Shown: positions 1 through 50,276 of the stretch, piece after piece
Layout of the letters: each line of letters begins with the position of its first letter
How positions within the stretch are numbered: the stretch's first letter is position 1
DNA from: Pseudomonadales bacterium
GTDB lineage: Bacteria > Pseudomonadota > Gammaproteobacteria > Pseudomonadales > Azotimanducaceae
Assembly: GCA_019090385.1 (NCBI GenBank)
Contig: JAHRWB010000071.1
Span: 1-50,276 of the forward strand
Direction of reading: 5' to 3'
DNA: 50,276 nt
Notes under the pieces: generated by a model
The model's database searches: none
Seen by the model: only the letters and a program-made list of their open reading frames with translations
Told to the model about the DNA's origin: nothing
Translations under genes and position numbers: made by a program

Positions 1-50
1 GTATTCGTGCTCTGCTAATAACTGCCCAATTATAGGTATCCATCTAGACC

Positions 51-473
51 ATGCTCTGGCTCAAAGCGTTTCATATTATTTCCATAATTACATGGTTTGC
101 CGGAATTTTTTATCTGCCCCGTCTATTTGTCTATCACGCCACAGCAACTGATCGCATTAGCCAGGACAGGTTTGTCATAATGGAGGACAAGCTGTATCGC
201 ATAATCATGACACCATCAGCTCTGGTGGCGCTGGCCTGCGGAGCTGTTCTGGTGAGTGCAGATCCAAAAGGTTATTTTGCCAGTAACTGGTTTCTACTGA
301 AACTAGGTCTTGTGGCGCTGGTTCTCGCTTACCACATCTATTGCAAAACACTAATGCGCCAATTTTCTCAGCGCGAAGCTATCAAATCCCATAAATTCTA
401 CCGGGTATATAACGAGTTCCCTGTGTTAATCCTAATATCGATTATACTGCTCGTAGAACTTCAACCTTTCTGA
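51..473 (+). CDS. hemJ: Protoporphyrinogen IX oxidase, HemJ type
   Basis: A 140-residue protein with four hydrophobic segments, so a small inner-membrane protein. The N-terminus carries a conserved His (WLKAFHIISIITWFAG) and is followed by a Y-LPR-LFVYH motif, both typical of the HemJ/YPO-type CopD-like family. HemJ converts protoporphyrinogen IX to protoporphyrin IX in late haem synthesis. The next gene, 15 bases downstream on the same strand, is hemL, an early tetrapyrrole enzyme, so the pair likely forms a haem operon. Length matches the family (about 140 to 150 residues). Family assignment is from recognised motifs; activity is inferred. Confidence 0.88.
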   Translation: MLWLKAFHIISIITWFAGIFYLPRLFVYHATATDRISQDRFVIMEDKLYRIIMTPSALVALACGAVLVSADPKGYFASNWFLLKLGLVALVLAYHIYCKTLMRQFSQREAIKSHKFYRVYNEFPVLILISIILLVELQPF

Positions 474-488
474 GACCTGAAAACTATC

Positions 489-1778
489 ATGCTCAAAAAA
501 TCCCAGACCTTGATAACGCGCGCGCAACATAGTATTCCTGGCGGTGTTAATTCTCCCGTTCGCGCCTTCAAAGGTGTGGGCGGTACACCCATATTCTTTG
601 AATCCGGCCAGGGTCCATTGCTAAGCGATGTCGACGGCAATCAATACATTGATTACGTTGGCTCCTGGGGGCCCATGATATTAGGCCACGCACCTGCTTC
701 AATTATCGAAGCAGTACGCAAACAAGCCCTGCTTAGCCTCGGTTTTGGTGCACCCACCGAACTTGAAATAGAATTGGCTGAAAAAGTCATCAGCATGGTT
801 CCCTCCATTGAGCAATTACGCATGGTAAACTCTGGCACCGAGGCCACCATGTCGGCTATTCGCCTCGCTCGCGGCTACACTAATCGCGATATTATTATAA
901 AGTTTGAAGGCTGTTATCATGGCCACTCAGACTCTTTATTAGCGAAAGCTGGTTCAGGTTTGCTAACGTTAGGCATACCGGATTGTCCCGGCGTTCCCGC
1001 TGATCTGGCAAAATATACAATCAATCTCCCTTATAACGATGCCCAGGCAATCATCGCCGCATTTAAAGAATTCGGGGATAAAGTCGCCACAGTGATCGTC
1101 GAACCTGTAGCAGGTAATATGGGATGCATACCCCCACTACCTGGCTTTCTAGAAACACTACGCGAACAAACTGAAAAGCATGGCGCCCTGCTGATATTCG
1201 ACGAAGTGATGACCGGCTTCCGAGTAGCCGCTGGCGGTGCTCAGCAACTCTATGGCGTAAGCCCCGATCTAACCACCCTGGGAAAAATTATTGGTGGGGG
1301 CCTGCCCGTTGGTGCTTTTGGTGGTAGAAAGGAAATTATGCAGCACATTGCTCCGACGGGAAGCGTTTACCAGGCCGGCACCTTGTCCGGCAACCCCCTG
1401 GCAGTGACCGCAGGATTAGAAACACTCAAAATTCTATCTGAACCGGGTTTTTACGAGAATCTATCTGAAAAAACACGCATGCTGGCAGAAGGTTTTATCG
1501 ATCTAGCCAGCAAATTTAACAATATAGATGTCTGCGTTAACCATGTTTGCGGAATGTTTGGGCTATTCTTTACTGATGCCGATACGGTGAACAATTTCGA
1601 AGCCGTTAAGAATTGTAATATAGAGCGTTTCAACCAATATTTTCACGCCATGTTAGAGAATGGAATCTATCTGGCACCTTCGGCATTTGAGGCAGGATTT
1701 ATGTCACAAAGCCATTCCCAGGCAGATATACAAAAAACCCTGGATGCTGCACATAAGTCATTCTTTATTTTTGACTAA
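489..1778 (+). CDS. hemL: Glutamate-1-semialdehyde 2,1-aminomutase
   Basis: A 429-residue PLP enzyme of the class III aminotransferase fold that isomerises glutamate-1-semialdehyde to 5-aminolevulinate, the C5-pathway precursor of all tetrapyrroles. Visible signatures: the N-terminal [11 protein letters not shown], the substrate/PLP region [10 protein letters not shown], the [14 protein letters not shown] stretch, the [11 protein letters not shown] motif, and the PLP-binding Lys in [18 protein letters not shown]. Length is normal for the family. It follows hemJ closely. The stop codon lies inside the first unit of a heptanucleotide tandem repeat that fills the gap to the next gene. Confidence 0.97.
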
Positions 1779-1822
1779 GCACTAAGCACTAAGCACTAAG
1801 CACTAAGCACTAAGCACTAAGC
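1774..1822. repeat. Seven tandem copies of the heptamer ACTAAGC
   Basis: Seven perfect, uninterrupted copies of ACTAAGC (49 bases). The first copy contains the hemL stop codon, and the last ends seven bases before the ATG of the following kinase gene. Each unit carries TAA, and seven is not a multiple of three, so the array has stops in all three forward frames. Such arrays change copy number by replication slippage. Here that would change the spacing in front of the downstream start codon, which has no clear Shine-Dalgarno sequence of its own. Confidence 0.98.
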
Positions 1823-1829
1823 GAAAATT

Positions 1830-2846
1830 ATGCACATAAAAAACTATGATGTTTATGGCATTGGAAATGCCCTTGTCGATACAGAGTATTTAGTCGAGGA
1901 CAGCTTCCTTGTCGCACACGGCATTGCCAAGGGCAGAATGACCCTTGTTGAGCCGGCATTCATGCAAAATATATTAACCAGCCTGCATGAAGACTATGAA
2001 CTGGCCCCGTCCAGAAAAAGCGGTGGAGGGTCGGCCGCCAACACCATCATTGCAGCTCAAAGCTTTGGCTCCAAGAGCTTTTACTCTTGTAAGTTGGCCG
2101 AAGACGAAACTGGCACTTTTTTTTATTCGGATCTCGACAGTACAGGTGTCAGCTCGTTATCGCATACTAAAAGAGAACGTGGTGTTTCAGGGCAATGTGT
2201 GGTCTTGATCACGCCCGATGCGCAACGTTCCATGAATACCAATTTGGGTATTTCTGAATCCCTCTCGATCAAAGAAATCGATGAAGAAATTCTTCGCCAA
2301 TCTCGTTTTTTATACATCGAGGGATATTTATGCACATCACCCAGCGGACGCGCGGCAGCCATTCGCTGCCGTGAAGTCGCAGAGCAGCATCACGTTGAAA
2401 CATCACTCACCCTATCTGATACTTCGATGGTTGAATTTTTTCGTACAGAACTTGAACAGATGTTAGGCAATGGTGTTGACCATTTATTCGGCAACGAAGA
2501 AGAGGCCTTAAGTTGGGCAAAAACGGACCGTCTCGATATTGCTATTACGGAACTCAAAGATGTAGCCAAAACCCTGAATATTACCCTTGGTGCCAAAGGT
2601 AGCATGGTGATAGAACCCCACCGCCAAAAGCTCATACCCGGATATGCTGTAAAACCAAAAGATACCACCGGGGCAGGAGACATATATGCCGGTGCCTGTT
2701 TACACGGTTGGGCCAGCGGCATGGGTACAGAAGAATCGGCTACACTTGCAAACTACTCCGCAGCTCAACTAATTACCCGTTTTGGCGCTAGATTCGACTC
2801 AGTTAAGGAGTACCTGCAGTTGAAACGTAGCTTGCCTCGAAACTAA
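1830..2846 (+). CDS. PfkB-family sugar kinase, adenosine-kinase-like
   Basis: A 338-residue ribokinase-fold kinase. The N-terminus has the substrate-binding GIGNALVDTEY and the GGGSAANT motif, and the C-terminal PfkB signature DTTGAGDIYAGACLHGW contains the catalytic Asp and anion hole. Proteobacterial members of this subgroup are usually annotated as adenosine kinase or inosine/guanosine kinase; the substrate cannot be fixed from the sequence. The start codon follows a heptamer repeat array and lacks a good ribosome-binding site, so expression could be coupled to hemL. It converges on sfsA with only 17 bases between the stops. Confidence 0.87.
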   Translation: MHIKNYDVYGIGNALVDTEYLVEDSFLVAHGIAKGRMTLVEPAFMQNILTSLHEDYELAPSRKSGGGSAANTIIAAQSFGSKSFYSCKLAEDETGTFFYSDLDSTGVSSLSHTKRERGVSGQCVVLITPDAQRSMNTNLGISESLSIKEIDEEILRQSRFLYIEGYLCTSPSGRAAAIRCREVAEQHHVETSLTLSDTSMVEFFRTELEQMLGNGVDHLFGNEEEALSWAKTDRLDIAITELKDVAKTLNITLGAKGSMVIEPHRQKLIPGYAVKPKDTTGAGDIYAGACLHGWASGMGTEESATLANYSAAQLITRFGARFDSVKEYLQLKRSLPRN

Positions 2847-2863
2847 CCAAGGATTCGCCGGGG

Positions 2864-3577
2864 TTAATCAATAAACTCCAACTGCCGCGAAAATCCAATA
2901 CCTGTAATGTCCATAGATGCCGCATAGGCGAGTACTTCAACACCGCTTTGTTTCGCCAGCTCAAGAGCCTGAGCATAGGATGGATCGATTTCCCCGGCAA
3001 TAGCCGCACGGTCAATGCCACTATGCTGGACACAAAATAACAACACCCCCCGGTAACCCTCCTGCACACACCACTCTAATGCCTGCACATGCCGCTTGGC
3101 TCGATCACTAACGGCATCGGGGAATATCCCTAAACCCCGTCCAGCATTCAGCGTCATACTCTTCACCTCGACGTAACACACCGGCAGGGATGAATCTGAC
3201 GCACTCAGCATAAAATCAAAACGCCCGTTACTCTCGGGTATCCGAGCTTCACGCCTGATTACAGAATAATCCAGCAGCGGCTTTATCAAACCCAGAATAA
3301 GCCACTCTTCCACAATACGATTGGCCAGCGCACTATTTACACCAATCATGTGCCCTTCGGCATTTTTAACCAGCTCCAGCGTATTAGGATATTTTCTCTT
3401 GGTATTAGAGGATTCAGAAAACCAGACCTGACTCCCTGGCTCACTGCAACCGGCCATGGCACCGGTATTTGGGCAATGCATTGTCAATACACTACCATCC
3501 GGCAACTCAACGTCTGCCAAAAATCGTTTATAACGTCGCAACAATATTCCACATTGCAAGACCGGCTCAAACTTCAT
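2864..3577 (-). CDS. sfsA: SfsA homologue, DNA/RNA-binding nuclease-like protein
   Basis: A 237-residue member of the SfsA family. Diagnostic blocks include RRYKRFLADVELPDG at the N-terminus, HCPNTGAMAGCSEPGS, and the PD-(D/E)xK-like nuclease core around FDFMLSA and CYVEVKSMTL. The C-terminal domain contains LFCVQHSGIDRAAIAGEIDPSYA. In Escherichia coli the gene was named for stimulation of sugar fermentation; the biochemical role remains unclear. Monocistronic and divergent from dksA, as in many gammaproteobacteria, where sfsA and dksA are neighbours. Confidence 0.95.
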   Translation of the reverse strand: MKFEPVLQCGILLRRYKRFLADVELPDGSVLTMHCPNTGAMAGCSEPGSQVWFSESSNTKRKYPNTLELVKNAEGHMIGVNSALANRIVEEWLILGLIKPLLDYSVIRREARIPESNGRFDFMLSASDSSLPVCYVEVKSMTLNAGRGLGIFPDAVSDRAKRHVQALEWCVQEGYRGVLLFCVQHSGIDRAAIAGEIDPSYAQALELAKQSGVEVLAYAASMDITGIGFSRQLEFID

Positions 3578-3696
3578 TATTCACTCAATTTTTTTGATAG
3601 ACCTAGAACCTAAGATAAAAACGACTGGATAATTTATACTAGTTCTGTTAGGTTACGCGCCCTTTTAGATACCGACTGTTTCAGGGACTTTTATTC

Positions 3697-4140
3697 ATGG
3701 CTAAAGCCAAAAAAGCAGCTTCCGACTCTCCATTTCGAAATTTCACACCTTATACTGCGAAAAAGAATGAAGAGTATATGAATTCCAAGCAATTGGTGCA
3801 TTTCCAGGACATTCTTTTAGCCTGGCGCCAAGAGCTTATGGAAGAAGTAGATAGAACCGTTCACCATATGCAAGACGAAGCTGCTAACTTCCCTGACCCC
3901 GCAGATCGGGCAACCCAGGAAGAAGAGTTCAGCATAGAATTGCGCACCCGGGACAGAGAGCGCAAATTGATACAAAAAATCAATAAGACGATGGAGCTTA
4001 TTGAACAAGAAGATTACGGTTTTTGTGACACCTGTGGTGTGGAAATTGGCCTGCTGAGACTTGAAGCGCGACCAACTGCAACATCCTGCGTGGACTGCAA
4101 AACCCTCTCAGAAATCAGAGAACGGCAAATCCACGGCTAA
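3697..4140 (+). CDS. dksA: RNA polymerase-binding transcription factor DksA
   Basis: A 147-residue protein with a long coiled coil, an acidic tip motif (DPADRAT) that enters the RNA polymerase secondary channel, and a C4 zinc finger with Cys110, Cys113, Cys131 and Cys134. DksA works with ppGpp in the stringent response, repressing rRNA and activating amino-acid promoters. Length and all four Cys match the canonical, zinc-containing form. Upstream of gluQRS with 42 bases between, the arrangement found in enterobacteria and Pseudomonas. Confidence 0.97.
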
Positions 4141-4152
4141 ACCACTACCCGA

Positions 4153-4182
4153 GGGACAGTCAATGCAATACGCTGACTGCCC
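4153..4182 (+). promoter_or_regulatory. Hairpin abutting the gluQRS start codon
   Basis: GGGACAGTC (4153-4161) can pair with GACTGCCC (4175-4182), giving eight base pairs with one bulged A and a 13-nt loop. The 3' arm ends at the base before the gluQRS ATG (4183). There is no U-tract, so it is not a typical terminator. The 5' arm overlaps the GAGGG Shine-Dalgarno of a seven-codon leader, so folding would block leader translation, and ribosomes on the leader would open the stem. Confidence 0.55.
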
Positions 4183-4186
4183 ATGA
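4163..4186 (+). CDS. Candidate seven-residue leader peptide coupled to gluQRS
   Basis: ATG at 4163 is preceded by a GAGGG Shine-Dalgarno (4151-4155) at 7 nt spacing and opens a frame coding MQYADCP. Its TGA stop (4184-4186) overlaps the ATG of gluQRS (4183-4185) as ATGA. gluQRS itself has no other Shine-Dalgarno in range, so termination-reinitiation from this mini-ORF is an attractive way to translate it. The leader includes a Tyr TAC and an Asp GAC codon, both read by queuosine-containing tRNAs. Function is inferred only. Confidence 0.4.
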   Translation: MQYADCP

Positions 4187-5118
4187 TCACTTACACCGGA
4201 CGATTTGCACCCACACCCTCGGGGCCACTGCATCAGGGTTCATTGCTAACCGCTTTGGCCAGTTATCTTGATGCCCGTGCAAATAAGGGCAACTGGCTAG
4301 TACGCGTAGATGATCTGGATACGCCAAGAAACCAACCCGGTGCTACCGACCTGATCCTCTCAAGTCTGGAACGTCACGGACTACTCTGGGACGGTGAAAT
4401 TTTATACCAGAGCAGCCGTATAGATGCCTACCAAACTGCACTTTCGAAGCTGATAGAAACCCAACGAGTATTTTTCTGCAACTGTAGCCGCAAGTTGCTA
4501 CAAGGCACCAGCATTTACCCAGGTACCTGCCGTAAAAATACCATACCAGCCTTTGAAAACCTGGCCCTGAACACCAAAAACTCAGGCGCATTGCGTATCC
4601 AGGTCAAGCATGCCGATATCCACTTAAACGACCTTATTCAGGGACATTCCAAATGTACGCTGCGACAAGACGGCGGCGACTTTATCGTATTTCGCAGAGA
4701 CGGTATCTATAGCTACCACTTATGCACTGTCATCGATGACAGTTACCAGGGTATTAGCCACGTCATCAGAGGTGCGGATTTACTCGAAAGCACTGCACAG
4801 CAAATCTATCTGTCGCAATTAATGGGCATAAGCCCACCAATTTATGCTCACATCCCGGTGATCATCGATGATCGCGGGCACAAATTGAGCAAACACAGTC
4901 AACCACAATCTATAGACGATAGCCCGCCTGTGGACAATCTATTTGATTGTCTTGTCAGACTAGGACAAAACCCACCAATGCATCTACAATATCAATCAGT
5001 AACATCCGTACTACAATGGGGTGTCGATAACTGGCAAATCAATTTGATTCCTGCTATTAAACACTATTCATACCAGCCCTTAGCAAAAAGGCAGCGTAGT
5101 AAGATGCACGATGACTAA
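4183..5118 (+). CDS. gluQRS: Glutamyl-Q tRNA(Asp) synthetase
   Basis: A 311-residue truncated glutamyl-tRNA synthetase paralogue that glutamylates the queuosine base at position 34 of tRNA-Asp. Seen: the Rossmann start GRFAPTPSGPLHQGS with a HIGH-like HQGS (17-20), the RVDDLDTPR motif, putative zinc ligands Cys99, Cys101, Tyr112 and Cys116, and KLSKH (234-238) in place of KMSKS. The anticodon-binding domain is absent, as expected for the family. The ATG is coupled to an upstream seven-codon frame. The 3' end overlaps the following regulator by 8 bases, so the two are co-translated. Confidence 0.94.
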   Translation: MITYTGRFAPTPSGPLHQGSLLTALASYLDARANKGNWLVRVDDLDTPRNQPGATDLILSSLERHGLLWDGEILYQSSRIDAYQTALSKLIETQRVFFCNCSRKLLQGTSIYPGTCRKNTIPAFENLALNTKNSGALRIQVKHADIHLNDLIQGHSKCTLRQDGGDFIVFRRDGIYSYHLCTVIDDSYQGISHVIRGADLLESTAQQIYLSQLMGISPPIYAHIPVIIDDRGHKLSKHSQPQSIDDSPPVDNLFDCLVRLGQNPPMHLQYQSVTSVLQWGVDNWQINLIPAIKHYSYQPLAKRQRSKMHDD

Positions 5119-6457
5119 GGTACTCTTGATTGAACCGGACTCCGAGCGACAGGAGTCCCTACGGGATCTGTTGCAGAATCATGGTTATGCCGTTGAATGC
5201 CGTGCTGGGATTTCCACCGAGACGATTGCTGCACAGGTAATCCTTTGTCCCGCAGAACTTGCCGAAGAAAAAGTACAGCTACTCAATTTTAAAGAACGTC
5301 CCACTATTTTATTTAGTCAGACAGCGGATATCAGAAAAGCTGTTGCTTCCATTCGCGAAGGCGCAGCAGACTATCTCATTTACCCCTTTTTACCCGATGA
5401 ACTTATTGCTGCAGTGGAACGTGCCCTGGAAGCCACAGTGCGACACGAGACACTGAGTATTACTGATCAAAGTGCGTTTTATCCCATGCTGGGCCGCTGC
5501 GAGCCAATGCTGGCTCTTTTTAAGCACATTAATAAAGTCGCACCTACTGATTCTACTGTGCTCATCAGAGGCGAATCCGGTACCGGTAAAGAACTCGTTG
5601 CGCGGGCAATTCATATTCTCAGCGCTCGAGAAAATGCGCCTCTAATCAGCCTCAACTGTGCTGCGATTCCCGATACCTTGATTGAATCAGAATTATTTGG
5701 CCACGAACGAGGCGCCTTCACCGGTGCCACGACCACGCGAAGCGGCTTGATAGAATCAGCAGACAACGGAACGCTTTTTCTTGACGAAATCGGCGAATTA
5801 CCCGTCGAAGCTCAGGCACGATTACTGCGCGTATTACAAGAAGGTGAAATTCGTCGCGTCGGGTCTACCAAAACACGTAAGGTCAACATCCGCCTGATAG
5901 CTGCAACGCATCGGGACCTCAAAGCCCTAACCGGGACCGGGCAATTCCGAGAAGACTTGTATTACAGACTAAATGTAGTGGCCTTGACTGCACCACCACT
6001 CCGAGAAAGAGGCGAAGATATCGCAGATCTCGCCAATTATTTCTTAGACAAAATTTGTAAGACTCTCAACCGGCCACTCATGTCTCTCTCATCAGAGGCG
6101 CTCAATCTCATTTCTACCTATCACTGGCCAGGTAATGTCAGGGAATTGGAAAATGCTATAGAACGCGCGGTCATACTATGCGACCACAATGTAATTGAAG
6201 CAGAAGCTCTGGCAATCGACCACCATCTGTCATTGGTAAAACCAAAAACCCAGGCGCCCCTGACAGAGGCAAAAACCTCGCAGACTAGCCTGGAAGACTA
6301 TTTTGTCGCATTTGTGTTGGAGCACCAGGATCAAAATACCGAAACCGAACTCGCACACAAACTCGGCATCAGCCGAAAAAGTTTATGGGAAAGACGCCAA
6401 CGTTTGGGTATTCCTCGAACAAAAACACACCGTAAGGCCATTAGACGGGATCAGTGA
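5111..6457 (+). CDS. Sigma-54 activator, CbrB-like, with degenerate receiver domain
   Basis: A 448-residue NtrC-class protein. Domains: receiver-like 1-105; AAA+ sigma-54 interaction domain about 125-360 with Walker A GESGTGK (154-160), an intact GAFTGA loop (201-206), Walker B LFLDE (222-226), and REDLYYRLN; C-terminal Fis-type helix-turn-helix ending LGISRKSLWERRQRLGI. The position between gluQRS and pcnB is that of cbrB in Pseudomonas. The receiver is broken: where the phosphoacceptor Asp is expected there is VILCPAEL (Pro47), and the conserved Lys of the K-P-F motif is Tyr91 (YLIYPF). No sensor kinase gene (cbrA) is adjacent. It overlaps gluQRS by 8 bases. It should still activate sigma-54 promoters, probably without phosphorylation by a kinase; the nearest such promoter is immediately downstream. 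Confidence 0.9.
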   Translation: MTKVLLIEPDSERQESLRDLLQNHGYAVECRAGISTETIAAQVILCPAELAEEKVQLLNFKERPTILFSQTADIRKAVASIREGAADYLIYPFLPDELIAAVERALEATVRHETLSITDQSAFYPMLGRCEPMLALFKHINKVAPTDSTVLIRGESGTGKELVARAIHILSARENAPLISLNCAAIPDTLIESELFGHERGAFTGATTTRSGLIESADNGTLFLDEIGELPVEAQARLLRVLQEGEIRRVGSTKTRKVNIRLIAATHRDLKALTGTGQFREDLYYRLNVVALTAPPLRERGEDIADLANYFLDKICKTLNRPLMSLSSEALNLISTYHWPGNVRELENAIERAVILCDHNVIEAEALAIDHHLSLVKPKTQAPLTEAKTSQTSLEDYFVAFVLEHQDQNTETELAHKLGISRKSLWERRQRLGIPRTKTHRKAIRRDQ

Positions 6458-6472
6458 TCTGCCGGGCACTGT

Positions 6473-6534
6473 AAAGTGTTACCCAAATACACCATGCGGT
6501 AACACTTTCGGGTCATTGAGTAACTACTGTTACA
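6473..6534 (+). promoter_or_regulatory. Cluster of TGTTAC half sites, likely activator (UAS) sites
   Basis: An 11-bp perfect inverted repeat, AAAGTGTTACC (6473-6483) and GGTAACACTTT (6498-6508), is followed by a second, GTAAC-TACT-GTTAC (6520-6533). That makes four TGTTAC/GTAACA-type half sites within 62 bases, ending about 50 bases upstream of a sigma-54 promoter. This is the usual distance for enhancer sites of NtrC-type activators. The adjacent activator gene is the obvious candidate binder. The first repeat has no U-tract after it, so it is a poor terminator. Confidence 0.65.
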
Positions 6535-6585
6535 CATAGAAATACCTCGAAACAATAAGCTGTTGATTCTAAACGATTTAGAATG

Positions 6586-6601
6586 TGGCATGAAACGTGC
6601 T
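6586..6601 (+). promoter_or_regulatory. Sigma-54 (-24/-12) promoter
   Basis: TGGCA (6586-6590) and GTGCT (6597-6601) place GG and GC exactly 10 nt apart, the invariant GG-N10-GC geometry of RpoN promoters, with good flanking matches to TGGCAY-N5-TTGCW. The predicted start is near 6611-6613. It is preceded by palindromic activator-like sites and a sigma-54 activator gene, and followed by a terminated non-coding stretch. Confidence 0.82.
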
Positions 6602-6611
6602 TTAGTTAACA

Positions 6612-6758
6612 GTAATAATAAAAATAGGTTGATGTTTGCAGGGGAGGGGTCTCAACCTGGGTTGTCCCAGGCTGCAAATACAGAGAGTCGGTAAGTAAAA
6701 TAACAATAAGCTACTGACGAACTGTTATAAAGGGAAAAGCACAGCTTTTCCCTTTTTT
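6612..6758 (+). ncRNA. CrcZ-like small RNA
   Basis: About 145 nt from the predicted sigma-54 start to an intrinsic terminator, with no credible ORF. Two A-rich motifs fit the AAYAAYAA pattern bound by the Hfq distal face (with Crc): AATAATAA at 6614-6621, near the 5' end, and a longer AAYAAYAAYAA run at 6699-6709. Between them is a stem-loop: TTTGCAG (6635-6641) pairs with CTGCAAA (6672-6678), enclosing CCTGGG (6656-6661) paired with CCCAGG (6666-6671) over a UUGU loop. In Pseudomonas, crcZ lies between cbrB and pcnB, is transcribed from a sigma-54 promoter activated by CbrB, and sequesters Hfq/Crc to relieve catabolite repression. Position, promoter type and motifs match, but this RNA is much shorter than the roughly 400-nt Pseudomonas RNA. 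Homology is inferred from layout, not alignment. Confidence 0.75.
6729..6758 (+). terminator. Rho-independent terminator of the small RNA
   Basis: AAAGGGAAAAGC (6729-6740), loop ACA, and GCTTTTCCCTTT (6744-6755) form a 12-bp stem running into six T residues (6753-6758). A textbook intrinsic terminator, 36 bases upstream of the likely pcnB ATG. Confidence 0.93.
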
Positions 6759-6794
6759 GTTTGTGTGTCTGGTAAGATTAAGCAATCTACACTA

Positions 6795-8138
6795 ATGCAG
6801 GCAACCAAAGCCTTGTCGAATAATTTATCTGCCATAGCGCAAAGTGATGCCGTTCTATTATCTGCTTCAGAGCATAAAATCGACTCTGCGGACATAGACG
6901 ACAGTGCTATACAGGTTGTTGAAACATTAGCCACTGCCGGCTATGAAGTATTTTTGGTTGGTGGTTGTGTCAGAGACTTGTTGCTTAAACGACAACCAAA
7001 GGATTTCGACGTCGCCACCAATGCAACGCCCGAGCAAATCAACCAGTTATTTCGACGTTCTCGTATTATCGGCAGACGTTTTCGCATTGTGCATGTGAGA
7101 TTTAAGCGTGAAATAATTGAGGTCTCCACCTTCCGGCGGGCGGTAGATAAAGAAGATATCTCTCTGGCTCATTCCAGAAAAGATCTATCAGGAAAAGTAT
7201 CCGCGCAATCCAGTAAAGGCGTTATGTTGCGAGACAATGCATACGGCTCTCTGAATGAAGATGTATTTCGCCGCGATTTCACGGTTAACGCACTGTATTA
7301 CGACCCTCTTTCAGGAACACTAATCGATCACGTCAAAGGCATGCAGGATTTAGATGCTGGCGTACTGCGAATTATAGGTAATGCCGAACAACGGTACCGC
7401 GAAGATCCTGGCCGCATGTTACGCGCAGTCCGCTTTTCTGCAAAACTCGGGTTTGAGCTGGACAATGACAGTTCACAAGCCATTCATCATACCGCCGAGC
7501 TCATCGGCGAAGTATCGCCTGCACGCTTGTTTGATGAACTCTCAAAAATGTTCCTAAGCGGAAATGCTGAAAAAATATGGGAGTTATTAGTACATTACAA
7601 TCTTGCATCATTACTTTTTCCGTCGGTCAGTGATGATCACAGCATGATTATTGAGAGCATGCGTTCTACAGACACCCGAATCAGCGCTGAAAAACCGGTC
7701 ACACCAGGTTTTATCTACGGTGTACTACTATGGTCTGCTCTACAACGACGAACCCAATCACACAGCGCAAATATGAGCGTCCCCCAGGCACGAGAAACTG
7801 CCGCTGCCGAGGTCATTGCCGAGCAGCAACCCAATATATCCATTCCCAAACGTTTTACTCAATTCATTCGAGACGTTTGGCGACTGCAACCTAAATTGGA
7901 AAAACGCCAATCTCGACAAATTGAGCGCACTCTGGGAGATCGCAGATTTCGAGCCGCATACGACTTTTTGCTAATGCGCTGCAGTGCTGGCGAACTACCG
8001 TCTGAACTCGCTGACTGGTGGACTCGTATACAGGAAGTCGATAGTGACGAGAGAGCGCAAATGATCAGAGATCAACAAACCAGGGGAAATAAAAACCCCA
8101 AAAGAAAGAAAAAAAAGCCTTCTAGGCCGCAACCGTAG
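6795..8138 (+). CDS. pcnB: Poly(A) polymerase I
   Basis: About 447 residues. The class II nucleotidyltransferase signature VFLVGGCVRDLLL followed by PKDFDVATNATPEQ carries the catalytic Asp pair, and REDPGRMLRAVRFSAKLGF is the RNA-binding neck typical of PcnB and CCA-adding enzymes. The C-terminus is a strongly basic tail (PKRKKKKPSRPQ), a mark of poly(A) polymerase rather than CCA transferase. PcnB adds 3' poly(A) tails that promote RNA decay. A GTG at 6765 is also in frame but lies 6 bases after the sRNA terminator tract; the ATG at 6795 is preferred. Neither start has a strong Shine-Dalgarno. With a terminator just upstream, it must rely on read-through or an unseen promoter. folK, which follows pcnB in Pseudomonas, is missing. 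Confidence 0.94.
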   Translation: MQATKALSNNLSAIAQSDAVLLSASEHKIDSADIDDSAIQVVETLATAGYEVFLVGGCVRDLLLKRQPKDFDVATNATPEQINQLFRRSRIIGRRFRIVHVRFKREIIEVSTFRRAVDKEDISLAHSRKDLSGKVSAQSSKGVMLRDNAYGSLNEDVFRRDFTVNALYYDPLSGTLIDHVKGMQDLDAGVLRIIGNAEQRYREDPGRMLRAVRFSAKLGFELDNDSSQAIHHTAELIGEVSPARLFDELSKMFLSGNAEKIWELLVHYNLASLLFPSVSDDHSMIIESMRSTDTRISAEKPVTPGFIYGVLLWSALQRRTQSHSANMSVPQARETAAAEVIAEQQPNISIPKRFTQFIRDVWRLQPKLEKRQSRQIERTLGDRRFRAAYDFLLMRCSAGELPSELADWWTRIQEVDSDERAQMIRDQQTRGNKNPKRKKKKPSRPQP

Positions 8139-8240
8139 CAAGCTTGCCTATTCTGATCCATTAATGCTTGATTTGATGATACCACCCGCTCCATCATATT
8201 TGTTTATTCGGCTACTGCCTGCACCAAATATGGATGCATT

Positions 8241-8915
8241 ATGAATACCCAGCTTGCCGCTACCCGGGAAAAGCCCGAACAGCCAAAATACATCGCAGTG
8301 GAAGGACCCATTGGCGCAGGTAAAACGACCCTTGCTCAAAGACTGGCGGAAACCTTTCAATATCCGCTCATGAAAGAAGCGGCAGCGGAAAACCCGTTTC
8401 TAGAACAGTTCTACCGCAGCAAACGTAACCAGGCGCTGCCGACACAATTATTTTTTTTGCTCCAACGTGCAAAACAAGTTTCGGAACTGGGGCATACCCT
8501 GTTCAGGCCAACGCTGGTCAGTGACTTTCTGATGGAGAAAGACCGCATATTTGCTGAAGTTAATCTGACCAGCGAAGAGTTTTCGCTGTATGAGCAAATT
8601 TACCAGCAGTTGGATATAAATCCGCCTGCTCCGGATCTGGTAATCTACCTCCAGGCACCGGTAAATATTCTGGGTGCACGAATAAAACGGCGCGGCAATG
8701 CCGCTGAACAATTTATAACGCCAGATTATCTTGAAAACCTTAGCCATGCATATACTCGATTTTTCCACTTCTATGATTCGGCCCCCCTACTTATCGTAAA
8801 CTCGGCAGCCATAGATTTAGCGCACGATGACCTTCACTACGAGTCACTGCTAAAACAAATATCGAAAATGGAGGGGTTGAGACAATATTTTAACCCTCAA
8901 CCTTCGCTATTATAG
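8241..8915 (+). CDS. Deoxynucleoside kinase family protein
   Basis: A 224-residue P-loop kinase: Walker A GPIGAGKTTLAQRL (near residue 25), an ENPFLEQFY substrate-binding segment, the DFLMEKDRIFA motif resembling the DRS/DRY region of dNKs, a PDLVIYLQAP strand, and a lid with IKRRGNAAE. This fits bacterial deoxynucleoside (deoxyadenosine/deoxyguanosine) kinases of the salvage pathway. It occupies the slot where folK, panB and panC lie in Pseudomonas; none of those genes is here. Substrate is not predictable from this sequence. The 102-base gap from pcnB shows no clear signal. Confidence 0.86.
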   Translation: MNTQLAATREKPEQPKYIAVEGPIGAGKTTLAQRLAETFQYPLMKEAAAENPFLEQFYRSKRNQALPTQLFFLLQRAKQVSELGHTLFRPTLVSDFLMEKDRIFAEVNLTSEEFSLYEQIYQQLDINPPAPDLVIYLQAPVNILGARIKRRGNAAEQFITPDYLENLSHAYTRFFHFYDSAPLLIVNSAAIDLAHDDLHYESLLKQISKMEGLRQYFNPQPSLL

Positions 8916-8987
8916 ACAGATCAAAAAAAGCCGGCATTAATCTGACAAACCCGGCACTGTAAATATATCATTAACAGAGTAATTCCG

Positions 8988-10598
8988 ATGACAAGTTCCA
9001 GAGCTGAGCGTCACCCCACCGCCGACCCGAGCTGGCAGGCGCTGCAGACGCTGGCAAAACGGGCTGCGGATCGCCATTTGTCAATATACACAGACGAAAC
9101 CGATCGATATAAAAAATACGCCTTCCAAACATGTGGGCTCTGCGTCGATTATTCCAAGCAAAAAGTAGATGATGAAGTATTCGATGCACTGATGGCACTG
9201 GCAGAAGCATCTGATTTCGGCAATAAATTCGCCCAACAATGCAGCGGAGATCTCGTTAATCAAAGTGAAAATCGGCCTGCACTGCATACCATGTTGCGTA
9301 CTCCTCAGGAACTGCAGGCGGCTCCCTACCAGGAAACCATCAACCTCGCACAAACTAAAATGTTTAGCTTTGTTGACAGGGTTATCTCGGGTGAGTGGCG
9401 TGGACACACTGGCAAAGCTATTAACCATGTGGTGCACGTTGGCATAGGCGGCTCTCATCTGGGGCCTGAACTGGCCGTAGAAGCGTTAGCCCACTACGCT
9501 ATAAGTAATCTGCGTATTTCATTTTTAGCATCGGTAGACGGTCATTGTCTCAAACAGCTAACAGACGAACTTAATCTCGAACAAACGCTGTTTATTGTTG
9601 CATCCAAATCCTTCAGTACCCAGGAAACAAAAACCAATGCACATAGTCTGCGCAGCTGGTTCCTAGAGCGCACAGGCTCTGTAGCCGCACTGGCCAACCA
9701 CTTTGTCGCCGTCAGCGCCAACATTGAAGCTGCGACAAATTTTGGCATCGCAGAAGAAAACGTGTTTGAAATGTGGGATTGGGTAGGAGGACGCTTTTCT
9801 GTCTGGAGCAGTGTCGGACTTCCGCTTGCTCTCTCCATCGGCAGCCAAAATTTTAGGGCCTTTTTACAGGGCGCCCATCATATGGATCATCATGCTCTAA
9901 ACACGCCGACGGAAAATAACATACCAGCACTTATGGCCTTGTTTGAGGCATGGAATAGCACCTTTCTGCAGAAAGAAACCCATGCAGTGCTTGTTTATGA
10001 TCATCGCCTGCGTCTACTGCCTGATTTTTTGCAACAACTAGAAATGGAAAGCAACGGCAAGTCAGTACATGCAGATGGAGAGGAATTAACCGGGTTTTTA
10101 TCCGCACCTATCATCTGGGGTGGGGAGGAACCAAATGGTCAACATGCTTTCCATCAACTATTACACCAGGGCACACGAAAATTCAGTGCAGATTTTATCA
10201 GTTGCAAACAACCCGACCATCATTTTACCGAGCATCATAATTGGCTGCTGGCGAATTGCCTCAGTCAAAGTCAGGCAATGTTGTTAGGTCGCTCGGATTC
10301 AGACGATAAAGACGCTTTGCCTAGCCATCAATGCGTCAAAGGCGACCACCCCAATACCACCATTTTGCTTGATACACTGAACCCGCAAGGATTGGGCGCT
10401 TTGCTAGCAATGTATGAGCACAAAGTTTCTTTCCAATCAATGATATGGCATATCAACCCCTTTGATCAGTGGGGTGTAGAGTTAGGCAAACAGCTTAGCC
10501 TGAGCATTTACAAAGATTTATGTACGCTTTCAAACAATACACAACTTGACGCATCTACCCAGGGTCTGGTTGATCATATGAACCATACAAATAGTTAA
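8988..10598 (+). CDS. pgi: Glucose-6-phosphate isomerase
   Basis: A 536-residue phosphoglucose isomerase interconverting glucose-6-phosphate and fructose-6-phosphate. Seen: HVGIGGSHLGPELAVEAL, ASKSFSTQET, the active-site signature GGRFSVWSSVGLPLALSIG, MESNGKSV, and the C-terminal FDQWGVELGKQL block. Somewhat shorter than the E. coli enzyme (549) but complete. The next gene, acs, starts 12 bases downstream on the same strand. In Pseudomonas pgi and acs are also neighbours. Confidence 0.97.
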   Translation: MTSSRAERHPTADPSWQALQTLAKRAADRHLSIYTDETDRYKKYAFQTCGLCVDYSKQKVDDEVFDALMALAEASDFGNKFAQQCSGDLVNQSENRPALHTMLRTPQELQAAPYQETINLAQTKMFSFVDRVISGEWRGHTGKAINHVVHVGIGGSHLGPELAVEALAHYAISNLRISFLASVDGHCLKQLTDELNLEQTLFIVASKSFSTQETKTNAHSLRSWFLERTGSVAALANHFVAVSANIEAATNFGIAEENVFEMWDWVGGRFSVWSSVGLPLALSIGSQNFRAFLQGAHHMDHHALNTPTENNIPALMALFEAWNSTFLQKETHAVLVYDHRLRLLPDFLQQLEMESNGKSVHADGEELTGFLSAPIIWGGEEPNGQHAFHQLLHQGTRKFSADFISCKQPDHHFTEHHNWLLANCLSQSQAMLLGRSDSDDKDALPSHQCVKGDHPNTTILLDTLNPQGLGALLAMYEHKVSFQSMIWHINPFDQWGVELGKQLSLSIYKDLCTLSNNTQLDASTQGLVDHMNHTNS

Positions 10599-10610
10599 GA
10601 GGCAGACACC

Positions 10611-12566
10611 ATGAGTGATATTTATCCCGTTTCAGAAGAACAACGAAAACAAAGCCTGATCAACAAGGAGCAATATGCAGAAATGTATGCCGCCTCGATC
10701 AGTGATCCCGCTGCTTTTTGGGCGGAGCAGGCGAATGCCTTCCTTAGCTGGAATAAATCCTGGGACAATGTTTTCTCTTCCGATCTAAAGCAAGGCAATG
10801 TTAATTGGTTCGAAGGTGCGGAAATTAATGCCAGCTACAATTGCATCGATCGACACCTTGAGACGCGGGCAGATCAAACCGCCATTATTTGGGAAGGTGA
10901 TGACCCAGAACAATCAGCCAAAATTACCTACAGAGAACTGCACCAACACGTATGCAAGTTTGCCAATGCGCTGAAATCACGAGGTGTTAAGAAAGGCGAC
11001 CGCGTTTGTATTTACATGCCGATGATTCCAGAAGCTGCTTATGCCATGCTCGCCTGTGCGCGAATTGGCGCGATTCATTCAGTTGTGTTCGGCGGATTTT
11101 CACCCCAGGCACTACGAGATCGTATTCTTGATTCGGACTGTCGAACAGTCATCACGGCAGACGAAGGCATGCGTGGCAACCGCCCAATACCTCTCAAAGC
11201 CAACACTGATGAGGCGCTAACATCCTGCCCCAATGTCAGTACAGTAATCACCGTACGACGCACAGGCAATAAAATAGCCTGGCACGAAAACCGGGATGTC
11301 TGGTATCACGATCTGGTAGATGGCCAGTCGGATCAGTGCGACATACAATCAATGGATTCTGAAGCCCCACTGTTTATTCTGTACACCTCGGGCTCAACGG
11401 GAAAACCCAAAGGCATTCAACACAGTACCGGCGGTTATCTCCTGCAGGCAGCTATTACCCACAAATATGTTTTTGACTATCATGACGGCGATATTTACTG
11501 GTGTACCGCTGATGTCGGCTGGGTTACAGGACATTCCTATATTGTCTACGGACCCCTTGCAAACGGTGCTACCACGCTAATGTTTGAAGGCATTCCCACC
11601 TACCCCGACGCGTCAAGGTTCTGGCAAGTCGTTGATAAGCACCAAGTGAATATTTTTTATACGGCGCCCACAGCTATTAGACAATTAATGGCGGAGGGCG
11701 ATGAATTTGTCACATCCACCTCGCGCAGCTCATTAAAATTATTAGGCTCCGTTGGAGAGCCAATTAACCCGGAAGCTTGGGAGTGGTACTACCATGTTGT
11801 AGGCTCCGCTAACTGCCCTATCGTGGATACCTGGTGGCAAACAGAAACCGGCGGCATCATGATTACCCCCCTACCAGGTGCAACAGACTTGAAACCCGGC
11901 TCTGCCAGCGTTCCCTTCTTCGGTGTACAACTGGCATTAATGGATGAAAATGGTAAAGAAATACCTGTCCAGGCGGGACAGGAAGCCTACGGTGATTTGG
12001 TCATCACCCATACATGGCCAGGCCAATTGCGCACCATATATGGTGATCATCAACGAACCGTCGATACATACTATGCAACCTATCCTGGTGTTTATTTTGC
12101 TGGCGACGGCGCACGTCGAGATGCAGATGGTTATTACTGGATCACCGGGCGTGTTGATGATGTGATGAATATCTCCGGGCACCGTCTCGGTACCGCTGAA
12201 GTGGAAAGTGCACTAGTGCTGCACGAAGCAGTAGCTGAAGCCGCAGTGGTGGGCTTCCCTCACGATATAAAGGGTGAAGGTATATACGCTTACGTTACTT
12301 TAATGGCACACCAGGATACCAGCGCCTCAACTCTAGAGCGCATTCACGCAGAACTTATTAAAATGGTTAGAAGTGAAATTGGAGCATTTGCCAAACCCGA
12401 CGTTATTCAATGGGCACCGGCACTGCCCAAAACCCGCTCGGGAAAAATCATGCGCCGCATATTACGTAAAATCGCAGCAAATGATCTCGACGACCTGGGT
12501 GATACAAGTACGCTTGCGGATCCAACTGTGGTGGAACATCTAATCGCTAATCGCGAGACAGACTAA
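10611..12566 (+). CDS. acs: Acetyl-CoA synthetase
   Basis: A 651-residue AMP-forming acetate:CoA ligase. Signatures: the P-loop [28 protein letters not shown], the adenylate-binding [10 protein letters not shown], the hinge [18 protein letters not shown], and the C-terminal [16 protein letters not shown] with the catalytic Lys that is regulated by acetylation in other species. It activates acetate to acetyl-CoA. A GAGG ribosome-binding site precedes the ATG. Length is standard. In Pseudomonas acetate use is under CbrAB/Crc control, and a CrcZ-like RNA lies 4 kb upstream, but no direct regulatory link is visible in the sequence. Confidence 0.97.
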
Positions 12567-12590
12567 GGAGATAACGGACAGGGCCGATAA

Positions 12591-12624
12591 ACCCGGGAGC
12601 ATGAACAGGTTCATGCTCCCGGGT
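12591..12624. terminator. Stem-loop between convergent acs and pnp
   Basis: ACCCGGGAGCATGAA (12591-12605) and its perfect complement (12610-12624) form a 15-bp stem with a CAGG loop. It lies 24 bases after the acs stop and 23 bases from the pnp stop. The T-tract is short on the plus strand and absent on the minus, so it may act mainly as a 3'-end-stabilising or weak bidirectional terminator. Confidence 0.8.
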
Positions 12625-12647
12625 ATTTCCAGGTTTAAAGTGCTTGT

Positions 12648-14768
12648 TTACGCTTCTACAGCACCTTCATCAGAGTTACTCTTATAGCTTTCAACTTCCT
12701 TCATGCTGAGCTTAACGCGACCGCGTGCATCAACATCCAGAACCACAACTTCAACGTCCTGGCCTTCTTTCAGATAGTCAGTCACTTTCTCTACTCGTTC
12801 TTGAGCAATTTGAGAAATGTGCACCAAGCCATCTTTACCGGGCAATATATTAATGAATGCACCAAAGTCTACGATACGTGCGACCTTACCCAGGTAGATC
12901 TTTCCAACCTCAGCATCAGCGGTTATTTCCATTACACGGTTAACAGCAGCCTCCATAGACTCCTTGTCATCCGCATAAATACGTACGCTGCCATCGTCTT
13001 CAATATCGACCTGTGCGCCGGTATCTTCAACAATGGAACGGATGGTGGCCCCACCCTTACCGATTACATCACGGATTTTATCCGTATGTACCTTGATTAC
13101 GGTCATGGCTGGCGCACTATCTGACAAACTTGTACGTGACTCACCGATGACCTTGTTCATTTCCTGTAAAATAAACAAACGACCTTCGTTAGCTTGCAAC
13201 AATGCAGCTTCCATTATTTCATCAGTGATACCATCAATTTTGATATCCATTTGTAATGCGGTAATACCGGTTTTTGTTCCCGCGACTTTAAAATCCATAT
13301 CGCCCAGGTGATCTTCATCACCCAGAATATCGGTAAGTACTGCGTAACGATTACCTTCCTTAATCAAACCCATAGCTACACCAGCCACAGCTGATTTCAG
13401 AGGTACACCAGCATCCATCAACGATAGTGAAGCACCACATACAGATGCCATTGAGCTGGAACCGTTAGATTCGGTTATTTCAGACACAACACGCAGGGTA
13501 TAGGGAAAATCTTCCGTGTTAGGTAATACCGCTTCCAATGCTCTACGAGCTAACTTGCCATGACCAATCTCGCGACGCTTGGGTCCAGACATAAATCCGG
13601 CTTCACCAACGCTATAAGGAGGGAAGTTATAGTGCAGCATAAAGGCATCTTTGTAGGTACCTTGAAGCGCATCAATAATTGCTGAATCCCGCAGGGTGCC
13701 AAGGGTAGTTGCTACTATCGCCTGGGTTTCTCCACGCGTGAACAAAGCAGAGCCGTGGACTTTTGGCAGGGTACTGACTTCTACCTCAATAGGCCTGACG
13801 GTACGCAGGTCTCGCCCATCAATACGTGGTGAACCCTCAAGAATCCTGTTACGGACAATGCCTTTTTCCAGTTTCGAAAAACTGGAACTAACGTCATCCC
13901 TGGTCCATTTTGCATCATCGGACTCGGTAAGATCTGCTACGATCTTTGAGCGAAGCTCCGAAACTTTTGTCTGCCGTTCCATCTTATCCGTCACACGGTA
14001 GGCATCACCCAGATCATTTTTAACTGATGAAGATACTGATTCCGCCAGGGTTTGATCTTCTGTAGCAGCAACCCACTCCCAACGTGGTTTCCCAGCTTCG
14101 GCTACCAGCTCACTAATCGCACTGATTGCAGTTTGCATTTCCTGATGCCCAAACAATACCGCACCCAACATCTGATCTTCTGACAGCTCTTTAGCTTCAC
14201 TTTCTACCATAAGCACCGCGGCTTGTGTACCAGCGACAACCATATTCAGCTCAGAACCTTCCAGCTCTTCATATCCAGGGTTCAACAGGAACTGCCCATC
14301 TTTGAATCCCACCCGCGCAGCACCTACCGGCCCCGCAAAAGGAATACCAGATATACCGAGAGCAGCAGATGCACCAAGCAATGCCAGCACATCAGGGTCT
14401 GTGTCTTTTTCTACAGAAATTACAGTACACACTACCTGCACTTCATTCATAAACCCTTTTGGAAACATTGGTCGTATAGGCCTGTCGATCAGCCGACAAG
14501 TCAGTGTCTCTTTGTCTGAAGGTCTTCCCTCACGTCGAAAAAATCCGCCAGGGATTTTTCCGGCTGCATAGGTTTTTTCCTGATAATTAACCGTCAGCGG
14601 GAAAAAAGCAGCACCAGCCCGGGCCTCTTTGACCCCAACAACAGTACAAAGCACAACAGTGTCACCTTCGCTAACAACAACTGCACCCGTTGCTTGCCGA
14701 GCAACCTTACCAGTCTCAATGACTACGGTTTTATCGCCAAACTGAAATTCTTTTTTAACCAAACTCAA
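12648..14768 (-). CDS. pnp: Polynucleotide phosphorylase
   Basis: About 706 residues: two RNase PH domains (first with [21 protein letters not shown], second with the active-site segment [23 protein letters not shown]), then a KH domain ([15 protein letters not shown]) and an S1 domain ([26 protein letters not shown]). Degrades RNA 3' to 5' phosphorolytically, often within a degradosome. The TTG at 14768 is chosen as start because AGAGG lies 8 nt upstream and the product then matches the family N-terminus; an in-frame TTG at 14807 would add 13 residues without a clear ribosome-binding site. Directly follows rpsO, the conserved order. Confidence 0.96.
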
Positions 14769-14813
14769 AATATTTTCCTCTTTCCAATTTCTCTTTTTTT
14801 CCAACAATCTAAA

Positions 14814-15083
14814 CTAACGTCTTAATTCCAACTGCTTAATCAAAGCAGCATATCTCGAAGCATCTTTAATCTTCACATAATCAAGTAGCTTTCTTCTTTG
14901 GCTAACCATCCGAATCAATCCACGACGCGAATGGTGATCTTTTTTATTAGCCCTAAAGTGACTTTGCAATCCATTTATATTTGCTGTTAACAATGCTACT
15001 TGAACTTCAGGAGAACCAGTGTCACCCTCGGATTGTTGATACTCTGCAACTATTTTTGCTTTCTCTTCTGCTGATAAAGCCAT
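14814..15083 (-). CDS. rpsO: Ribosomal protein S15
   Basis: An 89-residue protein with the complete S15 signature ([49 protein letters not shown]). It binds 16S rRNA early in 30S assembly. GGAG lies 9 bases before the ATG. The 77-base gap from truB has, on this strand, an AACAG...CTGTT inverted repeat followed by a T-rich stretch, perhaps a weak terminator, but it is not convincing enough to list separately. Confidence 0.98.
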
Positions 15084-15160
15084 TATTTACATCTCCAATA
15101 TGCTAATTAAAAAAATTGAACAGATAGCCGCGCATACGTACAGCCACCTGTTTTTTTGCA

Positions 15161-16153
15161 CTAACGTGCAGCTAAAAGACGACGAGGAGCGATTCGCCCG
15201 TCATCCAAAACTTCTCCCACACCAATAAAACTCCTGTCACGAATGTCAGATGATTGGCGTTCTTCTCGGGCTGCCTGGATTTCAATATCCGGCGCAGCCT
15301 CGCTATCTTCTGTAACAAGCCGAACCCAGCCCTCTGTTGGCGCATTGGGAACCAAGACTGCTTGACCTTGCCTCACATAAAAAGCACTACTGCTGGTCAA
15401 ACGCACTTCCGGCCATTCTCGTACCGCGGAGGAGATAGGTTGCAACAACTTATCCAACCCACTCAGACCTTCTGTTTCGTACACTTGCTCCAGATCATCA
15501 AATGATAAAGAATCTGACTCAGCATATGGGCCAGCCTGTATCCGTTTCAACGCAATAACATGCGCACCACAACCTAAATCGGCCCCCAGGTCCTCAGCAA
15601 TCGTGCGAATATAAGTCCCTTTGGTGCAATGAATCTGTAACTCTAGCCGCTCACCCTCGAATGCTATCAATTCATTCGAAAAAATAGTGAGCGTCCTCGG
15701 TTTTCTTTCAACCTCTATACCCTGGCGCGCTAATTTGTATAGCGGTTGACCGTTATGCTTTATCGCAGAAAACATAGAAGGTACCTGCTGTATAGTGCCT
15801 CTGTACGCATTCAGTGCACTTTCTATCTGTTCTTCTGTTATGCCTTCTACCGTATTAGTTTGCAAAATCTTACCGTCGGAATCACCACTGTCTGTTGTTT
15901 GACCCAGGCGGATAACAACCTGATAGGATTTATCAGAATGCAATAAAAACTGAGAAAACTTAGTTGCCTCACCAAAGCACAAAGGCAGCACACCCGTTGC
16001 CAGCGGGTCCAAACTCCCTGTATGCCCGACTTTTTGCGCTCTAAACATCCTTTTAGCCCTTTGCACTGCGTCATTTGAGCTGATGCCAGTATGTTTATCC
16101 AACACAATCACACCGCTAATAGGCCGACCTTTGCTTCGTCTTTTACGTGTCAT
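15161..16153 (-). CDS. truB: tRNA pseudouridine(55) synthase
   Basis: A 330-residue pseudouridine synthase making psi-55 in the T-loop of tRNAs. Catalytic Asp lies in HTGSLDPLATGVLP; other family blocks are VPSMFSAIKHNGQPLYKLARQG and CTKGTYIRTIAEDLG. A C-terminal PUA-like region extends past residue 250. The 5' end overlaps rbfA by 11 bases, indicating translational coupling within the rimP-nusA-infB-rbfA-truB operon. Confidence 0.97.
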   Translation of the reverse strand: MTRKRRSKGRPISGVIVLDKHTGISSNDAVQRAKRMFRAQKVGHTGSLDPLATGVLPLCFGEATKFSQFLLHSDKSYQVVIRLGQTTDSGDSDGKILQTNTVEGITEEQIESALNAYRGTIQQVPSMFSAIKHNGQPLYKLARQGIEVERKPRTLTIFSNELIAFEGERLELQIHCTKGTYIRTIAEDLGADLGCGAHVIALKRIQAGPYAESDSLSFDDLEQVYETEGLSGLDKLLQPISSAVREWPEVRLTSSSAFYVRQGQAVLVPNAPTEGWVRLVTEDSEAAPDIEIQAAREERQSSDIRDRSFIGVGEVLDDGRIAPRRLLAAR

Positions 16154-16544
16154 TTTTTTCTTGATCAGTTTTAGTACTGCCTGCTTGCAAATCTGACTTA
16201 ACAGCTTTGTTTATCAATGATTCCAGTCTGGCACCTTCTTCAATGAGTTCATCATAGTAAAATCTCAGGTGCGGGGTGATACGCATCGCGCTATCGCGCG
16301 CAACACTAGTACGCAAAAAACCACTGGCTTTATTTAATACACCCAAAAGTTCATGCCTTTGTTCCTGGGTATCTATACCAAACCCAGCCACATACACTTT
16401 GGCATTAGTGAGATCGCTACTAACTCGCACATCAGTAACACTGATCATTCCCACACGTGGATCGCGCATTTCAGCACGAATAATGGTCGCCAGTTCTCGC
16501 CGCAAATGGTCTGCTACACGCAGATCTCTACCATATTCTTTCAT
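16143..16544 (-). CDS. rbfA: 30S ribosome-binding factor A
   Basis: About 133 residues with the RbfA KH-like fold: RVADHLRRELATIIRAEMRDPRVGMISVTDVRVSSDLTNAKVYV, then a conserved LGVLNKASGFLRTSVARDSAMRITPHLRFYYD. It binds the immature 30S subunit and aids 16S 5'-end maturation, notably at low temperature. ATG at 16544 matches the family start (M-KEYGR); an in-frame GTG at 16565 would add seven residues. Between infB and truB, overlapping truB. Confidence 0.95.
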   Translation of the reverse strand: MKEYGRDLRVADHLRRELATIIRAEMRDPRVGMISVTDVRVSSDLTNAKVYVAGFGIDTQEQRHELLGVLNKASGFLRTSVARDSAMRITPHLRFYYDELIEEGARLESLINKAVKSDLQAGSTKTDQEKNDT

Positions 16545-16583
16545 CGACTCACCAAAACCCTGCACCCAAACCGTACATATTTG

Positions 16584-19487
16584 TTAAAGTGTTCTTTCCA
16601 CTTCTTTGGTGTCGAATACTTCGATTTTGTCACCCGGGCGTACATCCGTATAATTTTTTACGCCAATTCCACACTCCAGGCCATTGCGTACTTCATTGAC
16701 ATCATCCTTAAAACGCCGAAGGGACTCAAGCTCACCTTCATAGATGACCACATCTTCTCGCAACACCCTGATTTTCTTGTTCCGGAAAATCGTACCCTCC
16801 AGGACCATGGAACCCGCAATCTGCCCAAATTTGGGAGAATGAAATACATCCCGTACCTGGGCAGTTCCCAAAATTTCTTCCCGAATTTCAGGCGCCAACA
16901 TGCCCGACAGTACTGCTTTGACATCATCTATCAGCTCATAAATAACGCTGTAGTAACGCAGTTCAACTCCCTCTGAGGCTATAACTTTTTTAGCCTGGGC
17001 ATCTGCTCTTACGTTAAATCCAAATATTACAGCACCGGAAGTTTGCGCCAGAATCACATCAGACTCAGTAATACCACCCACTGCCGTGCGGACAATATTA
17101 ACTTTAACCTCGTCATTACCCAGACTGGATAGTGACTGCGCTATAGCTTCCAATGAACCCCTGACATCAGTCTTTATGACAAGATTCATAACCCGAAGCT
17201 CACCTTCCTTAAGACTGGCAAACAGATTATCCATACGTGCCGCTTGATGTGCGGCAACGCGCTGAGCATCACTACGTGATTTTCTAAAGTCTGCAACTTC
17301 ACGCGCCTTGCGATCATCAGTGACTACCGAAAAGTCATCGCCCGCAGCTGGCGTGCCAGACAAACCAAGCACCTCCACCGGGATAGACGGACCGGCTTGC
17401 TTTACCGCTTGACCAGTGTCATTCAAAATCGCTCTCACACGGCCATAAAACTCTCCAGCGACCATGATCTGGCCCTGTTTTACCGTGCCATTTTTAACTA
17501 ATACCGTCGCAACAGAACCACGACCGCGGTCAAGACGGGCTTCAACAACAATACCTCTGCCAGGTGCATCCACAACAGCGGTTAATTCCAGTAATTCCGC
17601 CTGCAAAGTCAATGCTTCAAGCAGTTTGTCGATACCCTCACCCGTTAGCGCAGATACATGCACAAACTGCGTATCTCCACCCCAGTCCTCAGGTATTACA
17701 TCTTTGGCTGCTAACTCGTTCTTAACCCGTTCGGGGTCAGCGCCTTCTTTATCAATCTTATTAACTGCCACCACCAACGGTACACCAGCGGCCTTAGCAT
17801 GCTGAATGGCCTCCTCGGTTTGGGGCATCACGCCGTCATCGGCAGCAACGACCAATACAACAATATCCGTTACTTGTGCACCACGGGCACGCATCGCAGT
17901 AAATGCGGCATGTCCAGGTGTATCCAAAAATGTAATTGAACCGGATGGCGTGTCTACATGATAAGCCCCGATATGCTGCGTTATACCACCGGCCTCACCA
18001 CTGGCAACTTTACTTTTGCGAATGTAATCCAACAATGAAGTCTTACCATGATCAACATGACCCATGACAGTGACCACAGCATCACGTGGCGTCGCATCAC
18101 CATCAACATTCAAAGATTCTTCCAAAGCCAGCTCGACGGCATCTTCACTAATATACTTAGCAGTGTGGCCCATTTCTTCAATCAGCAAAGTTGCTGTGTC
18201 TTGGTCAAGAGACTGGTTTATGGTCGCCATGACTCCCATACCCATAAGCACCTTAAGCACTTCGCCGGTCTTAACAGACATCGATTGAGCAAGCTCACCT
18301 ACGGATGTCATATCACCAATTTCTACTTCCAGCTGTTTGAACACAGTGGGTACTTCAAACTGTCCACCATGAGTTTCAACAGCCAGCGGCTTCTTATGCT
18401 GCTTTCTTCTTCGCCCTTTAAGAGAGATCTCTTTGCGACCGCCTCCCTTTCCACGCCCATCGCTTCGGCCGCCACTGCCACTGCGTTGGGAACGTTTGCC
18501 AGGACCGCTTTTTTCTGCTGACGATGCCTCCGCCTGGGCCTTAAGTGCCACTTCCAGCGCCATGTCTTCCTGGTTAGGCTGTTTGGTTTTTACCTGCTCC
18601 GCAGCTGTCTTTTTCTCTTTTTCATCGGCAATTCTTAGTACTTCTGCTTCTTTGCGCAATTTTGCGTCGATTTTCCGCTGTTCAGCTATACGGTTGGTTT
18701 CTAATTCCGCATTTATACGCATAGCATCCTGTTGGCGAATTTCTTCCGCTGCCAACGCCGCCTGGGACAATCGCGGCGGTTTTACCTTCGCCTTAACAGG
18801 TGCCGGCTTTTCAGAAACATCCTCTGCAACGGGTTCTGCCACTTCCTCCGGAGCACTTTCAACGGCTTCGGTGGACGATTCAATTATTGGTTCTGCTACT
18901 GTTTCTCCAACATCGCTCTGGGCTTCAGTTGGTACTTCAGCCTCATCCTGTACTTCTACAACAGCCTCAGCTTGCTCCACTACAGGCTCAGCTTGCTCCA
19001 CTACAGGCTCAGCTTGCTCCACTACAGCCTCAACCGATAGTGATTCGACTGATGCAGTTTCGGTGGTTTCTATCGTTGTAGTGTCTGTTGTCGCTTTGAT
19101 AGGTGCAGCGTCTGCGGCTTCGTTCCCGGCAGCATCAGCAGCCAAATCTGAAACCGCTTGAGCTTCCGCTTCTTCCGGCACTGCCGCAGGTGTGCGTTTT
19201 ACGTATGTCCGTTTTTTTCGGACTTCGATCGCGACGGCTTTGCCTTTGCCACCTTTACCAGATTTCAACACCGTATGCGTATTTCGCTTTAAGGTTATTT
19301 TCTTAACTGCGCCACCTTCAGCTCCATGACTGGTTCTTAGAAAAGCCAGTAGCTGCTGTTTTTCTTCATCAGACACCGCGTCCGTTGCTCTGGTTTGGGT
19401 AAGCTTGGCATCTTTTAACTGCAACAGCAGTTTATCCACGGATGTCCCCACGGATTCTGCAAGCTCTGTAACAGTTACGTTTGCCAT
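16584..19487 (-). CDS. infB: Translation initiation factor IF-2
   Basis: A 967-residue GTPase that delivers fMet-tRNA to the 30S subunit. The N-terminal IF2N domain ([22 protein letters not shown]) is followed by a very long charged, Ala/Glu/Val-rich linker, a second IF2N motif near residue 385, then the G domain: G1 [16 protein letters not shown]3 DTPGHAAF, G4 NKID, and C-terminal domains II to IV. The linker holds three tandem 7-residue repeats (VEQAEPV type) encoded by a 21-bp DNA repeat. Longer than E. coli IF2 (890) because of this linker. In the nusA operon. Confidence 0.97.
18966..19028. repeat. Three 21-bp tandem repeats inside infB
   Basis: Three consecutive 21-base units (18966-18986, 18987-19007, 19008-19028). 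The first two are identical and the third differs at its last base. They are in frame with infB and encode repeated EQAEPVV-type heptads in the disordered interdomain linker. Length change by whole units would keep the frame. Confidence 0.95.
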
Positions 19488-19526
19488 TATCTATCTCCTA
19501 CCGAAATACTCTTTACAGTCGGCCTA

Positions 19527-21059
19527 TTAACTTTTCTCTGATACGTCTTCTGCATCCGCTTCCGCGTCTGCAAACCAGGGTGCCCTTGCTGTCATTATCA
19601 GCGAAGATGCACGCTCTTCATCAATGTCCACAATATCGGTCAGATCCACAATAGCCTGTTCTGCAAGATCTTCCTGGGTAATAATCTCATGGGCTGCCAG
19701 TTGAAAGGCCAGCTTGCGGTCCATTCCTTCCATCTCCAGCAAATCATCAGCTGGCTGCGCATCACCCAACTCTTCTTCGCTAGCGATGGCTTTGGTCAAC
19801 AGCGCGTCTTTCGCCCTGCTTCTGAGTTCCTGAACAATCTCTTCATCAAAACCTTCTATCGACAGCAACTCTTCCTGCGGCACATAAGCAACTTCATCAA
19901 GGGTAGTAAACCCTTCATCAACCAACACGCCAGCAACATCTTCATCCACTTCAAGTACATCCATAAAATTCTGAATGAACTTGCCTGCTTCCTGTTCCTG
20001 CTTATCAGCAGCTTCATCTTCAGAAAGAATATTTAATTTCCAGCCAGTGAGTTCTGCGGCTAGTCGCACATTCTGACCTCCGCGCCCGATCGCCTGGGCC
20101 AGATTTTCTTCATCGACTGCAATATCCATGACCAGGCTTTCTTCATCCTGCACAATAGAAGTAATCTCTGCAGGTGCCATGGCGTTAATTGCCAACTGGG
20201 CCGGATTATCGTCAAACAAGACAATATCAATTCGCTCACCTGCCAATTCTCCCGACACTGCCTGCACTCGTGAACCACGCATACCAACACAGGCCCCAAC
20301 AGGATCTATTCGACCATCGTTAGTTTTAACAGCTATTTTAGCCCGAGACCCCGCATCCCTTGCAGCACACTTAATTTCAATAATGTCTTCAGCTATTTCT
20401 GGAACTTCCAGCTTAAACAGCTCAATTAACATTTCTGGAGAGGTACGGGTTAATATCAACTGCGGCCCACGTGCATCGGGGTTAATATCAACCAATAGCG
20501 CTCGCAGCCGGTCATTAGTTCTAAAATTTTCCCTGGGAATTAAATCATCCCGGGTGAGAATGGCTTCTGCATTTTTACCAAGATCAACAATAATGGCATC
20601 CCGTGATACGCGTTTAACCGTACCATTAACCAGCTCGCCCAATCGGGACTGATACTCCTCGATGACCAGAGAGCGTTCTGCCTCGCGGACTTTCTGGACG
20701 ATAACCTGCTTGGCTGCCTGAGCTGCAATACGCCCAAATTCTACCGACTCAACCTCTTCTTCCCAAACACCACCTAATTCCAGAGCAGGATCCTTTTCTT
20801 TGGCTTGCTCAACGGTCAGTTGCGCCTCAGGATTGCGCTCCTCTTCCTCCAAATCTAAGAGATCCACCACATCCCAGCACCGAACGGTGTCATATTCGCC
20901 AGTCGTACGATTTATCGTCACACGAAATTCTGCACTTTCGCTGTAGCGCTTTTTCGTCGCAGAAGCCAAGGCCATTTCAAGGGCCTCCAATATTATCTCT
21001 CTGGAGACACCCTTCTCATGAGAAACCGTCTCCACAACCAACAGCAGTTCTTTGCTCAT
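19527..21059 (-). CDS. nusA: Transcription termination/antitermination factor NusA
   Basis: A 510-residue protein: N-terminal RNA-polymerase-binding domain ([23 protein letters not shown]), an S1 domain, KH1 ([27 protein letters not shown]) and KH2 ([22 protein letters not shown]), then two C-terminal acidic helical repeats as in E. coli NusA. It modulates pausing, intrinsic termination and rRNA antitermination. First gene after rimP, with 13 bases between. An attenuator-like hairpin ahead of rimP could give NusA a site for self-control. Confidence 0.97.
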
Positions 21060-21072
21060 ATTACAAGTTCAC

Positions 21073-21531
21073 TCAATCATACTGTGGCATGACTCTAGCA
21101 CGCTGCACATTTTCCACAGGGAAGCAGAATTCCATCTCGTCAATCTGCATTATCACTTCATCATCCTTAAAATTTACTATCTGGCCAACATACTTTCGCT
21201 TACCCTCGAAGGAGTAATTTAGCCGTAAATCAATTACCTGGCCTATATATTGGGCATACTGCTCACCCTTAAACAATAACCGGTCAGTACCCGGTGATGA
21301 AACCTCCAAGGTATACGCTGACTTAATACTATCTTCTACATCCAGCAGGGCACTCACCTCCCTGCTTACATCCGCGCAGTGTTCTACAGATACTCCGTCG
21401 GAATGTTCTATATATATTCTTAATGTCGTATAACGACCCTGGGGTTTATACTCTATACCCCAAATACGGCAGCCCAGCGACTTAATCGTCGGGCTTAGTA
21501 ATGCTTCTAATTCCTCTTCCTTACTCCTCAT
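21073..21531 (-). CDS. rimP: Ribosome maturation factor RimP
   Basis: A 152-residue protein of the RimP/YhbC family: GCRIWGIEYKPQGRYTTLRIYIEHSDGVSVEHCADVSREVSALLDVED and YTLEVSSPGTDRLLF are the characteristic N-domain blocks, followed by an SH3-like C domain. It supports 30S subunit maturation. Leads the nusA-infB operon; its mRNA leader has a promoter about 270 bases upstream and an intrinsic terminator-like hairpin in between. Confidence 0.95.
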   Translation of the reverse strand: MRSKEEELEALLSPTIKSLGCRIWGIEYKPQGRYTTLRIYIEHSDGVSVEHCADVSREVSALLDVEDSIKSAYTLEVSSPGTDRLLFKGEQYAQYIGQVIDLRLNYSFEGKRKYVGQIVNFKDDEVIMQIDEMEFCFPVENVQRARVMPQYD

Positions 21532-21596
21532 ATCCCGCCTACCCTATGGCTCAGGGTTGTCTACAAAAGCAGCTCAAGGCTGTTTCTTATAGATAT

Positions 21597-21629
21597 AAAA
21601 AATGGGCTAACGCCCAAGTATTTAAGCCC
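21597..21629 (-). promoter_or_regulatory. Attenuator-like hairpin in the rimP leader
   Basis: Read leftward, TGGGC-GTTA-GCCCA (21616-21603) is followed by six T residues (21602-21597), a small intrinsic terminator 66 bases before the rimP ATG. Just upstream, GGGCT (21629-21625) is complementary to AGCCC in the terminator's 3' arm, so a competing antiterminator hairpin is possible. Leader terminators ahead of rimP are known in other proteobacteria. The 399-base gap 21532-21930 otherwise holds the operon promoter and a TTACC/GGTAA inverted repeat (near 21643-21659) of unknown role. Confidence 0.6.
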
Positions 21630-21803
21630 TTCAAAACGAGCTTACCTCTTTTTTGGTAACGGGGGCCTGGCCCATTAAACCGCTACCACAATTCTATCAC
21701 CGCGATTAAACTCCCAAACCACACGCCACTAGCATGTTACTTTCCCTATATTGCCAACAAGTTGCCAAATATTTGGAGGGAGCCCAAGCTATAGTGGGCG
21801 CGG

Positions 21804-21833
21804 ATTATACCTGAAAACCCGCTTTCTCTACAA
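21804..21833 (-). promoter_or_regulatory. Sigma-70 promoter of the rimP-nusA-infB operon
   Basis: On the minus strand, TTGTAG (21833-21828), an 18-base spacer, and a perfect TATAAT (21809-21804). Predicted start near 21797, giving a leader of about 265 nt before rimP. Confidence 0.65.
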
Positions 21834-21930
21834 TGTCGGTTTGCGGAATTAGCCAGGAAAGCGCTTTTTATTTATTTCACGGCAATTACAGGAGCCTAAA
21901 AACGAATATTAGAGCGTATTAGCAGCCCAA

Positions 21931-23379
21931 ATGACTACAAACTCAAATACACTACTCATAAAACCCAGCGATGCAAAGTCTTGGTCATCATGTATTCGTC
22001 GTGCCTGGCTAGATAACAAAGCTGATTTTAAGCCCCAACCGATAGAAGACGCGTTCCAGGAACTGCTTGTTACTCTGGGAAATAAACACGAACAAGATGT
22101 TCTGGATAATCTCGCTCGCAAACTGGAAGTACATACGGCCAGCTCACCAGAACATACTCAAAACCTGATTGCCAAACGCGTACCCCTAATCTATCAGGCA
22201 CAGCTCAAAGACGAGAGCAAAGGCTTTATCGGCTTCCCGGATTTTCTAATACTACATGAAAGTGGCGAGTATCAGGCTGCAGATGCAAAACTCTCTATGC
22301 GGGTCAAAAAGAAGGAGATTCAGATTCAGCTGGGCTTTTATCGCTTACTGCTGGACAACCCACTGCCAGCCATCGTGTTCCTTGGCGATGGACAGCCGTC
22401 CTTGATTGGCAATGAAGCCGATGCAGTGACTCAGCGGTTTATCGCCGGCATGCGGGACTTACTGGGCCGTGATGATGAACCCCAGGTACACTACAGTCAC
22501 AGCAAGTGCCGAGCCTGCCCTTATTACAATTACTGTAAACCGCAGTTTGAAACCAAGCGGGCACTCTCCCTACTGTATGGCGTACCAAGCCAGGCAGCCC
22601 AAGGGCTTGAAAATTCGAATATACACACCATCGAGCAGCTTGCTGCTACCGACCCTGTGAATATCCCAGACCTGCCTCACCTAAAAAAGCTGGACAAGAA
22701 AAAACGTGCCGTATTGCAGGCTAAAGCCTACCTGAGTGGCAAAGTTATCCAACTTAGTCCGGTCACACTTCCACAAGGTCACTGGGTACATTTTGATATA
22801 GAGGACAACCCCTTAGCGGACAATGGAGAGAGGCATGTCTATTTATGGGGGTTTTTAAACCCTGGCGATTCATCTGATAATGCGCCTGACCACTTTGAGT
22901 TTATCTGGTCGGATCACGAATCCGAAGACGAGCAGAGCTGGCGGCTGTTCCTGGCAAAGGTGGCCGACTACCATATACGCTACCCTGACCTGATACTCGC
23001 CCACTACTCAAACCATGAACGCGCAACAATTCGTAGCTACGCCACAAAATACAAAATGGAAAACGACATTACAGTGTTATATCTGCTGGGAGAAGATAGC
23101 CCCTTGTTCGATATCCAGAAACCGGTATTAGACAACCTGATATTGCCTCTCCAGGGGTATGGCCTTAAAGATATTTGCAAACACAAAGATTTGGTTAACT
23201 TCCAATGGTCAGACGATGACTCAGGTTCTCAGTGGTCAATCGTGCAGTTCAAACGGTTTCTGGAGGAAACCGATGCCGAAACCAAGGCTCAACTGAAAAC
23301 AGATATTCTCGGCTATAATCGAGATGACGTGATGGCCACCCGCGCGTTAGAAATATGGCTACGTGGCACAGCACAATGA
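21931..23379 (+). CDS. TM0106-family RecB-like nuclease fused to RNase H-like exonuclease domain
   Basis: A 482-residue two-domain protein. Residues 1 to about 210 form a Cas4/RecB-like nuclease: Asp104 (GFPD), Asp118-x-Lys120 (ADAK) and downstream Gln131/Gln133, flanked by four Cys (21, 193, 196, 202) that would bind an Fe-S cluster. A central helix-hairpin-helix-like stretch follows (EQLAATDPVNIPDLPHLKKL). The C-terminal DnaQ/YprB-like 3'-5' exonuclease domain has HFDIED (Asp289/Glu291) and YNRDDVMATRAL. Often annotated as TM0106 family RecB-like putative nuclease, biological role unknown. It is divergent from rimP and separates the initiator tRNA gene from that operon, an arrangement unlike Pseudomonas or E. 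coli. Confidence 0.88.
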   Translation: MTTNSNTLLIKPSDAKSWSSCIRRAWLDNKADFKPQPIEDAFQELLVTLGNKHEQDVLDNLARKLEVHTASSPEHTQNLIAKRVPLIYQAQLKDESKGFIGFPDFLILHESGEYQAADAKLSMRVKKKEIQIQLGFYRLLLDNPLPAIVFLGDGQPSLIGNEADAVTQRFIAGMRDLLGRDDEPQVHYSHSKCRACPYYNYCKPQFETKRALSLLYGVPSQAAQGLENSNIHTIEQLAATDPVNIPDLPHLKKLDKKKRAVLQAKAYLSGKVIQLSPVTLPQGHWVHFDIEDNPLADNGERHVYLWGFLNPGDSSDNAPDHFEFIWSDHESEDEQSWRLFLAKVADYHIRYPDLILAHYSNHERATIRSYATKYKMENDITVLYLLGEDSPLFDIQKPVLDNLILPLQGYGLKDICKHKDLVNFQWSDDDSGSQWSIVQFKRFLEETDAETKAQLKTDILGYNRDDVMATRALEIWLRGTAQ

Positions 23380-23518
23380 ACGGGTAATAGTACATTCCCC
23401 TTACTGATTTTTTAGCTGAAATTTTGAATATGTCTGCAGGAGACAAACAAATAACTATCGTTGGAGGACTCAAACTATTAGCAGCGAATGATAATAATCA
23501 AGCCTTCCAAGATAGAAT

Positions 23519-23595
<77 letters not shown>

Positions 23596-23609
23596 TCAGA
23601 AGGCCGCAG

Positions 23610-23638
23610 AGTATAGAGGCCACTTGCTAAACGGTCAA
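23610..23638 (-). promoter_or_regulatory. Promoter of initiator tRNA gene
   Basis: On the minus strand, TTGACC (23638-23633), exactly 17 bases, then TATACT (23615-23610), followed by a GC-rich discriminator (CTGCGGCC). This is a classic stable-RNA, stringently controlled promoter, starting 5 to 10 bases before the mature tRNA. Confidence 0.85.
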
Positions 23639-23715
23639 TGCATTATAAAATGAAAACCGTAAAAACTATCTTAAAACTGAATACTGATTACCACATTAAC
23701 AACATTTAACAGTAT

Positions 23716-23802
23716 TGGTGCCGAAGGCGAGACTCGAACTCGCACGGGCATACGCCCACTACCCCCTCAAGGTAGCGTGTCTACCAATTTCACCACTTCG
23801 GC
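23716..23802 (-). tRNA. tRNA-Leu (GAG)
   Basis: An 87-nt class II tRNA with a long variable arm (GTGGGCGTATGCCC region), D-loop AATTGGTAGACACG, anticodon GAG within CTTGAGG, GTTCGAGTC T-arm and encoded CCA. It lies 13 bases downstream of secG on the same strand, as in Pseudomonas, and is probably co-transcribed with it. Confidence 0.97.
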
Positions 23803-23815
23803 ATAATTTCTAACT

Positions 23816-24259
23816 TTATAAATCCGGCACCTCATTCAGAGTATCATTGTTCGCTCCGGGGGCGCTCAAAGCCTCTTCCATATCCGTCATAGGCTCAGCA
23901 TCCTCTAAAATCTTAGATGCCGTTTCCGCATCCAAACCCTCTGCTCCGCTATCACCACCTGGCTCATCTGCCAGGGGTGTGGACAAGGCAGGCATACCCA
24001 GATCCAGCAAACCTGCAGCTTTCTCCTTGGCAGTAAATGCCAGGCCAAACGAAAGCGCAAAAAAGCCTATGGCCAGCCAGGTCGTGAGTTTTGCCAAAAA
24101 AGAAGCCGAACCAGCACCACCAAATACCGTATTCGACGACCCACTACCAAAGGCAGCACCAACATCAGCTCCCTTGCCCTGCTGTATGAGGACTAGCACG
24201 ATCAAGGTGATCGCATCCGATACCAGCAATATCAAAAGTATATTTTCTAAACTCATCAT
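23816..24259 (-). CDS. secG: Protein-export membrane protein SecG
   Basis: A 147-residue SecG: first transmembrane helix (ENILLILLVSDAITLIVLVLI), conserved cytoplasmic loop QQGKGADVGAAFGSGSSNTVFGGAGSASFL, second helix (TTWLAIGFFALSFGLAF), then a long acidic C-terminal tail of about 55 residues (Asp/Glu/Ala-rich). It assists SecYEG translocation. The tail makes it longer than E. coli SecG (110). An in-frame ATG three bases inside the start is equally possible. Downstream of tpiA, as in Pseudomonas. Confidence 0.95.
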   Translation of the reverse strand: MMSLENILLILLVSDAITLIVLVLIQQGKGADVGAAFGSGSSNTVFGGAGSASFLAKLTTWLAIGFFALSFGLAFTAKEKAAGLLDLGMPALSTPLADEPGGDSGAEGLDAETASKILEDAEPMTDMEEALSAPGANNDTLNEVPDL

Positions 24260-24331
24260 ACGATTTCACAATCTCTTGTTGATTCTGACGCTTATATTCC
24301 TGAACTCTTACATTATAGTCACAGGCAAATA

Positions 24332-25111
24332 TTAAACAGGTCTAGATAATGCTCGACCTATTTTTAAAAATTCTTCTGCCTTCAGCGATGCCCCACCCAC
24401 CAGCCCGCCGTCTATATCAGGCTGGCTGAACAGTGCCTCAGCATTTTCAGCAGTAACGCTGCCACCGTATAAAATACGTAGCTCTTCTGCAACGGAAGCA
24501 TTTTGCCCAAACAGCCAGCTGCGTATGGCAGCGTGCATTGCCTGGGCCTGGTCTGGCCCCGCGGTCTGTCCGGTCCCTATGGCCCATACGGGTTCATAGG
24601 CTACCAAGGCATGCTTTAAACAATCACAGCCTAACTCACGGATCACGGAATCCAGCTGTTGTAAAACGACTGTTTCTGCATTACCTGCATCGCGCTGCGC
24701 AAGTGTCTCACCCACACAAATGACGGGCATTAAACCTTGTTCTTGTGCGACTTTCACTTTCAGAGCGACTTGCTGATCGGTTTCTCCAAATAACATACGC
24801 CGCTCGGAATGGCCTACCAGCACATATTTTGCGCCCATATCAGCAACCATCGCTGCCGAGTGTTCTCCAGTATAAGCACCACTTGCAGCTGTGTGAATAT
24901 TCTGCATTCCCACTGATATAGAGCAGCCGGCTAATTTTTGCATAACCATATCCAGGTACACTGCCGGCGGAAACACTATCATATCCACCGATGAATCAGC
25001 CGGGACACTTGCAGCAGGCTCCACGCCAGCCACCAAGGCATCAAGCAGGCTCATAATACTGGCCCGCTCACCGTTCATCTTCCAATTTCCAGCATTTACT
25101 GGCTTTCGCAC
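24332..25111 (-). CDS. tpiA: Triosephosphate isomerase
   Basis: A 259-residue TIM-barrel enzyme interconverting dihydroxyacetone phosphate and glyceraldehyde-3-phosphate. Active-site Lys is in AGNWKMNG, His in YVLVGHSERR, Glu in the signature AYEPVWAIGTG; the phosphate loop is YGGSVTAENA. Complete and of normal length. Between glmM and secG. Confidence 0.98.
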   Translation of the reverse strand: MRKPVNAGNWKMNGERASIMSLLDALVAGVEPAASVPADSSVDMIVFPPAVYLDMVMQKLAGCSISVGMQNIHTAASGAYTGEHSAAMVADMGAKYVLVGHSERRMLFGETDQQVALKVKVAQEQGLMPVICVGETLAQRDAGNAETVVLQQLDSVIRELGCDCLKHALVAYEPVWAIGTGQTAGPDQAQAMHAAIRSWLFGQNASVAEELRILYGGSVTAENAEALFSQPDIDGGLVGGASLKAEEFLKIGRALSRPV

Positions 25112-25198
25112 TCTACATCTCTCTGCAGGTGAAAAAGGGCGGCAATATTAAACAACCCAATACCCCGAAACAATCATCTTTTTAAAATAATCCCATTT

Positions 25199-26536
25199 TC
25201 AGCGCACTGCGAGCCGAACAACGTCTGCTACTTCATGGGCCAGCGTATCGATTTCGCTCATATCCTGGCCTTCTATCATAACCCTGACTACCGGTTCAGT
25301 GCCTGAAGGTCGAAGCAAAACCCGCCCCATATCACCCAGCTTTGCTTCTGCTTTTTTCACAGCTTCAAGCACCGGGTCCAACACAGCTGCCTCGGCTGGG
25401 TTATCCACGGCTACGTTTACCATCACCTGAGGAATACGCTCGATCTCGCTGGTACACTCAGCCAAGGTACGCTCACCGCGCACCAAGGGCACTAGCGCCT
25501 GTAATGCAGACACAATTCCGTCACCAGTGGTTTGTAGATCCAGGCAAATTAGATGCCCAGAGGATTCGCCCCCCAGCTCCCAACCGCGCTCACGCAAGGC
25601 CATCAGCACGTATCTATCTCCAACTAAAGAACGATGAAAGGCTATATCCCGAGCTTTAAATGCACGCTCAACACCAAGGTTGGACATAACCGTACCCACG
25701 ACCCCTCCCACCAGAGTGCCCTGTTTGGCTCTATGATCGGCAATCAGGAACAACATTTCGTCCCCATCAATAATACGCCCAGTATGGTCAACCATAATCA
25801 CCCGATCACCGTCACCATCCAGCGCTATGCCAAGATCTGCCCCGGTACTGACCACACGATCGCAAAGCGCCTGGGGCTGAGTTGATCCACAACCATCATT
25901 AATATTCAGCCCATCAGGCTGTGCGGCGATAACATCCACACTGGCACCCAGCTCAGTAAATACGCCAGGAGCTACGTCATAGGTCGCGCCATGCGCGCAA
26001 TCCAAAACTATATTTAAACCTTTTAAACTAAAGCCGCGGTCTACTGTGGCCTTACAAAATTCAATATAACGGCCATGTGCATCAGGTACACGCTGTGCTT
26101 TTCCCAACCTATCTGAATCTACACACAGCATAGGTTTTTCTAATTCGGCCTCTATAGCCAGCTCAACCTCATCATCCAGCTTATTCCCCTGGTGATCAAA
26201 AAACTTGATGCCATTATCGTAATAAGGATTATGCGAAGCACTTATTACAATCCCGGCATCTGCACGCAAAGTTCGAGTGAGATAAGCCACTCCCGGCGTA
26301 GGCATGGGCCCCAGCAAGCGTACATCCACTCCTGCCGAGGACAAACCTGCTTCAAGTACTGCTTCGCACATGTAACCGGAGATGCGAGTATCTTTACCAA
26401 TCAGTATCAAACTGTTGCCTCGTGACGCAAATACCCTGCCCGCAGCCCAGCCAAGACGCAATAAAAAATCTGGCGTGATCGGATGCACGCCCACGCGACC
26501 CCGAATGCCATCAGTGCCAAAATATTTTCGGGTCAT
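25199..26536 (-). CDS. glmM: Phosphoglucosamine mutase
   Basis: A 445-residue alpha-D-phosphohexomutase converting glucosamine-6-phosphate to glucosamine-1-phosphate for peptidoglycan and LPS precursors. Seen: [10 protein letters not shown], catalytic phospho-Ser101 in [12 protein letters not shown], the metal loop [18 protein letters not shown] for sugar binding and the [12 protein letters not shown] phosphate-binding loop. Starts 4 bases after the folP stop, so it is tightly coupled to folP. Confidence 0.98.
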
Positions 26537-26540
26537 AGGT

Positions 26541-27512
26541 TCATATCTCCATTAACATCGCATCCATTTTTTGTTTTGCGCTGACCAGCAGTTTTGAATC
26601 TTCAGATAGATTTATTTTATCGATTATGTCATGTCCGCTTGGCTGATTTGTCACCAGTTGTAAAGGTTCTTGTGAATCCCCTTTTTTACCCAAATAATTT
26701 TGAATCGCCGTAATCGTTTCATGCACATCGTGGGTGCGGATAATGCTAGCACCCCTCTCACAGGCAAACTGAGCTACGCAAGCCCCCGCCAGAGTCAAAG
26801 CAGCCGGATTAGAACCGACTACATTACGCAACATGCTCTTTCGAGATACGCCAATCAATATGGGCAAGGACAATTGCTTAAAATCTGCAAGCTGCTTCAG
26901 CATTTGATAGTTGTGCACGGGTGTTTTTCCAAAACCAAAGCCCGGGTCAATAATCAAACGCCTGGAACCAATACCCGCACTCAAACAAGCCTCTATACGC
27001 TGCCCCAGGTATTCACTTACCTGCCGGGTCACATTATTGTACTGGGGAGCAAGCTGCATGTTGTCGGGCTGACCCTGCATATGCATCAGGCACACACCCA
27101 CATCAGAGTCCGCGACACAATCCAACATTCCGGGACGACTCAACGCACAAACGTCGTTTATCATATGCACGCCAGATTTAATCGCAGCGGACGCTACAAC
27201 AGCCTTACTGGTATCTACTGAGAGAATAACGTCCATTTTGCGAAGACGCTCAATAACGGGTATAACCCGCCGCAGCTCTTCCTGCTCACCTACAACACTT
27301 GCATTGGGACGCGTCGACTCTCCACCAATATCCAGGATAGCAGCACCCGCCTCTATCATTTCCCGAGCACGGGCTTCCACACGATCGAGGTCAACTAATC
27401 CAGATTGATAAAATTGCCCGCCATCAGAGAATGAGTCGGGGGTAATATTCAGTACACCCATAACAGCGGGCGGACCTAGATCAAGCCTGCGTGAGGCGCA
27501 CTGCACCTTCAT
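26541..27512 (-). CDS. folP: Dihydropteroate synthase
   Basis: A 323-residue DHPS joining p-aminobenzoate to dihydropterin pyrophosphate; target of sulfonamides. Signatures: [28 protein letters not shown]-type loop, [30 protein letters not shown], and SRKSMLRNV. About 45 residues longer at the C-terminus than typical DHPS, a hydrophilic tail (from [10 protein letters not shown]) without recognised motif. Follows ftsH by 27 bases, the usual order. Confidence 0.96.
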
Positions 27513-27539
27513 ACTACCGACCTGATCATCGCCTGATAC

Positions 27540-29450
27540 TTAGTGCTCGCCCGCAGGCCCACCAATAGAGCTATCACCCGTATTTTTATTGATTGAATCA
27601 GATTTCCCTGTGGCCTTAGGAGTATCGTCAGGTGAGCGAGGTTTTGCACCAGCCATAATGTCATCAATCTGATCACTATCCAATGTCTCATATTCCATAA
27701 GAGCTTCAGCCATCATATGCAGTTTGCTTATATGTTCTTGCAGCAAAGCCTGCGATTTCTGATAACAATTATCAATGATCAAACGTACTTCGCTATCAAT
27801 TAAATCTGCTGTTGCATCTGACATTCTTTTTGCATTGGCACCGGCTGATTTGCCCAAAAATACTTCGCTTTCATCATCTTCGTATTTCAGTGGACCCAGT
27901 TTTTCAGAGTACCCCCACTTGGTAATCATACTACGCGCCAAACTGCTCGCCCTTTCAATATCGTTAGATGCGCCGGTTGTAATGCCATCGGTGCCAAGCG
28001 TCATTTCCTCTGCTATACGCCCACCATACAAGCTGCAAATCTGGCTTAACAAGCCTTGCTTACTAATGCTATAGCGATCTTCTTCAGGTAAAAACATTGT
28101 CACGCCCAAAGCACGACCACGTGGAATAATCGTTACTTTGTATACCGGATCATGTTCTGGCATCAGACGGCCTATAATAGTATGCCCGGCTTCATGATAA
28201 GCAGTATTGCGCTTTTCCTTTTCTGAAATCACCATGGTTTTGCGTTCAGCACCCATCATGATTTTGTCTTTGGCCTTTTCAAACTCGTCCATCCCTACCA
28301 GACGTTTACTCGATCGCGCTGCAAACAGTGCGGCTTCGTTAACCAGATTAGCCAGATCAGCGCCTGAAAAACCCGGTGTGCCCCGGGCAATAATACTCGG
28401 ATTTACGTCTTCAGATATGGGTACCTTACGCATATGTACTTTCAGTATCTGCTCTCGCCCACGGATGTCTGGCAAGCTGACGACAACCTGGCGATCAAAA
28501 CGGCCCGGGCGTAGCAACGCGGGATCAAGTACGTCAGGGCGATTGGTAGCTGCAATAACAATGATACCGTCATTGGCCTCAAAACCGTCCATTTCCACCA
28601 ACAACTGGTTTAAAGTCTGTTCGCGCTCATCATGTCCACCACCCAAGCCAGCTCCGCGATGGCGACCCACTGCATCAATTTCGTCGATAAAGATAATACA
28701 GGGTGCTTGCTTCTTGGCTTGTTCAAACATATCGCGCACGCGTGACGCACCCACACCGACGAACATTTCAACAAAATCAGAACCCGAAATAGAGAAAAAT
28801 GGCACCTTAGCTTCGCCGGCAATGGCCTTGGCCAACAGGGTTTTACCCGTACCCGGTTGCCCTACCATCAGGATGCCGCGCGGGATACGCCCGCCAAGCT
28901 TCTGGAATTTGCCCGGATCACGCAAAAATTCAACCAGCTCCTGAACGTCTTCTTTGGCTTCATCCACCCCTGCCACATCATCAAAACTGGTTTTGATCTG
29001 ATCTTCTGATAATAATTTGGCTTTACTCTTGCCAAAAGCCATGGGACCACCACGACCGCCACCACCACCCTGCATCTGGCGCATAAACAGCATAAATACA
29101 GCGATAATGATGAGTATGGGGAAACTGGCAACCAATAGTTGGGCCCAGATGCTTTGCTTCTCGACCCGAGTGCCTACCACTTTAACCCGGTGACTAATCA
29201 GGTCATCCATCAGCTTTGGATCACTCAAGGCTGGGCGCACAGTCTGGAACTTTTCACCATTGGATCGCTCACCATTGATGATGTAATTATCAATGTTTAC
29301 CTGTGCGACCCGGTTATTCTGCACTTCTGTAACAAAATCGGAGTAGCTCAGTTCCTGCGATTGCTCTTCAACATTGAAATTATTGAAAACAGTAAGCAGT
29401 ACTGCTGCGATTACCAGCCAAAGTAATAGGTTTTTTCCCATATCGTTCAA
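27540..29450 (-). CDS. ftsH: ATP-dependent zinc metalloprotease FtsH
   Basis: A 636-residue inner-membrane protease: N-terminal TM helix, periplasmic domain, second TM helix near residues 105-120 ([19 protein letters not shown]), AAA+ domain with Walker [14 protein letters not shown], Walker [12 protein letters not shown], arginine fingers in LRPGRFDRQ, and the zinc site HEAGH. It degrades membrane and short-lived soluble proteins such as sigma-32 in E. coli. TTG at 29450 is preferred: GAGGG sits 7 nt upstream, while the in-frame ATG at 29441 lacks a ribosome-binding site. Followed by folP. Confidence 0.97.
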
Positions 29451-29530
29451 AGAGTTACCCTCAATCTAGCCTGAATGCCAGGCGTCAAGACTACTACACA
29501 TTCACAAAGTGAACCACATACTTACTACAT

Positions 29531-30169
29531 CTAAACACTAGATGATATTTTACCTTTTATCCGTGCGTTAATCGCCACGCCGTATATTTCACGCGAATCT
29601 TTCCTCGAAGCGTCGGGTTTAACCAATTGTACCCGCTTAAACTCCTGTCTGCGCTCAGAAACCCACTCATCCACGCCTTCTCCTTGAAACATCTTAACCA
29701 CAAGATTGCCCCCAGGTTTCAAATATTTATGCGCACATTCTGTTGCGAGTTCCACCAAGTACATACTGGCAGCCTGATCCGCAGCGCGTATACCACTGAT
29801 ATTGGGGGCCATATCGGATAAAACAAGATCCAGTTGATCATCTTTTATGATCGCGTCCATGGCAGTGACAAATTCATCACTGGTAATGTCCAACTGCAAG
29901 AATTCTACATCGGTCGGTATTTCCATAGGTAATAAATCGCAGGCGATCACCCGCTGCACCCGCTCGGCCAGATAGTGAGTCCAGCCACCAGGGGCTGCAC
30001 CTAATTCCAACACACGCATTTTGCCACCAAGTAGCTTAAATTTTTTATCCAACTGCTCAAGCTTAAAATGTGCACGAGAAGCCAGGCCCTGTTCGATGGC
30101 TTTTCGCGTATAAGGGTCTTTTTTTTGCCTCTGCAACCAGCGTTGGCTAGATTTTGAGCGTTTTGGCAT
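29531..30169 (-). CDS. rlmE: 23S rRNA 2'-O-ribose U2552 methyltransferase
   Basis: About 212 residues, FtsJ/RrmJ fold. SAM-binding motif ELGAAPGGWTHYLAERV; catalytic K-D-K-E type residues in SRAHFKLEQLDKKF, VLSDMAPNISG and GNLVVKMFQGEG. The ATG at 30169 is preceded by a GGGAG Shine-Dalgarno and gives the family N-terminus (PKRSKSSQRW); a longer frame reaching 30310 would overlap yhbY and is unlikely. Divergent from yhbY and upstream of ftsH, the classical ftsJ-ftsH pair. Confidence 0.96.
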   Translation of the reverse strand: MPKRSKSSQRWLQRQKKDPYTRKAIEQGLASRAHFKLEQLDKKFKLLGGKMRVLELGAAPGGWTHYLAERVQRVIACDLLPMEIPTDVEFLQLDITSDEFVTAMDAIIKDDQLDLVLSDMAPNISGIRAADQAASMYLVELATECAHKYLKPGGNLVVKMFQGEGVDEWVSERRQEFKRVQLVKPDASRKDSREIYGVAINARIKGKISSSV

Positions 30170-30245
30170 TTCCCACTCCCACGACTGGCCGTATAATGGC
30201 CTACACTTTAACTTCAACTTCAACTTTCTACTAAACTTAGCTTTT

Positions 30246-30602
30246 ATGACCGACTCTAAAAAAACTGCCTGGGACAAAAAACCTGCCAAAAAGTCTAAAA
30301 CAAGACTCAAACGTGAATTGCGAAGTATTGCGCATCATCTGCATCCCATTGTAACGGTATCAGAAAAGGGCCTGGCTGACTCTGTCGTCAATGAAGTCAA
30401 ACGCGCTCTAAAGGACCACGAACTGATAAAAGTCCGGCTGAGTATATCGAACAGAGATGATCGCAAAGAAATCTGCGCGGCATTGTCAAAAGTGTGCGCC
30501 GCAGAGGTAATACAAAGCATAGGCAAAGTAATCGTGCTTTATAAAGAAAATCCCAAAGCAGACCCTCGAAAATCTACAATTTTACGCTATAAATCCGGAT
30601 AA
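30246..30602 (+). CDS. yhbY: YhbY-family (CRM domain) RNA-binding protein
   Basis: A 118-residue single CRM-domain protein: RELRSIAHHLHPIVTVSEKGL then VVNEVKRALKDHELIKVRL and the GxxG-like SIGKVIVLYK. YhbY binds pre-50S particles and has a role in large-subunit maturation. A basic N-terminal extension (KKPAKKSKTRLK) precedes the domain. Divergent from rlmE, as in E. coli and Pseudomonas. Confidence 0.93.
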   Translation: MTDSKKTAWDKKPAKKSKTRLKRELRSIAHHLHPIVTVSEKGLADSVVNEVKRALKDHELIKVRLSISNRDDRKEICAALSKVCAAEVIQSIGKVIVLYKENPKADPRKSTILRYKSG

Positions 30603-30658
30603 AATTCGCGTTTACGCTGCATTAAGTAAAGCTTGCCAACATTCAGCTCTACCGAACT

Positions 30659-31132
30659 TTAAACGTATTCGACGCTAAGTACTTCGTATTCAATCACGCC
30701 ACTCGGCGCCTCAAAGCGGACCTCGTCCTCTGCACTTTTACCTATAATGGCACGCGCCAGTGGGGACAGAACAGATATCTTGGATATCTTAATGTCTGCC
30801 TCATCTTCACCTACTATCTTGTAAGTCGTGGACTCATCTGTGTCGATATTCAGCAGGGTAACTGTGCATCCAAAGACAACCTTAACGCCATTTTGCAATT
30901 TTTTAACGTCGATAATCTGCGCATTTGCAAGCTTGCCCTCTATTTCCATCACCCGGCCTTCAGAAAAACCCTGCTGCTCTTTTGCAGCATGGTATTCGGC
31001 GTTTTCTTTGAGATCTCCGTGAGCCCGAGCTTCAGCAATAGAGGCGGCAATCTGAGGACGCACAACAGATTTAAGATGCGCCATTTCATTGCGCAAACTC
31101 TCTGCTCCTTCCGGTGTCATAGGTACTTTCAT
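30659..31132 (-). CDS. greA: Transcription elongation factor GreA
   Basis: A 157-residue protein with an N-terminal coiled-coil hairpin ([41 protein letters not shown], with the acidic tip DLKENAEY) and C-terminal FKBP-like domain ([22 protein letters not shown]). It rescues backtracked RNA polymerase. The start ATG overlaps the carB stop as ATGA, so it is translationally coupled to carB. Confidence 0.97.
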
Positions 31133-34100
31133 ACTGTTGATCGCTCCAAGCTCGCGTGCAAATCCTGCAGGCGAAGGACTTTTTCCCCAGGCCCATATTT
31201 AATGGCCATGCAAAACGCCTCACCACCTGCCAAGGTAGTGGTGTAACATATTTTTTTCTCAAGTGCCAGACGGCGGATAATTGCAGAATCTTCTATTGCC
31301 TGCCTGCCTTCTGTTGTATTAATGATTAAATCCACGCGCTCATTCTTCAACAGATCTGATATGTCGGGTCGACCTTCTATCATTTTGTTGACGACCCGGC
31401 ACTCTATAGACTGACTTTCAAGAACCTGAGCCGTGCCACGCGTAGCAATCAGCTGAAACCCCAAATCGACCAGATCTTTGGCAACAGCAACTATTCCTGC
31501 ACGATCGGATTCCTTCACGCTTACCAAGGCCCGGCCATTTTTTGGCAATCCTTCACCTACCGAGATACTTGCTTTGGCAAACGCAGCAGCAAAACTATCG
31601 CCAACGCCCATCACCTCTCCAGTAGACTTCATTTCGGGACCCAGAATAGGATCAACACCGATAAATTTATCAAAGGGGAAAATTGATTCCTTTACGCAAA
31701 AATACGGAGGGATAATTTCCTCCGTGAAGCCCTGACTCTTAAGGCTGATACCGACCATACAACGAGCAGCTATCTTTGCCAGAGAAACACCAATGCACTT
31801 GGAAACAAAAGGTACCGTCCGAGAAGCACGTGGATTGACCTCCAATACAAAAATGTGCCCATCCTGTACTGCCAGCTGCACATTCATGAGACCAACAACA
31901 CCCAATTCTACAGCCATGGCTTTAACCTGGGTTCGGATCTCGTCCTGCACGGCTTTTTCCAGCCGGTAAGGCGGCAGGGAGCAAGCAGAATCACCGGAAT
32001 GAACACCAGCCTGCTCTATATGCTGCATGATGGCTCCGATAACGACTTCATGGCCATCACTCACTGCGTCTACGTCTACTTCTACAGCCTGACTCAGAAA
32101 ACTGTCCAACAATACCGGTGATGAGTTAGAAACGGATACCGCATCACGCAAATAGAGCTGTAACTCTTCATCCGAATATACTATCTCCATGGCACGCCCA
32201 CCCAGCACGTATGAAGGCCTCACCACAATCGGATAACCGATACTGGCGGCGGCCCGGGATCCAGCTTCCGGATTGGAAATAGTTCTGTTGTTGGGTTGCA
32301 AGAGCCCCAACTCATCTATGACTTTCTGAAAACGCTCACGATCCTCAGCTCGATCGATGGCATCCGCACTGGTACCAATCACAGGTACGCCAGCGGCTTC
32401 CAGATCCTCAACAAGCTTTAAGGGCGTCTGCCCACCAAACTGCACGATTACACCACTGGGTTTCTCCACGCGCACAATGGCCAATACATCTTCCAGGGTA
32501 ACTGGCTCAAAATACAAACGATCCGAAGTATCGTAATCTGTAGAAACCGTCTCCGGATTACAATTCACCATAATGGTTTCGTAACCATCTTCCCGTAATG
32601 CCAACGCTGCATGTACGCAGCAATAGTCAAATTCAATGCCCTGACCAATGCGATTAGGCCCCCCGCCCAGAACCATAATCTTATCCCGGTCTGTGGGCTG
32701 AGCTTCACATTCTTCCTCATAGGTAGAATACATATAGGCAGTTGCAGAGGAAAACTCACCAGCACAGGTATCCACACGTTTATAAACCGGATGAAGATTC
32801 ATAGCCTGACGATGGGATCTGAACTCGTCCTCGCTAACCTTCAATATGGCGGCTAAACGTGCATCACCAAAACCTTTGCGCTTGAGCCTGAACATTTCAG
32901 TATATTCAATTGAAGCCAGGTCCCTCCCTTCAAGTTTTTGCTCACTGAGAACAAGGTCTTCTAGTTGGGCTAAAAACCAGGGGTCTATGCAGGTCAGCTT
33001 ATTCAGCTCTGTCATTGAATAATCAGCACGGATAGCATCCGCCAGATACCAAACACGCTCGGCACCTGCATTTTTGAGTTCCCTGATGAGACGACTTTCA
33101 TCATCTTTGGTGTGCAGGGAAAGTATTGGGTCCAGACCTTTGCAACCAATCTCCAACCCTCTAAGTGCTTTCTGAAAGGACTCCTGGAAAGTTCGGCCAA
33201 TAGCCATGACTTCCCCAACAGATTTCATCTGTGTTGTCAGGCGGTCATCTGCCCGCGGAAATTTTTCAAAGGTAAAGCGGGGGATTTTGGTTACAACATA
33301 ATCGATTGACGGCTCAAAGGAAGCCGGTGTTACTCCGGTTATATCGTTGGAAAGCTCATCCAGCGTATAGCCAATCGCAAGTTTGGTAGCAATTTTGGCA
33401 ATGGGAAATCCCGTCGCTTTTGAGGCCAGGGCCGAAGAGCGAGAAACTCTGGGGTTCATCTCTATCACTACCAGACGCCCGCTTTCCGGCTCAATAGCAA
33501 ACTGCACGTTAGAACCGCCAGTTTCTACACCGATCTCTCTCAATACCGCAATAGAGGCATTTCTGAGCAACTGATATTCTTTATCTGTGAGGGTCTGGGC
33601 GGGCGCCACTGTAATACTGTCACCGGTATGAATGCCCATGGGATCAAAATTTTCGATGGAACAAACAATGATGCAATTATCGTTAACGTCCCGCACCACT
33701 TCCATTTCATATTCTTTCCAACCCAGCAACGATTCATCAATCAACAACTCACTGGTCGGCGATAGATCAAGCCCGCGCGTACAAATGGTAACGAACTCTT
33801 CCTGGTTGTAAGCAATACCTCCCCCACTACCACCCATGGTAAAAGACGGGCGAATAACACAGGGATAACCGAGGCTGCTTTGCACCTGAATCGCTTCTTC
33901 CAAACTATGTGCAATGGCCGAGCGAGGTGTTTCCAGGTTGATAGCCTTCATGGCTTTGTCAAAGCGTTCACGATCTTCAGCTTTATCTATGGCGTCCTGA
34001 TCTGCACCAATTAACCTAACGTCATATTTATCGAGAATACCTTCGCGGGCCAAATCCAGCGCGCAATTCAGTGCCGTTTGTCCTCCCATAGTGGGAAGCA

Positions 34101-34356
34101 CTGCATCCGGTCGTTCCTGCTCAATAATACGCGTTACCGTCCGCCACTCTACGGGCTCAATGTAGGTAGCATCCGCCATAGTCGGATCGGTCATTATAGT
34201 CGCTGGATTGGAATTAACTAATATGGTCCGAATCCCTTCTTCCATCAAAGATTTACAGGCCTGAGCACCCGAATAGTCAAACTCACAAGCCTGACCAATA
34301 ATGATTGGGCCAGCACCCAGTATCAGTACGGATTGAATATCACTTCGCTTAGGCAT
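31129..34356 (-). CDS. carB: Carbamoyl-phosphate synthase large subunit
   Basis: About 1075 residues with two homologous ATP-grasp halves: [24 protein letters not shown] at the N-terminus and [24 protein letters not shown] starting the second half, plus an MGS-like allosteric domain at the C-terminus (from about residue 940). With CarA it makes carbamoyl phosphate from glutamine, bicarbonate and ATP for arginine and pyrimidines. ATG at 34356 is chosen over the adjacent GTG at 34359; GGAG lies 7 nt upstream. Overlaps carA by 8 bases and greA by 4. Confidence 0.98.
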
Positions 34357-35551
34357 CACGCTGCTCCAGTGGGCCTTTATCCTGCAACCCTCGAGCTGAC
34401 TCCATCATGCTGATAAACCGATCAAACAAATAGGCACAATCCTGCGGCCCTGGACTTGCCTCAGGATGCCCTTGAAATGAAAATGCCGGCGCATCATTCC
34501 TGCACACACCCTGTAACGTATTATCAAATAAAGACACATGGGTAACTGTCAGACAATCAGGCAAACTCGATGCATCCGTAGCAAAACCATGATTCTGACT
34601 TGTGATTATGACATTACCCGTCTCAAGATCTTTTACCGGATGATTGGCACCGTGATGACCGTGAGGCATCTTCATGCTTTTAGCGCCACTAGCCAGTGCC
34701 AACAGCTGATGCCCCAGGCAAATCCCAAACATGGGGACCCGACGTTCCAGCAAAGTCTTGATTGCACTAATTGCATAAACGCAAGGTTCTGGATCACCCG
34801 GGCCATTAGACAAGAACACACCATCAGGCTTAAGGGCCAATACATCCTCTGCGGTTGTTTGTGCAGGCACCACGGTTAATTTGCAACCCCGAGAACTGAG
34901 CATCCGCAATATATTGCGCTTAACGCCAAAATCATAGGCCACAACGTGGTATTCAGCCTTTGGCGGTGTTTGAAAACCACCATCAAGCTGCCATTCACCT
35001 TCATTCCATTCATAGGGTGATGTGCAACTCACCATTTTAGCCAGATCCATCCCCAGCAAACCCGGGAAATCGTGGGCTTGTCTGAGCGCTTCACTTTCCA
35101 GTTCTGCAAACTTATCTGTCGCTGGGCCCTGTCCACCGGAAACCTGTGCAGCACTCAGTATGCAACCACTCAATGCGCCCTTTTCACGGATGATGCGCGT
35201 TAATCGACGGGTATCAATTTCGGCAATAGCGACAACGTTTTGTTGTTTGAGAAAATTGCCAAGCGTCTGTTCTGCTCTCCAGGAACTCGACACCAACGGT
35301 AGATCTCGAATTACTAATCCCGAGGCCCAAACACGATCAGATTCCATGTCCTCGGCATTGCAGCCTGTATTACCGATATGCGGATAGGTCAGCGTAACCA
35401 GTTGCTTTGCATAGGAGGGATCAGAAAGAATTTCCTGATAACCTGTCATGGCCGTATTGAAGACAATTTCACCAACAGCCGTGCCCGGAGCGCCTACAGA
35501 ACTCCCTCGAAAGACACTACCATCTTCAAGCGCTAGTAAAGCTGTGTCCAA
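34349..35551 (-). CDS. carA: Carbamoyl-phosphate synthase small subunit
   Basis: About 400 residues: N-terminal CarA domain ([34 protein letters not shown]) and a class I glutamine amidotransferase domain with nucleophile Cys in [15 protein letters not shown], then the His/Glu pair in [13 protein letters not shown]. The TTG at 35551 gives the family N-terminus ([13 protein letters not shown]) and is preceded by AGGG nine bases upstream; the longer frame to 35635 runs through a terminator-like hairpin and is rejected. The TTG is the end of a run of ten T residues. Expression is likely controlled at the leader. Confidence 0.95.
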
Positions 35552-35613
35552 AAAAAAAAGCCCTGTGTGTTCGTTGAAAAAAGGTGTGTTTATTGAAAAA
35601 ACACTGAGGCTAC

Positions 35614-35652
35614 AAAAAAGCGAGAAGAAAAACACATCCTTCTCGCTTTTTT
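35614..35652. terminator. Bidirectional terminator between dapB and carA
   Basis: AAAAAAGCGAGAAG (35614-35627) pairs perfectly with CTTCTCGCTTTTTT (35639-35652): a 14-bp stem with an 11-nt loop, ending in six T residues on either strand. In the leftward direction it separates dapB from carAB, about 60 bases before the carA start, so it terminates dapB transcripts or acts as a carAB attenuator. No convincing promoter is visible between it and carA. Confidence 0.85.
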
Positions 35653-35730
35653 AGCAATGAGGTATTCTAGCCGAAATACACCTATCTTGTCCATTGACAT
35701 ATGGGCGGGGGGAACTACTTCAGAAGGCGC

Positions 35731-36441
35731 TCAGGATTTTAAATCGAGAACATCCTGCATATCGTATAAGCCGGTTTTTTTATCGGTTAACCAATGGGCT
35801 GCGCGCAATGCCCCCTGGGCAAAATTATCGCGACTGCTGGCTTTATGAACCAGCTCTACACGCTCTCCGGGTGCGGCAAAAATGACCGTATGTTCGCCGA
35901 CAATATCGCCTGCACGTATAGTCTGAAACCCAATGCTTCCCTTTTCACGCTGGCCAATCTGTCCTTCACGGGAATATACAGCCTGGGTATCCAGATCAGC
36001 ATCAAGCACATCTGCCACCACCTGGCCCAACTTAAGTGCCGTACCCGAGGGCGCATCCACTTTATTGCGATGATGAGCCTCCAGCACTTCTATATCGCTT
36101 TCATTGCCCAGCACCTGAGCCGCAAGCTCTACTAATTTGAATAGAACGTTCACCCCCACGCTCATATTTGGTGCCAGCACAATGGGAATAACTACGGCGG
36201 CTGAATCAATCGCTTTCAGCATCTGCTCATCAAAGCCTGTGGTACCAATAACCAGGCCTTTGCCTTCTTCCAGGCACAATGCGAGGGCGTTACGGGCCCC
36301 GTCTACCGTGCTGAAATCGATCAGCAAATCAAAATCACGTGATCCTGGGGCAACCAGCTCCGCATCTGCAGAGTCGCCAATCACTCTCGTTAGCGCCTGG
36401 CCCATTCGGCCATTTGGCGCAGAAAGCAGGATTTTTAACAT
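35731..36441 (-). CDS. dapB: 4-hydroxy-tetrahydrodipicolinate reductase, short form
   Basis: A 236-residue DapB of the lysine/diaminopimelate pathway. Seen: NAD(P)-binding start [44 protein letters not shown], the catalytic motif [19 protein letters not shown], and [16 protein letters not shown]. It is roughly 30 residues shorter than the usual 265 to 273: the segment between the GRMG loop and the DFS strand is compressed. All catalytic residues remain, so it is probably functional. Downstream of dnaJ, as in Pseudomonas. Confidence 0.94.
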
Positions 36442-36466
36442 ACGTGTCCCAAATTGCGGATAAAGT

Positions 36467-37579
36467 CTAGGATTTTAAGCTCTCGAAAAAATCTTTCACA
36501 CCTTCAAACCAAGTGCTCTCTCTTGGCGTGTGTGATGCCCCACTGGCTTCCAAAGTAGTTTGAAATTGACCCAAAAGATCTTTCTGCGCAGCGTTCAACT
36601 TTACTGGCGTTTCAAGCACAACGCGACACAGGAGATCACCCACTCCACCACCGCGCACTGGCGTTACACCCTTGCCTCGCAGGCGAAACAGTTTTCCAGT
36701 TTGAGTTTCCGCGGGGATTTTGAGCTTCACGCGCCCGGTTAAAGTAGGCACTTCAAGCTGTCCACCCAGGGCCGCATCAACAAAAGATATCGGCACTTCA
36801 CAATATAAATTGGCCCCCTCTCGCTCAAAGATAGGATGATCTTTAACGGATACCTGCACATACAAATCACCTGCAGGACCACCGCTCATTCCGGCTTCAC
36901 CTTCACCGCTTAACCGAATGCGATCTCCGTTATCAACACCTGCAGGGATTTTTACGGAAAGGGTTTTACGTTTTTCTATCCGGCCCTGACCATGGCATTT
37001 GCCACAGGGATTACTGATGATAGTGCCTGCACCACGGCAACGGGGGCAGGTTTGCTGCAAAGAGAAGAAACCCTGAGCAACGCGAATTTGGCCCACGCCA
37101 TTACAATCTGGACATTGTTTGGGGGAACTGCCCTTTTTGGCGCCAGTACTGCCGCAATCGTCACAGGCACTCATTACAGGAATTTTAATTTCTACCGTAT
37201 CCCCGCCAACAGCTTGTTCCAGGTCGAGCTGACAGGTATAACGTAAATCGGCACCACGCTGAACAGAACTCCGTGAGCGCGAACCCCCTCCAAAAATATC
37301 ACCGAAAACATCGCCGAAAATATCACCAAAACCCGCACCACCAGCTCCGCCCCCTTCAAGCCCAGCATGACCAAACTGATCGTATGTGGCACGCTTATCG
37401 GCATCAGACAGCACTTCGTAGGCTTCGCTGGCTTCCTTAAATTTCTCATCGGCTGCGCTATCATCGGGATTGCGATCTGGATGATACTTCATGGCAAGTC
37501 GACGATAGGCTTTTTTCGCTTCTTTTTCAGATGCGTCGCGCTCCAGCCCCAGTACTTCGTAATAATCTCTTTTTGCCAT
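36467..37579 (-). CDS. dnaJ: Chaperone DnaJ
   Basis: A 370-residue type I Hsp40: J domain with HPD in [11 protein letters not shown], Gly/Phe-rich linker ([23 protein letters not shown]), four CxxCxGxG zinc-finger repeats ([10 protein letters not shown] with a Ser in place of one Gly, [24 protein letters not shown]), and substrate-binding C-terminal domains. Co-chaperone of DnaK. 81 bases after dnaK, with a stem-loop in the gap that may lower its expression relative to dnaK. Confidence 0.98.
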
Positions 37580-37613
37580 ACGCTTTATATTAGCCTGTTT
37601 TTAAATGCAATAA

Positions 37614-37639
37614 GGGGCTGTGGCTTTATCCACAACCCC
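37614..37639 (-). terminator. Stem-loop between dnaK and dnaJ
   Basis: Read leftward, GGGGTTGTGG pairs with CCACAGCCCC (one G-U pair) around a six-base loop. The following sequence, TTATTGC, is only weakly U-rich. Probably a partial terminator or mRNA-stabilising structure that sets the dnaK:dnaJ ratio. Confidence 0.6.
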
Positions 37640-37660
37640 CCTCTCCTGGACTCTTTAACC

Positions 37661-39589
37661 CTAACTTTTATTATCGGCGTCCTTCACTTCCTCAAAATCC
37701 GCATCTACAACATCGTCGTCAGGTGCCGCCTGGGCTTCTTCGCCGGGCTGTTCAGCACCCGCTGCTGCAGCCTGCTCTTCATACATTTTTTGCGCAAGGC
37801 CAGATGATGCTTCGGTTAATGCCTGAATTTTGGCTTCCATCTCTTCCTTGTCTTCTGTTTTGAGAGCCTCTTCCAAAGCGCTTGCTGCCGCTTCGATGTT
37901 GGTTTTTTCCTCTTCAGAAGCTTTGTCGCCCGCCTCACTCAGGGTTTTACGGGAAGCATGTACCAGGCCGTCGCCCTGATTGCGCAAACTAACCAACTCC
38001 TCAAACTTGGCATCTTCCTCTGAATGCGCCTCAGCATCCTGCACCATGGCGTCGATTTCATCCTCGGACAAACCACTGCTGGCTTTAATAACAATGGATT
38101 GTTCTTTACCCGTCGCTTTGTCTTTGGCTGAAACATTCAGAATGCCGTTAGCATCCAGATCAAAGCTCACCTCAATTTGTGGAATACCGCGTGGTGCAGG
38201 TGGAATATCCGACAAATCAAAACGACCCAGAGATTTGTTTCCGCCTGCCTGCTTTCGTTCACCCTGCAAGACATGAATGGTAACCGCTGTTTGATTGTCA
38301 TCGGCCGTTGAAAACACCTGATTCTTATTGGTTGGGATAGTGGTATTTTTATCAATGAGCGCACTCATAATACCACCCATGGTTTCAATACCCAGTGACA
38401 GTGGCGTAACATCCAACAGCAATACGTCTGTAACATCACCAGCCAGTACCGCAGCCTGTATAGCAGCACCTACAGCAACTGCTTCGTCTGCATTGACATC
38501 CTTACGTGGCTCTTTGTTAAAGAAACCCTGTACTTTTTCCTGGACCAGAGGCATACGCGTTTGGCCACCCACTAAAATCACATCGTCGATATCGCCAATT
38601 TTCAGACCGGCATCTTTAAGCGCCGTCGCACAAGGCGCGATAGTCCGCTCTACTAAATCACCCACTAAAGCTTCCAGTTTGGCACGGGTTATCTTAACGA
38701 CCAAATGCTTGGGACCGGTTGCATCGGCAGTAATGTATGGCAGATTTACCTCGCTCTGCTGAGCAGTAGAAAGCTCAATCTTGGCTTTCTCGGCCGCTTC
38801 TTTTAATCGCTGAAGTGCCAAAGGATCTGAGTGTAAATCTATGCCATTGTCTTTTTTGAACTCGTCTGACAAGTATTCAATCAATAACAGATCAAAATCT
38901 TCCCCGCCGAGGAAGGTATCACCATTGGTTGAAAGCACCTCAAACTGATGCTCACCGTCAACATCCGCTATTTCGATAATGGATATATCAAAAGTACCAC
39001 CACCCAGGTCATATACTGCGATGGTTGAATCACCACGTTTTTTATCCATACCATAGGCCAAGGCTGCTGCCGTCGGCTCATTAATGATGCGTTTAACATC
39101 AAGACCCGCTATACGGCCAGCATCTTTAGTCGCCTGACGCTGAGAATCATCGAAATAAGCAGGAACAGTTATCACTGCTTCTGTAATTGTCTCGCCGAGA
39201 TAGTCCTCTGCGGACTTCTTCATCTTTTTCAGTACTTCGGCAGAAATTTGTGGTGGCGCTTGATTCTCGCCCTTAACCTCAACCCAGGCATCACCATTTT
39301 TGGCTTTGGCAATGGTATAAGGCACCATGCTGATATCTTTTTGCACGATGTCAGAGTCAAATTTACGACCAATCAGGCGTTTAACCGCAAACAGGGTATT
39401 AACAGGGTTTGTCACAGCCTGCCGTTTAGCTGACTGACCCACTAACACTTCACCATCCTCGGTATAAGCAATTATCGAAGGCGTAGTTCTGTCGCCTTCC
39501 GCATTCTCAATAACTTTGGACTCTTTTCCGTCCATGACTGCGACACAGGAGTTTGTTGTTCCCAGGTCTATTCCAATTATTTTACCCAT
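37661..39589 (-). CDS. dnaK: Chaperone DnaK
   Basis: About 642 residues of Hsp70: ATPase domain with [56 protein letters not shown] and the VGGQTRMP block; linker [16 protein letters not shown]; substrate-binding domain; acidic tail ending [17 protein letters not shown] at 39589 chosen because AGGAG lies 9 bases upstream and it gives the family start [10 protein letters not shown]; an in-frame start at 39613 is unlikely. A sigma-32-type promoter lies about 50 bases upstream. Confidence 0.98.
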
Positions 39590-39635
39590 CTTTAAATCTC
39601 CTGTTGTTCCCAACTCGTATTTGTATCAAGTACCG

Positions 39636-39664
39636 TATATTGGCCCTCAGAACAAAACTTCAAG
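39636..39664 (-). promoter_or_regulatory. Sigma-32 heat-shock promoter of dnaK
   Basis: On the minus strand, CTTGAA (39664-39659), a 15-base spacer, and CCAATATA (39643-39636), close to the CTTGAA / CCCCATNTA consensus. About 40 bases from its predicted start to the dnaK ATG. Confidence 0.72.
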
Positions 39665-39674
39665 CATTTGATCT

Positions 39675-39690
39675 AAAAAAGCCGCTTTTT
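39675..39690 (-). terminator. Possible weak terminator after grpE
   Basis: Read leftward, AAAAAG-CGG-CTTTTTT: a six-bp, A/T-rich stem running into T residues, 49 bases beyond the grpE stop and just ahead of the dnaK promoter. Stability is low, so this is tentative. Confidence 0.35.
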
Positions 39691-39738
39691 CGCTGTTTTA
39701 GACCTCGATGCAGCCTCTTTTTCGAATAATTAGCCGTT

Positions 39739-40335
39739 TTAGTCCTTGTTTGTGCTTTGGTTCACATCTTTACTCATATCTTTTGATACCATCACCATTG
39801 CGGCCCTGACCAGCCGGTCATTTAGGGTATAACCCTTCTGCAGCACGGCTACAACAGAGCCTGGCTCTACATCTGGACTCTCCAGCATGCCCATAGCCTC
39901 ATGAAACTGAGGGTCGAATGGTTCCCCCTCGGGAAAAACCGGTTTGACCCCAGAGCGCTCCAGCGTATCCAGAAATAACTTAAGTGCCAGCTTTACACCG
40001 TCACCCATACTTTCGATCTGCGCACCTTGTGAATCGGGGCTTTCGGTATCAATACTCTCTATAGCCTTCTCAAGACTATCGACCACAGGTAAGAGGTTAG
40101 AAGCAAATTTTTCCAGGGCAAACTTATGCGCTTTTTCGACATCGCGTGAAACACGTTTTCGCATGTTCTCCGTCTCTGCCTTGGCGCGCAAAGTCTGGTC
40201 TTTAAGTGCTGCAACTTCGGCCAATGCATTATCCAAAGCCGCCTGCAGCTCTTCGCCTTCCAACGGCGTCGGCTCACTTAATTCATCAGAATTTTCTGGC
40301 GCTTCATTTTGTGAATCGGATTCATTTTCGGTCAT
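39739..40335 (-). CDS. grpE: Nucleotide exchange factor GrpE
   Basis: About 198 residues: acidic N-terminal tail, long helix (ALAEVAALKDQTLRAKAETENMRKRVSRDVEKAHKFALEKFASNLLPVVDSLEKAI) and the C-terminal beta domain with EGEPFDPQFHEAMG and AVLQKGYTLNDRLVRAAMVMVSK. It exchanges ADP on DnaK. ATG at 40335 gives the normal length; an in-frame GTG at 40365 would add ten residues. A strong sigma-32 promoter match lies about 80 bases upstream. Confidence 0.96.
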   Translation of the reverse strand: MTENESDSQNEAPENSDELSEPTPLEGEELQAALDNALAEVAALKDQTLRAKAETENMRKRVSRDVEKAHKFALEKFASNLLPVVDSLEKAIESIDTESPDSQGAQIESMGDGVKLALKLFLDTLERSGVKPVFPEGEPFDPQFHEAMGMLESPDVEPGSVVAVLQKGYTLNDRLVRAAMVMVSKDMSKDVNQSTNKD

Positions 40336-40411
40336 TAAATCTGCCACCCTTTCTTTGTATTCCACAATCTCTTAGCCAACCTGCTTTGCAACACATAAGC
40401 TGGCCCGAGTT

Positions 40412-40441
40412 TATATGGGGATGACCAACACAAAGTACAAG
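40412..40441 (-). promoter_or_regulatory. Sigma-32 heat-shock promoter of grpE
   Basis: On the minus strand, CCCTTGTA (from 40443) with 15 bases to CCCCATATA (40420-40412). The -10 element is a perfect match to CCCCATNTA. The gap between hrcA and grpE (about 160 bases) holds nothing else evident and no CIRCE palindrome. Confidence 0.82.
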
Positions 40442-40493
40442 GGAAAAGCAGCAATAGAAATGCTTAATCGCGAGCAGGGCCAGATACGCGGAA

Positions 40494-41537
40494 CTAGGAA
40501 CGATTCAGAGCGCTACCGAGTAATTTAGCAGTGACATCCACAACAGGGATAATGGTTTGGTAGGCCATGCGAGTAGGACCAATAACCCCCAGTACGCCGG
40601 CGACCTGGCCCTCGATTTGGTAAGGCGCAGTAACCAGGCTGTATTCATCCATAAGTTGATAACCAGACTCTTCCCCAATAAACAGCTGAATACCCTCTGA
40701 ACCCAGGCAGTGATCAAGCAGCTGCAAGATATCCTGCTTTTGAGCAAAAGCGTCCAGCAAGGCCCGTACCGCATCGGTATTTGTAGATTGGAGCAGGTTA
40801 CCACGACCTGATACCACGTAATCTGCCTTGGAATCTTCCACTTGGAAGGCTTTACTGGCCACATCCATGGTGGTTTGCATCAAGTTATCAATATTACTTT
40901 TATCACTTTGCATGCTGGCAATCAGCTGGTCGCGTACCGTTGAAAGACCCAGCCCGGCAAATTCCATATTGATAAAATTTGCCGCTTCATGGAGCTCACT
41001 TTCTGTATAAGCCCGCTCAGTGTGAATAACACGATTTTGCACATCACGCTCATTCACCACTAAAATTACCAATACCCGCTGATCGCTCAGGGGCAAAAAC
41101 TCTACCTGTCGCAAAATTACTTGCTCTGTGCGAGGCACCGTCACCACACCGGCCATACGGGTAATGCGAGCCAGAATATGCGATGCGCTTTCTACCAGTT
41201 CTGTGCGTGTTAAATCCGGGTTTAATTCCACTTCCATTTCGTGGATACAATCGATATTTGGATTTTGAATAGAGATCAAACTGTCGACAAAGAAACGAAA
41301 CCCCAGATTGGTAGGTACTTTTCCTGCAGAGGTATGGGGCGATTTGACCAAGCCTTTTGATTCAAGCTCTGCCATAATATTACGCACAGTCGCGGGGCTG
41401 ACCGACACACCCGGAGATCGGGCCAGTGCCTTTGAAGCTACCGGCACGCCGTCACAGATGTAACTCTCGACCAGCATCTTAAAGAGCCCTTGAGACCGGG
41501 CATCTACTTTTTCTGCAGTATCTTCGCTAGGCTTCAT
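40494..41537 (-). CDS. hrcA: Heat-inducible transcription repressor HrcA
   Basis: A 347-residue HrcA: N-terminal winged helix (LFKMLVESYICDGVPVASKAL, then SPATVRNIMAELESKGLVKSPHTSAGKVPTNLGFRFFVD) and a GAF-like domain with the C-terminal GVLGVIGPTRMAYQTIIPVVDVTAKLLGSAL. HrcA binds the CIRCE palindrome and represses groESL or dnaK operons. It is scattered in gammaproteobacteria, which mainly use sigma-32. No CIRCE element (TTAGCACTC-N9-GAGTGCTAA) is seen in front of hrcA, grpE or dnaK here, so its target probably lies elsewhere. Divergent from recN. Confidence 0.96.
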   Translation of the reverse strand: MKPSEDTAEKVDARSQGLFKMLVESYICDGVPVASKALARSPGVSVSPATVRNIMAELESKGLVKSPHTSAGKVPTNLGFRFFVDSLISIQNPNIDCIHEMEVELNPDLTRTELVESASHILARITRMAGVVTVPRTEQVILRQVEFLPLSDQRVLVILVVNERDVQNRVIHTERAYTESELHEAANFINMEFAGLGLSTVRDQLIASMQSDKSNIDNLMQTTMDVASKAFQVEDSKADYVVSGRGNLLQSTNTDAVRALLDAFAQKQDILQLLDHCLGSEGIQLFIGEESGYQLMDEYSLVTAPYQIEGQVAGVLGVIGPTRMAYQTIIPVVDVTAKLLGSALNRS

Positions 41538-41618
41538 AAAAGTTTATGCTTCGTTAAGATCAGTTTAATTTCTACTAACCAAAGCTTACTATAGGTAACC
41601 CAGCAGAAATATACACCC

Positions 41619-43292
41619 ATGTTACGTCATTTGTCCGTACATAATTACGCTCTTGTTAAGACACTGGATATTGAATTCAGTGCGGGCCTGAGTGTTATTA
41701 CCGGAGAATCCGGGGCAGGCAAGTCTATTTTGCTAGGCGCTCTTGGCCTAGTGTTGGGAGAACGCGCCGATAGCAAAGCGGTAAGATATGGTGCCAATAA
41801 AACCGAAGTCAGTGCGGAACTCGATCTTTCCGACAAACCCCAGGCGGTAAAATTTTTAAGCTCCCGTGACCTCACCGATCCGGACGAACCTGCTCGCTGC
41901 CTGCTGCGCCGAGTAATCACTGCCGACGGCCGCTCGCGGGCGTTTATTAACGGCTCCGTGATTAACTTAAAAGACCTGAAAGTGCTAACCAACTCGCTAA
42001 TCAACATTCATGGTCAGGACCAACACATGGACCTGCTACAAAAAGAAGTGCAGCTCAGCCTTCTGGACGAATATGGTGTGGACCCCAAGCTCAATAAGAA
42101 GGTCCGGGCCTTATATCAACAATGGCAATCCTGCAAAAAACGGTGTTCAGACCTGCGCCAAACCCTCAATGCCAATAAAGACCGGCAGGCCTTGATCAGT
42201 TATCAGGTAGAAGAGTTGAACGTGCTGGGAATAAACCCCGGCGAATACGAAGAAATTGACGCGCAGCACCGACGCTTTGCCAAGGTACACGATTTGCAGC
42301 ATGAAATGGGCGCATTACTTACCCTGTTAAGCGATGATAGTCATTCCATCCTGGATCAATTGCGCAAGCTAAACATCGGACTAAATGATGTGGATGACCC
42401 CGATGTTCGTCTGGATTCCGCAAAAGATCTTGCTCGCAACGCCCTGACATTTTTGGATGAAGCCCAAGGCGAACTTTCAGCTTATACCGAACAACTCATG
42501 CCAGATCCAGAGCAACTGGCAATACTTGAAAAGCGTCTGGTCACGATAAGTGATTTGTCCCGCAAGCACCGGGTACGACCGGAAAAACTGGTGGATTTAC
42601 ACGCATCCTTAATCACAGAACTGCAAAATATATCCATAAATGAAGATGATTTGATACGCCTCACCCAAGCAGAAACTGATACAAAAAAGCAATTCATAAA
42701 ACAGGCTACTTCTTTAAGAAAAACTCGAAAGCAAGCATCCAAGGGGTTTTCTTCAGCAGTAAGTACTCACATACAACACTTGGGCATGGTGGAAGGCGCC
42801 CTGGAAATTACCTTCCATGAACAAATAAGTGAAACCGGCCTGGATGCGATTGAATTCAAAGTTAAAACCAATCCCAAATATCCGGCCGCTACCTTGGCAC
42901 GTATTGCATCCGGTGGCGAGCGTACGCGCATAGGCCTGGCTATACAGGTTGTCGCCGCCGAAAAAACGCAACTTCCCACACTGGTATTAGATGAAGCCGA
43001 TGTAGGCGTGGGTGGAAAAACTTCCGATATTCTTGGCCGCCTACTGCGTGATCTGGCAAAAAATACCCAAGTTCTATGCGTAACTCATGCTCCTCAAGTG
43101 GCTGCACTTGGGCATCAACATTTGGTTGTAACCAAAACTGCATCCCAAGATTCAACCATCTCTACGCTAAGCCCATCTGCCCGGGTTGAAGAACTGGCGC
43201 GGATGCTCGGCGGCAAAGATATTACTGCCAAAACTCGCCAATATGCAGAGGAGTTAATTAGCATGAAAGAAACTTCCAATGAGACGGCTTAA
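41619..43292 (+). CDS. recN: DNA repair protein RecN
   Basis: A 557-residue SMC-like ATPase of double-strand break repair. Walker A ITGESGAGKSILLGALGLVLGERAD at the N-terminus, central coiled coil, ABC signature RIASGGERTRIGLAIQV, Walker B LVLDEADVGVGG and the H-loop CVTHAPQVAALGHQH. Upstream sequence (41538-41618) has no recognisable E. coli-type LexA box. In Pseudomonas recN is followed by fur; fur is absent here. Confidence 0.97.
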   Translation: MLRHLSVHNYALVKTLDIEFSAGLSVITGESGAGKSILLGALGLVLGERADSKAVRYGANKTEVSAELDLSDKPQAVKFLSSRDLTDPDEPARCLLRRVITADGRSRAFINGSVINLKDLKVLTNSLINIHGQDQHMDLLQKEVQLSLLDEYGVDPKLNKKVRALYQQWQSCKKRCSDLRQTLNANKDRQALISYQVEELNVLGINPGEYEEIDAQHRRFAKVHDLQHEMGALLTLLSDDSHSILDQLRKLNIGLNDVDDPDVRLDSAKDLARNALTFLDEAQGELSAYTEQLMPDPEQLAILEKRLVTISDLSRKHRVRPEKLVDLHASLITELQNISINEDDLIRLTQAETDTKKQFIKQATSLRKTRKQASKGFSSAVSTHIQHLGMVEGALEITFHEQISETGLDAIEFKVKTNPKYPAATLARIASGGERTRIGLAIQVVAAEKTQLPTLVLDEADVGVGGKTSDILGRLLRDLAKNTQVLCVTHAPQVAALGHQHLVVTKTASQDSTISTLSPSARVEELARMLGGKDITAKTRQYAEELISMKETSNETA

Positions 43293-43596
43293 CCGATATA
43301 GCGAGCGAGTACTCACCATTAAAAAAACAACGAACTCAAATTAATCTGAAAAACTATTCTGTCCCTGCTCATCTGTCCCTCGCATGTCGTTTACTTCTTT
43401 ATCGCCACCCTGCCTGGTCGCCTTATTCACCCTACATTCATGTTGCCAGGCCCATAATAATTTGAACATTTAGTTCTAATTCAAAAAAGGATCTGGCCCT
43501 ACGTCAGCAAAAAAACCATGAATATTAGCCCTGCCGACTTTTACATTCAGTGCTTTGCCGCTACTATCAGCGCCCCAGACAATCGGGAAAATAATT
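43293..43596. other. Non-coding gap where fur lies in Pseudomonas
   Basis: 304 bases with no supported gene. Small structures only: an imperfect direct repeat of TCTGTCCCT near 43358-43379, a loose GCCTGG...CCAGGC inverted repeat (43412-43451), and TTGAAC/GTTC palindromic sequence near 43463-43475 that may belong to the bamE promoter. No trace of a Fur reading frame was seen on either strand. Confidence 0.6.
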
Positions 43597-44016
43597 TTGC
43601 TGGCAATATCATCAAAAATCATTTCAATCAGCCTACTTCTTACCCTGGGTTTAAGCGCCTGCTCGATGCCGAATTTCCGAATTCCGCGAGTTCACAGAAT
43701 TACCATTCAGCAAGGCAACCTGGTTACTCAAGACATGATCGACAAGCTAAAACCCGGAATGAGTAAAAAGCAGGTCTCATTTGTATTGGGCCAGCCTGTG
43801 GTACAAAACCCATTTAACCAGGACCGCTGGGATTACATTTACACAATTTTTGTACAGCCTAACTTCAATTCAGAAAAACGCCTGTCGGTATTTTTTGTGG
43901 ATGAACACCTGAGCCACTTTACCGGCGATTTTGTTCCCACCGATCAAGCCGAGCAGGAATCCGAATTAAGCACTACACCCAACACAGAAAAAGAAGAAAC
44001 GGCAGACAGCGGTTAA
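43597..44016 (+). CDS. bamE: Outer membrane assembly lipoprotein BamE
   Basis: About 139 residues. With the TTG start at 43597 (GGGA eight bases upstream) the protein has a classic lipoprotein signal: Lys7, hydrophobic core and lipobox LSAC with the acylated Cys22. The mature part has the BamE/SmpA fold: QGNLVTQDMIDKLKPGMSKKQVSFVLGQPVVQNPFNQDRWDYIY. Part of the BAM complex inserting outer-membrane proteins. Another TTG at 43555 would add 14 residues to the signal peptide without a ribosome-binding site. The C-terminus is acidic and low in complexity. Converges on rnfH. Confidence 0.92.
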   Translation: MLAISSKIISISLLLTLGLSACSMPNFRIPRVHRITIQQGNLVTQDMIDKLKPGMSKKQVSFVLGQPVVQNPFNQDRWDYIYTIFVQPNFNSEKRLSVFFVDEHLSHFTGDFVPTDQAEQESELSTTPNTEKEETADSG

Positions 44017-44086
44017 AAACTCACCGATAAAAGTTAATGTTTAGTTAGTGTAAATTTCAACCAGACTACTGCTTCTTTCCAGGTTT

Positions 44087-44386
44087 TCACTTTTTGCCAG
44101 ACTGAGAAAGGGCGCGTGCATGACGCTGTTGCATCGGGTCGACTTGCAGGGGCCGGTAGATTTCCACACGATCACCATCACCCAATACTCTTTGCAGGTC
44201 ATTTACAATTTCGGAATAAATGCCTACCGTATGAGCAGATAGATCGAGTTCAGAAAAAGGCGGCGAGCCGGAAGCCAGGTCGAGAGCATGCTGAACTGTA
44301 GCACCAACGGGCAAATTCAAATATAGGCTGTGTTGGCGACTCAGCAGAGCATATACTACCTCTACGGTAAGTGACTGCTCACTCAA
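44087..44386 (-). CDS. rnfH: RnfH family protein (RatB)
   Basis: A 99-residue ubiquitin-like-fold protein of the UPF0125/RnfH family: VEVVYALLSRQHSLYLNLPVGATVQHALDLASG and VGIYSEIVNDLQRVLGDGDRVEIYRPLQVDPMQQRHARA. It is paired with ratA throughout gammaproteobacteria; function is not settled. Starts 2 bases after the ratA stop, so it is in the same operon. Confidence 0.92.
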   Translation of the reverse strand: MSEQSLTVEVVYALLSRQHSLYLNLPVGATVQHALDLASGSPPFSELDLSAHTVGIYSEIVNDLQRVLGDGDRVEIYRPLQVDPMQQRHARALSQSGKK

Positions 44387-44387
44387 G

Positions 44388-44906
44388 CTAGGAAGTGGCG
44401 CCTTTTACACCAGCACCGGGAACACCGCCATATATAACACCCGCCTGTTCGCAAAATGCATCAACCATAATATCGGCAGTTTTCCTTACCAAACCAGAAA
44501 TCACTTTTTCTATCATAGAACTGGCAATTTCGTATTCAAGGACCAATTCCGTTTTACATCCCAAGTTACCCAATGTCTTAAATTGCCACAGACCTTTAAG
44601 ATATTTGAAGGGGCCCTGCACCAACTGTATTTCTATGCTGGAGGGAAATTTGGACAGGTTCACGGTTTCAAATTTCTCGACGATGCGACCACGGCGAATT
44701 GTTAAAGCCGCGCGCACCTCTCTTCCAGAACCTTCGGAACTGAAAGAGTCATCGGGACCTGCGGGACCGGCTATATAATTATCGGACAATACTTTTGCTT
44801 CTGTACACCAGGGAAGAAACTCAGGATAGCGCTCAATATCATTAATTAGCTCAAACATCTGCGCCGAGCTAAAAGGAACCAGAGCGGATCGGGAAATACG
44901 TTTCAT
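44388..44906 (-). CDS. ratA: RatA family START/ubiquinone-binding-like protein
   Basis: About 172 residues of the Coq10/RatA START-like family: ISRSALVPFSSAQMFELINDIERYPEFLPWCTEAKVL, LKGLWQFKTLG, VISGLVRKTADIMVDAFCEQAGVIYG. In E. coli RatA was described as an inhibitor of 70S association; the fold suggests a lipid or quinone ligand. ATG at 44906 gives the family N-terminus (MKRISRSA) and avoids overlap with the transporter gene upstream. Confidence 0.92.
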   Translation of the reverse strand: MKRISRSALVPFSSAQMFELINDIERYPEFLPWCTEAKVLSDNYIAGPAGPDDSFSSEGSGREVRAALTIRRGRIVEKFETVNLSKFPSSIEIQLVQGPFKYLKGLWQFKTLGNLGCKTELVLEYEIASSMIEKVISGLVRKTADIMVDAFCEQAGVIYGGVPGAGVKGATS

Positions 44907-44908
44907 TG

Positions 44909-46318
44909 TTAAGCGGTCATCGGTAAATAAAGTGTAGTGTAAATGGTATAGCAAAATACCGCTAAAACCCCCAGTGGCGCTATTAATTTTATCAGTAGAT
45001 TCCATATTATACTGACAAATCCACCTCTTAAACCCAATTGTTCAGCAACCACTTCTTTGGGCACTACAAATGCCGCAAACAAGGCTATCAGCACACCACC
45101 CAAAGGCAGCATTATATTTTGGGTCACGTAGTCGACAAAATCGAAAAAAGTTTTATCGCCGACGATATAAAATTCTGCCCATACATTAAAAGACAGCACC
45201 GAACCCAGCCCCACTGTCCAGCAAAGCACACCCATGCTCACCGCGACACGCTTGCGCTTGGCATTATATTCTTCGACCAAATAAGCCAGCAAGGGTTCCA
45301 ATAAGGAGATAGCTGAGGTGATGGCAGCAAAACTCACCAGCAAAAAAAACAAGGCACCAAACACCATACCACCCGGCATTTGACCAAAAGCCAAGGGCAG
45401 AGTAACGAACATCAGGCCCGGGCCTGAGGATGGATCCAGGCCATTAGCAAAAACAATAGGAAATATCGCCAGTCCGGAAGCAATAGCAACTGATGTATCA
45501 ATAATCGCAACCGTTGTTATCGTGCTGATTATGGGTGTCTCTTCCGAAACATAGGCTCCGTAAGCCATGATGGCACCCATTGCGAGACTCAAAGTAAAAA
45601 ATGCCTGGCCCAGCGCAACCAGAAAACCGTCCAGATGCATTTCTGACCAGTTAAAACTAAACATAAAATTAAATGCCTGCTCAAAACCACCGGACTGAGC
45701 GCTATAGACCAATAACACCACTAATAGCAAAAATAACAAGGGCATGCATATACGCACTGCATTTTCCAAGCCCTTTACCACCCCCTTTGACACAATCCAC
45801 ACGACAAGCGCCATGAACAATGTATGCCAAAATACCAGCTGAAAAGGATCGGAAAGAAAATTTGAGAACAATTTACCAGCCTGGTCGGGGGTCACCGCAA
45901 CCAACACCCCACTACCCATCTGCCAAATATAAAACAGCGCCCAGCCAGCAATTACCGAATAATAGGACAAAATCAGAAAACCCGCACCAATACCCAACCA
46001 GCCAATTACTCGCCAGAAACTGCTGGCTTTAGCCGACTCTATCAAATTACGCAATGCGTGCACCGGGCTACCCCGCCCAGCACGGCCCAACATAACTTCG
46101 GCAATCATGATGGGAATGCCCACCAATAATACGCAGCCCAAATACACTACAACAAATGCGCCGCCGCCATTTTCTCCGGCAATGTAGGGGAACTTCCAAA
46201 TATTACCCAATCCCACCGCCGAGCCGGCTGCCGCCAATACAAATAACCATCTGCTGGACCACATACCCTGGCGAGACTGTTTTAATTTCGCGGCTTGTTT
46301 AGAAGAGGTATACGCCAT
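44909..46318 (-). CDS. Sodium-dependent transporter, NSS/SNF family
   Basis: A 469-residue polytopic membrane protein with LeuT-fold signatures: RWLFVLAAAGSAVGLGNIWKFPYIAGENGGGAFVVVYL in the first helices (sodium and substrate site), ITFFTLSL-like helix with SLAMGAIMAYGAYV, and 11 to 12 hydrophobic segments. Bacterial members take up amino acids or related solutes with Na+. Substrate unknown. It lies between ratA and smpB, which are direct neighbours in many relatives, and starts 157 bases from the divergent smpB. Confidence 0.93.
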   Translation of the reverse strand: MAYTSSKQAAKLKQSRQGMWSSRWLFVLAAAGSAVGLGNIWKFPYIAGENGGGAFVVVYLGCVLLVGIPIMIAEVMLGRAGRGSPVHALRNLIESAKASSFWRVIGWLGIGAGFLILSYYSVIAGWALFYIWQMGSGVLVAVTPDQAGKLFSNFLSDPFQLVFWHTLFMALVVWIVSKGVVKGLENAVRICMPLLFLLLVVLLVYSAQSGGFEQAFNFMFSFNWSEMHLDGFLVALGQAFFTLSLAMGAIMAYGAYVSEETPIISTITTVAIIDTSVAIASGLAIFPIVFANGLDPSSGPGLMFVTLPLAFGQMPGGMVFGALFFLLVSFAAITSAISLLEPLLAYLVEEYNAKRKRVAVSMGVLCWTVGLGSVLSFNVWAEFYIVGDKTFFDFVDYVTQNIMLPLGGVLIALFAAFVVPKEVVAEQLGLRGGFVSIIWNLLIKLIAPLGVLAVFCYTIYTTLYLPMTA

Positions 46319-46475
46319 AGAAAAATCTCTGTTTTTTTCTGCTGTCTTAGGAACTGCATTTTCGTCAATTTATAGATATTGAACAATAGCCACGTACATA
46401 GAATTAAGTGGTCCAGGCTATATGCCGGGCCAAGATACTCTATAATGCTGTGGCAGGAGAAGTGAGATAAGCGAC

Positions 46476-46958
46476 GTGAGCAAAAAAAAGCCAAAAAAAC
46501 CCTCATCCACCATTGCCAGAAATAAAAGGGCAACCTTTGATTTTACGCTTACCGACCGGTTTGAAGCGGGCCTGGTGCTGGACGGATGGGAAGTAAAAAG
46601 TCTGCGTGCCGGCAAAGCCGAGCTGGTAGATAGTTATGTATTACTGAAGAACGGCGAAGCTTTTCTTCTTGGTGCCCATATTAATCCCCTACTTAGTGCG
46701 TCGACGCATGTTATTGCCGACCCCAGTCGAACGCGAAAGCTATTATTACACCGACAGGAAATTGCCAGAATTTTCCGTGCAACCCAGCAGAAAGGTTTCA
46801 CCTGCGTGGCCACCGCACTGTACTGGAAGGGCCATCGGGTAAAATGTGAAATTGCCCTGGGCAAGGGAAAACAAGCCCACGATAAACGTGCCAGCGAAAA
46901 AGACAAAGACTGGCAGCGAGAAAAAGCGAGAACTTTGAGACACTCGGCTGACGGATGA
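46476..46958 (+). CDS. smpB: SsrA-binding protein SmpB
   Basis: A 160-residue tmRNA partner: [54 protein letters not shown], and the basic C-terminal tail ([23 protein letters not shown]) that mimics mRNA in the A site. GTG start at 46476. A perfect TATAAT (46441-46446) lies 35 bases upstream and may be its -10. ssrA follows 205 bases downstream on the same strand, so both halves of trans-translation are together. Confidence 0.96.
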
Positions 46959-47093
46959 CCACACACCAAAACCCTTAAACACAAGGAAAATATGGCAAGT
47001 GACTACTTACTTACCGAATATATTTTGTCCCGCAGGGATAAAAATGTGCACTAAGCGGTCGAATAATATACGGGATTGAAATAGAATCCTCAT

Positions 47094-47127
47094 CCTTCAT
47101 TCAATCACCGGAATGAGGGCTCTTTTT
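47094..47127 (+). terminator. Terminator between smpB and ssrA
   Basis: CCTTCATTC (47094-47102) pairs with GAATGAGGG (47111-47119, one G-U) over an eight-base loop, followed by C and TCTTTTT. Good intrinsic terminator for the smpB transcript. Confidence 0.75.
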
Positions 47128-47163
47128 GCAGAAGTATTCAGAAAGAGAGTAAGCATTCGAACC

Positions 47164-47521
47164 GGGGGCGATCTGGATTCGACGGCGGTCATGAGACCAA
47201 AGGTGCATGCCGAGAGGGTAGTAACTCTCGTAAAACAATTACTGTAACTTTTATAGTTGCCAACGACGAAAACTACGCACTAGCAGCATAAACCCTGCTT
47301 GCCTCGATGAATCTCTGCCTGTGGGTTGAAGTCGAGGGCTCGTTTCACAGGACCGCGACCAAGGCCTCGCCCGGGGCACAAGGCGCTAAAAAGAATCGGG
47401 ATCGCTGCGAACACCCTGCCTGTCGGGTCGTGAAGCGGCTAAATCAATTGACAGAACTAAGCATGTAGATCCGATGGAGGATTACTGGCGGACGCGGGTT
47501 CAATTCCCGCCGCCTCCACCA
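47164..47521 (+). ncRNA. ssrA: Transfer-messenger RNA (tmRNA)
   Basis: A 358-nt one-piece tmRNA. The 5' end GGGGGCG pairs with CGCCTCC before the ACCA 3' end (one G-U); the 3' tRNA-like part has GGGTTCAATTCCC as T arm. The tag reading frame (47259-47291) codes ANDENYALAA followed by TAA, identical to the E. coli tag. It rescues stalled ribosomes with SmpB and adds a degradation tag. The 3' end is the insertion site of the mobile element that follows and is kept intact by it. Confidence 0.98.
47495..47521 (+). other. Probable left attachment site (attL) in the ssrA 3' end
   Basis: The T-arm and acceptor region of ssrA is a common target of tyrosine integrases. Phage-type rep, xis and int genes begin directly after it. 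The matching right copy is beyond the window, so the exact core cannot be set. Confidence 0.6.
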
Positions 47522-47540
47522 AACTCAAAACCACTCTAGA

Positions 47541-47638
47541 CCAGCGAAGACCGCTGGAGCCCAATTGTGCCGCGGGTTCTAGGGCCACGCATACCTTCCC
47601 TCGATCGGTCCTGGGTGGTCCCCATAGGGCTCCAGCGG
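47541..47638 (+). repeat. Competing inverted repeats at the element's left end
   Basis: CCAGCG (47541-47546) can pair with CGCTGG (47552-47557) over five bases. Alternatively CCGCTGGAGCCC (47551-47562) pairs perfectly with GGGCTCCAGCGG (47627-47638), enclosing a 7-bp stem GGGCCAC (47582-47588)/GTGGTCC (47615-47621). The two folds exclude each other. May be a replication origin, integrase/Xis arm region or RNA control element. No integron attC core (RYYYAAC) is present. Confidence 0.7.
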
Positions 47639-47656
47639 GACACTATTTAGGCACAA

Positions 47657-47764
47657 ATGACACAGTACGGGCACACGTTCCAGCCTGTATTACCAAGGCC
47701 CATGACATCACAAATGGCATTGGTACCTGGGAAGATGCCAATTTTCGCCACGAAATTTTCATAA
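47657..47764 (+). CDS. 35-codon ORF, candidate displaced 5' end of rep
   Basis: ATG with AGG five bases upstream opens a short frame that ends at TAA 47762. It reads PIFAT near its end, and the same PIFAT is read again 32 bases on in the rep frame (47770-47784). The two 32-base segments match at 22 positions. Removing one would join this ORF in frame to rep. Either an ancestral rep start cut off by a duplication, or coincidence. Confidence 0.3.
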   Translation: MTQYGHTFQPVLPRPMTSQMALVPGKMPIFATKFS

Positions 47765-47889
47765 AAACCCCGATTTTCGCGACCAATTTAGCATTTGAAT
47801 ATCGAAGAGTTTCAGAAGAGACCAATCGCAGAGATGCAAACATACGCCTCAGGCAACTATCTGAACGGCTGATTATCCACGATCTAAAC

Positions 47890-49314
47890 TTGGCTCATTC
47901 CTGGTCTGAATGCCTTGAGTTCTGTGATCGAAAATCCAAACTTTGTATTGATTTAGAACGTGATTCAAAATCAGTAGAGCACTACTATGCTCGCTGCGTT
48001 GCGGTTGCAACAGACTACAATTTAAATCCACCCCATCCCAATGACTTTGGTGGAAACGTACTTTCCTGCATCAAGCGACTATGCAGTAAAACCTGGTGGC
48101 GCAAAGCTATTAAAACTATGCGCAGCTCTGTCATGGAAAATACGGCCAGAGATCTTCGCCTTGTATCCAAGAATAGCGGTGCCTACGCGAGCAACATTGG
48201 AGTAAATAACCGGGCACGAGAAATACTACAAAACCGCTATATCCTGGAAAATACCTTTGCCACAAATCAACATGGGCAAACATTCTCTCTTCAAGAGCTA
48301 TCCGACAAAAGCATATCTAACCCGGAGATCCGCAAAGCTGAGTTGATGACCCGCCTTAATGGCTTTGAAACGGTAGCAAAATCATACCGGCATAGAGCTG
48401 AATTCTACACTGTGACAACACCATCACGCATGCATGCTGTTCTTTCCAACGGGCAGCCCAATCCAAAATTCGATGGAACGACACCGAAAGAAGCCAATAC
48501 ATACCTAGCCCATATATTTAAGTTGATCCGCTCGAAATTAGCCCGAGAAGAAATACGAGTTTACGGCTTTCGTGTTTCAGAACCTCACCATGACGGGACA
48601 CCGCACTGGCATTATCTGCTCTATATGCATCCCTCTGATCGCAAAACTGTTAGAAAGATATTCAGACACTATTCACTAAAAGACAACCCAGACGAAGCGG
48701 GTGCTCGCACTCATAGATTCAAATTTGTAGAAATTGACGAGTCGAAAGGATCTGCCACAGGGTATATAGCGAAGTACATTTCCAAAAACATCGGTGGCGA
48801 GGACCTAGAGACAGATCTCTACGGAGAAGATGCTGCTTATGATGCCGACAGGGCAGGCGCATGGTCGTCTATACATGGTATCCGGCAATTTCAACAAATC
48901 GGCGGCCCGCCTGTTGGCGTATGGCGAGAGTTGCGGCGGATGAAATGCCCGAAGGGAAGTGGACTAGAAGAAGCGTGGATCGCAGCAGACAGTGCCGATT
49001 GGGCAGCTTATGTAATGGTGACAGGAGGCCCCACCCTCCCGCGCGCTGATCGAAATATTTCCCTGTATCACGAACATCGCACCGCGATAAACCCACAAAC
49101 CGGTGAAATACCGAGGAGCCATTTTTCGAGGTACGGCGATTTAAAGAAGCCACCGTTACGAGGCCTGATAGTCAAGGCTACAGGTGAAAAAGTCATATCC
49201 CGCACTTTGAACTGGAAAATAGAAAACTTCAGCCCAAGCATTGGCATTCACAGTGGGCACGGACCACCAAGAGCGGGGCCACATTGCGCTCTTCCCTTGG
49301 ACTCGTGTCAATAA
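47890..49314 (+). CDS. Phage gpA-type HUH replication endonuclease, possibly disrupted
   Basis: 474 residues from a TTG start. The C-terminal half has the rolling-circle HUH motif (His239-Trp-His241 in HHDGTPHWH) and a two-tyrosine site Tyr292-x3-Tyr296 (GYIAKY), as in P2 gpA and phiX174 A. Also typical are RAELMTRLNGFE-like text, FYTVTTPSRMHAV, and GIRQFQQIGGPPVGVWRELRR. It would nick one strand at the element's origin. Two oddities. First, the frame stays open upstream to 47461, through the ssrA 3' end, without an ATG, GTG or TTG; its upstream text (LAFEYRR...RRDANIRLRQL) looks like real coding. Second, at the 3' end the adjacent +1 frame reads PWTRVNNCT and runs to 49381, resembling family C-termini from memory, so a frameshift near 49215 is possible. 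P2 gpA is much longer (about 760). Confidence 0.85.
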   Translation: MAHSWSECLEFCDRKSKLCIDLERDSKSVEHYYARCVAVATDYNLNPPHPNDFGGNVLSCIKRLCSKTWWRKAIKTMRSSVMENTARDLRLVSKNSGAYASNIGVNNRAREILQNRYILENTFATNQHGQTFSLQELSDKSISNPEIRKAELMTRLNGFETVAKSYRHRAEFYTVTTPSRMHAVLSNGQPNPKFDGTTPKEANTYLAHIFKLIRSKLAREEIRVYGFRVSEPHHDGTPHWHYLLYMHPSDRKTVRKIFRHYSLKDNPDEAGARTHRFKFVEIDESKGSATGYIAKYISKNIGGEDLETDLYGEDAAYDADRAGAWSSIHGIRQFQQIGGPPVGVWRELRRMKCPKGSGLEEAWIAADSADWAAYVMVTGGPTLPRADRNISLYHEHRTAINPQTGEIPRSHFSRYGDLKKPPLRGLIVKATGEKVISRTLNWKIENFSPSIGIHSGHGPPRAGPHCALPLDSCQ

Positions 49315-49358
49315 CTGTACGCCAACAATCAACACTACTAATCGTAGGCAACAGATAA

Positions 49359-49619
49359 ATGAGCAAATTGATGACAATTGACGATTTCGAGACCTTTGAA
49401 CTGCAAGAAGCCATAAAACTAATAAACAAAACCGTGCTGATGAAAGAGGACGGGGAATTCCCCGTGCCTGGGATTGGGGCATTGGGTGTAATTTCCGGCG
49501 TTTTGACGCTGAATGAAGAGGTAGAGGTGGTTATAAAACTGATTGACCGGGTCACGCAAATGACAAAGCAGGAATATTCGAACCAAATCGAACGGGTTAT
49601 AGATGACGACATCAGATAA
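49359..49619 (+). CDS. Hypothetical protein, 86 residues
   Basis: Not recognised. Acidic helical protein (MSKLMTIDDFETFELQEAIKL...) with a short Pro/Gly turn (FPVPGIGALGVISG) in the middle and a charged C-terminus. The AGG at 49345 is a weak ribosome-binding site. It follows rep in the same direction and likely overlaps its alternative 3' end. Probably an element accessory or regulatory protein. Confidence 0.65.
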   Translation: MSKLMTIDDFETFELQEAIKLINKTVLMKEDGEFPVPGIGALGVISGVLTLNEEVEVVIKLIDRVTQMTKQEYSNQIERVIDDDIR

Positions 49620-49658
49620 ACGTGGCTCCAGTGCCTTCGCAGTTGGAGAATAGATCTG

Positions 49659-49820
49659 ATGGAGGCTGTTAAGACCGATATAGACCAGCGTACCCTTGCA
49701 GATCAGCATTTTTTGTGGACAATGAGATATGTGCGTTCTCATTCGCACAAAATTAATACTGTTCGCCGCATGGAACGCTGGCGACGCCAAATAAATACGC
49801 AAAGGATATGCGCCCCATGA
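49659..49820 (+). CDS. Hypothetical small basic protein, 53 residues
   Basis: ATG at 49659 with GGAG ten bases upstream; Arg-rich second half (RRMERWRRQ) suggests nucleic-acid contact. The TGA stop overlaps the next ATG as ATGA. Not recognised. Support comes from the ribosome-binding site and the overlapping gene chain. Confidence 0.5.
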   Translation: MEAVKTDIDQRTLADQHFLWTMRYVRSHSHKINTVRRMERWRRQINTQRICAP

Positions 49821-49930
49821 ATAAACAAACTTTTGTTTGTCCCTTCTATATTGATTCTTCAACCTTGGCACTAAATCACGATGCTTATAAATACACTAGC
49901 GTGACCGCCGAGGAGATTTCAAATGTATAA
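49817..49930 (+). CDS. Hypothetical small protein, 37 residues
   Basis: ATG at 49817 overlaps the preceding stop by four bases and has AAGGA ten bases upstream. It ends inside the excisionase gene, overlapping it by eight bases. Not recognised; may serve mainly to couple translation to xis. Confidence 0.42.
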   Translation: MNKQTFVCPFYIDSSTLALNHDAYKYTSVTAEEISNV

Positions 49931-50102
49931 ATGGGTAACGATTCAAAAACTGTCAGAACTTACCGGTATATCCCGTGAAGGGCTTTATGCACATAAGAAA
50001 AAAGGACATCTAAGGCAAGAAATTCACTGGATTAAACGGCACGGTCGACTTTTCATTCACTTGGAGAACTTTTTTTCGTGGCTGGAAAATACCGGGGAGT
50101 AA
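49923..50102 (+). CDS. Excisionase-like DNA-binding protein
   Basis: A 59-residue winged-helix protein beginning MYKWVTIQKLSELTGISREGLYAH, with an HWIKRHGRLFIHLENFFSWLE second half. This resembles short phage excisionases (W-x-T-L-x-K-L-A-x-x-T-G...H-W...I...L-E...W). GAGGAG lies seven bases before the ATG. It overlaps the integrase start by 25 bases, so the two are translationally coupled. Expected to bend DNA at the att sites and favour excision. Confidence 0.8.
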   Translation: MYKWVTIQKLSELTGISREGLYAHKKKGHLRQEIHWIKRHGRLFIHLENFFSWLENTGE

Positions 50103-50276
50103 CCCGCCGGGGAAATGCTTGGCAAATCTCCTTTACGTATAAAGGCGAGCGCTGCCGAGAACAGTTGCGGTTTCCGGGCACAAGAAAAGGCGAAGATGCT
50201 GCAAACAATTTCCGTGGAAGAGTCTTAATGGAAATTGATATGGGCACGTTCGACTACGCAAAACATTTTCCAGAGA
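50078..50276 (+). CDS. Tyrosine-type phage integrase, N-terminal part
   Basis: From a GTG at 50078 the frame stays open to the window end (66 residues visible). It reads YRGVTRRGNAWQISFTYKGERCRE and ends MGTFDYAKHFPE, matching the N-terminal arm-DNA-binding domain (DUF3596 type) of tyrosine recombinase integrases. The catalytic domain lies beyond the window. GGAG is 11 bases upstream. Oriented away from ssrA, so the right attachment site probably follows the end of this gene. Confidence 0.88.
   Translation, partial: MAGKYRGVTRRGNAWQISFTYKGERCREQLRFPGTRKGEDAANNFRGRVLMEIDMGTFDYAKHFPE

Follow-up and report, generated by a model that had tools for sequence, protein, structure and literature searches.

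The stretch of DNA analysed here, 50,276 nucleotides in length and referred to below as the window, holds a predicted small RNA of about 148 nt between the gene of a CbrB-like sigma-54 activator and pcnB. We consider it probable, if well short of certain, that this RNA is a CbrB/sigma-54-activated, Hfq-binding decoy, CrcZ-like in its action but rewired. A CbrB-like, RpoN-dependent activator would bind TGTTAC/GTAACA and switch on a short terminated RNA. Through two (ARN)n platforms, one with n=6 and the other with n=4, and through its U-rich 3' end, this RNA would engage Hfq and compete with mRNAs for the Hfq distal face, as CrcZ does in Pseudomonas. With a decayed receiver and no kinase found, the input to this unit would no longer be phosphorylation by CbrA; with no Crc found, its output would probably be Hfq alone. 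A 49-nt GGGGAGGGG junction would form an added, strongly constrained module. In excerpts of the study on P. aeruginosa (PMC4063720), CrcZ is described as an RNA of 407 nt with six A-rich stretches, rather than the five given in the preliminary description of the window, which serves as an Hfq decoy via (ARN)n repeats and relieves Hfq-repressed mRNAs.

Locus, promoter and predicted RNA

The gene order of the window, dksA, gluQRS, activator, predicted RNA and pcnB, is that of Pseudomonas fildesensis, Gilvimarinus and Dasania without cbrA; in P. fildesensis, two Gilvimarinus genomes and one Dasania genome it runs dksA, gluQRS, cbrA, cbrB, CA-rich RNA, pcnB. As gluQRS overlaps the activator gene, no space is left between the two and cbrA is thus missing at the window locus. 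Sequence comparison supports orthology of this locus with the crcZ locus of Pseudomonas, and the crcZ-like position between a sigma-54 activator and pcnB, already remarked upon in the preliminary description, was confirmed. The window's genus is represented here by two genomes, the window's own and that of one sister species (L004), with which the features of the locus were compared.

3697..4140, plus strand: dksA, syntenic marker (Pfam DksA_N and zf-dskA_traR)
4183..5118, plus strand: gluQRS, syntenic marker (Pfam tRNA-synt_1c), overlapping the 5' end of the activator gene
5111..6457, plus strand: CbrB-like sigma-54 activator gene (Pfam Sigma54_activat), receiver decayed and probably unphosphorylatable
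6477..6504, plus strand: CbrB-type upstream activator site, TGTTAC at 6477-6482 and GTAACA at 6499-6504, aligned in L004
6528..6533, plus strand: third CbrB-type half-site, TGTTAC, 58 bases before the promoter start, inexact in L004
6556..6568, minus strand: weak IHF-consensus-like site between the activator sites and the promoter
6586..6601, plus strand: sigma-54 (-24/-12) promoter, TGGCATGAAACGTGCT, with GG at 6587-6588, N10 and GC at 6599-6600, kept in L004
6611..6758, plus strand: predicted small RNA, about 148 nt, from fold z and alignment with L004
6611..6628, plus strand: Hfq distal-face-type run (ARN)6, predicted unpaired
6635..6683, plus strand: 49-nt G-rich block, no base differing in L004, predicted to form a three-way junction
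6641..6649, plus strand: GGGGAGGGG element, common to the window RNA and a second (G-type) RNA type of the family
6699..6710, plus strand: second Hfq-type run (ARN)4, predicted hairpin loop with its last base paired
6729..6758, plus strand: intrinsic terminator, 12-bp stem (pairs 6729-6755) followed by a T tract, hairpin matched in L004
6765..8138, plus strand: pcnB, poly(A) polymerase (NCBIfam TIGR01942, 464.5 bits against a cutoff of 305.65), of which the real start may be the ATG at 6795

The GG-N10-GC promoter proposed earlier was recovered as the sole exact match of TGGCAYRN4KTGCW within the window, and in the whole genome (G000) the sigma-54 pattern gave 17 matches against one for the reversed pattern. 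These 17 strict matches are, in their own right, candidates for the RpoN regulon of this genome. The RNA would start 11-12 nt downstream of the -12 element, which places the paired TGTTAC/GTAACA sites about 107 to 134 bases upstream of the start. The IHF-like site was one of 7 such matches in the window against 3.1 expected, so that it is suggestive by its position only. In P. putida, TGTTAC/GTAACA are the CbrB subsites according to the excerpted text of PMC6296734; the window thus carries a sigma-54 promoter with CbrB subsites upstream. A TGTTAC..GTAACA pair was found at 2 places in the window's own genome against 12 for the reversed control pattern, and as the control was the commoner, this count shows rarity and not enrichment. 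The other pair was considered as a second copy and rejected, as it lies inside a coding frame.

The two A-rich Hfq-type motifs of the preliminary description were found again, as AANAANAA at 6614-6624 and 6699-6709 and as the runs (ARN)6 and (ARN)4. When the RNA was shuffled 5000 times with its dinucleotide content kept, two clusters holding four motifs within 148 nt arose twice; the same arrangement was present in 11 of the 10026 overlapping windows of that length across the 50 kb. The structured core that had been put forward held up, the RNA folding at -49.3 kcal/mol (z -4.81, to which the terminator adds) with none of 200 shuffles equally good, and so did the 12-bp intrinsic terminator, which, because the scan found one against 0.4 expected by chance, counts just jointly with the matching hairpin in L004. 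The promoter and the paired activator sites were kept in both species of the genus, the activators of which are 72% identical, and so were the two A-rich runs, the terminator hairpin and the 49-nt block; the sequence between these elements had diverged. Promoter, sites and motifs were conserved in many further relatives as well.

The covariance comparison with Rfam, proposed along with the crcZ-like identity, went against a simple match: the window was left unmatched by the CrcZ model (RF01675) at its gathering score, and the model was also absent among permissive matches in the gap. As a positive control, the model recovered CrcZ between cbrB and pcnB of P. fildesensis (L108) at 349.6 bits, and it left the Gilvimarinus and Dasania loci (L109, L110 and L112) unmatched. 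No Rfam family matched at its gathering score in 20 relative loci, which included seven of the 12 G-type loci described below. Weak permissive matches to miRNA types, DapZ, STnc320, the hairpin ribozyme and CsrC were dismissed as chance. Two other RNAs were seen in the window, a ribosomal S15 leader (15027-15151, minus strand; RF00114, 56.3 bits) and a tmRNA (47164-47521) with the tag ANDENYALAA.

Activator, kinase and partner proteins

The window activator gave no Pfam Response_reg match at E<=0.001. Its phospho-acceptor D is replaced by P, its conserved K by Y, and its acidic pair reads EP; the L004 activator gave a partial Response_reg match below the cutoff, and the G038 protein and P. fildesensis CbrB scored 79.4 and 82.8 bits, respectively. 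The AAA+ core and the C-terminal end of the activator were conserved in 12 orthologues. The protein thus has the sigma-54 AAA+ domain and the CbrB-type C-terminal end at a conserved locus, and lacks a phosphorylatable receiver. Since the receiver residues were lost and the AAA+ core kept, the activator most likely works independently of phosphorylation.

This loss was set against the presence or absence of CbrA. The phosphorylation residues (D, K and the acidic pair) were kept in 15 of 15 activators with CbrA in the same genome and in 4 of 84 without it, a table from which L030 was dropped as truncated. A full-length CbrA query from G038 (987 aa, 43% identical to the P. fildesensis copy) found matches in 18 of 150 family genomes and none in the genome of the window or of its sister, so that control by a CbrA-CbrB two-component system is not in evidence here. 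Three points are additions to the preliminary description: the CbrB-type half-sites, the missing cbrA and the decay of the receiver.

Hfq and RpoN are both present in the window's genome. Crc was not found in it, and as this is a draft of 229 contigs (completeness 99.35), its absence is not proof. The lone Crc-like gene found in the genome is of the nuclease type with catalytic residues intact; its protein is 29% identical to P. fildesensis Crc, and its closest solved relative is an exodeoxyribonuclease (E 2.9e-89, against 9.1e-31 for Crc). Thus, of the Hfq/Crc pair upon which CrcZ acts, Hfq alone was recovered. Across the family, 101 of 150 genomes gave Crc matches at E<=1e-12. Catalytic residues were inspected in the six best family matches and in the window's genus, and in these six all nuclease residues were kept, unlike in P. 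fildesensis Crc. The best family match, in G023 (46% identical, residues intact), could be a Crc-like protein. Gilvimarinus and Dasania have Crc-like proteins in which the nuclease residues are lost.

RNA types and the G-rich block

One hundred loci of the family were read. There were 104 places that scored above the first second-copy match, of which G073, G097, G098 and G148 were omitted; in the remaining 46 of the 150 genomes, matches were weaker or lacking. The 100 loci fell into 23 CA-rich loci (type A), 12 G-type loci (type B, promoter present and at most one CA motif in the RNA), the two loci of the window's genus and 63 without recognisable RNA. The types were defined by promoter and CA motifs, GGGGAGGG was noticed during typing, and the loci are related, so their counts are not independent. 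L043 was entered as type n in the receiver table and as type A in the half-site, tree, CA-motif and (ARN)n counts.

CA motifs in sense and antisense numbered 206/13 in 20 CA-rich loci, 10/0 in the window's genus and 7/5 in the 12 G-type loci, where one was found in seven loci and none in five, a number not above the antisense level. Runs of (ARN)n with n at least 4 were distributed 56/1 in the 20 CA-rich loci and 4/0 in the window's genus; both counts cover 20 of the 23 CA-rich loci, L021, L026 and L027 being absent. The CA-rich loci thus average 2.8 runs (56 in 20, with 200 nt scanned) and P. fildesensis CrcZ has six, and two runs are also found in L051 and L054, both CA-rich. A strict promoter was present at 18 of 23 CA-rich, 12 of 12 G-type and both window-genus loci; the promoters of L029 and L030 score just lower, and L021, L026 and L027 gave none.

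Upstream of the RNA, perfect CbrB half-sites numbered 5 against 0.17 expected at the two window-genus loci, 40 against 2.78 at the 23 CA-rich loci (L010 and L029 had none) and 41 against 0.98 at the 12 G-type loci, as compared with 1 against 2.04 at the 63 loci without recognisable RNA, expectations being taken from mononucleotide shuffles and half-sites scored after the RNA types had been set. The half-sites are hence missing where the RNA is missing. At the 63 RNA-less loci (for example L017, L018, L022 and L032) the activator is kept, its receiver is decayed in most and the adjacent half-sites are gone. One of them, L097, has a promoter-like match, and pcnB lies behind cbrB in 57; L024, L042, L063, L076, L097 and L099 had no pcnB match in the stretch read, some of them possibly being cut. 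At L016, a stretch in the gap after cbrB is flanked by inverted GTGTCCCGTCCCATAAAT copies and resembles a small inserted element.

A FastTree phylogeny of the activators without their receivers showed two clades, one of the CA-rich loci together with L024 and L042 (support 0.96), the other of the G-type loci, the window-genus loci and the remaining RNA-less loci (support 0.83), inner supports being mixed. L024 and L042, which have CbrA in their genomes, lie in or beside the CA-rich clade. Genomes of 14 of the 23 CA-rich loci have CbrA, and nine loci gave no CbrA match. The window's genus falls within the activator clade in which most loci are without RNA and without CbrB sites.

The block at 6635-6683 is the longest exact stretch common to both species of the genus, which the A-rich runs are not, and because it is the longest exactly conserved part of the RNA it may be the site of a selected function. 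GGGGAGGG was present in 12 of 12 G-type loci, both window-genus loci and none of the 20 CA-rich loci scored, and CA runs and GGGGAGGGG occurred together in the window's genus alone (2 loci). Across the order, the promoter combined with GGGGAGGG gave 13 matches in 12 of 390 genomes against 6 for the reversed control; three, each from the window's family (G000, G019 and G035), adjoin cbrB and pcnB, and the remaining ten, with neither cbrB nor pcnB in the fetched stretch, look like chance. A role of GGGGAGGGG as the ribosome site of a small peptide was rejected, no fitting start codon being seen by eye in the window's genus. The G-type bodies measure 331-408 or 287-288 nt, with L062 at 366 and L006 at 156, and differ between genera; among four G-type RNAs of one genus, 4 of 94 predicted pairs were changed on both sides. 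At G-type loci such as L041, L044-L046, L008, L009, L011, L012, L014 and L015, GGGGGGAGGG was found in structured RNAs of about 280-410 nt, and the G-type RNAs are possibly an undescribed RNA class.

Alternative readings and known systems

With two A-rich runs against six in CrcZ, the window RNA would be a weaker sponge. As the G-type relatives keep the promoter and activator sites with CA motifs at the antisense level, Hfq titration is not the constant task of the locus. A second activity of the window RNA is plausible, given that its runs number just two and that exact conservation reaches further in the G-rich block. It could thus be envisaged that the RNA is mainly a base-pairing or protein-binding one, in which the A-rich runs load Hfq and the 49-nt GGGGAGGGG junction does the work, acting on mRNAs or on another protein; we judge this unlikely, though it deserves serious attention. 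It would account for a 49-nt block that is the longest exact stretch common with the sister species, for GGGGAGGG in all 12 G-type RNAs though their bodies differ between genera, and for the retention of promoter and activator sites by RNAs with one or no CA motif. The preliminary description had likewise suggested pairing of GGGGAGGGG with C/U-rich targets, which found no support: exact CCCCTCCC was not enriched over the reversed control in the two genus genomes (25+12 against 19+14, and 24+19 against 28+16), and of its 37 and 43 places, RNA loci included, solely the RNA locus was common to both species when all places were compared as exact 8-mers with 450-base flanks, a comparison that imperfect pairing would escape. 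Moreover, part of the G-rich element is paired in the predicted folds.

Two further readings carry far less weight. That the RNA is a sigma-54-dependent leader with a terminator attenuating the downstream pcnB is suggested by the terminator end, which precedes the first possible pcnB start by about 10 bases and the ATG at 6795 by 40, and by L054, where the RNA likewise ends near the pcnB match; however, the RNAs of several CA-rich loci (among them L010, L025 and L038) end, by eye, about 200-450 bases before the pcnB match, and 57 loci retain pcnB without a recognisable RNA, which makes such a leader very improbable. Slightly less credible still is a functionless crcZ remnant decaying towards loss. 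The genus does fall within an activator clade mostly devoid of RNA and CbrB sites, but promoter, paired sites, A-rich runs, 49-nt block and terminator were all kept between species whose activators are 72% identical and whose intervening sequence has diverged.

The Hfq-binding decoy therefore remains the reading that we prefer. We infer that the RNA is transcribed, that it binds and titrates Hfq and that it has a physiological role, which may be the role in catabolite control put forward in the preliminary description. The CrcZ-like identity given there stands as regards the locus, the promoter and the CbrB-type sites, and as regards the (ARN)n runs in that they are sense-only, though two in number against six. 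It does not stand as that of a simply shortened CrcZ: neither CbrA nor Crc was found, the phosphorylation residues are gone, and exact conservation extends furthest over a G-rich block of which GGGGAGGG is missing from all 20 CA-rich loci scored. More tentatively, and with considerable doubt on our part, loss of the kinase may have turned a CrcZ-type Hfq decoy under a two-component system into an RNA with a structured GGGGAGGGG module as its essential part, with the window's genus, in which both are present, as a surviving intermediate and the activator as a phosphorylation-independent, nearly single-target switch. If true, a protein-sponge RNA was converted at this locus into another kind of regulator.

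The CbrAB system is called unique to Pseudomonadaceae in the excerpted text of a review (PMC8871633), and in that of a research paper, with crcZ adjoining (PMC6296734); the sections seen of a preprint on CbrA (PMC13022988) refer to Pseudomonas. The matches listed in our literature search, which reached few subscription journals, included no paper on such RNAs in Cellvibrio, Saccharophagus or Marinobacter, nor in Gilvimarinus, Halieaceae or Cellvibrionales. The present comparison places the unit beyond Pseudomonadaceae, in Gilvimarinus, Dasania and the window's family, with pieces lost in a telling pattern. These loci offer a natural series for the role of the RNA without Crc, the replacement of a kinase signal and the gain of a new domain by an Hfq sponge, and suggest how a carbon-control circuit can be rewired in evolution.

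Named crcZ-type loci were taken as the six best among the matches listed, and in four of them (L108, L109, L110 and L112) a CA-rich RNA lies in the cbrB-pcnB gap. L107 (Gammaproteobacteria 42_54_T18) showed no CA array in the 334 bases up to the contig end, and at L111 (an uncultured Pseudomonadaceae) cbrA and cbrB are present, with neither a CA array nor a pcnB match following them. The cbrB-pcnB gap of L112 (Dasania sp. GY-MA-18) holds two short CA-rich RNAs in tandem, unmatched in Rfam. As read by eye, each of the two has a sigma-54 promoter, TGTTAC/GTAACA sites and a near-terminal hairpin.

Compared with CrcZ (RF01675; Pseudomonas and Azotobacter, with CrcY/CrcX), the window RNA has the same position between cbrB and pcnB, a sigma-54 promoter, CbrB half-sites upstream and sense-strand (ARN)n runs. 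In contrast to CrcZ, it measures about 148 and not 407 nt, has two A-rich runs and not six, carries a 49-nt G-rich junction and has no Rfam match; neither CbrA nor Crc was found, and the activator has a decayed receiver. With the CA-rich RNAs of Gilvimarinus, Dasania and the 23 family loci it has in common the locus, the promoter, the CbrB-type sites and the CA motifs. These loci, however, have 5 to 20 CA motifs each, with GGGGAGGG in 0 of 20, as against four motifs and GGGGAGGG in the window RNA, and unlike the window, the named Gilvimarinus and Dasania genomes and those of 14 of the 23 CA-rich family loci have CbrA. The 12 G-type RNAs (about 150-400 nt) resemble the window RNA in locus, sigma-54 promoter, CbrB-type sites, GGGGAGGG, terminator hairpin and the lack of a CbrA match, but differ from it in having one or no CA motif and, in 11 of 12 loci, longer structured bodies, and apart from the G-rich element no common stretch was noticed. 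The regulators titrated by RsmY/RsmZ and CsrB/CsrC are RsmA/CsrA, bound at GGA motifs, and not Hfq. By analogy, these RNAs are likewise regulated RNAs that titrate an RNA-binding regulator, and a comparison of CrcZ with these sponge RNAs is drawn in the excerpts of PMC4063720.
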